A DNA stretch of 64,000 nt from contig NC_054877.1 in NCBI RefSeq assembly GCF_018320785.1, forward strand, positions 41,438,151-41,502,150, given 5' to 3'. The position numbers and the translations under genes are program-made. The first letter of the stretch is position 1. Every line of letters begins with the position of its first letter. Below are positions 1 through 64,000 of this stretch, one piece after another. Under the pieces are notes generated by a model. The model was not told the DNA's origin and searched no databases. It saw nothing but the letters and a program-made list of their open reading frames with translations. This DNA comes from Cheilinus undulatus (taxonomy: Eukaryota > Chordata > Actinopteri > Labriformes > Labridae).

Positions 1-296
1 AAAAAAAAAGCTATGCAGTAATCGACTTCTTAGGAATCCTCTGGATTTTATTACATCCTCCGCAGCAAAATTTATTTGGACTTCCAACATGGGATATCTA
101 CAGCAGAAAAAGGCATGCTGCTCTTTCACTCAATATCGGTTTAGCTTTTACAACAAATAACAGTCAGTGGCACACAGTAAGAGGAAGCCCACATTTCATC
201 CCAAAACAGCTGTCGCTTTTTACTTTAGGTTAAGTCGCACCTTATATTAAAATACCTGTTTGGAGATCCATATTCTCTTGTTGTTTTTGCAAATTA

Positions 297-337
297 GAAT
301 TTCCCCTGGGGATCAGTAAAGTATTATCTTATCTTAA
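297..337 (+). repeat. Retroposon 3'-tail-like motif
   Basis: The stretch beginning GAATTTCCCCTGGGGATCAG and running into TATC/TCTTA-like repeats resembles the 3' tail that many fish non-LTR retroposons leave behind. I recognise the motif by eye and cannot assign a family. Nothing else in 1-600 looks like a gene. A poly(A) run lies at about 560-572. Confidence 0.4.
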
Positions 338-742
338 TTAAGCTTCTTAGACTCAGTGCTTTGAGTTAACTTCAAAAGACTTTTTTCATTTCCTTGAGTA
401 GATTTATATACCAGTACTTTTAATTCTATTTGAGTACATGTTAACCGAAGTAACTGTACTTGTACTTGTACGTGAGTAGAGTAATCTGGTACTTCTCCCA
501 CCTCTCATTATATAATATGAAGTCTATCAAACCTCGTTGATGCAAATAAAGTTTCTTTAAAAAAAAAAAAAAGACGGAGTACTTCCGTTCTCATTGTATT
601 TTTACTTCCGGTTGCAACCATACCGATGGACGCTAGGCGCTGTGTAAGCCTGCACCTATCTTGTCTTTGTACAGAACTTTTTGTGAAACCAGCCCTAAGT
701 TGTTTTTTATTTGAATCAAGTTTTCTAAAACGTTTATTAATT

Positions 743-1073
743 ATGTCAAGTATTAATTGTTCGGTGAGAGGATGTCACAACAACTGGAGGAAAAGACGTG
801 AGTTTCTGGAGCAGGAATGTTTCGAACACCGACCCCAACTTAGGTGGCAGTGCTGCGGAGCCCCGTATGATCTTCACTCGCCCCCAAAAGATGAAGAGGA
901 TCGGAGAATGTGGCTGAAGGCCCTCAATCTGAAGAACCCACCAAAAGTCCCGTTTGTGTGTTCTTTTCATTTTGTTGATAAAAAACCTACCAGGGAGCAC
1001 CCTTACCCAGAGAAGTGGCTAGGTTATGATGCTCCTCTGAAGACTCCAAGGCAGAAGTTTGCCAGACATTTAA
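743..1073 (+). CDS. THAP-like zinc-finger protein, first coding exon
   Basis: From the ATG at 743 the frame codes 110 residues with a THAP-like C2CH pattern: Cys6-x4-Cys11 near the N-terminus, then Cys-x2-His in VCSFHF at about residue 73, followed by a conserved-looking tail FVDKKPTREHPYP...LGYDAP. Similar domains (the form with FVDGxPTxxxPYP and LGYD) occur at the N-terminus of transposon-derived DDE proteins in fish. That assignment is from memory. A plausible splice donor (AA|GTAAGG) follows residue 110 at 1074. Without splicing the frame runs to a stop at 1208-1210. An in-frame ATG also lies upstream at 626. The phase after the donor is 1, so it does not join in frame to the phase-0 exons of the gene that starts at 1729. 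No partner exon was identified. It may be the remaining end of a transposase gene or a domesticated THAP gene. Confidence 0.55.
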
Positions 1074-1635
1074 GTAAGGCTACAGTCTATCAAACTGCTC
1101 TGATAACAAACTTTTTATATATCCCATTTGTACACATTTTTTGTGATTTTAAGAATAATGATCGTCTGAAGCAGAGTGTAAACTCTGCTGAAAATACATG
1201 TAGAGTTTAGGCCTGAAATAGTAGCATATTAAAGAATAAAACCACTAAGAGTTAATGCACACCAATTATACACATATTGGAAACATCATACATACTTGTC
1301 TGAAAGGCCAGCACAAGCCAATATGTGTATATTTGTTTAAAAAAATGTTTTTTTGGCTACATGGCATATTATCCAGATACTACTATTTTGTTTTTCCTTA
1401 ATATAAGATGTCATAAGTTTTGTTGAGTCGAGCCAAATGATCCGGTTCACTGAAAAGAGCCTGAACTTCCCATCACTTGCATGCTGCTGTGTTGTGAGGG
1501 CTAAACAGTTTGCGCAAATGTTACGCAGATTGTTGTCTTACTAAAATGGCAATGAAGGTGCATAGCATATCACAGACACATGTTAAGCAATGAATGGGCG
1601 TCAGACTTTTTATACTGACACAACTTTTTCTCTGT

Positions 1636-1728
1636 TTGATATCTGATGAAGAGGAAGACCCATCAGCTTTGACGCCCGTTGGAGGAAGGCATTGCTCGAC
1701 GCTGTTATCAGGAGTAGAGGCACGGAAA
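1636..1728 (+). promoter_or_regulatory. 5' leader/promoter-proximal copy of acin1
   Basis: This block aligns by eye with 10647-10733 upstream of acin1. Shared strings include TGGAGGAAGGC, TTGCTCG and CACGGAAAATGGCGGAT (acin1 has GAACGGAAAATGGCGGAT). Homology in non-coding leader as well as exon means genomic DNA was copied, not a processed transcript. It probably supplies the promoter of the downstream chimeric gene. Confidence 0.65.
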
Positions 1729-4700
1729 ATGGCGGATTACGAAGATGTTAGAGCAGACGGAAACCCTCTCCTTTCCATTCGTATTACCGAGGTTAGAAGT
1801 GTCAGAGAGGAAATGGGGCTGCAAAAGACCGGGGAGAAGATTCCTCTCGTTCAAACGCCTGAGGAGGTGAGTTCTTAGGGGAAGTAACTAACTGTGATTC
1901 TGGCTGATGTCCGTTCGTTACTACCGAGCAATATTAGGTGATTTACAATCACCTCTACTCTGACAACGCGTTTCTTAGCCTCACATTTGCTAATCAATGT
2001 CTCAAGGGTGCACCAATCTAACTTTTAGTGTCGGACATCATAAACTAGTACGTTTATTTGAACGTTTCCGAAGTCGAATCAATTGCTCCTGATTTTCTAA
2101 GGCTCAAATAATCTAACATTTACGGTAATAGCTGTAAATCATGGAAGCCCATTTCCGCCACTTAAAAAGAAAAATGTGGAAGTTAGGCAACTAAGAAAAA
2201 AAAAATCCTATATCATAATCATGAGACAAAAAGTCAAAATTATGAGATATACCCAGCTATTGGAGTTGGTATAGGGGCTTAAAAAGTTGCATTGGTGCAC
2301 TCCCTTATAATAAATGGTTAATATAGAGTGTGTGTATTATTTTCAGGAGGATGATGACGTTTTGGAGGTGCCATTGACGCAACCAGCTCATCTCATTCAA
2401 CCTACATATGAGGCTAAACCATCAGAAGACGCTGGTGTGATGCTGCTGAAGACTCCTGTAGTCTGGTCACCTCATACAGTTAAGGTTGGTTTTACTGTGT
2501 AAACTTCACTCTCACTTATTCCTAAACATGGGATTGTAGCCTGATGGATTATTTAAGTTATTATCAATATGATTTCATTTTTTTCTTCCTCAGGCAGCTG
2601 TAAGCAGATTATCAGCAGTGCAGCCTGCACAGTCAAAGACTAGCCCGCCTGTGCCTTCGGAAACAACACAAGAAAACAATTCTGACACACTGCCAAAAGC
2701 TACAGTAACATGGTCTCCTGTTGCCGTGAAGGTTCGACATCTTGTTAGATATTAATGTAGCTCTAAGTAATGTCTGGCAGCATTGACACTCCTCTTCACT
2801 GTCTCACCCGGACAGGCTGCTGTGAATAGAATATCAGAGAAGCACCAGACTCAGCCCACCCAGCCTGCACTGCCCAGTCCACTTGCAGCAGATAAACTTC
2901 CAGCAGATGATGCTCTAAAGTCAACAATGCCGACTGAACAAAGCAGTGAAGAACTGCGAGAAGAGAGGAGAAGAGAGATAAAGGTAATTATATCAGTCAC
3001 TCAAAGATCTTGTGTTTTTCTAGACAGAAGGCCATCAAATGCCTGCGAATGCATTTTTTAAAGTCATGGAGTGTGTGCCAATGATCAAGTAAAGCTGTGT
3101 ATATAGCTTAAGCAAGCTGTTTGTCTTGTGACACCACTTCAATGTTTCAGATAAATAAAAACAAGCTGTGGAATGCTCATCTTGCACTGTTTATGCACAC
3201 TATCAGGCTGTCTATGTGTGCAGAGTTTTCACGTTATCCTTTACCCCTTTCTACACATTATTTCTGAGTTCTGCAACAGTATAAGAAGTTTTATGAGGGA
3301 TTACTTGTTACTGTGTTACTGTCTTTCTTACAGTCATCGTTAGCAAAAGTAAATTTTGACTGAGTCACAAAATGTACTTTTGCTATCTGTTCCCAAAGTC
3401 TGTTTTAAGATAGGTGAATGGAGTTTCAGGTATGCTGCTCCTGCAGCCTGGAATCTGCTACAGGAGACCTTATGTCTTGTCGATCTTGCAAAGCTTTAAG
3501 CTGAAACCCATGTTCCTACTCTGAGAAAGAATAAACAATTTCAGAGAAGGAAGTGGTAGCTAAGGGTGTGGTTTAATTTCACTTTGAGTCGTTAAACAAT
3601 TGCATAAAGAGACTAGCTCAGATGAAGCTCAATTGACCAACTGGCTCCACTAGTGATGCAGTGTTCATTTTGGCAGCTATTTTTAATTTTGGTCTTAGTC
3701 TTTAGATGAAATGTCTTTAAGTTTTACCCTCATTATAGTCATTTTGAACCCTTTATAGCTTTGCTCTAGTTTTAGTCAACAAGAACTTAAAAGATTTTAG
3801 TCTAGTTTTAGTCCATAAAAGACCTCACATTTTAGTCTACTTTTAGTCCAAGCATTTATTCTCTTGCCTGAATCTGGTATCAAGTCATGGTGTGTTCTAT
3901 GCACTCTGCCAAACCTGGGATCCCTGCTTTCTACATCTGAGAGGCAGAATAACTACAGCTGCATTGTTTCTTGATGGATTTACCCACTGTTGAGAAATAT
4001 CAACTACATTACATTTTAGTCTAGTTTTCATCATCAACTTGACGAAAATCATCAAATTCTTCTAAACTAAGAGAAGATTTGGCACATTTTTCATAGGCGC
4101 AACCCACATTCTCAGCTCTGCTGCTCATCCCACACATGCATGATCCTTACAAATGTGGCATCATTTAAAAGGGTAATAAGCAGGCTTTCCAACAGTATAA
4201 GATTTATTACCAAGAAGCATTGTTACAACAAAGAAATAATGTACCAAACACAAATTGCCTTACTTTTTGTTTTATGTTGAGTTTAAATCAACTTTTAAAG
4301 GGAGCCACTTAGCCCATCTCTGAACTGTTTGTTTTAATGACTTCATAATGAACAATTTCTCACCCTTCACTTCAGAAATGGCAGCCTTGTTGACCTAAAT
4401 ACCCAAAAAATAAATCCAGTTATCCACATAGCTAAATGTTCACAAACGGCAATTAAAAGTTGTAGCTGATTTAATCCTGACACCATAACTTTCTTGAGGG
4501 ATTGTTTTATCCAAAGCTGAAGTCAAACTTGTTTATTGTTCATTAAGATGTGTTAATGCCAACATTTCCATTGTTTTAAAGATTATACAGAATGGACGTT
4601 ACCGTAAGAGCAGAGTACTCAGCGGCCCGTGGAGACAAGTTGGTGGTCTCCTTTTACGAGGAAGGTTTCAACGTCTCCCCAAAGCGTTGATGCAAGTTCC

Positions 4701-5259
4701 TGGATTTAGGGACCACATTGTAGCCGAAGTGCTCAAAGAACTGGACAAAGAATGTGAGACTCTCACCAGTGCAGCATTCAACTCAGCACTTCGAGAGAAC
4801 GACCCCGCAGCTCTGAAAGACTTCAGCTGGGACAGGGTGATCAGAGAGTGGAAGACAACAGCACCCACTTTTCTCAAGTTCCTCCGACGTGCAAGCAAAG
4901 TCTATGAAAACCAGTCGCTAACACCTAAAGACAAGTCATTACCTATGGCCATGGGCGGAGCATTATTATTAAGAGCACGGTCTCCCTGCATGTGTGCTCC
5001 GCAATACATCAACTCTATGATCCTAAGACAGGGAGGGACAAAAAAGAGGTGTGTTTCACGGTTAAACAGACTTGGCCTCTGTATGTCTAACCGCAGGAGC
5101 CTGTTGAGACTGAAAGATGCTAAAAAATCCCAGGCTCCCACGAAGCAAAAACCTGAAGAGACAGATACTGAAATGCCTGCTATCAGTGAAGAAAACAGAT
5201 ATTCAAACAAAGAAGAAGAGGACAGCGATGTTCCTGAGATAACATACATTGTGTCTTAA
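1729..5259 (+). CDS. Chimeric gene: acin1 exon-1 copy joined to an unrelated fish multicopy-type domain
   Basis: Five exons, all split in phase 0 with GT-AG borders: 1729-1866, 2347-2484, 2594-2731, 2816-2983 and 4582-5259, giving a 419-residue protein. Exon 1 (46 codons) is a diverged copy of acin1 exon 1, also 46 codons: MADYEDVRADGNPL against [14 protein letters not shown]. Its SAP DNA-binding motif is eroded, but GLxKxGxK survives. Exons 2 and 3 (46 codons each) end in similar modules, VVWSPHTVK and VTWSPVAVK. Exons 3 and 4 start with AAVSRLS and AAVNRIS. The last exon codes about 225 residues with PWRQVGGLLLRGRFQRLPKA, DFSWDRVIREWKTTAPTFLK and CAPQYINSMILRQGG. I recognise this only as an uncharacterised domain of large fish and invertebrate gene families, possibly linked to mobile elements. 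Its function is unknown. The full set of open frames argues that this is a live gene rather than debris. Confidence 0.72.
3415..3505 (+). repeat. LINE ORF2 C-terminal remnant
   Basis: The translation YAAPAAWNLLQETLCLVDL followed by a stop resembles the 'APxLWNxLP' end of fish L2/Rex-type reverse-transcriptase ORFs. It sits in intron 4 of the chimeric gene (2984-4581). The rest of that intron, including a TTTTAGTC-rich stretch at about 3690-3850, shows no exon that I can support. Confidence 0.35.
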
Positions 5260-5375
5260 TGCATAACAAGACTAAACATTTAGTTTGAGAGCAGAAACAC
5301 CTTAGACAGCATGTAGCTACAGTGCATCAGACATGCTAGATAATGATGTGACATGATTCAGCTTCACACGATTTA

Positions 5376-5381
5376 AATAAA
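5376..5381 (+). terminator. Poly(A) signal of chimeric gene
   Basis: An AATAAA hexamer lies about 120 nt after the stop codon at 5257-5259. It is the first canonical signal in the forward direction. Confidence 0.5.
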
Positions 5382-5644
5382 AATGCTGACAAGAGATGTT
5401 GTTATTGACATTATTAATACAATAATGTTCAGAAAATGAATGCCACTGTTTTTTTGTTGGTACATATCTTAACTGTGGTACCTTGCTGCTACAATAGCTA
5501 TTGATAGCATCAACCAAGCTGTGCCCTTTTCCCATGAAATGAAAGAAATATCCACAAGTGCTGGCTGTAATGGTAGAAACTAAGAACAAGTCACTGCTGA
5601 ACAACTGCCATTAAAAATCTACTGATAGATACAGCACAGATTTA

Positions 5645-6000
5645 CCTACATTTTTGTATGTAGCAATTTTGAAATCTAGCAAAGCAGATGGATTGGCCAG
5701 ATCCATCTTGCTATGCTCCAATCTGAAACGACTGTGCCAGCTCTAAAAACAGACCTGACCCAAGAGAAAGAGGTGGAAGCTACAGGCAGGTTTTAGTAGC
5801 ACTTGAAGCCGATAGCAATGGCTGCCACTGGTGTCGTGTTTAGCTCTGATGGATCTATAGTATCAGAGCAAATTGATCAGAATTGGACCACCTTTCTTTA
5901 TTAAAATGAGCAAAGAGCCACACTGAAAGCTTCTCTTGGCAGAGAAGATTGTTTGGCGCTTTCTCCTCCGGCCTTGGCATAAGTTTACACACATCCAGTG
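5645..6000 (+). repeat. Interspersed repeat family A, copy 1
   Basis: This region shares ordered blocks with 49515-49920: GCAAAGCAGATGGATT, ACGACTGTGCCAG, GGCAGGTTTTAG/GGCAGGGTTTAG, AATGGCTGC, CACACTGAAAGCTT and a final CACAAGTTT/CATAAGTTT. The order and spacing show one dispersed, non-coding element family. A weaker related fragment lies near 60365-60415. Confidence 0.6.
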
Positions 6001-7180
6001 TCAGGTTGAAGCTGTAGAAAGCGATTTATTTTTAGTGTCATATGTCCTCAAAAACAACAGAACCCGTCAGGGTCTTGTTATCGAAGCCATCTAACAGAAT
6101 AACACACTTCTGCAACGCCTCCGCGCTGCACTCTCTCTTAAGGAAAACCAGCAAGGGATGATGCTCCAGCCAATGAGGAGGCTAGTACTCGCAGCTAATC
6201 AAGGCTCAGGTCAGAGGGAGCGTTCCTATCGGCTGCTGTAGTAGGTGAGCTTGTGCCTCTCAGCTCAGTGAGAAGTTGATGCAATTGCGGAGTTACCGGT
6301 GGTGTTCGGTCCTCTGTAGAATTTGTTCATGCTGAGACAAAGTGTTTTCTTACCTGTGATTCGGCCATTGATTTCAGTGGAAAAGCAGAGCAAAATCACT
6401 CCACGAGAGCTTTGCCACTGTCAGTATTGGATTCAGCGGACATGCATAGGAGGAGGTATGAGAGAAGAGGGATGGACTTAGTGCAAATTTTCACTCTGCC
6501 TAGAGCAGTTAACATTTCAATAAAGGGCAAGTGTGATGTTTGCAGTGGAAATATATTTAGGGAATAAACAATGACGTCTCTGGATTAACCTGCTTAAGCA
6601 AGAATAGCGGGCTGTTGCTATAATCCTCAAAGAGCACATACTGTAGGTCGGGGTCCATCAACTAAATTTCTACAAGAGTCAGCTTTTTCCTGTACAGGCA
6701 CTGTCAGGGCAGAACTTTCAAATAAACTAAAGAAATCTTGAAAATAGTCTAAGTGACATATTTTTGTTTAAATATTTTTTTTTCCAATGTCAGTAATTTT
6801 TAGGCTGTAACAGTGAGATCAGTCCTATTATAGCAGCCAGCCACATGGGGGGTGTTTGAGATATTTTAGCTGAATATTTGTGACTGACGTACCTTGACCA
6901 TCACTGGGTTTGACGGTACGTTCTGTGTAGTGATGTGTGAAAATCCCAAGCAGGAAAACTGTACTCTGAAAATGCCAAAAGTCGAAAGTTGACATACAAA
7001 AAGTCTGTTTCTTTTATGATGAATGGAAGGGTAAATGCGTGTTTAATGCAACATATTTGCTAATAATGGCTGATGGTAGATTTCTGAAAAATGGATGAAA
7101 CAGTCATTCATGATGAAGCTGTTACAATCTCATTTGTTTTTGGAGTTGTTTTAATAGCTCCAGTTTATATAAAAAAAATA

Positions 7181-7199
7181 CCCCCCCCCCCCCCCCCCC
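7181..7199 (+). repeat. Poly(C) run of 19
   Basis: An uninterrupted run of 19 C follows AT-rich sequence. Its length may be an assembly estimate. It is not near any coding exon. Confidence 0.9.
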
Positions 7200-9108
7200 A
7201 AAATACCACATTTTGTTTTCCTCTGCACATGTGCTGAATTTGATGATGTTCTGGGGACTGGATGTGACCCCCGGACCACCAGTTGATGATTAAGAAAAAG
7301 GTAGTAGAAGAATTTCTTTTTCTGTGAATAAAATCTTACTTTGCTTTGTTCATCTTTTCACTGGCTTTAAATGTCTAAGATAAGATTTGGACAACAATGA
7401 AACAGTATTGTGACTGTCTTCTGCAGTGTTTTTTTTTTTTCACCACCTACTGCTCGACTTCTTAAAACTTGCGTAACAGTAAAAATCTGTTTACATTTGG
7501 TGATACATTTGAACTAAAACCCCACCATTGTGCTGAATGTTTAAAAAATGCATGAAGGAATTTTTGTCAGAGTTGGCACACTTGCCTTGAGGGTAAACTG
7601 ACTACATTTTGGTTAAGAGTCATGTCTTTATGCATCACTTTGACCCTGATACATGTTACTGGCATTGAAATTCAATGTTTGTGCCAAACATGCACCTACA
7701 ACAAATCTACCGGTCATCACTTCAAACCACCAAGGCCTTCCTCTTTACCCACCACTGCACTTTCACTGATAAGAATGTATTGCAGAGTCATATAGTTCTC
7801 GTTTTTATTAATTTAACCATCTCTACTCTGCACTGTTGCCACATGTTCTTGTTATCTCAAGACAAGTTCATTATGATGTCTGAAAAAAAAACATGAAAAC
7901 ATTAAGCTTTGATATAAAAGGAAAATCCAAAAAATAGTTTGAATAACTTCATAAATTGTGGGAGCGTTCTGATCCTAAAATGAGTGTAAAACTAAGATAA
8001 GGTTTTAGGACAAAGAAGCTAAATCAGCTCTCCTCACATATTTACAGGCAGATTTGAAAGAATCTGTTTAAACAGAGTTAGTTAGCCATTATAAACATTC
8101 ACATTATTCACAGTTGAAGCTGCACCTTCAACATGTCCTCACATAATGACAACAAGAATAGACTAAGATAAATCAAAGATGCTAAAAAAAGATGAAAAGA
8201 AATCCAAAACGAGCCTGCAGCTTTGAAACATGACAGCGATGGGCTACATGATCCTGTTGCTGAAGAGGAGAAAAAACTATGATGAAGCATGAAAAAATAG
8301 GACACAAGCCATGGCAGGCTTCCTTTCACTGTGGTGTGAATTTCAGAGATCAAATCTCTAAAGAGTCCTTCAACACAAAGACAACCAAGGACCATGAGGA
8401 CTCTATGCTGATGGCAGGTTTTGTTTTCACATATTCAGTCAGAGGGAACCTTTCTGGATCCATCAGTTGGATGCATTCATGCACTTCTCAGCTAGAGGAT
8501 TGGGTCCCCAAGGTGAGTCAGATGCTTTTGTGCTCCATTCCCCTAGTTAAACAGTAATTAGTCAAAAAATAAAATGTGTAGCCTACATACAGAATATACA
8601 CAGATTTAATTACTAATTTAACATAGCTGTTTACACAGCTATGTTCCATACCTTCACACAACTTACATATAGAAATGATTGCTCAAATAGCATAAAAAAT
8701 ACAATGTGGAAGATAATTTTTGTTTAGTTAAGGTATAGGCTGATGACCACAAAATAAAGGGAAAATATTTGTTTTTGTATTTAGTGAAAGTATCTATCTT
8801 TTATTTACAGATGTATCATTTAATATCACCTAATCATTGTTATATTTCTACACATTTTGGTGAGGCTACACAGTCTTTCTTTTGGTACATTTGTCAAATT
8901 GGCTTATTCAGTCTTTTCAACTCTGTTCAAACCCCAACTTTGTTTTCTTAAACACAGTACATATAAAAGTGTTCAGCCCTTTTATTGATTTTATAAATTA
9001 ATGATGGTCAGTATAATGCAGCTTTTTTTAAAGTCAAAGTGAAAACAGATTTTTACAAAGTAATGCTGATTAAATAAGAACATGCAATGTGTAAGTGACC
9101 CCTTATCT

Positions 9109-9690
9109 ACCCCCTTCAAGTCAGGATTGGATTGAGGTCCAGGGCCACTCCAGAACAATCACCTTGTTGTCTTTAAATCATTTCTGTGTAGCTTTCGTTG
9201 TATACGTCGTGTCATTGTCTTGCTGGAAAATAAATTGTCCAAGCCGACTGAATACGATTGTCCTCCAGGATTCAGCTATGTTTTGACAAATGTATTTTAC
9301 CCTCTTCCTTTACAAGCCTCCAGGGTCAGCTGCTGAGAAGCATCCCCACAGCATGATGCTACCACTACTGTGCTTCACAGTGGTCTTGCATCTTGTCTGA
9401 TGGTCAGAAAGCACCATTTTGGTCTCATCAGACCAAAGAACTGTCTCCCACTTCACCATGGAGTCTCCCACATGCCTTTTAGTGAACTCTAGTCGAGATT
9501 GTTCGACAACAGTGACTTTCTCTTTGCCACTCTCCCATAAAGCTTTGACTGGTGATGAAGTCAGGCAACAGTTGTTGTATGCAGAGTCTCTCCCATCTCA
9601 GCAGCTGAAGCTTGTACCTTTGTCGAAGAAGTCATGGGTGTCTTGGTGGCCTCTCTCTCTGGTCTCCTCAAACTGGGATGAGAGCTGGGG
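9109..9690 (-). pseudogene. Tc1/mariner-like transposase remnant
   Basis: On the minus strand, degraded pieces of a Tc1-type DDE transposase can be read in order: WETVLWSDETK, GSIMLWGCFSA, FQQDNDTTYTTK and VIVLEWP. The last is followed by a decayed form of the usual DLNPIE motif. The first catalytic Asp (SDETK) and second Asp (QQDND) blocks are visible. The reading frame is broken by stops and indels, so it is dead. Inverted terminal repeats were not located. Confidence 0.8.
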
Positions 9691-9706
9691 AGATGCATGC
9701 GGGAAA

Positions 9707-9783
9707 GTGCCACAGTGGATTCGAACCTGTGCTGCCCGCATAAATGTGCCGCACCTAAAACCACTAGGCAACCTGCTCCCCGT
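9707..9783 (-). repeat. tRNA-derived SINE-like fragment
   Basis: On the minus strand an A-box-like TTGCCTAGTGGTTTTAG is followed about 35 nt later by a canonical B box GGTTCGAATCC. This is the layout of a tRNA-related RNA polymerase III promoter. The region does not fold as an obvious intact tRNA, so a SINE head is more likely. It directly abuts the Tc1-like remnant. Confidence 0.55.
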
Positions 9784-10469
9784 TGCTGTAAAAATTAACT
9801 GGGTGACTTGGTTCTAATGCTGCGCTCCATGTACCTTGGACGTCAGAGTTGGGGATGACAAAGCAGCCAAGCTGAATGCATTCTAGTTGCTACAGGCTGG
9901 TATCTTGAGGTACTAAAGTTGCTCTGAGTTGGAATTCTGAGTTCTGGTCACATTTGTGATGATCTATCCGACTGGCAACCCAGGTACAGAGTTAGATGGA
10001 ATGCATTAAGTGGCTATGTCAGAAGGCACCAGTTTAGCCGATAGAAAAAAAATCAGCTGCAGTAGCCTAGTTTTAACCTGTAGATGGCAGTAACTGCAAA
10101 TTTCTTTGACACAGTGTAAGATTTAAAACTTTGTGCTCCTAACTTACTCATCAAACAACAGGAGAAAATTTCAGTCATTGTTTTCAGCTAAAAATGGGTC
10201 TTAGGATTTAGTTCAACTTTAACATGGCCGCTCATTAAACTTTGTACCAGTTTCTTTCAGCCCAACAAGCCTGCTGGGTTGAATGAAGCTATATGTGGCA
10301 AATTAAATTAACATGAAGTCCAAGCTAATCAGTCTTAACATAAATATCATTAAATCCTTACCACCTTTAAAGTAACGCATTTTAGTTTGGTATAAATAAG
10401 GGAGGAAAAGGCAAAAGTTGCCTCTTTATGTAAAAAAAAAAAATACAGGAAGAGTGAATGTGGCCGAAA

Positions 10470-10733
10470 ACTTTGTTCTCTCGGGCGTCAAGTTTGCGCA
10501 GAATTTGCGCAGAACAAATTAAAAATATTTAAACCGTAAAACCGACGTAATATGTTTAAGGCTAATACATGTTATGCTGATGTTTATTGCAAACTGTTTA
10601 ATTTATTTAAAGTGTAATACAAGAAACGCTTTGTTTTCTGTTATTTGAAGAGGGGGAAGTCGTCGTCGATGACGCTGGCTGGAGGAAGGCGTTGCTCGTC
10701 GCTCTCGCTGGGAACTGACTAGAGGAACGGAAA
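10470..10733 (+). promoter_or_regulatory. acin1: acin1 promoter and 5' leader
   Basis: The sequence turns CpG-richer (TCGTCGTCGATGACGC, GCGTTGCTCGTCGCTC) just upstream of the acin1 start, and the CpG content continues into intron 1. The transcription start cannot be fixed from sequence alone. The same leader occurs, diverged, at 1636-1728. The start context is GGAAAATGGCGG, with A at -3 and G at +4. Confidence 0.6.
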
Positions 10734-13700
10734 ATGGCGGATCTCGAAGACGTTACCCTGGACGGGAGACCGCTCCAGTCCCTTCGAGTTGCGGACTTAA
10801 AGGCTGCCCTTGAGGAAAGAGGACTGTCAAAAAGCGGGCAGAAGAATGCTCTTATTAAAAGGCTCAAAGGGGTGAGTTCTGCTTTGCACTACCGGAGTTC
10901 GGTTTCTGTGAGCTAACGTTAACGGTTAGACGGGCTGATGCTCTCTCGAGGGCCGACAACTGAGTATCGTTACTGCCGAGCAGCGTAGTGGAGTTATCGA
11001 GGTTACCGAGCACTCATCAACTTAAAATGCGTTTCGTTGCAAAACTGTGTGTCTGAGCAGTGTTTTCGACGTGCAGAAATGCATAATTTGCTGCTACGCC
11101 GGGACTTTAATAAACTTAGTGGCTATTCTCAAAGTGAGTGTCGGCTGATGTTGTCCTGTTAGCTCGTTAGCTCCTCGGGCTAACGCGGTGACTTGAGCGG
11201 TGGCCTGGGCTGCTACTGTGTTTGTTACGGTGAGCGGTGTGCACTGTTTGTGTGCGCGAGTTTAGCCGGGAACTTAAATGTTACGACGGTTATTTTAAAT
11301 TCACACGCACAGGACCATTCCTGCATTACATTTATTTTAAAGACAGGAGATTAAGATGGCAAACGTGATAAATAACCATGCTTTATAAGTCAACAAGGAT
11401 CAAAACAAACACGGGCACAGTGTTGCCTAAAGTAGTACTTTGTGCAAGTTTGTGTGGACTGAGTTAGGGTCATTATCATCACATTTTATCTGGTAATACA
11501 TCAAATCATAACGCCAGAAATAAAGCTCCTCAAAACGGCATGTAAAGGGTATCTGTCATGTCATGCACTTGTTGATAGCCATAGCTTAGGGAGGTTATAG
11601 ATGCACTGTAATGCCACCTGAGGCTCCTTTTGCATTTTAGCTTTTCTACAACTGCACCATAAGTGTGCTATTAGAAACACAGTTAAGTAACCTCCCAAGC
11701 TTGTATAAAGTTTGCAACATTTGTCATCACACTGCTCATCCCTGATGCTGTGAACAAAATGTCCTACTTTGTTTTCCAAATTAATACTCCTCATTAGTGA
11801 AAGGGAACGCATGATATTTAGTTTATACAATCAAGACAGGACTGCTCAAGAGTTCTATTTGTGCTCATTCTGCACAGTTCAGGATATACTGAGCAGTTTC
11901 TGTTACCAAGCACTTAAAGAAGATAAGGCAGTTAACTCATCACAGTACATCTAAATGGTCCACAAAAATATTTGCATAATACCCTGTTTTTTATTTGTCT
12001 GAAGCGATCATCAGTTACAGATTTATCAGAGCAGGTGCCACTCAAGCCACAATAGTCATTAAAAATGAAGCAGCTTTGGTTGCATTCAGTGAGCGTTCAA
12101 AAAATGAAGGCTATATTTCGTAGCAGTTTTCTAAAACCTAATGGATAGTCAGTGTTCTGGGACGCAGGGGATCATTGTTCAACCTCCTGAAGGTGTCTTG
12201 GGTCTAACTGAATGAAATACCAGTAAAAGGATATTCCAACTTGACAACCCCGACAAAAAATTGACTTCTTGCCATCCGCTGATCAGCAAAGTTAACTTGT
12301 GGAGACGAAGAGTAAGGATTAAACTCTATTCAGGGACGTCCTCACTGAGCACTTATACTTTCTGTAAAGCAAAGGTTTATTGTGTTTTCTTAGAAATGTA
12401 CAGCTGGGAAGTCTGGATAACTTCCCTTTTCTCCAAATTGCTCCATGCTCCATTGCTCCAACTGTTTACATTTGTATGAGTGTTTATTATCTGTAGATAT
12501 GGCATAATGTGTTACCCCTTTGTCACATATCATATGTCATATATCAGGCACAGTCATTTTGCTTTTTGATGCCACTTAACATGCTACATTTGTGTCACCA
12601 TTTGTTGTATGACTTATTGCATGTTAATGCTCAAGTTGGGAATTATGGTACCATTAAACAAAATTCAAAGTGCAGTGTGTTATGTTGATATATGCAACAC
12701 TATTCAATTCTCTTGAAAGAGTCGCTCTAGCCTGTATGTTTAATGTAAGGCACTATTACCGAACCTGACAATGTTGGCTGTGGCTGTGATGCTGAATGTT
12801 ACTTTCTCATTCATATAAATGACATAAAGTTACACAAAGATACGGCATAGTAGCATTGGAAAACGTGAAAAAATATGAATTTACTGTCACCTTGTTAATT
12901 GTTTTCTAAATTACCAATAGCAGCTTTGCCATCTCTGAAAGAATCCCTGCCTGTTTTTACCTTGAGTGATCACGCTCTCCTGTTTCAATAACAGGCTCTC
13001 ATGCTGGAGAACCTGCAGAGGACCTCCACCGCTCACATTGGGCTGCAGCCAAATTCACAGGTAAGTGTCTCAAAGAAGCTGAAATTTAAATACCTAAATC
13101 TTTTTGTATTTCTTAACCACTTTATTATAGATATAAGAACCGTTGCACAACTCACAAAAATCTCTTTAAGTGTTTGTGGATGGCCTTGAAGGCTTCATTT
13201 CTATTTTAAATGGGTTTTCTGTATTTAGATTGGTGAGGAAATGAGCCAGAACAGCTTCATCAAGCAGTATCTGGCTAAACAACAGGAGCTCCTGAGGCAG
13301 CGTCTGGAGAGAGAGGCTCGTGAAGCGTATGAAACAAATGGTAAGAATTAAAGAAAGTGAGTTCTTTACATCTTCCAATAATTTTCGATGCTTTGGGAAT
13401 TTATTCACTTCTCTTTTAAAACAGACCAAGACGAGGACCACACAGAAGTCAACAACAGTATGATGTGCCCATCTCAAGCCCAGGTCTTACATCATTCCTT
13501 TTCTTACCTTTTGTAACCATTTACATGTTTTGCCTCTTTGCTGATTGTTCTTTGTGTGAGCAGAGTTTATGTTTGGTATTTACCTGGAGGATTGAAGATA
13601 GCTTAGAAACACAAACATGAAGCAGCAGCTGTGAGCCTAACTTCAGCTGCAATAAGACCCATCGACTAGAGCAGTGGTTTTCAAACCCTTTTCCCCCAAG

Positions 13701-16700
13701 GCACACCATATTCATTTTTATACAAGATAGCCTCTTTGAAACATGTTACAGTAATTTAAGTTGCAGTAATATCATATGATTGTAGAAATTCTCACTGTAA
13801 ACCAAGTCCCGCTTGCCTTGCCACTCCATTTGAGAGCCTCTTGACAAGGGGATGGCACCGAACTGCCCACAGTAGATTTCTCACTCTTCTACTACAAATA
13901 AACCATACGGTTGGAATTTGTAGATTTAATTGAACAGCAGCTGCAGTTGAGTTCACCAGCTTATGAGAAACTGGATGGCAAAACTCCAGTTTTATTTGAA
14001 ATGTTGAGTTTTAATGTGTTGTCTACTGCTGGTTAGCTACATTGGTTTGTTGGTGTTTTCTCTGGAGGTAGGTCTGGGCAATATGGCCTTAAAATTCATA
14101 TAGCAATCTATTTTTGCTATAGCGTGGTACACTACATATAGATATATCCCAATATTTAGAAATCTCCTCTAAGTAGTTGTATAATATTTAATTCAGCCCT
14201 ATGAAACATGAAATGACACCAGTATGATGATTAAAAAAAAGACCAATCTATTTGATTTTTTTTAACATTTGTATGCAGAAAGGATAAAAATCATTATCAA
14301 GTCAAATTTAGCACCCTCACCAATCCTAAGATGCAGCCGATGGCCAAAACACTGCAGTCTAGTCCACCCATTCAGGCTCACAGGGATCTTGCCTCAAATC
14401 AGGCTTAAAATCCTGTAGTGTGTGGCCAGCCTTAGTGAAGAGTCAGTTGCAAAGAAGTTGGTTGCTGGATCAATAAACTGGATAAAGAAGTCCTTGAAAG
14501 AAAATTAGTCTCATCTCTGTTTCTGTCCTCATCAGGGCGTTACACCAGCACTGGGTGAGCAGCATAAGCCCCCTGGCCCTTCTGGCGGAGAGGGAATGTT
14601 CGGTGCAAATGCGGGACAACTTCACAGGAACCAGGATAGTGAAATGTCTGCTTCTGGTTCAATGCGTGTTCCTGGTGGTGCGCAGCGACTAGAGAGGGGC
14701 TCTGCATCCAATGAAGTTGATGACGACAGCGATGAGGAGGATAGCGAGGATGCTGAAGATGACGGTGATGACGATGACGATTGGGACAGCGGTGCTCGGA
14801 GGAGAAACACCAGAGAGCCAGCCAGAGTGCCAACAACAAGAGAGAGGTCTGGTGCTTCCTGTCAGCCCCAGCAGCAGCAACAGCACATGCCTTCCCTTTT
14901 GTCCCCACAACTCCGCCAGCCTACACCTCCTCCCTCCCCACCTCCAGAGCTGTCGTTTCCCTTACCTGATACCCCTAAGCAGAGCCCCCCTAGTCCAGAT
15001 GTAGCCCAACCTCAGCGTTCACCAAGTTCCTCTAGCTCTGGTTCCTCCAGCAGTGGCAGCCGCAGTAGCAGCCCAGAGCCACAGAGGAGTGGACACGCCG
15101 AGCGCAAGCCTGGCCCACTGACCCTTCTGGCCAGAAAGATGGCATCAGAAGGGGCTTTCTCAGGAGCAGGTTGGCACAGTGGCGCTGGGGGAGGCGATGG
15201 GCAGGACAGCACTTCACCTTTGGCCACATCGTTTCCTGTTAGAGGGTCTCTGGAGGGTTCGGTATCAGCCATCAGTCACACAACCAACACTGCAGGCCAT
15301 GCGCCACCATTTCCCATGATTCCAGGCACCAACCAGGGTGTCTCAGGAGCACATCCAACCCACGTTCAAGTATCTGTGAGTGCACTAAAAGCCTCTGCTA
15401 CAGAAGAGAGGGACAGAGAGAGGGACTCTGAGATAGAGAGAGAAAAAGCTCTTGAGCTCGAGAGGCAGAGAAAACTTGAACAAGAACGAGCAATGGAGGA
15501 AGAGCGCCAAAGAGCTCTTGCTCGGGAAAGAGAGGAGAGAGAGAGGGCTTTGGAGAAAGAGAGAATTGAACGCCAGCAGGCCTTAGAGAGAGAGGAACGA
15601 GAGAGGGCTTTGCAGCGGGAGAGGGAGCTCGCTCTAGAACGAGAGAGGCAGGAAAGAGAACGAGCTTTGGCTAAAGAGAGGGAAGAGCGTGAGCGAACCC
15701 TGGAGCTTGAGAGGCAGAAGGAGCTCGAAAGACAGAGGGCTCTGGAGCTTGAGAGGCAGAAAGAGCTTGAAAGACAGAGGGCCTTGGAGCTTGAGAAACA
15801 GAAAGAACTAGAACGGCAAAGAGCTCTGGAGCTTGAGAGACAGAAGGAGCTGGAAAGACAGAGGGCCTTAGAACAGGAGCGTCTGCAGAGAGAAAAAGAG
15901 GAGCAGGAGAAAGTGATGGAGCAGGAAAGGAAAGAGCGAGAGAGGTTAGAGAGAGAACGAGCTCTGGAGGCAGAGAGGGAGAAAGCTTTAGAGCTAGAGA
16001 GAATCGAGAGAGAGAAAGCCTTGGAACAAGAACGACTGGAGCGAGAGAGAATTGAGAGGGAGAAAGTCTTAGAGCAAGAGAGGATAGAGAGGGAGAAAGC
16101 TTTAGAGCAAGAGAGAATTGAGAGGGAGAGAGCCTTGGAACGAGAGAGGATTGAGAGGGAGAAGGCCTTGGAACAGGAGAGGATAGAAAGAGAAAAGGCT
16201 CTTGAGCAAGAACGACTGGAAAAGGAGAGAGCTCTAGAGCGAGAGAGAATCGAGAGGGAGAAAGCATTGGAGCAAGAAAGAATTGAGAAAGAGAAAGCCT
16301 TGGAACGAGAGAGGATAGAAAGAGAAAAGGCTCTTGAGAAGGAAAGATTGGAGAGGGAGAGAGCCCTGGAACAAGAGAGGTTAGAGCTTGAGAGGAAGGA
16401 GAAGGAGAGAATAGAAAGAGAGAAAGCACTTGAGCAAGAGAGGATAGAGCGGGAGAAAGCCTTGGAAAGAGAGAGGTTGGAGAGGGAGGCAGCTCTGGAA
16501 AAGGAGAGGAAGGAGAGGGAAGCAGCTTTGGAAAAGGAGAAGAAGGAGAGGGAGGCAGCTCTGGAAAAGGAGAGGCTGGAGAGGGAGGCTGCTCTGGAAA
16601 AGGAGAGACTGGCGAAGGAGGCTGCTCTGGAAAAGGAGAAAGCTGAGAAGGAGAGGCTGGAGAGGGAGAAAGCTGAGAAGGAGAGGCTGGAGAGGGAGAA

Positions 16701-19700
16701 AGCCGAGAAGGAGAGGCTGGAGAGGGAGAAAGCTGAGAAGGAGAGGCTGGAGAGGGAGAAAGCCGAGAAGGAGAGAAAAGAGAAGCTGGAGAGGGAAAAA
16801 ACCTTAGAACAAGAGAAACTTGAAAGGGAGAGAGCCTTGGAGAAAGAGAGGAAGGAGAAGGAGCTAGAGAAAGAGAAAGCCCTTGAACAGGAAAGAATAG
16901 AGAGAGAAAAAGCCATGCAGAAAGAAAAGGAGGAACAGGAGAGAGCTCTGGAGAAGGAGAAAGAGCGATCTAGGATGGCTGAAAAGGAGAGGGAGAGTCA
17001 CCTCCCTCCATTCAAACGTGGCCGGGAGATTGGTCTCACATCCACTGCTCCCCCCCTCTCCACAGGACCAGGTAGAAATGCATCCACAGAGGCAGCAGAA
17101 CAGGAAGATGTCAGCGCTCCTGTGTCCAGGAGTGAAGCAGCAGAATCTGGTGCAGCCATGTCAGCAACTCCTCTGTCACCTCAGTCCTCGTTCAAGAAGT
17201 TCCGGTTCTTTAGAGACTCCCCAATTCAGCCCCAAACTTCTTCCATTTTCATTAAGCGGCCTAGAAACTTCTCTGATACTCCCCAGCCTTGGGCCTCACC
17301 TGTCCCTGCTAATGTTGCGGAGCAAGGACACAAACCCTCCACTGAACAGGAGGAACCCCAGATGCAGACAAAACCAGAGAAATCTATGGAGACCCAGCCT
17401 GAAAAGGAGACCACAGTGGGTACCAAACCTGTCCAAAGTCCAAAAAAAGAAGAGACAGCAAACCTCTTACCAAAGGACAGCCACAAAGCGAATTCAGAAA
17501 AAACTCAACACACTGATATGGAATCCACTCAAAAAGAAAAAGAGGTTGATGAAAGGAGTCCTGCAGGCCCAGTAGACGATTCACAGCGCAGGGGCAGAGA
17601 TGCAAAGAAAGAGGATAAAAAACAAAGAAAACGTTCATCATCGAATGATTCGTCTTCCTCAGACTCAGATTCTGGGTCATCATCCTCTCGATCCTCTAGC
17701 TCATCATCATCATCTCAAGAGAAAACTCCCTCCTCAAGAGATAGAAGGGTAAGTGGTGCAGAAGGAATCTTTATCTTTGTCCAGGACATGCAGTACTCCA
17801 AGGCAGGGTATGAGCATATTCATATAACCAGCACAATCTAAGCATGACATGGTTTACAGTTACATTTACTCGTTTGTGACAAGTGAATTCATCTTAGTTT
17901 TAATATCTGTAAGAGTTGGAGTGATGATCATTATTAGTTTAAACTCCTGCCCATCAGATGGCACTGGCATGGGGGGAACCTGTTGCATTCAATGGAAAAC
18001 TCTAATGTTGGGGAATAATAGCTTTGTTACATTAGCCAGAACTTATTACCAAAATCCAACAATACTAATACATGTTACTTCATCATGGCAACAAAAATAT
18101 AAGCCACAGATGCTCAATATTATGTGGTTGCTTCTAAATCTCCTCAGAGATCAAGAAAATTCACGGTCAAAACTGCAAAAATGCAAGCATTGCCAATGCA
18201 TTTATGCTGCATCTCTGCTCTTTAGTTTTAAAGGCCATCGTCTTACTTTGCCATTTTCATGAGAAGCAACTGCATTAAAATTAGGACCAACCCCAGTTGT
18301 ATCATTTAAAGCCCCTCCCTTTAAATACTATCAATCATTAATTGATCAATAATATAATTTAAAACAAGTGTTATTGAGAAGTAGAAAACATTTTTACAAC
18401 TTCAGGGGACAATAGGTCTGCAATTTAAGAGGAAAATCAGTGACATGCAAGACTATTGATTCCATAATGACAAAAGAGCTTACAAAGAATAAGCAAATAT
18501 TAATGACTGGACGATAGCACAAACTTCCTTTGGCTATGTGGCTTTAGCATGCTTTACACACTGCCTGTGTTTGTAACGTATTGTCTAACATGAATTCAAA
18601 ATGTTAGGGATTTTGTTTTGTTCACAGCTTTTTTTTTGCAGCCAGATTGTCTGTTCCCGTCACCCCTTCCACAGCCGTTATGTTGGCTCACCTTCCTGCC
18701 AAAATGTTACCTATTAATCTTAGAGAAGCTGACTGCTAGCTGTGGCCTTGTCTCACTTGCTGTCACATTAAACTCCCTCATTATCCTACTTGAGTGTCTT
18801 TTTTTTTTTTTACCTTGCCACCAACATTTGACATTTATCCTTGTCTGTCATGCAAAAATAGTGTCCATCCTGCACATATTCAGCCATGTAACATGTAGTA
18901 TCTTTCCAGCCAGGCTGCTAAAAGTACTGTTAGCCGTTTCGGTCATGGCATGCTGTTCTTTGCATTCAACTTGTCATTAACAGGTTGTTACAATATTGCT
19001 GCTCAAGTTTGTGGTCATGTTTTTAAGATTTAAAACCTCCTTTTAGTTTGTCATTAAAGCATTGTATTGTGGATGTTGTTTAATGATATATATTCTGAAG
19101 CTGATGCAGTTCAAAAACTGCTGAGATTTAACTCATAAAAACTATTTTGAAAATTAAAGAATGAAAACAGAAAAAAAGAGATTTTGACCTTTTGCTTTTC
19201 AAAAGGTAGGCATTAATCTCTTGTTTACATGTGTACCTTTAGTACCTTTAAAAACACATCAATCAGATAGTAATGCATGGGTGAAGGGATTCTATTAACA
19301 GCTACACAATTGAGCAATTTTGTTTCTGTTTTGTATCTAAGCCAGTGCATTTGCTAATGCTTTGTTGTCCGGTTCTTTTAGGAAGGCAAGTCTGAAAGAG
19401 AATCCTCACTACAGCAGAGGGTGACACTAGAGGCTCGGGATAAAGATTCAAAGGAAGCTCCAAAAGCATCCCCTCAGAAATCGGTCGAGAAGAGTGACAC
19501 AACTGCTGATGAAGACAGACAAGCCAAGGTCAGTCGCGAAAGGTTTTTTTCCTTACATCCATGACACAGTGTGTACCTCCATCTTACCTAGTATTCTTAG
19601 CTCTAAGAATTTTTTACCTAAAATCAAAGACCTAGAAATCTCCAGTTCACTTTTAACTTGTGTTTATTTTCCTTTTGCTTGTTTCAATGTAAATACTCAA

Positions 19701-22700
19701 ATTGATGTCACAGTTATCATTACTTACTTGACTCTCTTCTCAAATCCCTAGAAAAAGTTCAATGAAGCACTGTCCAGAGAGGAGCTGCAGAGGAACAGGA
19801 AGGACAGCAAAGAAGAAGAGGGAAAGGACAAGCACAGGTTTGATTTAAGTTTCTGGTCTTCTAAAACATGCCCTTCACATTGTCCCTATGAATTATACTG
19901 TGGTGGTGGATAAATCTGTGTCCTCACAGAACTTGTATGCAGCCTGTAAACACAGAGCCTGGTTACAGTCACTCTATATTTGACACCTGCTGTATCGTCA
20001 GTAGTGTCTGCAGCCATTATTTATGGCTGTATTTCTAGGGTTAAACTGTATTGCCACACTACAAAAGTTTTATGAGGCTATTCCTATTTGATGACAGGTT
20101 CATGATTTAAAAAGCCTTCCAAACAGTTGTGTGGGCTTTTTGAAGTTCTCTCATTTTACATATTGGTGTGCTCTTAGCTAGTTTGCATCTGATTGGGCAG
20201 TGTTCTTGTTGGTGCTTGTTCTTGTTGACACTTTCCTCAAACTCTTTAGAAATGGCATGTGTTAATATATGAGCAATGCTTTACCTTTGTAAGGGAAATA
20301 TATGCCAACTATGTTTTCCATTTTATATCAAAGAGCTGCTCTTTCTAGCTTAATCATGAAGGGCACTGTGCCATTAATTTGCTCTGTAGTGTTTTGGTTA
20401 ATGTCTGTTCTGTTTGCTAGTTATGTCAGTTCTGTGACTGACTGCCGACCAGTTCGGGGTGTACCCTGGCTCTGTTCTAATGACAGCCCACACCCAACCC
20501 ACCGCATTGAGGATTGGGTGTGGGCCGCATCATGAGAATCAATCAGGTGTGAGGAGTCCAGTCATGATAGTGTCCGCATTAAATGACTATGAACCACAGA
20601 GAGCGTTGCAGTTACATTTTGTGCTGTGGATGGTTTTCTGCTCTTTCATTGTTTTACCAAGTCATTATCAGCATCCCCACCCAAGGCTTAAAATGCTTGC
20701 TTTATCATGCATTTATTTACATGGCATGCTACTTAAAGTGATCTCAGTCAGCAGCTCTCTGTCCAGTGATACTCAACATGTGGCTCTAGAGCCACATGTG
20801 GCTCTTTTGTGATTATTTGTGGCTCTTTAATGTATTAATTTTAAATATTATTCCCCCAGAAAACCTTTAAAAAGGGAAACTTTTTGCCATTTTCACCATT
20901 TTTGCCACTTCTCACTCATTTAAGCTATCTTTGGCCATTGAACACCCCTTTTTTCCTATTATTTGCAGATTTTTGCAACTTCTTTTTGACATTTCCCCCA
21001 TTTTTGTCCTTTTTTAGCCTATTTTACCACTTTTTGCCCATTTAAGCTACCTTTTGCCATTACATACCATTTGTTTGCTAATTGTTTTGCCTATTTTTGC
21101 CACTCTTGACCGATTTTTGCCCATTTTAGTCACTTTTCACTCAATTCTTTGCCAAGTTTTTGCCACTTTTGGACCATTTTTGCCATTTGTAACTCATTTT
21201 TTGTCACTTCTCACCCGTTTTTGTTCCTTTCTGACCATTTTTTCATTTTTTCTCCCAATTTTTACCCCTTCTCACCCATTTTTGCTGCATTTTGACCATT
21301 TTTGCCACCCTAAACTTATTTTTATTGCTATGTCAAGCCATTTTTGCCTATTTTTACCACTTAGATTGTGGCTCTTACAAAGATATTTTTCAGTAATTTG
21401 TCTCTGGTTGAGCAGGGTTGAATAACACTGTCTCTTGTCTGTCATTCAGTGTGCTGTAAGCAGGTGTGTGACACAATCATAATCAGTCCATGTCCATTAA
21501 TAAATGTTTTCCTGACCCCTTTATGAATAAAAATTGGGATGATATTGAAATAAAACAAGGTTACTTCTTCATTGCATGACCATGTATCACATAAATTATT
21601 TCCATTTTGGAACATGTTTAAATAACATAATTTGGATATTCTTACCAGTCTATAACCAAAGGTAATGTAACCCTGTCATATATTATATAGCATATGGGCA
21701 GGCTACTTTTAAAAGCAACAGCTGTATGATATCTGTTAATAGTCCAAATCTTAAAATAAATATTACTGTGTAAAAATGTGCTTGATTGACACTAAAATAG
21801 ATTTTAAAACACAGAAGAGGGCACGGTTTTAAGTAGCAGTTTGACAGTACTGTGAGCAACAATAGGTGACACATTTTCAGTGTGGGGGATTGGTTGAAAA
21901 GTTGAGAAGCTCTGACTTTACTGTATCTCTTAAATGTCCATCAGACCTTACATTACTGTGTTGAACTGTGTCAAATCTCCGATTTGTTTAGTTGCAGTTG
22001 ATTATGTCGGCGTATGTTACACTCCGCTGTTATGCCATCCGGCAGCTTTTTTCCAGGCAGAACGGTGTTTTAAGGATGTTGTGAGAGATGCTGGGTGTTG
22101 AATTTCCCATCAGGCAATTGATGAGGCTGCCTTGAAGCCGGTGTGGCTGAGATGATGTGGGTCCTTTCCATACGCTATCTTTTTTTCCCTCATCGTTACA
22201 ACATGGCTGAGCTCCGTCGATGGCTGTAGCTGCTGATGCCGGCCTGTGGTTTTCATCCAGCGGTTCAGCTCGACAGCAGGCGGGGGTTTGTGTGACAGCC
22301 CGCACGGACATGAAAGCGTTCAGAGAAGAGCAGTCTCTGGTGAGAGGAAGGTAGGAGGAGGGGAGAGAGCTGCCTCGTTGCGTCGCAGTCATTTTATAGC
22401 AGCAGCAGCAGATTGTGTGCTGCGTTTTAAGTTAATGCAAGTCGGGATGAGGAGACGTGTTCACATGCGCGCGCATGACAGGAGAACGTGAGGCGCGCGC
22501 TAATTTGTCAGGTATTGTGCCGCGATAGGTGAGTGTTTGGCTGGGCTGGAAATGAATAGAAAGGTCTGGATGGACTCAGTCAAGGAGGGCTGCGGTGGCT
22601 CTGCATTGCTTGACTTCTCTCCTTGGCTCAGTTTTTCGGAAACCCCTTTAAAATTTAAATGCAATATATTTTTAAATAGACGAAGTTGCTGTTGTCAAAA

Positions 22701-25700
22701 TTTTGTCGAAGTTACTTTAGTATCACCTGTCTGCTGTTTGTGTGTGTTAGTGGAACAGTATGGATTGCTGATATTCATCAGTATGTTTTGTACTGTTGCT
22801 CATTAGAAATGATTAAAAAAATCCTTATGCATGATACCTGGTTTTGTGTCAAAATTAACAATTGTTTGAAGAAAAATAGTCATCCTTCTATTTATAAATT
22901 GCCCTTTTTATCCGTATATCCAGGATAAACGTGATTGTTTATCTTTTGAATTAAATCAAACCTGAAATCAATGGGTTTTTTTATGTGTTGTTTGACTTAC
23001 ATTTCTTCAGTGTGTCTGCAGGGTCTTGGAGGTATCAAAAGTTGATCAATCAATTTGGCAAAAATTAAGGCATTTTAAAAAGTTAAACAAAGTCTTAAAT
23101 GCAAGACCATAAGATCTTACATTTTGGTACTGTTTTCAAACTATATTTTTCCAAAGAGGTTGTAGACTAGTTTTTCGGCTTTTGTTTTAACATTTAGTTT
23201 CAATCACAAATAAGATTCTTGTGTAACTCCATCAGATCTGACATCAGTCTGCACGCTTGTTTATTTTTTGGCCCTTTGAGCTATCACTCCATCCTTAAAT
23301 CTCATCTATGTCCCAAGCTACCTAGTTGACCGTGAAACCAAGTGATGTGGGCTAGTTAATGATGGGTAAATGCAAGTTTTCTGAAGTGGTCGGAGGAGCA
23401 AGTGTTGGGGCCAAGGCTGGGGCTGATAACTGTTGGCATTTTACAGGACTTTGCAAATTAAAAGCAACTTTACAGTGAAGCTTTTGCCCCGTGTAATACT
23501 AATGCAGAGTCCATCTGAAAGAAATATTTATGTACATACTGCAATAACAAATACTATATGCATTTTTTTTTATGATGTTGTCACAGGTTTACCATCAAGT
23601 CTGCCCAAAACATGCACGAAACTGTGTCGCTAACGCAACTGGTTAGAAATTGAAGATGCAGTGAGGTCCTAAAATGTATTCGGATGCTCTTGAAAAAGAT
23701 CTTGAATAGGGTTGGGCAATTATTTCAAAGTTAGAGTAGATGTGGGCTGCAGCAGTCGCAGACAGTGCAATATTACTATAACCTGAAATGTGTCAAAATG
23801 CCAGTTTCATACATTTTTTTTTTACAGTAGAAATTTTATGCCCTACACATTAAGCAAACATTTCAGTTTTTCATGGATTTTTTTTCCTACAAAAATCCTA
23901 CTTTTCTTCTTCCTGTGTGTAACATACGCCAACAACTGCAACTACACAAATCAGAGATTCAAAACAAGAATAACAAAGATATGATCATCCTCTTCAGCAT
24001 AACAATTGATATCAGGCTTAAACTGTGTGGGCCAAAATTGCAAGTACATTGTTTTTTTTTAAATTATGTATCCCTAGTTTAATTTACCTGATGTTGTGCT
24101 GGTTATAATAAAGAATGAATCATTGCTTGTGTTTGTTGAACAACATTAGATGAGGAGAATAATGCATATTAAATCGCAATCGCAATTGGGTGGAAAAAAA
24201 TTGATCCTTTTTTTTTTTTTTTTACAAAGTGTTCAGCCCTAGCCTTTAAAAGTATTAATTTTGATGTCAGATTTTCTGTATATACCCTAACCATTATCTA
24301 AAAGTGGATAGAGTGAGAAATGGGAGTTGAAAGTGCAAGTCAAAATGTTGTTACGGTCCATCTCAAATATGAATCTCATTTAAGGAAGAGACTCTTTACA
24401 ATAGCATAACCTAACTACTAGGCCTGTTGGTGCTCGATATTATTTTAACTGACATTGCTTTCTCCATCTTTGGTTTTCTAAAGCTGTTGCCTATTTAAAT
24501 ATAGGTAATTCTTTTATTTAGTCATCTGATATAAAAAAAAATCATATCTTCATGGTCATAAAACAGCTATTCTTTTTCTGCTTTGTTTGTTTTACACAGG
24601 CAGGAAAAGGAGACTGCCATGGCAGAGCCAGAGAAGCTCCCAGAGACCAGCGAGGAGGTAAGGAGATGGAAGACCCGTGACTCATCTTGGTCCTCAAAGC
24701 TTTTGGTAGCTGAGGACAAATATGAAGAGACCCCTTTGAGCATCTATTATGAGAATCCTTTAAATATATGTTTAGTTTTTGTTTAATTTGTTACAATAAA
24801 TTTTAGATTGATAATGTTTTACTCTTGATGGAAACCTTTTCTTTACATTAAAAATACTTCTGTTTGAAGGTTTAATCCTTTTCCCACAAGTGGTAGAATG
24901 TGTCTAAGACGTGTTTTTAATTGGCTTTTTGTAAAACCTTTGTTGGCACTGTCATAGCCAGAAACAGCAAGGGTGTTTTGTCACTGTGGCTGATGTTTAA
25001 ACCCCAAATGATTGCTTTGTTACAAAGGTGCTCATGCCTCTTCCATTGCCCCTTTTGGTACCTGCATACTACCTCTGCCACTACTACCACTTCTACTACT
25101 TCTACTACTACTACTACTACTACCACTACTACTGCTACTACTGCTGCACCTGTTCCACTGTCCCCAAGCATCCAGAGTTGACAAGAGATAAGCCCCCAAG
25201 GCTGAACTGCAGAGGGACACCCATGGCAACAATGGCTGCCTCATTTTCATGGACATGGCTTGCAAGAGATACTGATTGGACATGCAGACTTAAAGAGGGG
25301 TTTGGCTAGTCAATGTGCCTAACTCTTTATCCACAAATCTGGCCTTGTGCTCTTAAATTCAACGTAAAGGAGAGACAAGGAAGGATCTGAGCCCACATCA
25401 AGTCAAATCTGCAATGAGACACTCAAAAAACTGAATTTCTTCCCACTTTGTTTCACTTTTGAGCCATTTTGACTTGCACAGAAATGTGGGGATTCATCAC
25501 ATAACATGGCTGGTGAATATCAACATTCTTGACAAAGGACACTTGGATTTTGCCAGTCTTTTCAAATTGGACTCAGATTTTTACCACCATTGGACACTAA
25601 AGGAGAAGCCTTTTTTTTCATCTGGACTCAATGGAATTCAATGTTTTTATTTGAATTAAGGAGTGATTTATCTTTCTGATCCCTTTCGACAACAATCCTT

Positions 25701-28700
25701 GCCAGTATTTTGCTATAATGTGACTCTTGGTGTGAACATAATGCTCCATGAAGACCACATAAATCAAAAATCAGGATGTACCTGCACCATGACTTAAAAC
25801 AACATTCAGCGTTTTGCCTCCAGCACGTTGGGCTTGTTTTTTTCTGTTATTATACGAGCCTCCCACATTTTAAAGGACTAATGCCAAAACACCTGAGGAT
25901 GACGGCTATGGCTCAAAGAAATTTAAAGCACCTGCCCCAATGAACTTTTGAAAGCATCCTACCAGCCAGCAAGCTTTCAGATTTCCATCCAAACATCTCA
26001 GCCACCTTTGATTGGACCCTTGTTGCCTAGATACATACATGCAGTCGTGATTGGGCCATTTCCAAACCAGTAAGGATCAGGTGTCAGTGGTACCAGGGAA
26101 TAAGTAGACATTTACTCAATGTTATTTTTCCTGCAGTGAAATGCTAAAGATATACTCCATTTAATCTTTGTTTGGAGAAGCATCTTTTAAAAATGTTTAC
26201 TGTGTTTTTGGCTACTGCAGTTTAATCAAAATATTTAATGTTATCAACTATTAACTTAGTTTAATTTCACCTTTACAACAGTATTTAGAGTTATTGTTTC
26301 TATTCCAACAGACAGATCGAATACATAAATGGTAGTGCTTAGATTTAAACTGCAGTATTTCCACTAAGGCTTTTTGTATGATAGAGACTGAAACTACCGT
26401 TTCTAAGTTAGATTAATCAATCTATAGAAGTAGATGATGAAATAATTATGAATAGTATTAGTTTCATAGCTTGGTGCCATCAAGTAGACTTGAACTCTGA
26501 ACAGCAGTTTCTATCATTCACTCTCTGTCCCTATTTGCACCCTTTGTTATTGTTCAGCCTTCCCCTCAACCAGTCCTTGACCATTTTCCTCCATCCACTG
26601 TGTGTGTTGCTCACCTCTCCCATGTATGTTGGGTTGTTTTATCTTCTTGTGTTTCAGACGCCGAAGGCCTTCTCAGCTCGTAAGATCTCTCTTAGCAGTA
26701 AGTGTTTTGTCATTACTTGCTGTCAGCGTTTTAAAGTTATCATGCTGGTTAACCCATATCATTATATTCTTTAATTGCACTGCCTATAATAATAAACCTT
26801 TATGATAAATAGACCTCTGCAGGCTGTCATAGGATAGCTTATTGTTTGATCCTGTTATTAGTGATCCAAAATAAAACAAGAATAGGCAACAATTATAGAG
26901 CACCATTCATACAAACAGCAGTTCAGAGTGCTAAGAGAGTCAAAAATAAGGCATCTAAAACATGAAAATTATTAAAATCATCAAAATTAATTACAATGGC
27001 TAATAAGGGGGATTTGCAAAGTTCGTTAAGATATATCAGTTAAAAGTAGTGCTGGCAATTAATCAAAAATTAGATTAAATCGCAATTTGGCCTGCTGCAG
27101 TTTTCAAATCGCCGAAGGTGCAGTATTTCTTTACCCTAAAATTTGTATCAAAATAGCAGTTTTTAACTTTTTATAACTGCAGCAGATATGTTATGCATTA
27201 CAGATCATGCAGTCATCCACAAGCATTTTTTTAGAATAGCCTACAAAACCCTACTTTTTTGTTTGTTTTTCTTATTAAATATGAGAACGACAAAAATTAT
27301 AACCCAATTTCCATCCAATTTGCAATATGAGTCAAAATCATCACAATTAGATCAAACATTTTCGGCTCTAGTTTTATCTAAGATTGTGTCGGTTATAATA
27401 TAGAATGATTAATTGCTTGTGTTTGTTGGTAAAAAACAAAATATAAGGAACTTAAGAAATAATCACATTTCAAATCACAGTTTCAATACTGGGGAAAAAA
27501 ATCAGTCAGCCCAAGTTAAAAATATATATTAATTGATTCAAAGAGTTGTTTAAACAAAGATAAGAGGAGATTGAACTTATGGTAATGCAGCTGTAAATAA
27601 GTGTTTTAAGACCTGTTTTGAAAGAAAGTAATATGTGATTATGCCAAGATTGTACATTTATTTGCACCTGAGAACTAATCCTCCTGTGTCTTCATACCAC
27701 ATTGTTATAAGTTAAGTGCATCATGTATAAACGTAGGGGTTGATGGTGGGAGGACACGGTCTTGCTGTGAAAAATATTGCATAACTAAATTTAGATTAAA
27801 GTAACAATAGCAAACACTAAGTTTTTTTCACCTGATAACTTCTAAGTTTCATAGATTTTTTACATACAGAATCATTTGAGGATCTCTGAGAAAACATCAC
27901 ACTTAAAACACACTATCCAGTAAAATGCTTTTAATAACAGCTTATAAAAGCTAAAAAAAATGACATAAAATCTCCAAAACCTAATAGTCTAAAAATCATG
28001 TTTCCTATTAATTGTTTAGGATCTTTTTTTGTGATACAGTTTGTGCAATCTGTGCAAGCCTGACTTTGAGCTCCTACATGAATTTTCAGTGGAATTTTAA
28101 AGTTTTGACAACAATTTAAATGATGGTTTATAGAGTTTAGTGCATCACAGAATTGTGATTATTTTGTTAGAAATATGCTCCTAAAACCTGTTATCGTGCA
28201 TGAGTTATTGATATCAATGACATTTATTGTATATGCTCTGAGCTTGAGTATTTTCTGGTTTCTTGCCATAACAGGCAGTAAATCTTCACCAGGTTCTGGA
28301 GGAACAGAAGGCGAGCAGGAGTCTGGGGCCGTGGCCGGCCGTAAGAGGAGATGGGGCTCCAGCACAGCAGTCACGGCTAAGAAGCCTTCAATCAGCATCA
28401 CAACAGATTCACTAAAGGTATTTTCCTCATTACAAGACTGATACAACAGTGTTATCCTTATGTGGACTTGCAGATGCACTGTGATGCATGTGTACTGCTT
28501 CAGTCTCCCTTCTTCAGTGGAGCAGGCCATTCATTTCGTGTTCTTTGCTGTCAGTCTCTGATCCCAGACATTAGGCCATGTCTCGGCCAGGAGGCAATTG
28601 TGGACCTGCATCCTGAAGAGGCTGTCCTGTCTGGGGCTGAGGATGAGGAGAGGGAGCGCTCTGACCAGGACCTTCAGATTCGACGCACTGTCACACAGGT

Positions 28701-31700
28701 TTATCTGCCGCCCTTACGTGTTTGACATGAATCCCAGCTTTACCGAGAAGTGTTCAGCAGAAGAATTTGTTGTGTTGATGACTTCTTCTGTTGCAGGTGG
28801 TGCACTCGGAGAGCCAGGAGAATGGACAGAAAGAGGCAAAGAGGAGCAGATGTGAGGAGTTTGAGGAGGACGACTTACAGGGCGACAGAGACAAGATGGG
28901 GGAGTTTGAGGAGAAGATTGACACCTCATTTTCTGGAGCCATGGAAACGCATTCTCCACTTCATACAAGCCATGATGAAGAAATCAACACTGGTAATGAT
29001 ACTGCAATGATATACATATTACATGTAATTCATTTTTCAAACATGTTGCAGAGTTCTGTCTGTGCACCACTGAGTGTCTGAAGTGTGTGTGTGTGTGTGT
29101 GGCGGGGGGGCAGCCTGGTGTGTGTGTGGTTGTGCTGTTATGACCTGGGCATGGAAAAAAGCAATCTGCAGGGTACCTGTGTCTTGCTTGCTGCTGAGGA
29201 GCTAGTGACAGCAGGTAGCCCAGTATGTCTCTTCCTTCCTTTCTAACTACAGTCAGGAGACTGAAGAGGGGAAGTGTAGTGCTTGTATTTGCAGCGCTGA
29301 GGGTAAAATGCATACAGAGTTTTAGTTTTAGGCTATTGTGGTGGTGCTATTGTTAAGCAGAGGTCATAAGTAAACAGGCTGACTCATTCTTTAGCAACTC
29401 AGCTCTGACAAATTTGACCGTGTCTGCACACAACATCAAAAGCATATGCAATGACCTAACCAATAAATGATCAGCTATTAAATTCAATGGCAACTATCTT
29501 TGCCATTTGTATTTTATAATCATCACACCCTAAAGTGCACATTATGCACTGCATGTTACATTTGGTCCACTTTTTTTATTACAAGTAACAAGCAGGATTT
29601 ACAAAGGTGGAATTTGAGTGTCTGCCAACATGATGTGAATAAAAGCTGTTTGAGTTTAGGAATTTAATATTTCTAGAAAAGTTTTACAGTATAATAAAGA
29701 TGCTATATGACTTAAATCCTTCTTAATTCTAGTGACACCCAGCGACACCCTCATTCGTCGCTCCATCAGCCAGCAGAAAACTGGAGTTTCTATCACGATT
29801 GATGACCCTGTGCGCACAGCCCGACAGCCCTCACCACCTCGAGGGAAAGTCTCTTGCATCGTTCATATCAGCAACCTGGTGAGAGTGATCTTTTTTTTTT
29901 ATCTAATAACAAAAATTGATGCCGTAAACCAAATCGTTTTAAACAAATCCATTCACCCTTGAAACCTGCATATTTTTAATTGAACTCAACATGCTCCTTT
30001 GGTATTGTTATGCAGTACTTAATTATTTTACCTTTCATGTCATATAGAGAATATTATTGAACAGATTGGAATTTTCTAATTTTCTGTAATATTAATTTGT
30101 GTAGGTGAGGCCGTTCACTCTTGGCCAGCTCAAAGAATTGCTCAGCAGAACTGGCACCCTGGTGGAGGAGGGTTTCTGGATTGACAAAATAAAGTCTCAC
30201 TGCTACGTCACTGTAAGCTATTTTGAGCAAATATTCACTTTGTCAGAAGGTTTTATATCTCTGAACCAGACTGCTTTTGGCTCTTTGTCTCTCTAAGCCT
30301 TGGTCTTTCTCCCGTATTCAGTACTGCAGCTCCGAAGAGGCAGTCGCCACACGGGCAGCTCTTCATGGAGTGAAATGGCCTCAGAGCAACCCTAAAGTCC
30401 TCAGTGTAGACTTCTGCCAGCAGGATGAGGTAAGACCTGATTGTTATCCTTCTGTTGTTCTCTCACACCCACAACGCTGAACCATCTGGAGCCTGAGAAT
30501 ATCTCTGCTTTCTGCCTCATAGCTGGACTTCCACAAAGGCTTGGCAGACAGACCAGGAGCAGAAGATTCTGGCCGTAACCGAGCTTCGGGCCTGCCCTCT
30601 CTCCTCACAGAGCGAGAACAGTGGGCAGAGCGGGAGCGTGAGATGGAGCGCCGGGAGAGGGCTCGAGCAGAGCGGGAGTGGGACCGGGACAAGGTCAGAG
30701 AATTTGGAAAAACCGGAGACGAGAAGGAAGGAGGTGCCAGGAGGTCACGCTCCAGAGAGAGACGACGCAAAGAGAGGGGGAAGAGCAAGGAGAAGAAAAC
30801 TGAGAAGAAAGGTGATATACATGACCAGAGTTAAGACTTCTTAAGTAATCAGAATATATGCTTCTGGGAAATTTGATTGATAATACGCATCCTGTTTGTC
30901 AAATAAAGGCAATTTAAAGAGCAATAAATCGATTAATAATTTCTTCTGTATATTTTCTTATCTAAACGGAATAGTCTTGTTTTTTAATCTACTTTTGTAG
31001 ATGTTTGGTTTGGTACATGACACTTAGAAAAGTGAATCTAAGCTTGTAGACCTTAAAATAATCTTTCTGGTATTTCAAAACCAAAAATAAATGCAAAATA
31101 ATTGGCAGAATAACAGATGATAATAAGATATGGATGAAAACCACCACATGCCAAAATTGTCTATTTATATATTTTACAGAGAAAGCAGCTGAAGATCCTC
31201 CTGCAAAGCTTCTTGATGATCTATTCCGTAAAACTAAAGCTGCTCCCTGCATATACTGGCTTCCACTGACAGAGGAACAGGTGAGACATAAAAACCAGCT
31301 TCTGCTTTATGCTTTTTACTTTGATTTCAAACCTGTTTACAGCGAATTAACAGGGACTCATATCCAGTTTGGGCATTTTGATACCAAGGGATTACCTTTA
31401 ATGCTTTGTGAGGATGCACCTTAAGGCTTATTGAAAACAGTTTGATATCTTTGATAGCTCAGACTAGACTGCATACAGAGGAGGTCTGGGATGCCTTTAT
31501 ACTGGTTGGTTTAGTGTTGTAGACACCACACATACTGGCATGCACCATAGACCACCCTATCAACTGACATTCTCTGCAGTAATTTGCTAGTAAACAAAAC
31601 ATAACTTTGATGGGAATTGTTCTTTTTAAAGATCCAGATCATTTGGCTCAGCTCAGTAGTAAGGGCTGATCTTTAATCTCCCTAATGGCTCTACATTTAA

Positions 31701-32685
31701 TACCATTTTGACTTTTCTGTGTCTATAAAACAAAAACAGATTGGAATGAAAGGAAACTGTCTGTCAAACAGGAGCTGGCTTCCCCAGCTCACAAAGAGTC
31801 AACTCTCAGAACCAACTCATCTTTGAATGACACATAATCACTCCCTTGTAACTTGTCTTCTTGAATTGAGATGTCATTTCAGTACTCTGCAAGACCTCTT
31901 TGCTAAATTATGTATCACCATGTACTCTAAAAGCATGTTTCTGTCAGCATGAGTAAGAAAAGCTGTTTTAAAAGGCCCAGCTATCCTCTTAGCTCTTGGC
32001 TAATTACCTCTTTTTATTGTCAGCAGCCTCATGCTTGTAGGGGTACCAAGCCACAGTGAGAGAGCCACAGAAATGGTGCATGAGCTGTTGTTTGCATATG
32101 AGGGTAAATAGTAAGTTCGAATATCAGGTTCCCACTGAAGATGTGTTGTTAATGTGAAGTATGCGCACAGTATGAAAGTGCAGTCACTTGGTATCTGAAT
32201 GTGCAAAACACATTGTTAATGCAAAACGTAAATAGGGCCTTTAAATGCACTGATACATAAAGTCTTTACCTTGAGTCTTACTCTGTTTATCCTTTTCTTT
32301 CTAGTATGTTCAGCGGGAGGCTGCAAGAGCAGAAAGGATAAAGGAGCGCCAGAAACGGTGGAAGGAGTTGGAAGAGGAGGAAGGGAAAAAAAGGGAAGAG
32401 GAGGAGCGCAAGGAGAGGACCAAGCCTGCAGCCGGGACAGCAGGAGAGCGCAGTGAGGGTGAGAAAGACAAGGACAGAGACAGAGACCGAGAGAGGGACA
32501 GAGACAGAGACAGAGACCGAGGTAGAGACAGAGACAGAGACAGGGAACGGGAAAGGGAGAGGGAAAGGGAGAGGGAGAGGGAAAACGACAAACGCAGGGA
32601 TGGCTACCGTAGACCGGGGGGCAGTGCGACAGGTGGGAGCCGACGCTCACGCAGCCGCAGCGACCCACGAGAAAGGCGGCGTTAA
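10734..32685 (+). CDS. acin1: Acinus (apoptotic chromatin condensation inducer 1)
   Basis: Acinus is a nuclear scaffold of the ASAP complex (with RNPS1 and SAP18), acting in splicing, exon-junction function and apoptotic chromatin condensation. Coding exons: 10734-10871, 12995-13060, 13229-13340, 13425-13483, 14536-17748, 19382-19528, 19752-19837, 24600-24657, 26658-26697, 28275-28417, 28555-28698, 28797-28992, 29733-29878, 30105-30212, 30322-30429, 30523-30811, 31180-31280 and 32305-32685. They sum to 5535 nt (1844 residues) in a continuous frame with GT-AG borders. Domains: SAP motif at about residues 14-46; [15 protein letters not shown], as in human; acidic patch at about 183-212; Glu/Arg/Lys repeats at about 413-946; Ser-rich tract at about 1156-1196; [23 protein letters not shown] at about 1508-1588; RNPS1/SAP18-binding motif ([20 protein letters not shown]) near 1695-1715; Arg/Asp/Glu-rich C-terminus. 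Human Acinus-L is about 1341 residues. The excess is mostly exon 5. Assignment to an a or b paralogue is not possible here. Confidence 0.97.
15721..15888 (+). repeat. acin1: 42-bp coding tandem repeat, 4 units
   Basis: Four in-frame 42-bp units start at 15721, 15763, 15805 and 15847. Each codes a 14-residue motif of the form [14 protein letters not shown] (two heptads). The units differ by silent and conservative changes. Confidence 0.9.
16072..16629 (+). repeat. acin1: 33-bp coding tandem repeats, 9 + 6 units
   Basis: Nine in-frame 33-bp units fill 16072-16368 and six more fill 16432-16629, coding 11-residue motifs of the forms [11 protein letters not shown] and [12 protein letters not shown] 63-bp irregular segment separates the two arrays. 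An 11-residue (hendecad) period differs from the heptad-based period of the array just upstream. Confidence 0.9.
16645..16764 (+). repeat. acin1: 30-bp coding tandem repeat, 4 units
   Basis: Four nearly identical 30-bp units begin at 16645, 16675, 16705 and 16735 and code the 10-residue motif [10 protein letters not shown]. The near identity at DNA level suggests recent expansion, so copy number is likely polymorphic. Confidence 0.92.
20430..20515 (+). repeat. Short fish repeat remnant
   Basis: The run GACCAGTTCGGGGTGTACCC followed by CTCTGTTCTAATGACAGCCC resembles a very common fish dispersed repeat with GGGTGTACCC and ATGACAGC blocks. It lies in acin1 intron 7. Family assignment is from memory only. 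Confidence 0.35.
20763..21430. mobile_element. Non-autonomous hAT-like element
   Basis: The 668-bp element starts CAGTGATACTCAAC and ends GTTGAATAACACTG, which read as imperfect terminal inverted repeats of the hAT type (CAGTG-TTCTCAAC). The flanking octamers TCTCTGTC and TCTCTTGT may be a decayed 8-bp target duplication. GTGGCTCT repeats lie just inside one end. Most of the interior (about 20880-21360) is a degenerate tandem array. There is no transposase frame. It lies in acin1 intron 7. Confidence 0.65.
20880..21360 (+). repeat. Degenerate T-rich minisatellite inside the hAT-like element
   Basis: About 480 bp consist of loosely repeated units built on CCATTTTTGCCACTTTT with a 12-25 bp period. 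The copies are diverged, so this is an old array. Confidence 0.75.
22190..22528 (+). promoter_or_regulatory. acin1: Candidate internal promoter and first exon for a short Acinus isoform
   Basis: A CpG-richer island (AGCTCCGTCGATGG, GTGCCGCGATAG, GCGCGCGC) stands out in AT-rich intron 7. It ends in a strong donor, ATAG|GTGAGT, at 22529. A second donor (CTG|GTGAGAGG) occurs near 22339. The next coding exon downstream (24600-24657) contains an in-frame Met in good context. A non-coding first exon here would therefore yield a short Acinus. This is inference; there are no transcripts to confirm it. Confidence 0.5.
23700..24245. repeat. Interspersed repeat family B, copy 1
   Basis: This copy starts GGGTTGGGCAATTATT and ends near GTTCAGCCCTA, giving short imperfect inverted ends. 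It shares CTTGTGTTTGTTG, AATCGCAATCGCAATTG and other ordered blocks with the copies at 27045 and 60690. It is the most diverged of the three and lies in acin1 intron 7. Confidence 0.55.
24619..24621 (+). other. acin1: Candidate alternative start codon (short Acinus)
   Basis: An in-frame ATG, residue 1281 of the long form, lies in the strong context GCCATGG within exon 8. Initiation here gives 564 residues that keep the RRM and the RNPS1/SAP18-binding motif. Human Acinus-S is known to be about 583 residues, so the size matches. Confidence 0.55.
25081..25146 (+). repeat. (CTA)n trinucleotide microsatellite
   Basis: This is a CTA/CTG-type trinucleotide array, mostly perfect ACT repeats, in acin1 intron 8. 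It opens artificial Thr-rich or Tyr-rich frames but has no exon signals in phase with exon 8. Confidence 0.85.
27045..27515. repeat. Interspersed repeat family B, copy 2
   Basis: This copy shares GGCAATTAATCAAAAATTAG, ATTAAATCGCAAT, TGGCCTGCTGC, TTTTCAAATCGC and ACTGGGGAAAAAAATC with the copy at 60690. It lies in acin1 intron 9 and has no coding capacity. Confidence 0.8.
29083..29101 (+). repeat. (GT)n microsatellite
   Basis: A short GT dinucleotide run in acin1 intron 12, followed by a G-rich patch. Confidence 0.85.
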
Positions 32686-33642
32686 CAGCCTACCAACAGA
32701 TGGAACTGTCCTAGAGACTACCCTCTCCCATTTGCCTTTCACTACATGTACTTTGTTACAACTAAGACCCAACAGAGGACCAACTGATGTCGTCACCATC
32801 TCTCAGATCATCACCTTTTTTAAAGCACATCTACACCTACACAGTCATGCTTAAAGGGGACCATGATTCTTTGCAGTGTTGCTCCCCAGAGTGCTGTACG
32901 TTTTGCTTCTGTCCAGGTTTGATATTTCTTTATACGTTTGCCTCTTTGTTTCTTTTTCTTTGGGTTTGTCCTGACGGCATAGCAGTACGGCACGCTGGGT
33001 AATTTTGATAATTTCCCCGTGTTCCCCATTTTCCACAAAGTGTAGGTGCCAATTTTAATTTGCATCACTTGTTGTTGCCTCAGTGTTTTAACGGCTCTCC
33101 ATTTGGATGAGGAATCCTTCTGTTGCTGCTTGTAGTCCAAGGCTCTTCTTGCCAGTCCTGCCTAAAGAGAAAACTATGCCCTATTTGCAGAGGGGTGCTT
33201 CAAAAAAAAATAATGGAAAGGTTTGTTTGGCCTTTTGTACAGACATGTAAGATTACTCGAAATCAAGTCTTTAAATGAGGCAGCTCTGGGGTATTTTTGG
33301 ACAGATGTGGAATAACTACTAAGGAAATGCAGTGTTTCTCTCTCCCTCTTTTTAATTAAGAGATGAGATAAATCTCTGAGGGGGGAGAATCTTTGTCACA
33401 CTTGACACAAGCTATGATTATGTCCTAATCATTGATTCTCTTCTTCCTTGCTCATCCTCTTCCTCCTGTTCTCTTACCCTGTAGTATCAGTACAGGCCCA
33501 AGGGGGGGAAGTTGTCAAGAGTTTTCTCAACAATGGTTTTAATATTGTTTTTTAATCATTATTTTATCATTTTAGTACGGAGGTTTGTTTTTGTTTTTTA
33601 ATTTCTTCTTTGAGTACGCCTATCAGTGGTGAATGTACAAAT

Positions 33643-33648
33643 AATAAA
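33643..33648 (+). terminator. acin1: acin1 poly(A) signal
   Basis: An AATAAA lies 958 nt after the acin1 stop and is the first clear canonical hexamer in a plausible 3' UTR (32686 to about 33670). Confidence 0.55.
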
Positions 33649-33699
33649 AAGATGAAATTTGAGAATTGTGGCATTTCTTTTTCACTCTACCTTTTCATG

Positions 33700-36600
33700 C
33701 GACCTTCAAATGGAACTTATCAAGTTGTGTACAGGAAAGGCTTTGTGTCCGGATGGCAATTGTATGGAAACACTGTGGCTGGAAATGGCAGCTTCTTTCT
33801 CCTCTCTAGCTCCATTCTGTGCATAAATGCTATCAGGATGCTACATGATTTCTTCATCTTTATATGCCATATGGATGAACAAGATGACAAAGGTGATTAC
33901 AAAGATAATATTTGCCATTTTCTTAACATTACATCAAACGGTTTACAACTTACAACATGGTAAAAACACCCTATTGAAGTTCTATTTAAGTAGAAAAAGA
34001 CATGGAGTACTCATCTGTTTCACAAGTGATTAGTTAAATTCTGATTCCTTTGTGGTCAGCACCAGAATTACAGGTCGGTCAGTCCCACGATCTGGTCTAA
34101 ACTTTCACACAGCTACCCACTGCTAGACGCCACCGTAGCTGTCCCTCATGGCTTCTACTGTGCTGCCACAATCCTCTTTACTCTGTCATAACATTCAAAC
34201 TGCTTAACCACACTGTAGCACTCACCTGTGTAATTAGGCATTTTGATCCAGAAAATGCGGGATTAAGTTATCCAGAGGCTATGTCAAGTTAAACTCTCAC
34301 ATAACCAACCCTAGCCAAAATATTCAGCTAAGGAATGTAGACGTTAACCTGTCAGAAGTAGCAGTGCTACCACTGCTACTGTTGGCCACGTTCTGCAAAC
34401 CAACTTCTTGTTTTATAGTGTGAACTTCAATTACAGAATGTATTTACTTGACTTTCAACTGGTTAGATGATTGAAATTAAAATTTGTTTTTAATCAGATG
34501 GGAATTAAATGCTTAGAAAAATCACTACTGTTAACCGTAAAATTTTTACCGTGTGATTGTTTGCAGCTTCCTAATCAGATGCCTGATCTGTAGGGATGGG
34601 AATTGATAGGATTTTACACATCGATACGGTTATCAATTCTTTTTATCGATTCAGTTTTTTATCTATCCCTTCCTGTGAAGTTTCTTTTTGGAAAAAGTAG
34701 ACAATATAGGTTTTAAAAACTCAAATTTGATTCAGTCTCTTTTTCTCTGAACACTGTAAAAGATGTATGCCACCTTCAGTGAGAGTCAGGGACTAGCACA
34801 CTTTAAATACTGGCGGTAATAACCAGGTTTTATGACTAAAAATATTAAACATCAAGTGTTGGAAAGGAGAACATGCTAAATAGAATATTTTTGTTGGAAA
34901 TGTCTCAGTTAAAATTAACTGCTCTCTGGATCTTCAATCTCTGAACTTGAATTAGAGTACAATACTACTGCTCATTTTCTGTAAAAGATGAAACCTTAAA
35001 ATAAAAATAAACGCAGTCTCTGGATCCTTAGATCTCTGGTCGATAAAGATAAATTGAAATCTTAACAGTTCTTGTCCAGAAAGATACATGCTTTGCATGA
35101 AATCGCTGTTGCGCTGTTCGCATCCTTTTTTTGAGAAATGAAGCTACTCTTTCGACTGCTTTAGCCTGTTTTTGTGACTGTCATGTTTACTTATTTGACT
35201 TCTCTGTTCTTGTGTACTTTGCTGACTGTCTCTTGTGATGCCGTGTTTTTCAACACGGCACGTGGAAGTAAAGCACTGATAAGAACATTTTTAAAATTAG
35301 AAATAAATGGTGTCCATGGATTGAACCAGTTCTCAATTCCAATCCCAACTGATCTGGCAGGACATGGATTCTGGACCTCTGACGTGCAACAGCAGATGGT
35401 TTAATTCTGTAATCACATGAGTCTTACTTGGTTGTCCAGTACATCTCACAGATATTTGTCAAGATTGAGATCTGGGAAAATTGGAAGCAGAGTCAGTGCC
35501 TTGAAGCATTTGTTGTGTTCCTCCAGGCTTCCCTCTAGAACTTCTCTGTCATCCAGTTCTGATGCTCATGTGCCCATTAAAGTCACCTGCAGTGGAGAGC
35601 AGGGTCAAATATATGCACAAAAGAAAGCTGTGATGACTCACAGTTTGGTCCCTGTCAAAGCTGTGTACATCCTCATCCTCATACATTTATCCTGCTTTCA
35701 ATACCTGAGTGCTGCAGATAAAATGTTCGCCTGCTGTCTATATCCTACAGACTAACAGCTGCATTTCATCTGTCAGTGGTCATAATGTTATTGCTGATTA
35801 ATGTTAACATAATGCATGTATTTGTTTAGAAAAAGCTACATTTGTTTTCTTTAGGCTAAATCTGCAGCTACACTCAGAATCCACAAGGTGTCAGCCACAC
35901 CATGTTAAAGTCCCAGTCATGATGCTTGACATGACAGGAGAACCACTTAATAGTGAAGTTAAAGTTAAAAATACTAAAGAGAGTCAACTGATTTCTCCAT
36001 AGCTGTTTATTTATCTGTATATTTAAACAACAATTTGCCTTCCCCTTTATTCCATGTCAAGATGATGACCAATGGCATCTTGAGTTCTGTGTTTATACTT
36101 TTCTTTGGCATCCTTTGAGTTGTAACCACCCACCTTCTTGTCACTGACCCTTCCATTTTACTCAGTCTGCTGTAAATCAAGTATTTGCCTTCATCTCTCA
36201 TCTGTTCTCTTGTTCCATCTCTCCAGTCTTGACGTTTATCCTGCAGAGCTCAGCAGTGCTCCTATGTAATTACAGCCCTATGGTCGCTGAGCATAACATT
36301 TTTGTGCCCTGATGCAACTCACTGTGTCTGGACTCTGGGAGGACCAGTGAATCCTTCACCCTGGCACCCAAAGAACAAATTTCTTACCAAAGCAGCTGAG
36401 TTGGAACTTGTGCTCTGAAGATTTTGTCTTTCATCTCTAATGACTGTTTATATCTTGCATGCAGGTGGTACTTCAGAGAGGAGGAAAACCTTCGTGTGTC
36501 ACAGTGTTAATACAGGCAGGTATTTTAAATTTAGTCTTAGACTTTAGATTATGGTGGTCTCTTAAATGCCTTTTAGTTATAGTCACATTTAAGTCTGTTT

Positions 36601-39600
36601 CACCCTTGAAAGTTTTAATCTTCCTCAACAAAAACTCTGAAACATTTTCACCCAGTTTTAATCAATGAAAGGTCCTTACATTATTCACCAAATTGTAAAA
36701 CTAATAAAACTCTAAAACACTCATAACAATGCACTATCGATACCTTAATTAATTCAAAAGTATACTAATGAAAATACTGGCAAACCTTGATTGCTCTTTC
36801 TGCCTAATTTTTGCTTATATTTTTACTAATTACATGCATGGTGGAAATCTGGAGGTCAGCACATGTTGGCCCACATGTGTCACTCAGCAGCCAAGGTCAA
36901 GCTCAATGGTATATCTTTTGTCAGGGTGGTTTTGAGCCCTTGGTCATCCGCAGCATGACCAAGAGCTCATGGCAACCCTCCTGCCCACCTGGATGGTACC
37001 CTAGGCTGTGCTTACTCGCCACATTCACCCCTTACTCCGCCCTAAAGATGTGGTTATTTTTTCAACAGGTTTTTTTTTTTTTTCATGCCCCTGGTAACGT
37101 GCAAGGACACCCAGATTACAACCTGGGTTGTGTCAATCCTTCTTCACTGGTGCCCTCAGGCAGGCAAACTCGCCATTACACGCATTATGTCATCCACAAT
37201 TTTTGCCCCTAACATGCCTAAAGGTTCTGCACAGTACTGTAAATATTTAATGCATGCCAACCATATATGGTCATGCATTTTCCATATACATCTAAATGTG
37301 TGCACTCACATAAGCAAAGACACATACTTCCAGTTTTGCACTGTTATTTACAAGAAGTAGAATAAAAATAAACAGTAAACGCCCAATGACAGTCTTAACG
37401 AATTCTTCATCCCTGCACCTCGTGAAGAAGTAATCTCTGCATCTCTTTTGAAACCGACACTGCTTGAGTTCCACATTCTGACTGTTCCATAGTTTCACTT
37501 CACAAACCAATTTTATATTTATATGGTCCCCTTAAATCCTGGATTCTCAAAAATTGATGTCAGATTTTGACTGCAGTGCATCACTTTTTTGTGTTGTTCC
37601 TGGGCTTCAACATTTTTTTTTTGCTCAAAGCTCAAAAGGGTTGGTAACCTCTGCCTTAAATCCTAACTTCCTTCTCTTTATATGAACATTTTTTGTGTGT
37701 GTGTGTATTTCTGGGTAGTTTAATTTAAAGATGTAATCGGGTATCTCTAACCAGCCCATGTTCTTCTGACCTTTCATTTCTCCAAAAAATCTTCCCACCA
37801 GATGACCACCAAAAAACAGGCCTTCTTTACAGCTTAAATTCATCCTGAACCTTGACCAGACCACTTAGGATGTCACAGTTTTTTCATTTTTTTCCCAAAA
37901 CTCCATAAAATCTTTTAGTGTTTTTCACTTTTTCATCTTTAAGGCCTATTCATCTTTGAGTTGCTTGCTTTCTCCATCCTGCATTTCCCGTCCCTCGTCA
38001 GCGGTGCTATCAAAGACGACTGCAGATATGCCTGTGCATCGGTGAACAAATTGGGTATCTTGCCGTGATATCTGTAGCCAGTAGCCGCTGATTAGTGGAG
38101 ACTTTTTAGTTAAGCTTTAGTTGGGCTTAAGAAGTCCCCTGTTGGACAACCTCTGATTTGTTTTTATAATCAACCACTGAAGATGGCACTGACAGTGACA
38201 GAGTCATACCAAGGTTGTTCCAGACATGAGAGAAGGAATTACGAGCAACAAATTGAATGCATCGAATCTCTTTTGAAAAACAGACTCAAAGAATTTAAAA
38301 AGATTCTATCAGGGTTGTTCTTTGACCAAACCATTATTTAAGACATAAATATTAGCCCTAATTTTACAGTCAGTGTATGTCTGGCCAAAAAGTAAAGTGA
38401 CAAGGAGGCACCTTCACGCAAAGTCAATGGAAAGTGGATAATTTTTCCCTCCTTGTGATGTGTGCTGGCCTTAACTGCACTCTCTTTACCATCTCCTCTA
38501 AGCAGTAACAACTGATCAGTCTGTCCAACAAAAACCAACCCACCAGAGACCAATGAGTAGAAATTCAACATGAGGAAGTGCTCTGCACTGCAGCTCTAAC
38601 CCTGAAAAAAGAAGTGTTTTCTCAACCCAGCTCGTGACCAGGAAGAGCAGTCCTGGGCCTTCTCAGCTGTTTTGGTAGAAATCCCTCCCAGCAAATTTAA
38701 AGTGAAACAGCTGCGCAGCGCTATGCCAACAGATGAAAAGATGAGTCAAACAATGTTTCTACAGTTGTCGGTCTTTTGTAGAACCACTCGTGACAGCCCG
38801 AGGAACCACAACAGACCACCTGTGTCTGGTGCAGAGCTCAGGTCAGTGTTGAAGGCCTCTATGACCAACCAGTCAGCTGTGCTGCGACGCCACTTTTACG
38901 CTGATGAGTGGGCAGGAAAGACAATATGTTTCGCTCTGTAAGCAGTCCCCCCCTTCCTCCAGTTCTCCTACCCTCCTGCATGCCCTCCCCTCCTGAGTGT
39001 AACCACATAGGTCTTTGTGTCCAGCGCTGTTAGGAACTCAGCATAGAGGCCCACTAAGCTCCTCTTTCAAAGGCAACCTCTGATGTGGCCTTTCTGATCT
39101 CGGCATGTCTCACTGACTCTGCTCTTACCCTCTCTGACTTTGAGTTTTTCTTTCCTGGTAAGACTCATATTTCCCCATGGTTTCTCTCTCTCACACACAT
39201 GCATACTTGCTCCTATAGATTTCTTTTTTGTCTGAAGGGAAGCTGGCCAGAGTCAGAAAAACATATGTGAGAGGAGTTTAAAAAGACGAGAGGCAGCGAT
39301 ATCTTGACAGTGTGTCCTACCACTCCTTGAAGTTAAATCCTCTCTTGATATATAACCACCCTTCCCCCTCATCTTTGTGATGATATGTATGTGCTTATGG
39401 GAACCAGATGTGTCTTGTTGCGATGGAAGAGGCAGTGACAGAAGAATCAAAACCGAGCATGGTACTTCATTAACAGACTGCAGGAAGAGACTTTTTGTGC
39501 CTCAACGCTTCTCCTTTGTGGTCCGAAGAGGTCATGCAGTTCAGACAATGATGTATATTTAGATGCCAGATCAAATGTGCCCGCTATCCTGTCCAGATCA

Positions 39601-42600
39601 TGAGCAAAGTGGGGGGGGGGTTTCCTCACGGATATGGCTGGGTCAGTGCAAGGGTAGCTGGGTTTTGAGGATCTGAATCAGCACCACGTCTGATGGAGAT
39701 GTTTTTCTGCAGAGCCTGGGAAACCACGGCATGAGTTGGTTTAAAATAAAAAAAGGCACATTTGAATGTTGATTGTTCAACTTCCTCGCACCTGTATTTT
39801 TTATCACCCACACAATGCCCTCCTCAGACATTTAAGAGTCAGCACCAAACCACACCCCTTTCAAAGCACTGACATTTATAGTGGCAAAAGCAGGCACGTA
39901 GCTTGAGAGAGATATCTTTATGCAGATTCAGCATTAAGGAGGAGAAATGGGCGAAACTTAAGGAACAGAGACCACTAACCTTAAAGAAGTACTTAATGGA
40001 AGAGAGAAAACTAAGACTGAGACAACTGGGGCAAACAAAAAAGATATGTTTGTCTAATGAGGAAACTTATTTTCCATGCATAGCTGCTGGTGAAGCTTAA
40101 TGGAATAATAAGATGCAGACAGAACGGAAAAAAGTATTAGGTATTGATCCCCCTCTTTCCTTAGCAGTGTGCATAGACCACAAAAAAAATGTGTGATTGC
40201 ACCAGCTTAGAAACTATTCTTGCACTCTTCGGGAGTCATCCCATCCCCCCTCCCAGTGTGTTGTGGACTATAGCCTCAGTATAATGACACCTGCTATACC
40301 CACTGAGCTAAATCAGTGCCTAAAACTGACCCATTTTTACTGAGATTCACTTTTTCATTTTGGGGCTTTTTGCTTTTATTCAGAGAGGACAGGACAGCTG
40401 ATAGTGTAGTTGATCACAGAGAGAAGGAAATGCAGTGTTCCCCACAGAACGACACTGTACTTGGGTGTTAGGGATGGCCATCCTGCTCTACCTCATTCTG
40501 TACGTTGATTTTAGTGTTTCCATTCTTTTGGCAATATTCATCAGCAGTATGTTGCATAAAGATGCTCAGGTAACATCACTCACTTTTTAAAATGTTTTAC
40601 TAGATAGTCTGTAATTATGGTAGGTGAGCTATATGTGACGGCTTATTATTGATGAGTGAGCGTGTTAAAGCATCCACACTAAAGGGCGTGAGTTTAGGAT
40701 AAAATCGACAACAATAAACTGATGACAAATGTTAAATTACAAGTGCAGATGGCAATTACAATTGTTTTAAATGGTCAGAAAATATACCTGGGTGGCCCAC
40801 TTAAGCCTTCTGCATCCCCTTTATTTTCACTTTTTACAGTATGTTTGCCTGAGTATGGTTGTGGTTGCATAGATTTGGGCCACATCTGTCGGGTCACTTT
40901 GTCCTGGCAAACAGATTATTAATTGCAGGATATTTACTGTATTTAAAAACAAATAAAAGTACAATAAAGTCCTTAAAATAGATCATCATTATTGCTAACT
41001 ATGATTACAGCGTTGATCTAAATAATTGTGATCATAATACTGGCCAAAATTGTGCAGCCCTACTGTGACAGGTGATCAGGGTGTCCCTGTCCCAATGGCA
41101 GATGGGAGCAGTTCTCACCCCCATGACCACAGACAGGTTAATTGATATAATGATAGATAACAGATGAATACATAGAGACCAGTTGCTGTAATTTTGAAAG
41201 TTGAGTACGTTACCATTCTTTCTAAATGTAGGATTTCAGCTGACCAACAGTTCAAGGTCTTCTTTGTCTTATTTAGGCTTCATAAGGTTCTAAACTTTTA
41301 AATTGTTCAATAGGCAGGACTGCAGGAATACTATTCCACCAATATTTTCATGCTGCAGAGCCATGCTGTGAAAAGAAGTTGTCTAATTGGCAGCACATTT
41401 CTCCAAAACCTGTATATAGTAGTATGTAGTATGCAATATATATATGTAAAATGACAAAACCATCAACAGTATTTGGTTAAGAGCAGTTGATCCTGCACTG
41501 TATTTCCTAACAATGACTATGCAAACAAGTTGTTTTGCAGACAGACTGTTTACCCTTTTCATCATCTTGGTTTAGTCAGCAAGCATGCCAGCATTTCTTA
41601 ATGGGTTTGAATGTCTTTATTTTTGCAAGTGATGATGATAATGGTGCTTAACAAGAAGTTAGGATTGATACAAGTCATCCTTACAGGGACATTAGAACTG
41701 GTTTCAAATACAAGACTATTAAAGAATATTGAATTGATGTCAGAGAGATTTTCATCCAGAACCACAAATGTTAAAGTCATGATAGAGCAATCCAGGGGAA
41801 CACCAGAATCATTAGGTTACATTTAATTGTCTGAGAACAGTTTATGTCTGCACAAATTTCACGCAGCAGTTTTGAAATACTGTTTTCTGGTCATGATGGT
41901 TGACTCCCGTCCCAGGGCAGTGTCACTTCTGCGGCTAAAGAGCCCTGCTGGAAAAACACATGTGCTCTGGTGACATCATCAGGGTTATCTCAACCGAGGC
42001 GTAAAGATTTTATTAAAGGTCATGTTGCATTTCTTAAGTCTTTACAGAAATGATCTCTGTCACGAGTTTCTCATCTTTAAGAGCCGCACTCGTTACAAGT
42101 AAAACCCTGCAAGACGAATTAAAACTTCAGCCTCTTTTGTCTTACAGTTGCTTGCTCCAGTTTCACCAAATCAAGAAGATTTTTTTCAGATGAGCACTAA
42201 CAAGCAAAGAACATTTATGCCAGTGTTTTCCATTTAATCTGGAAATGTTTTGCTCAGAAGCAAACAAAAAGCACATCAGCTGTTCTTTGTTGGAGGAGCT
42301 GGAACTCTACTTTCCATCAGCACATGTGTGTTCAATTGGTTTGGATAGGTAGAACCAGAGACCCCTAAGAGATGAGCCTCCATTCCTATTACTTCTTTTA
42401 CTTCTTTCTTGCAGGATATGGTAGTGCTTTAACTGATGCAAATGAAAACCATGTGTAACCTATATAGCCTCTCACCCTTTCCCTTCTGAAAAACCCTTTC
42501 CATCATCCCACATCCTTGTTACCAGGCAGACTGCAGCCATTCTCTGCTAATCACTCACCCAGTTTAATGAGAAAGTTACTCAGATGAAACTCTGAGGTTG

Positions 42601-43300
42601 GTGCAGCAATTACAGTATGATGTTCGGATTAGCTATTATGAGACACAATAGCCAAGAGCAGGATTTCCCCTGCTTGAAAGTTTCCATTAATCAGCCTGCA
42701 GGCTGCACACATGCCAACTTAACAGGCACAGGAAGTGTCCAGCACAGAGAAGACAGAAAGATAAAAGGGGCTTGTTAATGGTTCTAGTTGAGCAGAGTTC
42801 AGTGTAGACGGAGAGATGAGAGATTAGCGGATTTGTTGTGAGGCAGTTGGCATGGAGGAGTTAAGGATTTTAGAAAGTGGGCCATAAATTCAGGACTGGA
42901 AATCACCTTTTCATATATCTGGGTTAAATGTGACAGCCTGAGGAGTGGAGGTGGCTGGAGGAGGTCGGCATATTGTGCTGTGGTCTTTTGTTGGGATTTG
43001 TGAAAAAAAAAGCGAGTCACTCCGCAGACAGTGAAGAAAGGCTCTCTGGTTACACAGAGAGATGAGAAAAAAAGAGCACTGTGGGGAGGAATTATGCTGA
43101 GACGCTTCTTTTCTCCAGTGTGCAGAATCAGCTGGGAAAGATAGAAAACAGCAAGTAGTTACCCACAGTTAAGTGTTTGGCTTGTGTGTGAGGACCTAGA
43201 GAGGATTTGTGCAAAGGAAAGCATAATGCACAAACAAAAACACAAACTGAAACCTGCTAAGGGAAGAAATGAAACCCAAAAAAGTATTTTTTTCTGAAGA
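33700..43300. other. Intergenic spacer between acin1 and mmp14
   Basis: No gene could be supported on either strand. Open frames here are short and have no family-like pattern. The spacer holds an inverted-repeat element at 34592-35348 and a possible tRNA-like fragment near 36890-36960. The two genes flanking it converge. Confidence 0.5.
34592..35348. mobile_element. Non-autonomous DNA element with terminal inverted repeats
   Basis: The left end reads AGGGATGGGAATTGATAGGA and the right end reads TTCTCAATTCCAATCCCA. The reverse complement of the right end (TGGGATTGGAATTGAGAA) pairs with the left. Internal ATCGAT-rich strings (ATCGATACGGTTATCAATTC) are typical of a common fish short inverted-repeat family. 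No transposase frame is present. Confidence 0.65.
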
Positions 43301-44982
43301 ATCCTTTATTGGGATTTTAAACAGTCAGAAAAAGCAAATTCAACAAATCCAAACCAATTCCCATCCCCCATCCTCTCCTTGCCGTGTCCTGCTGTGTGTC
43401 TGGCCTACATGATGCAGTTTGAATTCCAGATGTTGCACATGGAATTCTGCTCCATCTCTGGCCTCCAAATGTGACTTAACCCTCCTTTCTCCTCCTTCAT
43501 CTCCTCCCTTCTCTTCCCCCCAAAAATGCCTCGTGACTTCTCTCCCCAGCCCCAGCTCTTCAACACACCGCAGCAAAGTGGAGACAAATGGGCGCCCTAA
43601 ATCTTTTTGGCACAATAGGAAAATACCTCATCATTTTAACTGCATAAAGCCCTGTTGCTGTAATCATAACATATCATGCAGTTGCTCACTTCCAACAGTC
43701 TTCCTTTTCTTGCAGTCACTCATCTTTACAGTGAGCCCCTTGGTTGACGGCAGTTGTTCATTAGTGGGATCATTAAGGAGTGGGGAGACGCCTTAGTGTG
43801 CTGTTTGGGCTTTTATTGGCTTATGGCGGATGGGAGTGCACACATACAGATTGCATAATGCACAAATAAAATCATTTATAGCTTTGCAAAACATGCACCA
43901 GCACAACTTTTCATGGTATTTGTGAGGACCTGCATTGTTTCCTTCATTCCTAAGCCCTTCCCAAAGAAACTAACCTACTTTGTTTATTTAGCCCCAAATC
44001 CGATCTGTTCTCCATTAAAAAGATATTTTATGCATGATCTGCCAAATCTCCTCTTCTAGAGGTGCTTTGGAAAGACTAGAACACACTTTATTTCCGTAAC
44101 TGTATAGCTGAGATATGTTTTCCTGCTGTGCAGCAATGGCTTCACGCACTCGTCCTCATCACTGTTTCTGCTTAGGCTTTGGATCTGCTCATTTTTTTCC
44201 GACCCAGTTTCTCGCCTGCCAGTTTCCAGAGCCCCAGTAACGCAGAGTGGTGCAGTCGGGGAGCAAGAAACCTGGAGGTCCAGGATGACTGGGGAAGACC
44301 AGACAGCGCAGCGCTGACAGAGATATGAGAGGAAATTGCAGAGTCCAGGTAAAGAGTCTGATTACAGGAAAAGCTGTTAAGCCAGATTTCTATGAGAATG
44401 AATAGCTGATGCTCAGCTAAAAGAATGGTTGCATGAAAGGGAACATAAGTAAATGACTTACTGATTGACAAAGCACAGGAAGCCTTTTGAAATTATTTTA
44501 TTTTGTAAGAAAAGCTTAAAAATATGAGAACACACATGCACATCTTATTGAGAAAACTAATATATTATCATTATCATTGTCACTAGAATCATTATTGTTG
44601 TCTAACTTCTTAAAACCCGTGACTGGTAGTGTAGCACCATGATTAGAGAGCTGTAAACAAGTACAATGACAAAAAAGTCATTTTCAGATCTTCAATTTAT
44701 TTTCATTTTGAGATGGATTCAAGGTAAAAAAAAAAAAACAATCAAGTTTCATCAATACATATTCCCTTTCCCCATTCACTGTCCCCACATATATAAAATT
44801 AAGGCCACTTTCAACTGTATGTCACTGTCCAGCAGGACGTTTTAATGACAATGTACAAAAACACATTCTTTACACAGAAGACAACAAAAATAATAGTTAT
44901 AGTCATAATAATAATGACAACATCATTTATTATAAAAAACAGCTCTAAAGACATTGATATAAAAAGGGAAAAGACAGTTGCA

Positions 44983-44988
44983 TTTATT
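44983..44988 (-). terminator. mmp14: Possible distal mmp14 poly(A) signal
   Basis: A minus-strand AATAAA lies 610 nt after the mmp14 stop, in AT-rich, 3' UTR-like sequence. Further hexamers occur downstream, for example near 43308. Which one is used cannot be told from sequence. Confidence 0.3.
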
Positions 44989-45448
44989 GCTTTACTCTGA
45001 TTCGATGATCTCATTCTTCACGAGGCCTTGAGCTAATGTTTTGTTTCCCTTTTATGGTCTATATTGGCTCTGACATATGACTTTACTGGAAGATTAAGAA
45101 ACACAATGACTATGTCACTGTGGTTTCCAAATGTTTGTGTCAATGCAAGTATGTCTAAGCTAACAAGGGGGAAGAAAAAGCAATCAAACACTGTTTGCTT
45201 ACTCAAAAGAAACATGCAAGAATGGGCGTCATGAAGATGCAGATTCAAAGCGGAAATTCACAAACACTGACCACTGAACAAAAAAAAACAACTAAAAATA
45301 GGGCATTGAAAAAGGCTAAAACAAACAGCAATGAGCTGGCGTCACAACACGAGGAGAGAAGCAGAGACATCAGACGGAGAGAAAAAGAAACATTGAAAGG
45401 ACGGAGTGGTTTAGAGATAGATCAGAAGGAATCTGGCAGTGGTACAAA

Positions 45449-45454
45449 TTTATT
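45449..45454 (-). terminator. mmp14: Proximal mmp14 poly(A) signal candidate
   Basis: A minus-strand AATAAA lies about 145 nt beyond the mmp14 stop codon. Confidence 0.35.
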
Positions 45455-45597
45455 AAAATGCAAGTCTTAGCTCTTCCTTCTATTTCTCCAGTTTTCTCTT
45501 TCTCTCCTGCTGTTTTGCTCTTTGTTCAATAAGTCTTTCACTCATTTCTTTTTCTCTCCCTGTATTCCCCTCCTCACTCCTTCCCCACCTCCTCCAT

Positions 45598-53056
<7,459 letters not shown>

Positions 53057-56000
53057 CTGAAAAGCAAACCAAAAGGGAGAAAACAGTGTGACTCATAAGA
53101 CATTTTTCAAAATAAAACCAAGGAAACTCCAGTCTTGCCATGCAGAATTTAAGGTTAAATCAGAAACAGACAGAAACCAAAAACACATCAAACCTCACCT
53201 GTTTATTTTGCTGTTTTACGAAGCTGAATCAGGGTAAAGGAACTATTTGGTATGGTGTTGATTATAAGTTACTGCAACAAGTGCTGGATGTTTTGATCTG
53301 ACTGCAGCAATAACACATTCCTCTTGGACTGTGAAAATAAGCTCCTGTATAATATTATCCCATGTTTTTGTATCTGGATTTTTTGACCATCATTATTTCA
53401 AGCACCTGGCGTGCCTCCATTGAATGACGACATGTAAAAGCTATTCAACCATCAAGTTTTGGCTCCCAGGGGAGAAACAGTTGACTCTGAGTGAGGTCAA
53501 CCCAAAAGAATACAAAACAGTTCAGGTTTCAACAAATAACAAATGAGGAAATGCCTCCCAAGGGGTTGAAGATTAACTAGTTTCTGTGTCTCAGTGTCAG
53601 TGCAGATTGTGACGATAAAACCTGATGTTGAGAATGTCATTTCAATCATATATTACAGTGGTCACTCTGAGTTTTTAAGCCTCCAGAACCTTGGTTAAGC
53701 TTGACCTTACTTTCCCCTGGAAACCCATTTTTCTGCGGTGCTGGTTTGACATCTGGACCTGTGCCAGCGGCTTTGCTCTGCACCTCTCCCACACAGTTTC
53801 TCCTGAACTCTTTCCCTCTCTGAAAAATAACACTGAGGCTATTGTAGACGCAGTAAAAACCAAGACTGCTTTGATATTCTTCAGAATACGTTTACCTTGT
53901 CAGCTTGTTCTGCACATTTAGGACAGCAGTCCTCTAGTGGTCTGGTCTCAAGACCCACCACCTAATATGGGTTTAAAGAAGCTGAGACTTCTAAAACTTT
54001 TCACCCAATCAGATCTATTTACTGCAACATTTCAGACCCCAGACAGTAGAGGGCATGTGGAGAGCATGATAGAAAACAAAACAGACACTTTAAAAGTGCT
54101 TTGTAGACTTTTTTCTGCCTGGTTCGTGTTCCTATAGCTCTGTGACTGACTTTTGAGTCCCGGCCCACTAGTTGAGAACCATTTAAGGATGTTTCTTTGG
54201 ACATGGACTTACTTTTCTGTAGGGAAGAGGTTCGCTTGCATGCCAAGACAAGATGTGACATAACTCAGTGTGATCTGTTAATTGTTTTGAATCGTCTGAT
54301 TAGAAACTAAAGGTGTAGGTGGTGTTTTTGGAGAGAAGGATATTGAGACAGAGGAGAGAAAAAGAGGGAGTGTCCCAGGGTGAGACTCAGGCCTTGGGCA
54401 ACCTCAGCCGATGTCTCCAGCCGGGCAGTAGCGTCAGTCAGTAATTTAACTGGGAATTTCTTCCTTGTTGCATCCAAACCTCAAAGTCAAACTCTTCCCC
54501 CCACGTCCATGTCTTCCCCTCATCACTCCACCCCTTCTTCTGTCTTCTCCCTCATCCCTGTCTTTTGGAAAACCCAAAGTCCTCAGGGCAAATACTTATG
54601 AACCACCACACCCAGATTCGCTCAATTATTGCTCTATATCTGCTGCTAAATGCAATGTTTCAGCATTTTTCCACTTACAATGCACAGCAAACGAGTGCAA
54701 GCAGTGCTGACATAGATAATCTGCTCAGGGCTGCGGGTTTGTATTTAGGCATGATTGTGTTTGTGTGAGTTTGGCCTGGAGTGAATGGCAGCGTGACGTT
54801 TTGAAGACTTAATCTCTCCCTCGGTGTCCATCCTAAAGAGACATGGAGGTCTCTGTGTTTAGACTTCACCCTTGAATGAGCCCTTTCTGGTTCTGACTCA
54901 CCCATGGAGCTCCAGCGGACACATAAAGACGCACTGTTCGCTACTGTTACAGCACATCCTGAGCGGGAAACCCAAACTTCAGCATCTCAGAATTGGACTC
55001 ACTTCAGTGTGAATGCTAGAAAAGAAAGTGTTCATTGCTTGATGACTGTACTTAAGACCCTTAGTCTTGTATTTTACACATTTACTTTGTTTTCTTTTCG
55101 ACTAAATCCCAACTTAGCTCTCAGCTCTGTCAAAAGACTGCTGTTGAGTGACACTGAGCAGTTGTTCTTTGCTTTAAGGCTCCCACACCTCTTTCATGGC
55201 TCCCTTGGTTGACTTGACAAAGTCTTATTCACTGTTGCACTCTGCTATTTTTTGACCACATTTATGGGCTGAGTAACTCCAGCAGTAGCAGGAACAGGAA
55301 ATGGTCACTATTTACTGTGGCGTGGGAGATGACAGCCCAAGCTCGTACAGACGTTTGATGTAGCTGAAGAAGTGGTTCCAAACCTTTTTGGTCAACCGTG
55401 CCACACAACTTGAAAACTGCTTTATTCACGAGCCATAATTTTATTTATTTATCCATTACTTAAAGTCAACCATGTTACAAGTTTATCCTCACTTGGAGCT
55501 AACTTCTGAGGTTATTTTTAAAACCAGTATCGCCTCGGTTCAGTCCTTCTATTTAAGCTATTTGTCCATGATTTAAATACTCAAACCACTTAACCATCAA
55601 TAACAGCTAGGTGAACTGATAGATGCACTGAATCGGCTGATTTTCAGCTCGCATGGCCCTGACTGGTGTCAGGCTCTCTATGTTTTCTGATCCAAATGCA
55701 TATGAACTGTTTCATACAACTGGAATCAGTTCTTCTCTACATAAAGCTTTTTTAAACCTTTAGCCATTATTTTAAGCAGTTTTGACACTGTACCCGTTAT
55801 TTTAAACTGTCTTGTTTTAAACATAACTTCAAGCTATTTATTTCACTGTTTCTACATAGTTTTACAGGAACTTTTTAACAGCTGATTTATGGTAGGGCTG
55901 TCAAATTTAATCAGGTTAATCATGGTTTACTGAGGTCCACACACTTACTAGTCAATCTAGGATGTTGTTAATCTATGGAAAGTGGATTTTATTCATCAAA

Positions 56001-59000
56001 TTATAGAAATTAAGAGCACAAAGAACTTTGACGTGAGTTCGAATCAATTAGTCGATTAATCAGAATAGTTTTTGTAATGACATTTTTCCCTACTGAGATT
56101 AATTAATTGAAATTAATCCAATGTCATTTTGTTTTTTCTTACAAAATTTTAAAAATTAACAGTTCATTACTTAGGTAACTATTTTAACACTTTAGTTTCA
56201 ACTTCAAGCTATTTTGACAGTTTAAACAGAACTTGCTAGCTAGCTAGCTATTTTGCAGATTTACTGTAGAGGCACCTGGCTGCAGACATCAGACATCCAT
56301 AAATACACGTGTTTTTCACGGTTGACTTCTGTTGGCACATGTTCCAGCAGAATCACCACCCACGGCTATCAGCCATCGCTCTTAGAGGAGGAGTGACAGC
56401 AAGATAGGCCATGCAAACCGTACATTTGAATTAAGTTTTATTTAAAGGGGACGATGCAGTTTAACATATTTTCATTACAGAGCATGACGCTGATGTGCTG
56501 CACAGAGACTTTATTGCTAGCTTATTTCTAAATCTTGTTGGGCCTTCAAGTTAACAGTTCATGAAAAGTACAACATAAAAAGGCATAGTAGTTAACAGAA
56601 TAAGAAAGCAATAAATAAATAACCACAAAAAACTGAATACAATTTTAAAACATGGCAATCTAAAAATGAGAACAGTTCTGGTTTGCTTTCAGCCAGCACT
56701 GGACTTTTGATTTGAAAGATTTTAAACATGTGATTAGTTTTATTTTAGTTGGTAATGAAATCAAGAGTTTACAGCCTTTAATGGAGAAGCCAACTGTCCA
56801 AATACCGACCCATGTTTTAATATAGGATTTATTCATATATGATAAAGTTAGTTGTTCAGTAATCCAAACAAAAGCTGGGAAAAACCCGTACGTTAGAATA
56901 TTGTTGAACTTTAAACAATGATTAAAAAATTAACTTCAGATTTAACATTTTATAGGATCAGTTATAGCCACTATTGCTCTGTTTTAAATATTCAAATTGA
57001 ACACAAACATTGCAGTCGATAATTTTAAATTGAAAATCTGTTAACTTTCAAACTATGTGAAGACAAGGATAAGAAGAAGAGTTTTCATCACTGAGTTCTC
57101 TCCATTTACTGATCAAAATCTGAGACTTTAATGTGCATTCACTATGTGAACTACACATGCATGTATGGATTTCTGATGTCTGCAGCAAGGTTCTCAGTCC
57201 TGTTTACTTCCCTGAGTACATTTAACAAAGGAAATTCCAATAGTAAAATAAAGAACAATGCATAAACAGATTAGCTATTAGCTATGCATTGGTGTTTCTT
57301 TCAGAGCGTGCTTTGCTTTCTACTTTCCCTGCACTCCTTAAATTAGTGCTCACACATTGAAGTTGTTACATTATGAAGACTTAATTTAAGTCATAATTTC
57401 CCTTCTCTTTTATTTTTAATCAGCTGAGCTTCTTTAATTGTTCCACATAACCCCAGACAACTTTTTAGCACCACTTAAAGAAGAGTACCCTGTTTAAGAA
57501 ACTGCTGATTTTGTATAGTCTGCTTAAAACTGCTCCTTTTTATTGCTTGATTTTTCACTGTAGGTACTTATTTTAGGAAGCCATTTCAAGGATTTTGAGG
57601 TAAAGGGCACAGCTGGCTTCCATGCCATGATGTGAGTTTATTGTTTAATGGAAGATACACACGAATCAAACAACGGTTGCTATGCATGTGATGGGGCAGG
57701 GCGCTCTTTTTACATAGGATGAGAGAGGCAGAGGGAGGGATTGGATTTCAGAGAAGAAAGGGAGTCAGTTGTTCCGTTTGGTGAGCGCCAATGGAAAGAA
57801 ACTCTGGTCAACAGCGATGGGAGTCCAACTGAAGCATGCTGGGTATACAGCGCATACACAAAGACACCCACAGCTGTTAATTACACATCGACTCACTCTG
57901 CCCAGAGCTGCAGTATTATGTCAGATGCCATAAACATATGAAATTATTGCTCCCACTTTGCTTGCAACAGCTTGTTATTGGCTGTTAGCACGTGATTGTG
58001 TGTATTTTTGAGTGTGACCGAGATGTGAGCATGTATAATCATGTCGAAAAAATAATTAAATCTTTCTCTGCACAGGAACATTTACCCGCTGCTAATGCTG
58101 TTCCTCAAGGAAGGTATTTATAGGTTTGCAGACCCCTCTGGCAAGGACTCATGTAGAAAAAGTCTTAAAATGTTTGAGTGTGTGCATCTGTGTATGTGTG
58201 TCGAATTCCACCAGATGCTGTCTATTAAAACAAGATTTCTCCAGCCAACACCAATAAGACTCGGTGACAAAAGAGTGGAAAAAAGCACAGCTCTGCCAGT
58301 GTCATGTGAGTATTAAGTCAGCCCAGAGCAAATCTGAAAGACAGGATTCTCTTTGTAAAAAATGAGGGAGAATTAACTCTTAATTGTGCTCATTGCCTCT
58401 TTTATGAACAGGAAATGAGGTAATGACTTTGCATTACCTTATATCCTGTGACACCTCCTATCTTTCCTGAGGGCGACTGCCTTCAGGCCACCCACTTGTG
58501 ATTTTCAGGATGTGGTTTTTGTCTAAAACTACACTCCCTTCCTTTCTGTCTTCCTCTGGACAATTACAAAGAAATCAAGATTTGACATGCATAAAACAAG
58601 CAATTAACCCAATATGAATTCCCCCCATAAGTTTGAAAAGAGAGGCATACAGAATGTGACCATAACAGCAATGATATATATCCTGTCCTATTCAGCTGAA
58701 TAATTGCTTCATTTTCCAACTGTCCTTTTTTCCCCAGATTGCATCACTCCCACACCACAATGGGTCCCTTTCTCGCTACAACAGCCTCCTCACTGTCCTC
58801 TTTGCTTTGCTTTAATCATCCCATTTAATGTCCATCTATCTTCCTTTGTAGTCAATGACCTCAGCAGAATGCCATCCCTCTCTGCGTGTTTAAGAGGGAA
58901 GACCCGTGCACGTTTGAGAGAGCATGTGTGTGTGTGTCACATGCAGGTGGTTGCTGACGCACCAAGGTGTTTTTAGCTGAAAAACTCCACTGACCACTTC

Positions 59001-60689
59001 CTTTCTCTGCCAGAGCCCAAAGGAAATGACATCTGCATCCTTACATCCTCCGACTGTTTATCTCACAGATTCAGAGCTGACAAACAAAACCTCTCACTTA
59101 GTTAAACCTGTTTTTAATTAGAAACATCCTACTCAGTAGAGGAGCCGTGCACTGAAACTACGGCTGTGATCTGTTGGTTTGTGTAGGCAACATGCAAATA
59201 TAAAAAACACACTGCCTAGTTAAACCAAGTAAAGACAAAGGAAGCTGAGGTTAGATAGAAAATAAGTCACAAAAACAAAGGAGGTGAATCACTGTTTGAT
59301 ATAAACTCATTGACCAACAGTTTCCAGTGGCCAACCCTGTGCCTACACAGTGATGTAAATTTCAGCTGAAACTTGCTGGTCTGTCTAGAAAGATCTGTCG
59401 GTGCTTTTTTTAAACATTAAAATAAGGAAATTGAATTTCTACATTCACATGAGTGAGATTTGGACATATTTATTAATAGCTGTGATAGTTTCATTACTCG
59501 TTATTAAAGGGAGATTTTGCAGATTTCATCATATGCAAAAATCTTCTCCAAAAGCAGGTTTTTAGAGACAGTTAAGCCCATTTTTAAAAGAGAGGTCTGG
59601 CTGCAGACCGCTGCTCTCAGACTGCCCCTCCTGCAGACCATCTTTCTAAGACACAAACTCCATTGGGATGTGCGCGATGTTAATAGGAGCACTTTTACAA
59701 ACAGTGGCTAGCTTTAGCTTGGTTAGCTTTTTAGTGTGTTTTCATGCAGGATTAGCTTTTTTCTCTAAGCACAATGTTTATATTATAAAAGTTTAAAATT
59801 TTAAGGTCAGGATAGTTACTTTTTTGTTTTAAAGGCTTGAAGCTTATAATAGAAATGATAAGTTTTGTTTTCTTAGTTCAGGTAGATCCTGACCTGCTTT
59901 CCATATCCCTAACTCTAACCGGGAGTGTATTAAGATTTTATTTTGAAAGTTTTGGCTTGTATTTCCACCTGGCAATGTGCATGGGATATTTCACATCCAT
60001 CAGACAAAAAGCCTTAGAGGTTTATTGGACAAAGGTTCTCTCTGCCCCATTTATTACTGGCCAATCAGAGCAAAAAAACAAAAAAACACCACATGACAAA
60101 GTAAGCATGTGCCATCTTAGGGAGTAAACTACACAGCATGAGCTGGACAGGATACGGTATAGTTTTTCTCTAAGTGGTGCCGGTTTGCCAATAAACACTT
60201 TCAGAATCTTTGCTCTCCTTTTAATCAAAAATTGCGTCGATCAAAAACTGCTGAGATAGCTTTAGCTACACTCACTGGTTCCATCGTTTACCATCACTGC
60301 ATTCTCCTCAAATGTCGCCAATTGGTCCAGCCATTCTCTGACTGGGAACAAATGTTTCAGATTGCGACTTAGCAAGGTGGATCTGATAACAGACTGGGAA
60401 TCTGGTTAATCCATCATCTTTTCCAGGTTAGAAAAATGTAGCACGTATAAATTAATGCTACCAGAACAAAATAACTGCATTAATTCACTGCTCACTCCAT
60501 ATGCATCGTCATACTAGCAGACGTAAGTTTCATTGCTGTTATGTAAGATTTTGAAGGGAAGCCTGGCCTGTTTGACTGCTGTCCCCTATGAGATGATGCT
60601 CCCAGTACAGAATGACTTTAAAACACCACTACTCGTTGCATTTACACCATTAGCGAGCTAGAAGTCTGTTTTGAAGCTGGATATGAAAT

Positions 60690-61095
60690 ACGACCGGGCA
60701 ATTAATCAAAAATTAGATTAAATCGCAATATGGCCTGCTGCGATTTTCAAATCGCAAAAGGTGCAATATTTCTTTGACATGAAATTTGTGTGAAAATACC
60801 AGTTTTAAACTTTTTGCAGCAGAGATGTTATGCATGACATATCAAGCAATACAAAACATCCTACGCTCTTCATTTATGTACTTTTTTCTTATTAAATATA
60901 AGAAAGACAAAAACCCTTCAATGCAACAATTCATATCCAATTTGCAAGACAAGTCAGAATCATCAGAATAAGACACTTTTAAAGAAGTTTTAGGAATATT
61001 AGAAAGTTAAGGAATAATAACATATCAAATCACAATTGCAATACTGGGGAAAAAAATCGCAATTACATTATTTTCCAAAATCGTTCAGCCCAAAT
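60690..61095. repeat. Interspersed repeat family B, copy 3
   Basis: A close match to the copy at 27045: GGGCAATTAATCAAAAATTA, ATGGCCTGCTGC, TTTTCAAATCGC, then ACTGGGGAAAAAAATCGCAA and GTTCAGCCC at the far end. GGGCAATT at the start and the GTTCAGCCC end form short imperfect inverted termini. Confidence 0.8.
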
Positions 61096-61604
61096 ATAAA
61101 ATCATCTCTATCCATGGTCGTGATCTTGATAGACGAATATATGCTGATCAGTACTTTCCAACATTTCATGCCCATCTTATCTCTTAATAATGCAAAGGCC
61201 TGAACAGTGATGGAGTTTTTAAAGGATTAAGCCTGTAAAAATGAACTTAATAGTTATACCAATGTCAGAGTGTCTACCTTTAGTTTATTGTTGATGTTTT
61301 TTTCTCTTGCCGTTGGACTCCTTTATCATCAGATTTTTCTTGGAGCTCTTTTTGCTGCTTTAAAATGAGTGGCTTCGCAGCTCTGAGTGGTTCAGACAGG
61401 TTGGTTTTGTGGAAAAAGTACATTTTGTTTGTTAAAAGTTGTCTGTTGAAAAGAGGACATGCATCCAAGCCTGTTATAGACCACTTTGCTGTGAGATTTA
61501 TTTGGAAGTAAACTTATTTAGTTAGGATAGCAAAACTGGTTTTCACTGGATGACAAGTTAATCTCAGGCATTTTCTTGAAATCTAGACAGATTAAGACTT
61601 GCAT

Positions 61605-61775
61605 TATCTTAAGCTAACATAGCTATGATAGCTACGTAAGCCAATGTAACGAAATAAGCTTAAGCAAACATAGCCTAAGCTAATGTAGCTACTTAGCTTA
61701 CATAATTGCCTTGTGAGCTTAGCTTTAGCTACATTAGCTATGTAGCTTGTGCAGCTATGTAAGCTATGTTTCCTG
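61605..61775. repeat. AGCT/TAGC-rich palindromic cluster
   Basis: Many copies of short self-complementary words (AGCTTA, TAGCTA, AAGCTA, ACATAGC) occur in both orientations over about 170 bp. The region could form stem-loops. A smaller TAGCTAGCTAGC run lies near 56236-56250. Confidence 0.7.
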
Positions 61776-62404
61776 CGTTAGAATGTTTTCATGGAGGACA
61801 AGCTTTTTCCTGTAACTAGTATTGCAAATCATTGATTCCGGACATAGATTGATATTTGCAGCAGAGCTGAACTAGTTTCACCATGTGCTCGTGGTCACAT
61901 TTAATCTTTCATACGTCATCAAATCTTTGAAGGTCTGTTCCTTTACGGGAAATCTTATTCATATAAACTGTGGTGGTTGGCAAATCCCCCCTCTAGCTCT
62001 TTGATTTAACTTAAATGAACTGGATTGTGCCTTTAAGTTGACAGTCATATGTAGGTCAGTGGTGTTAACGTTGGTTTCTTCCACTAGCACAGCTGGAATT
62101 TTGTGTTCCACAATGATTAGGGAGAAGTGTGGCGCCACAGAATGACCCACCAAAATCATCTAGGAATCTCTGCTCTTAAGCATGCATGTAAGCAAACCCC
62201 ATCACCCTTTTTCTCTTTTTCCTCACATCACACACCGAGTGTTTACCCATGATAATGATGGAAGCAGGTGTGTCGTAACTGTGTCACTTCCTGCAGTACA
62301 GAAATTCCTAGAGCCAATCTGGCTGTGTGGTGGAGGATGATTGCTGCAGCAGACTAAAAGATGAGTGAACAGGAACATTTCAGCTTTGTGTTACAGCTCT
62401 ACAA

Positions 62405-62495
62405 CACTACTTAGACCTGCTACCTTGGCTCAGCTGGTTCTTGGAAGTCTTTAATGTACTGGGTTCGAGTTCAAACTGTGCTGGGTGTTTTTCCA
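62405..62495 (+). repeat. tRNA-derived SINE-like fragment
   Basis: An A-box-like TTGGCTCAGCTGG and a B-box-like GGGTTCGAGTTC are spaced about 35 nt apart, as in RNA polymerase III internal promoters. The acceptor stem does not pair well, so a retroposed tRNA-like head is more likely than a tRNA gene. Confidence 0.5.
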
Positions 62496-63864
62496 CAACT
62501 GACCGTGGCTGAGATGCTGCAGTAGTTCTCAGGCTGTAAAACCCACCTCCCTGCAGTCCGCTGAGTCTAAACTGAGGACAGATGTCAACAATTACATCTC
62601 TCCCCATCCCTCTGAATATAACTGTACCCACGACTATCAATCCCCCCCCTCCACTCCCACAAAAATCGCTTCTGTCTCTCTCCAGACCACAATACAAGCT
62701 CAAGCATTTCTCTGTGTTTTCATTTTTTTCTCTTGCTCCTCTGTTTTTGCCCTCTCAGCATTTCTCAGTGTTTTCATGTGCGCCATCATCATTATGGGCT
62801 GCTTCCTTTAACCTCGGGTCAGAGCCCTTCCCAGATCTCTGGGCCAACAACAGGCAACTGCTGAAATCTTTATCCCTCAGGATGCAACGTTTGAAAAGAA
62901 AACCTTCATTGATTCTATCTACTAAACCACAATTTAATCATCTGAAAGGCCCTGGAATTAAGTTCCCATTTAATTCATAATCATAGTTCAATTATTTAGG
63001 TCAGAGAAAGATCAAATTCCTAGTCTTCTTCCTTTTTTGGCAGCAAAAACGTTTGTTTTGCTTTGTTCCTTAAATGTACAAAATTCTGCTGCCAGGGGGC
63101 TCTCAATCAAATCAACATCTAAGACGATGAGTAGATCTCTGCCCAACTCTGCTGCTCACTTTTTGTTTTGAATTGAGGATTCTGTTTGATAAAAACCTGC
63201 ACTCCAGAAAGTGTGCATATCAGACCACTTTTTCATATTCATTCATATCCATTTCTTGGATTAGGATTTTTATACAATGAGGGAGAAAAGCTGTTAAAAA
63301 GTCTCCTTCCCAGTTCGTGCCATGAGCTGCATGCATTGCATTCTGGGATCTCTTGCATCTCAAATATGGGCAGGTAAAACCACTCTTCATCGATAAAACG
63401 AAAGTAGTAAGTTTGCTTTATGGAGGGTTGTTTTTGCTGAAAGAACGCCCCAATTCAGAATAATTTAGCAGCAGAATTGGGCCGACATGAGCAGCACTGA
63501 AATGTCTAGTGGGGCCACACTTTTAGAGGAGGAGCTCAGCCAACCGAACATGGCTGATGGCAGCGAATAACCATGGTCCATCACCAGTCAGCAGCACAGA
63601 CCTGACATTAAATACATCCACAGAACAACAGCGTTCAGTAGCAGTTCACCCTTCCTTACATGCAGCGCTCTTAGATGTGACTTCGCTTTTGAAAGAATCT
63701 GTTTGGGGTTATTTATCTTGCCTATTATTCTATTCAACATTGATTATGCCTTTATTGTACTTTCTGCCTTTTTATAAACATATATTTTTGGGCTAGTTAT
63801 GCCTTTATTCAGAGAGAAGGAGAGAGGATGGCGTTAGAAACAGGAATAAGAGAGTGAGGGAGAA

Positions 63865-63935
63865 ACATGCGGGTAAAGAGCCTCAGGCCATCCGCCCAGA
63901 TGGAGCACAGTCTAACCACTAGGCCATCTGGTTTA
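63865..63935 (-). repeat. Possible SINE head (A box only)
   Basis: The minus strand reads CCAGATGGCCTAGTGGTTAG, a good tRNA-type A box, but no clear B box follows. It resembles the heads of fish tRNA-derived SINEs. Confidence 0.35.
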
Positions 63936-64000
63936 AAGGTTTAATCATTGATATGGGATTTCTTTTTCCAGCTTCATGTCTTGATTCTGGTTTTTAACCT

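Follow-up and report, generated by a model that had tools for sequence, protein, structure and literature searches.

The window analysed here is the stretch C13:41438151-41502150 (64,000 nucleotides) of the 1.17-Gb Cheilinus undulatus genome assembly, which consists of 46 contigs. Its plus strand carries a gene that we take to be acin1, judging from its SAP exon and from its resemblance to the N-terminus of Acinus. Upstream of acin1, on the same strand, lies a five-exon gene model that begins with a diverged copy of the acin1 first exon (Table 1). A 1110-codon open frame at 14509-17841 (+), which encodes a long Glu/Arg/Leu-rich repeat and gave no Pfam match at E 0.1, presumably also belongs to acin1. 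On the other side, about 4 kb before the window, lies a gene for a DUF4508 protein, which we take to be the C14orf119 family and presumably the head-to-head neighbour of ACIN1 in human. Here the DUF4508 gene and acin1 are likewise found head to head, now approximately 15 kb apart and with two frames between them. As these two genes flank it, the new gene probably sits between two ancestral neighbours.

Table 1. Positions of the predicted chimeric gene, its source and neighbouring or related loci (window coordinates unless another locus is named).
Feature	Position	Strand	Basis or remark
DUF4508 gene, two exons corresponding to the two domain halves	L003 3783-5951, ~4 kb before the window	-	Pfam, E 9e-11 and 1e-15
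Intact single-exon THAP-domain ORF	743-1210	+	E 1.1e-6; CpG peak 501-800; ATTAAA 1228, AATAAA 1235
Copied acin1 promoter/5' leader, within CpG-rich 1501-2100	1624..1728	+	Aligned to 10629-10733
Exon 1 (46 codons), copied from acin1	1729..1866	+	20/46 residues shared with acin1 exon 1
Copied start of acin1 intron 1, donor GTGAGT	1867..2098	+	Gapped shuffle test; donor score
Exon 2, phase 0	2347..2484	+	Frame; repeat across 2484|2594 junction
Exon 3, phase 0	2594..2731	+	Frame; repeat across 2484|2594 and 2731|2816 junctions
Exon 4, phase 0	2816..2983	+	Frame; repeat across 2731|2816 junction
Exon 5 with stop codon	4582..5259	+	Frame; distant relatives on C7, C14, C10
AATAAA polyadenylation signal, downstream of stop	5376..5381	+	Sequence motif
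Source: acin1 promoter, exon 1 (10734-10871), start of intron 1	10629..11164	+	Alignments; SAP in exon 1
Exon 5 relative split between two frames, then DUF6589 with internal stop	C14:1.08 Mb (L032/L033/L037)		

The first-pass annotation had proposed that the acin1 leader, the 46-codon first exon and part of the following intron were duplicated from 9 kb downstream. Comparison of 1500-2150 with 10500-11150 at the DNA level bore this out. The local alignment covered 1624-1876 and 10629-10881 with a score of 109, which is not a chance result, as the maximum among shuffled sequences was 29 and none of 300 shuffles reached it. By blastn the identity between 1670-1875 and 10670-10880 was 69.3% (E 7.8e-17). 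The leader alone and the coding part alone each scored above all 300 shuffles. For the intron part strict scoring gave a borderline result (reached by 4/300 and 1/300 shuffles), while a gapped collinear alignment of 1879-2098 with 10908-11164 scored 320 and was reached by none of 1000 shuffles, by a narrow margin (maximum 318, mean 234, standard deviation 18). Collinear similarity to intron 1 thereby extends about 220 bp past exon 1. Between 2020 and 2340 no similarity to the acin1 intron was found (408 of 1000 shuffles reached the score), and upstream, at 1480-1623, similarity to acin1 was marginal (50/1000). From the borders of similarity in the leader and the intron, the copied piece is therefore approximately 0.5 kb long.

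Chance similarity is ruled out by the blastn E value and the shuffle tests, and a near-identical duplication arising in the assembly is ruled out by the 69% identity. A search of the whole genome with 1500-2150 at the DNA level returned the segment itself and acin1, and no further copy. The exon 1 protein matched the neighbouring acin1 on C13 (48%, E 1.7e-5) and, less closely, the C22 paralogue of acin1 (40%, E 0.025); a third match was at chance level (E 7.1). The C22 paralogue was rejected as the source, since the C13 gene is closer both in protein and in the leader, where 69 of 102 ungapped columns agree with C13 acin1 and 45 of 102 with C22. That the acin1 promoter and first exon were duplicated, in the same orientation, to a site some 9 kb upstream is thereby confirmed. 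A piece of an interspersed repeat was observed at 1418-1477, some 150 bp upstream of the copy, with at least 40 other matches (40 of 407 candidates were scored).

The predicted start codon of the chimeric gene is the ATG at 1729, which corrects the first-pass annotation. The earlier description of an intact joined frame with GT-AG borders holds: each of the five exons has a length divisible by three, every predicted junction is in phase 0, and the joined frame has 419 codons with a stop codon at its end only. Splice sites were scored by a generic vertebrate-type weight matrix, with donors ranked as percentiles among the GT sites of the window. The donors at 1866, 2484, 2731 and 2983 were at percentiles 99.9, 96.6, 88.6 (the weakest) and 99.1, and the acceptors at 2347, 2594, 2816 and 4582 at percentiles 95.6, 100, 94.1 and 93.0. 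A repeated motif spans the junctions 2484|2594 and 2731|2816 (score 67, maximum among shuffles 54, 0/2000). Over 21 codons this junction-crossing repeat has a dN of 0.26 and a dS of 1.08, and the resulting dN/dS of approximately 0.24 points to selection at the protein level over two of the four predicted junctions.

The copied exon could also serve acin1 itself as an alternative first exon, skipping exons 2-5 and giving an Acinus without SAP. By eye, its phase 0 fits acin1 exon 2 and exon 2 of the new gene equally. However, an intact frame with a polyadenylation signal lies in between, and exons 2-5 would be left without a first exon in a CpG-rich stretch. We therefore consider such use by acin1 extremely unlikely and retain the five-exon gene.

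The exons that follow exon 1 had been described as unrelated to Acinus, and this agrees with the searches. Within the remainder of the window exons 2-5 had only matches at chance level (E 0.18 or worse), and in the genome exons 2-4 together with the start of exon 5 matched, besides themselves, two sequences weakly (E 2.6 and 7.9). The last exon, on the other hand, had been assigned to a large uncharacterised fish family, and in this genome the family is small to the extent that these searches detect it. One direct relative of exon 5 was found, on C7 (32%, E 2.8e-5). With the C7 relative as the query, C14 was matched in two frames (65% and 62%), along with a broken copy on C10 and exon 5 itself, which gives four loci including exon 5 (one found directly and two through the C7 relative). 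One of these has DUF6589 behind it: on C14 a DUF6589 match with one stop (C14:1083826, E 3.9e-15) is located 2.4 kb downstream of the exon 5 relative. This was the sole DUF6589 match reported genome-wide, with two candidates scored. No DUF6589 match was found near the chimeric gene, and no part of the C14 locus that was used as a query, DUF6589 among them, matched the window at E 0.01. Exon 5 is distantly related to the sequence preceding DUF6589 on C14. Its structure model was poor (mean pLDDT 46.6), and no relative was found among solved structures at E 1. The frames upstream of the relatives on C7 and C14 look alike by eye. A zinc-finger-associated domain was considered for the upstream frame on C7 and rejected, as Pfam gave no match.

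The copied segment is rich in CpG. The CpG observed/expected ratio (o/e) was 0.92 both in 1501-1800 and in 1801-2100, compared to a window mean of 0.32 (300-bp windows), and 0.96 over 1624-2100. Among 1271 windows of 477 bp, 20 had an o/e of 0.96 or more, all of them at 1.6-1.7 or 10.2-11.0 kb, corresponding to the copy or the acin1 promoter. The o/e of the copy is thus far above that of its surroundings, as in a CpG-island promoter. As a point against, such CpG density is not confined to the copy and the acin1 promoter: two other 300-bp windows, 501-800 in the THAP region and 22301-22600, also attained an o/e of about 1.0. Outside the window, in locus L003, the o/e was 1.32 beside the DUF4508 gene (6001-6300) and 1.07-1.18 in 8101-9000, which is 1-2 kb upstream of the window and where no gene was recognised. 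The latter stretch contains AAGATGGCGGC-like sequence that resembles the start region of acin1.

In the core alignment 9 of 17 acin1 CpGs were kept as CpG in the copy (6/16 for GpC as a control), and in the longer alignment 14 of 36 (GpC, 11/35). CpG was accordingly lost no faster than GpC, unlike the expectation for a methylated dead copy, which suggests that the copied promoter is active in the germline. Against this, half of the core losses (4/8) had turned into TG or CA. The copy could instead be the remnant of a dead promoter and exon that lies upstream of an unrelated gene by chance. The exon has indeed drifted, and CpG-rich sequence with no recognised gene occurs nearby, but the retained CpG density, the top-class donor and the frame-specific conservatism of the changes in exon 1 described below leave such a remnant hardly credible. 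The segment most likely belongs to a functional chimeric gene, as far as can be judged from its sequence.

The intact THAP-domain frame upstream of the copy offers a different 5' end, in which 743-1073 would be the true first exon, spliced into the copied leader near 1652, and the acin1 piece would be internal. The THAP domain (E 1e-6), a 97th-percentile donor at 1074, an AG at 1650-1651 in matching phase and a frame that is open from 1594 agree with such an arrangement. The acceptor is however weak (79th percentile, score -1.4), and the THAP frame has its own stop codon, polyadenylation signals and CpG peak, so that it has the appearance of a complete gene with a single exon. For these reasons the THAP exon was rejected as the first exon, and we regard it as very unlikely. 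A THAP relative, followed by a DDE_Tnp_4 transposase-like frame, was observed at C14:2.19 Mb (L021 756-1064 and 3753-4046).

With the copied exon as the first exon of the chimeric gene, it is of importance whether it is translated. In acin1, exon 1 matches SAP with 44.9 bits (E 8e-12, Pfam). The copied exon, with its 20 of 46 identical residues, gave no Pfam match at E 1, to SAP or otherwise. A single-sequence structure model of it, too poor to be informative (pTM 0.21), had no SAP-like helix pair, and a comparison with solved structures gave four matches, all at chance level (E 1.4). The acin1 paralogue on C22 was used as an outgroup to assign the changes. The copy alone differed at 11, 14 and 6 sites in codon positions 1, 2 and 3, C13 acin1 alone at 1, 1 and 5 sites, and all three sequences differed from each other at 1, 0 and 8 sites. 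At positions 1 and 2 acin1 is nearly unchanged (25 copy-only changes vs. 2 in C13 only), and it is the copy that drifted. Between the copy and acin1 dN was 0.40 and dS approximately 0.75, while dN was 0.08 and dS saturated for the C13-C22 acin1 pair. The duplication is thus younger than the split of the acin1 paralogues, but a dS of this size also means that it is not recent, and the gene is new in a relative sense only. For the copied exon against acin1, dN/dS was 0.53-0.58; with acin1 nearly constant at codon positions 1 and 2, this places the branch leading to the copy close to neutrality in rate. A three-way MAFFT alignment including C22 had no gap run in the 138 coding nucleotides, two in the leader and six in the aligned intron part. 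Since the local aligner, unlike MAFFT, put gap pairs of net length zero into the coding exon, the indels were taken as description only.

These rates could mean that the copy contributes a promoter and a 5' untranslated exon only, with translation from a downstream start such as the in-frame ATG in exon 2. In agreement with this, codon positions 1 and 2 changed about as readily as other sites and SAP was lost. In simulations of neutral change at such divergence, the ATG, the GT and a stop-free frame all survived in 4-17%; the open frame alone is therefore weak evidence for translation. The length and phase of exon 1 were however kept exactly, and its amino acid changes were conservative. Their mean BLOSUM62 score was 0.04 compared to -0.73 under neutrality (p 0.006 in the acin1 frame), while the same test in the other five frames gave p 0.07-0.96. 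Over three transition rates, p was 0.006-0.010 for the whole exon and 0.004-0.008 for the SAP part, and the share of positive-scoring changes gave p 0.024-0.032. This frame-specific conservative change, seen with a single type of test over 46 codons, is the main evidence suggesting that exon 1 is translated. We find an untranslated exon unlikely and prefer translation from the copied ATG.

Taken as a whole, we consider it probable that a piece of acin1 of about 0.5 kb, comprising promoter, leader, exon 1 and the start of intron 1, now forms the 5' end of a gene distinct from acin1. Transcription would start within the CpG-rich part of the copy, its donor at 1866 would be spliced in phase 0 to 2347, translation would begin at the ATG taken over from acin1, and the mRNA would end after the AATAAA at 5376. 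The predicted product is a protein of 419 amino acids, which may be expressed broadly like acin1. Its N-terminus would have drifted beyond a detectable SAP domain, and its C-terminus would consist of the domain that in one relative precedes DUF6589, here without DUF6589. These features make a small protein with a nuclear or regulatory role, and not an enzyme, the likeliest product. Promoter and first-exon capture, as suggested in the first-pass annotation, remains the best reading with respect to CpG density, conservative change, donor strength and constraint across the junctions, with the word new qualified by the dS. There is about an even chance for the wider proposal of a long-lived fish gene, in which exons with a DUF6589-type, perhaps transposon-derived, fragment captured the promoter and exon 1 of acin1, a housekeeping gene related to splicing, and in which the N-terminus is still translated and was reshaped under selection into a non-SAP sequence.

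Two routes may have led to this arrangement. A tandem duplication may have taken in parts of two neighbouring genes and later been reduced by a deletion, or the 0.5-kb piece may have been inserted in front of a gene that was already there. A plain tandem duplication predicts that the partner exons occur a second time, upstream, but searches of the window and the genome found no such copy. Either it was deleted later, or the 0.5-kb piece was inserted alone.

Chimeric genes formed by partial duplication are an already known kind, of which the predicted acin1 chimera is a good example. It has homology to the parental gene in its 5' part, including non-coding sequence, and an unrelated 3' part in an intact joined frame, as expected for a chimeric gene formed by partial DNA duplication. 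What it shares with acin1 is the leader, exon 1 and the start of intron 1; everything after exon 1 differs, and SAP is undetectable. With the DUF6589 locus on C14 it is linked by exon 5, which by way of the C7 relative is distantly similar to the sequence ahead of DUF6589, and it differs in having no DUF6589 match. According to a study in Drosophila yakuba, chimeric genes arise there from tandem duplications that cross gene boundaries, 24 of 76 chimeras have raised expression, and in one case the duplication was followed by a deletion (Rogers et al., 2017; PMC5460883). The fish locus resembles those chimeras in combining the 5' end of one gene with the 3' part of a second gene in the same orientation. 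The D. yakuba chimeras described there segregate within the species and are supported by RNA, whereas the fish copy is old and known from its sequence; unlike a plain tandem duplication of the D. yakuba type, the fish locus has no detected second copy of the partner exons. For zebrafish chimerical genes, which are also new chimeric genes of a fish, retroposition is named as a mechanism (PMC3091775). Here the copied piece contains promoter and intron sequence, and it was therefore copied as DNA and is not a retrocopy. No description of an acin1 fusion was found in the literature searched, which mostly lacked subscription journals.

The locus illustrates how fragments of genes may gain expression by borrowing a complete housekeeping promoter together with a ready-made start codon and donor. 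Because the parental gene and its copy are neighbours, it allows a direct comparison of decay in promoter, exon and intron, and what became of the captured domain, where SAP was lost with conservative drift, can be traced across related fish.

Two further features of the window were observed. A candidate Tc1-like transposase fragment at 9310-9597 (-), assigned by a motif, had no Pfam match at E 0.1. On the minus strand, frames with matches to matrixin, hemopexin and DUF3377 at 45598-51356 presumably represent exons of a membrane-type MMP gene.
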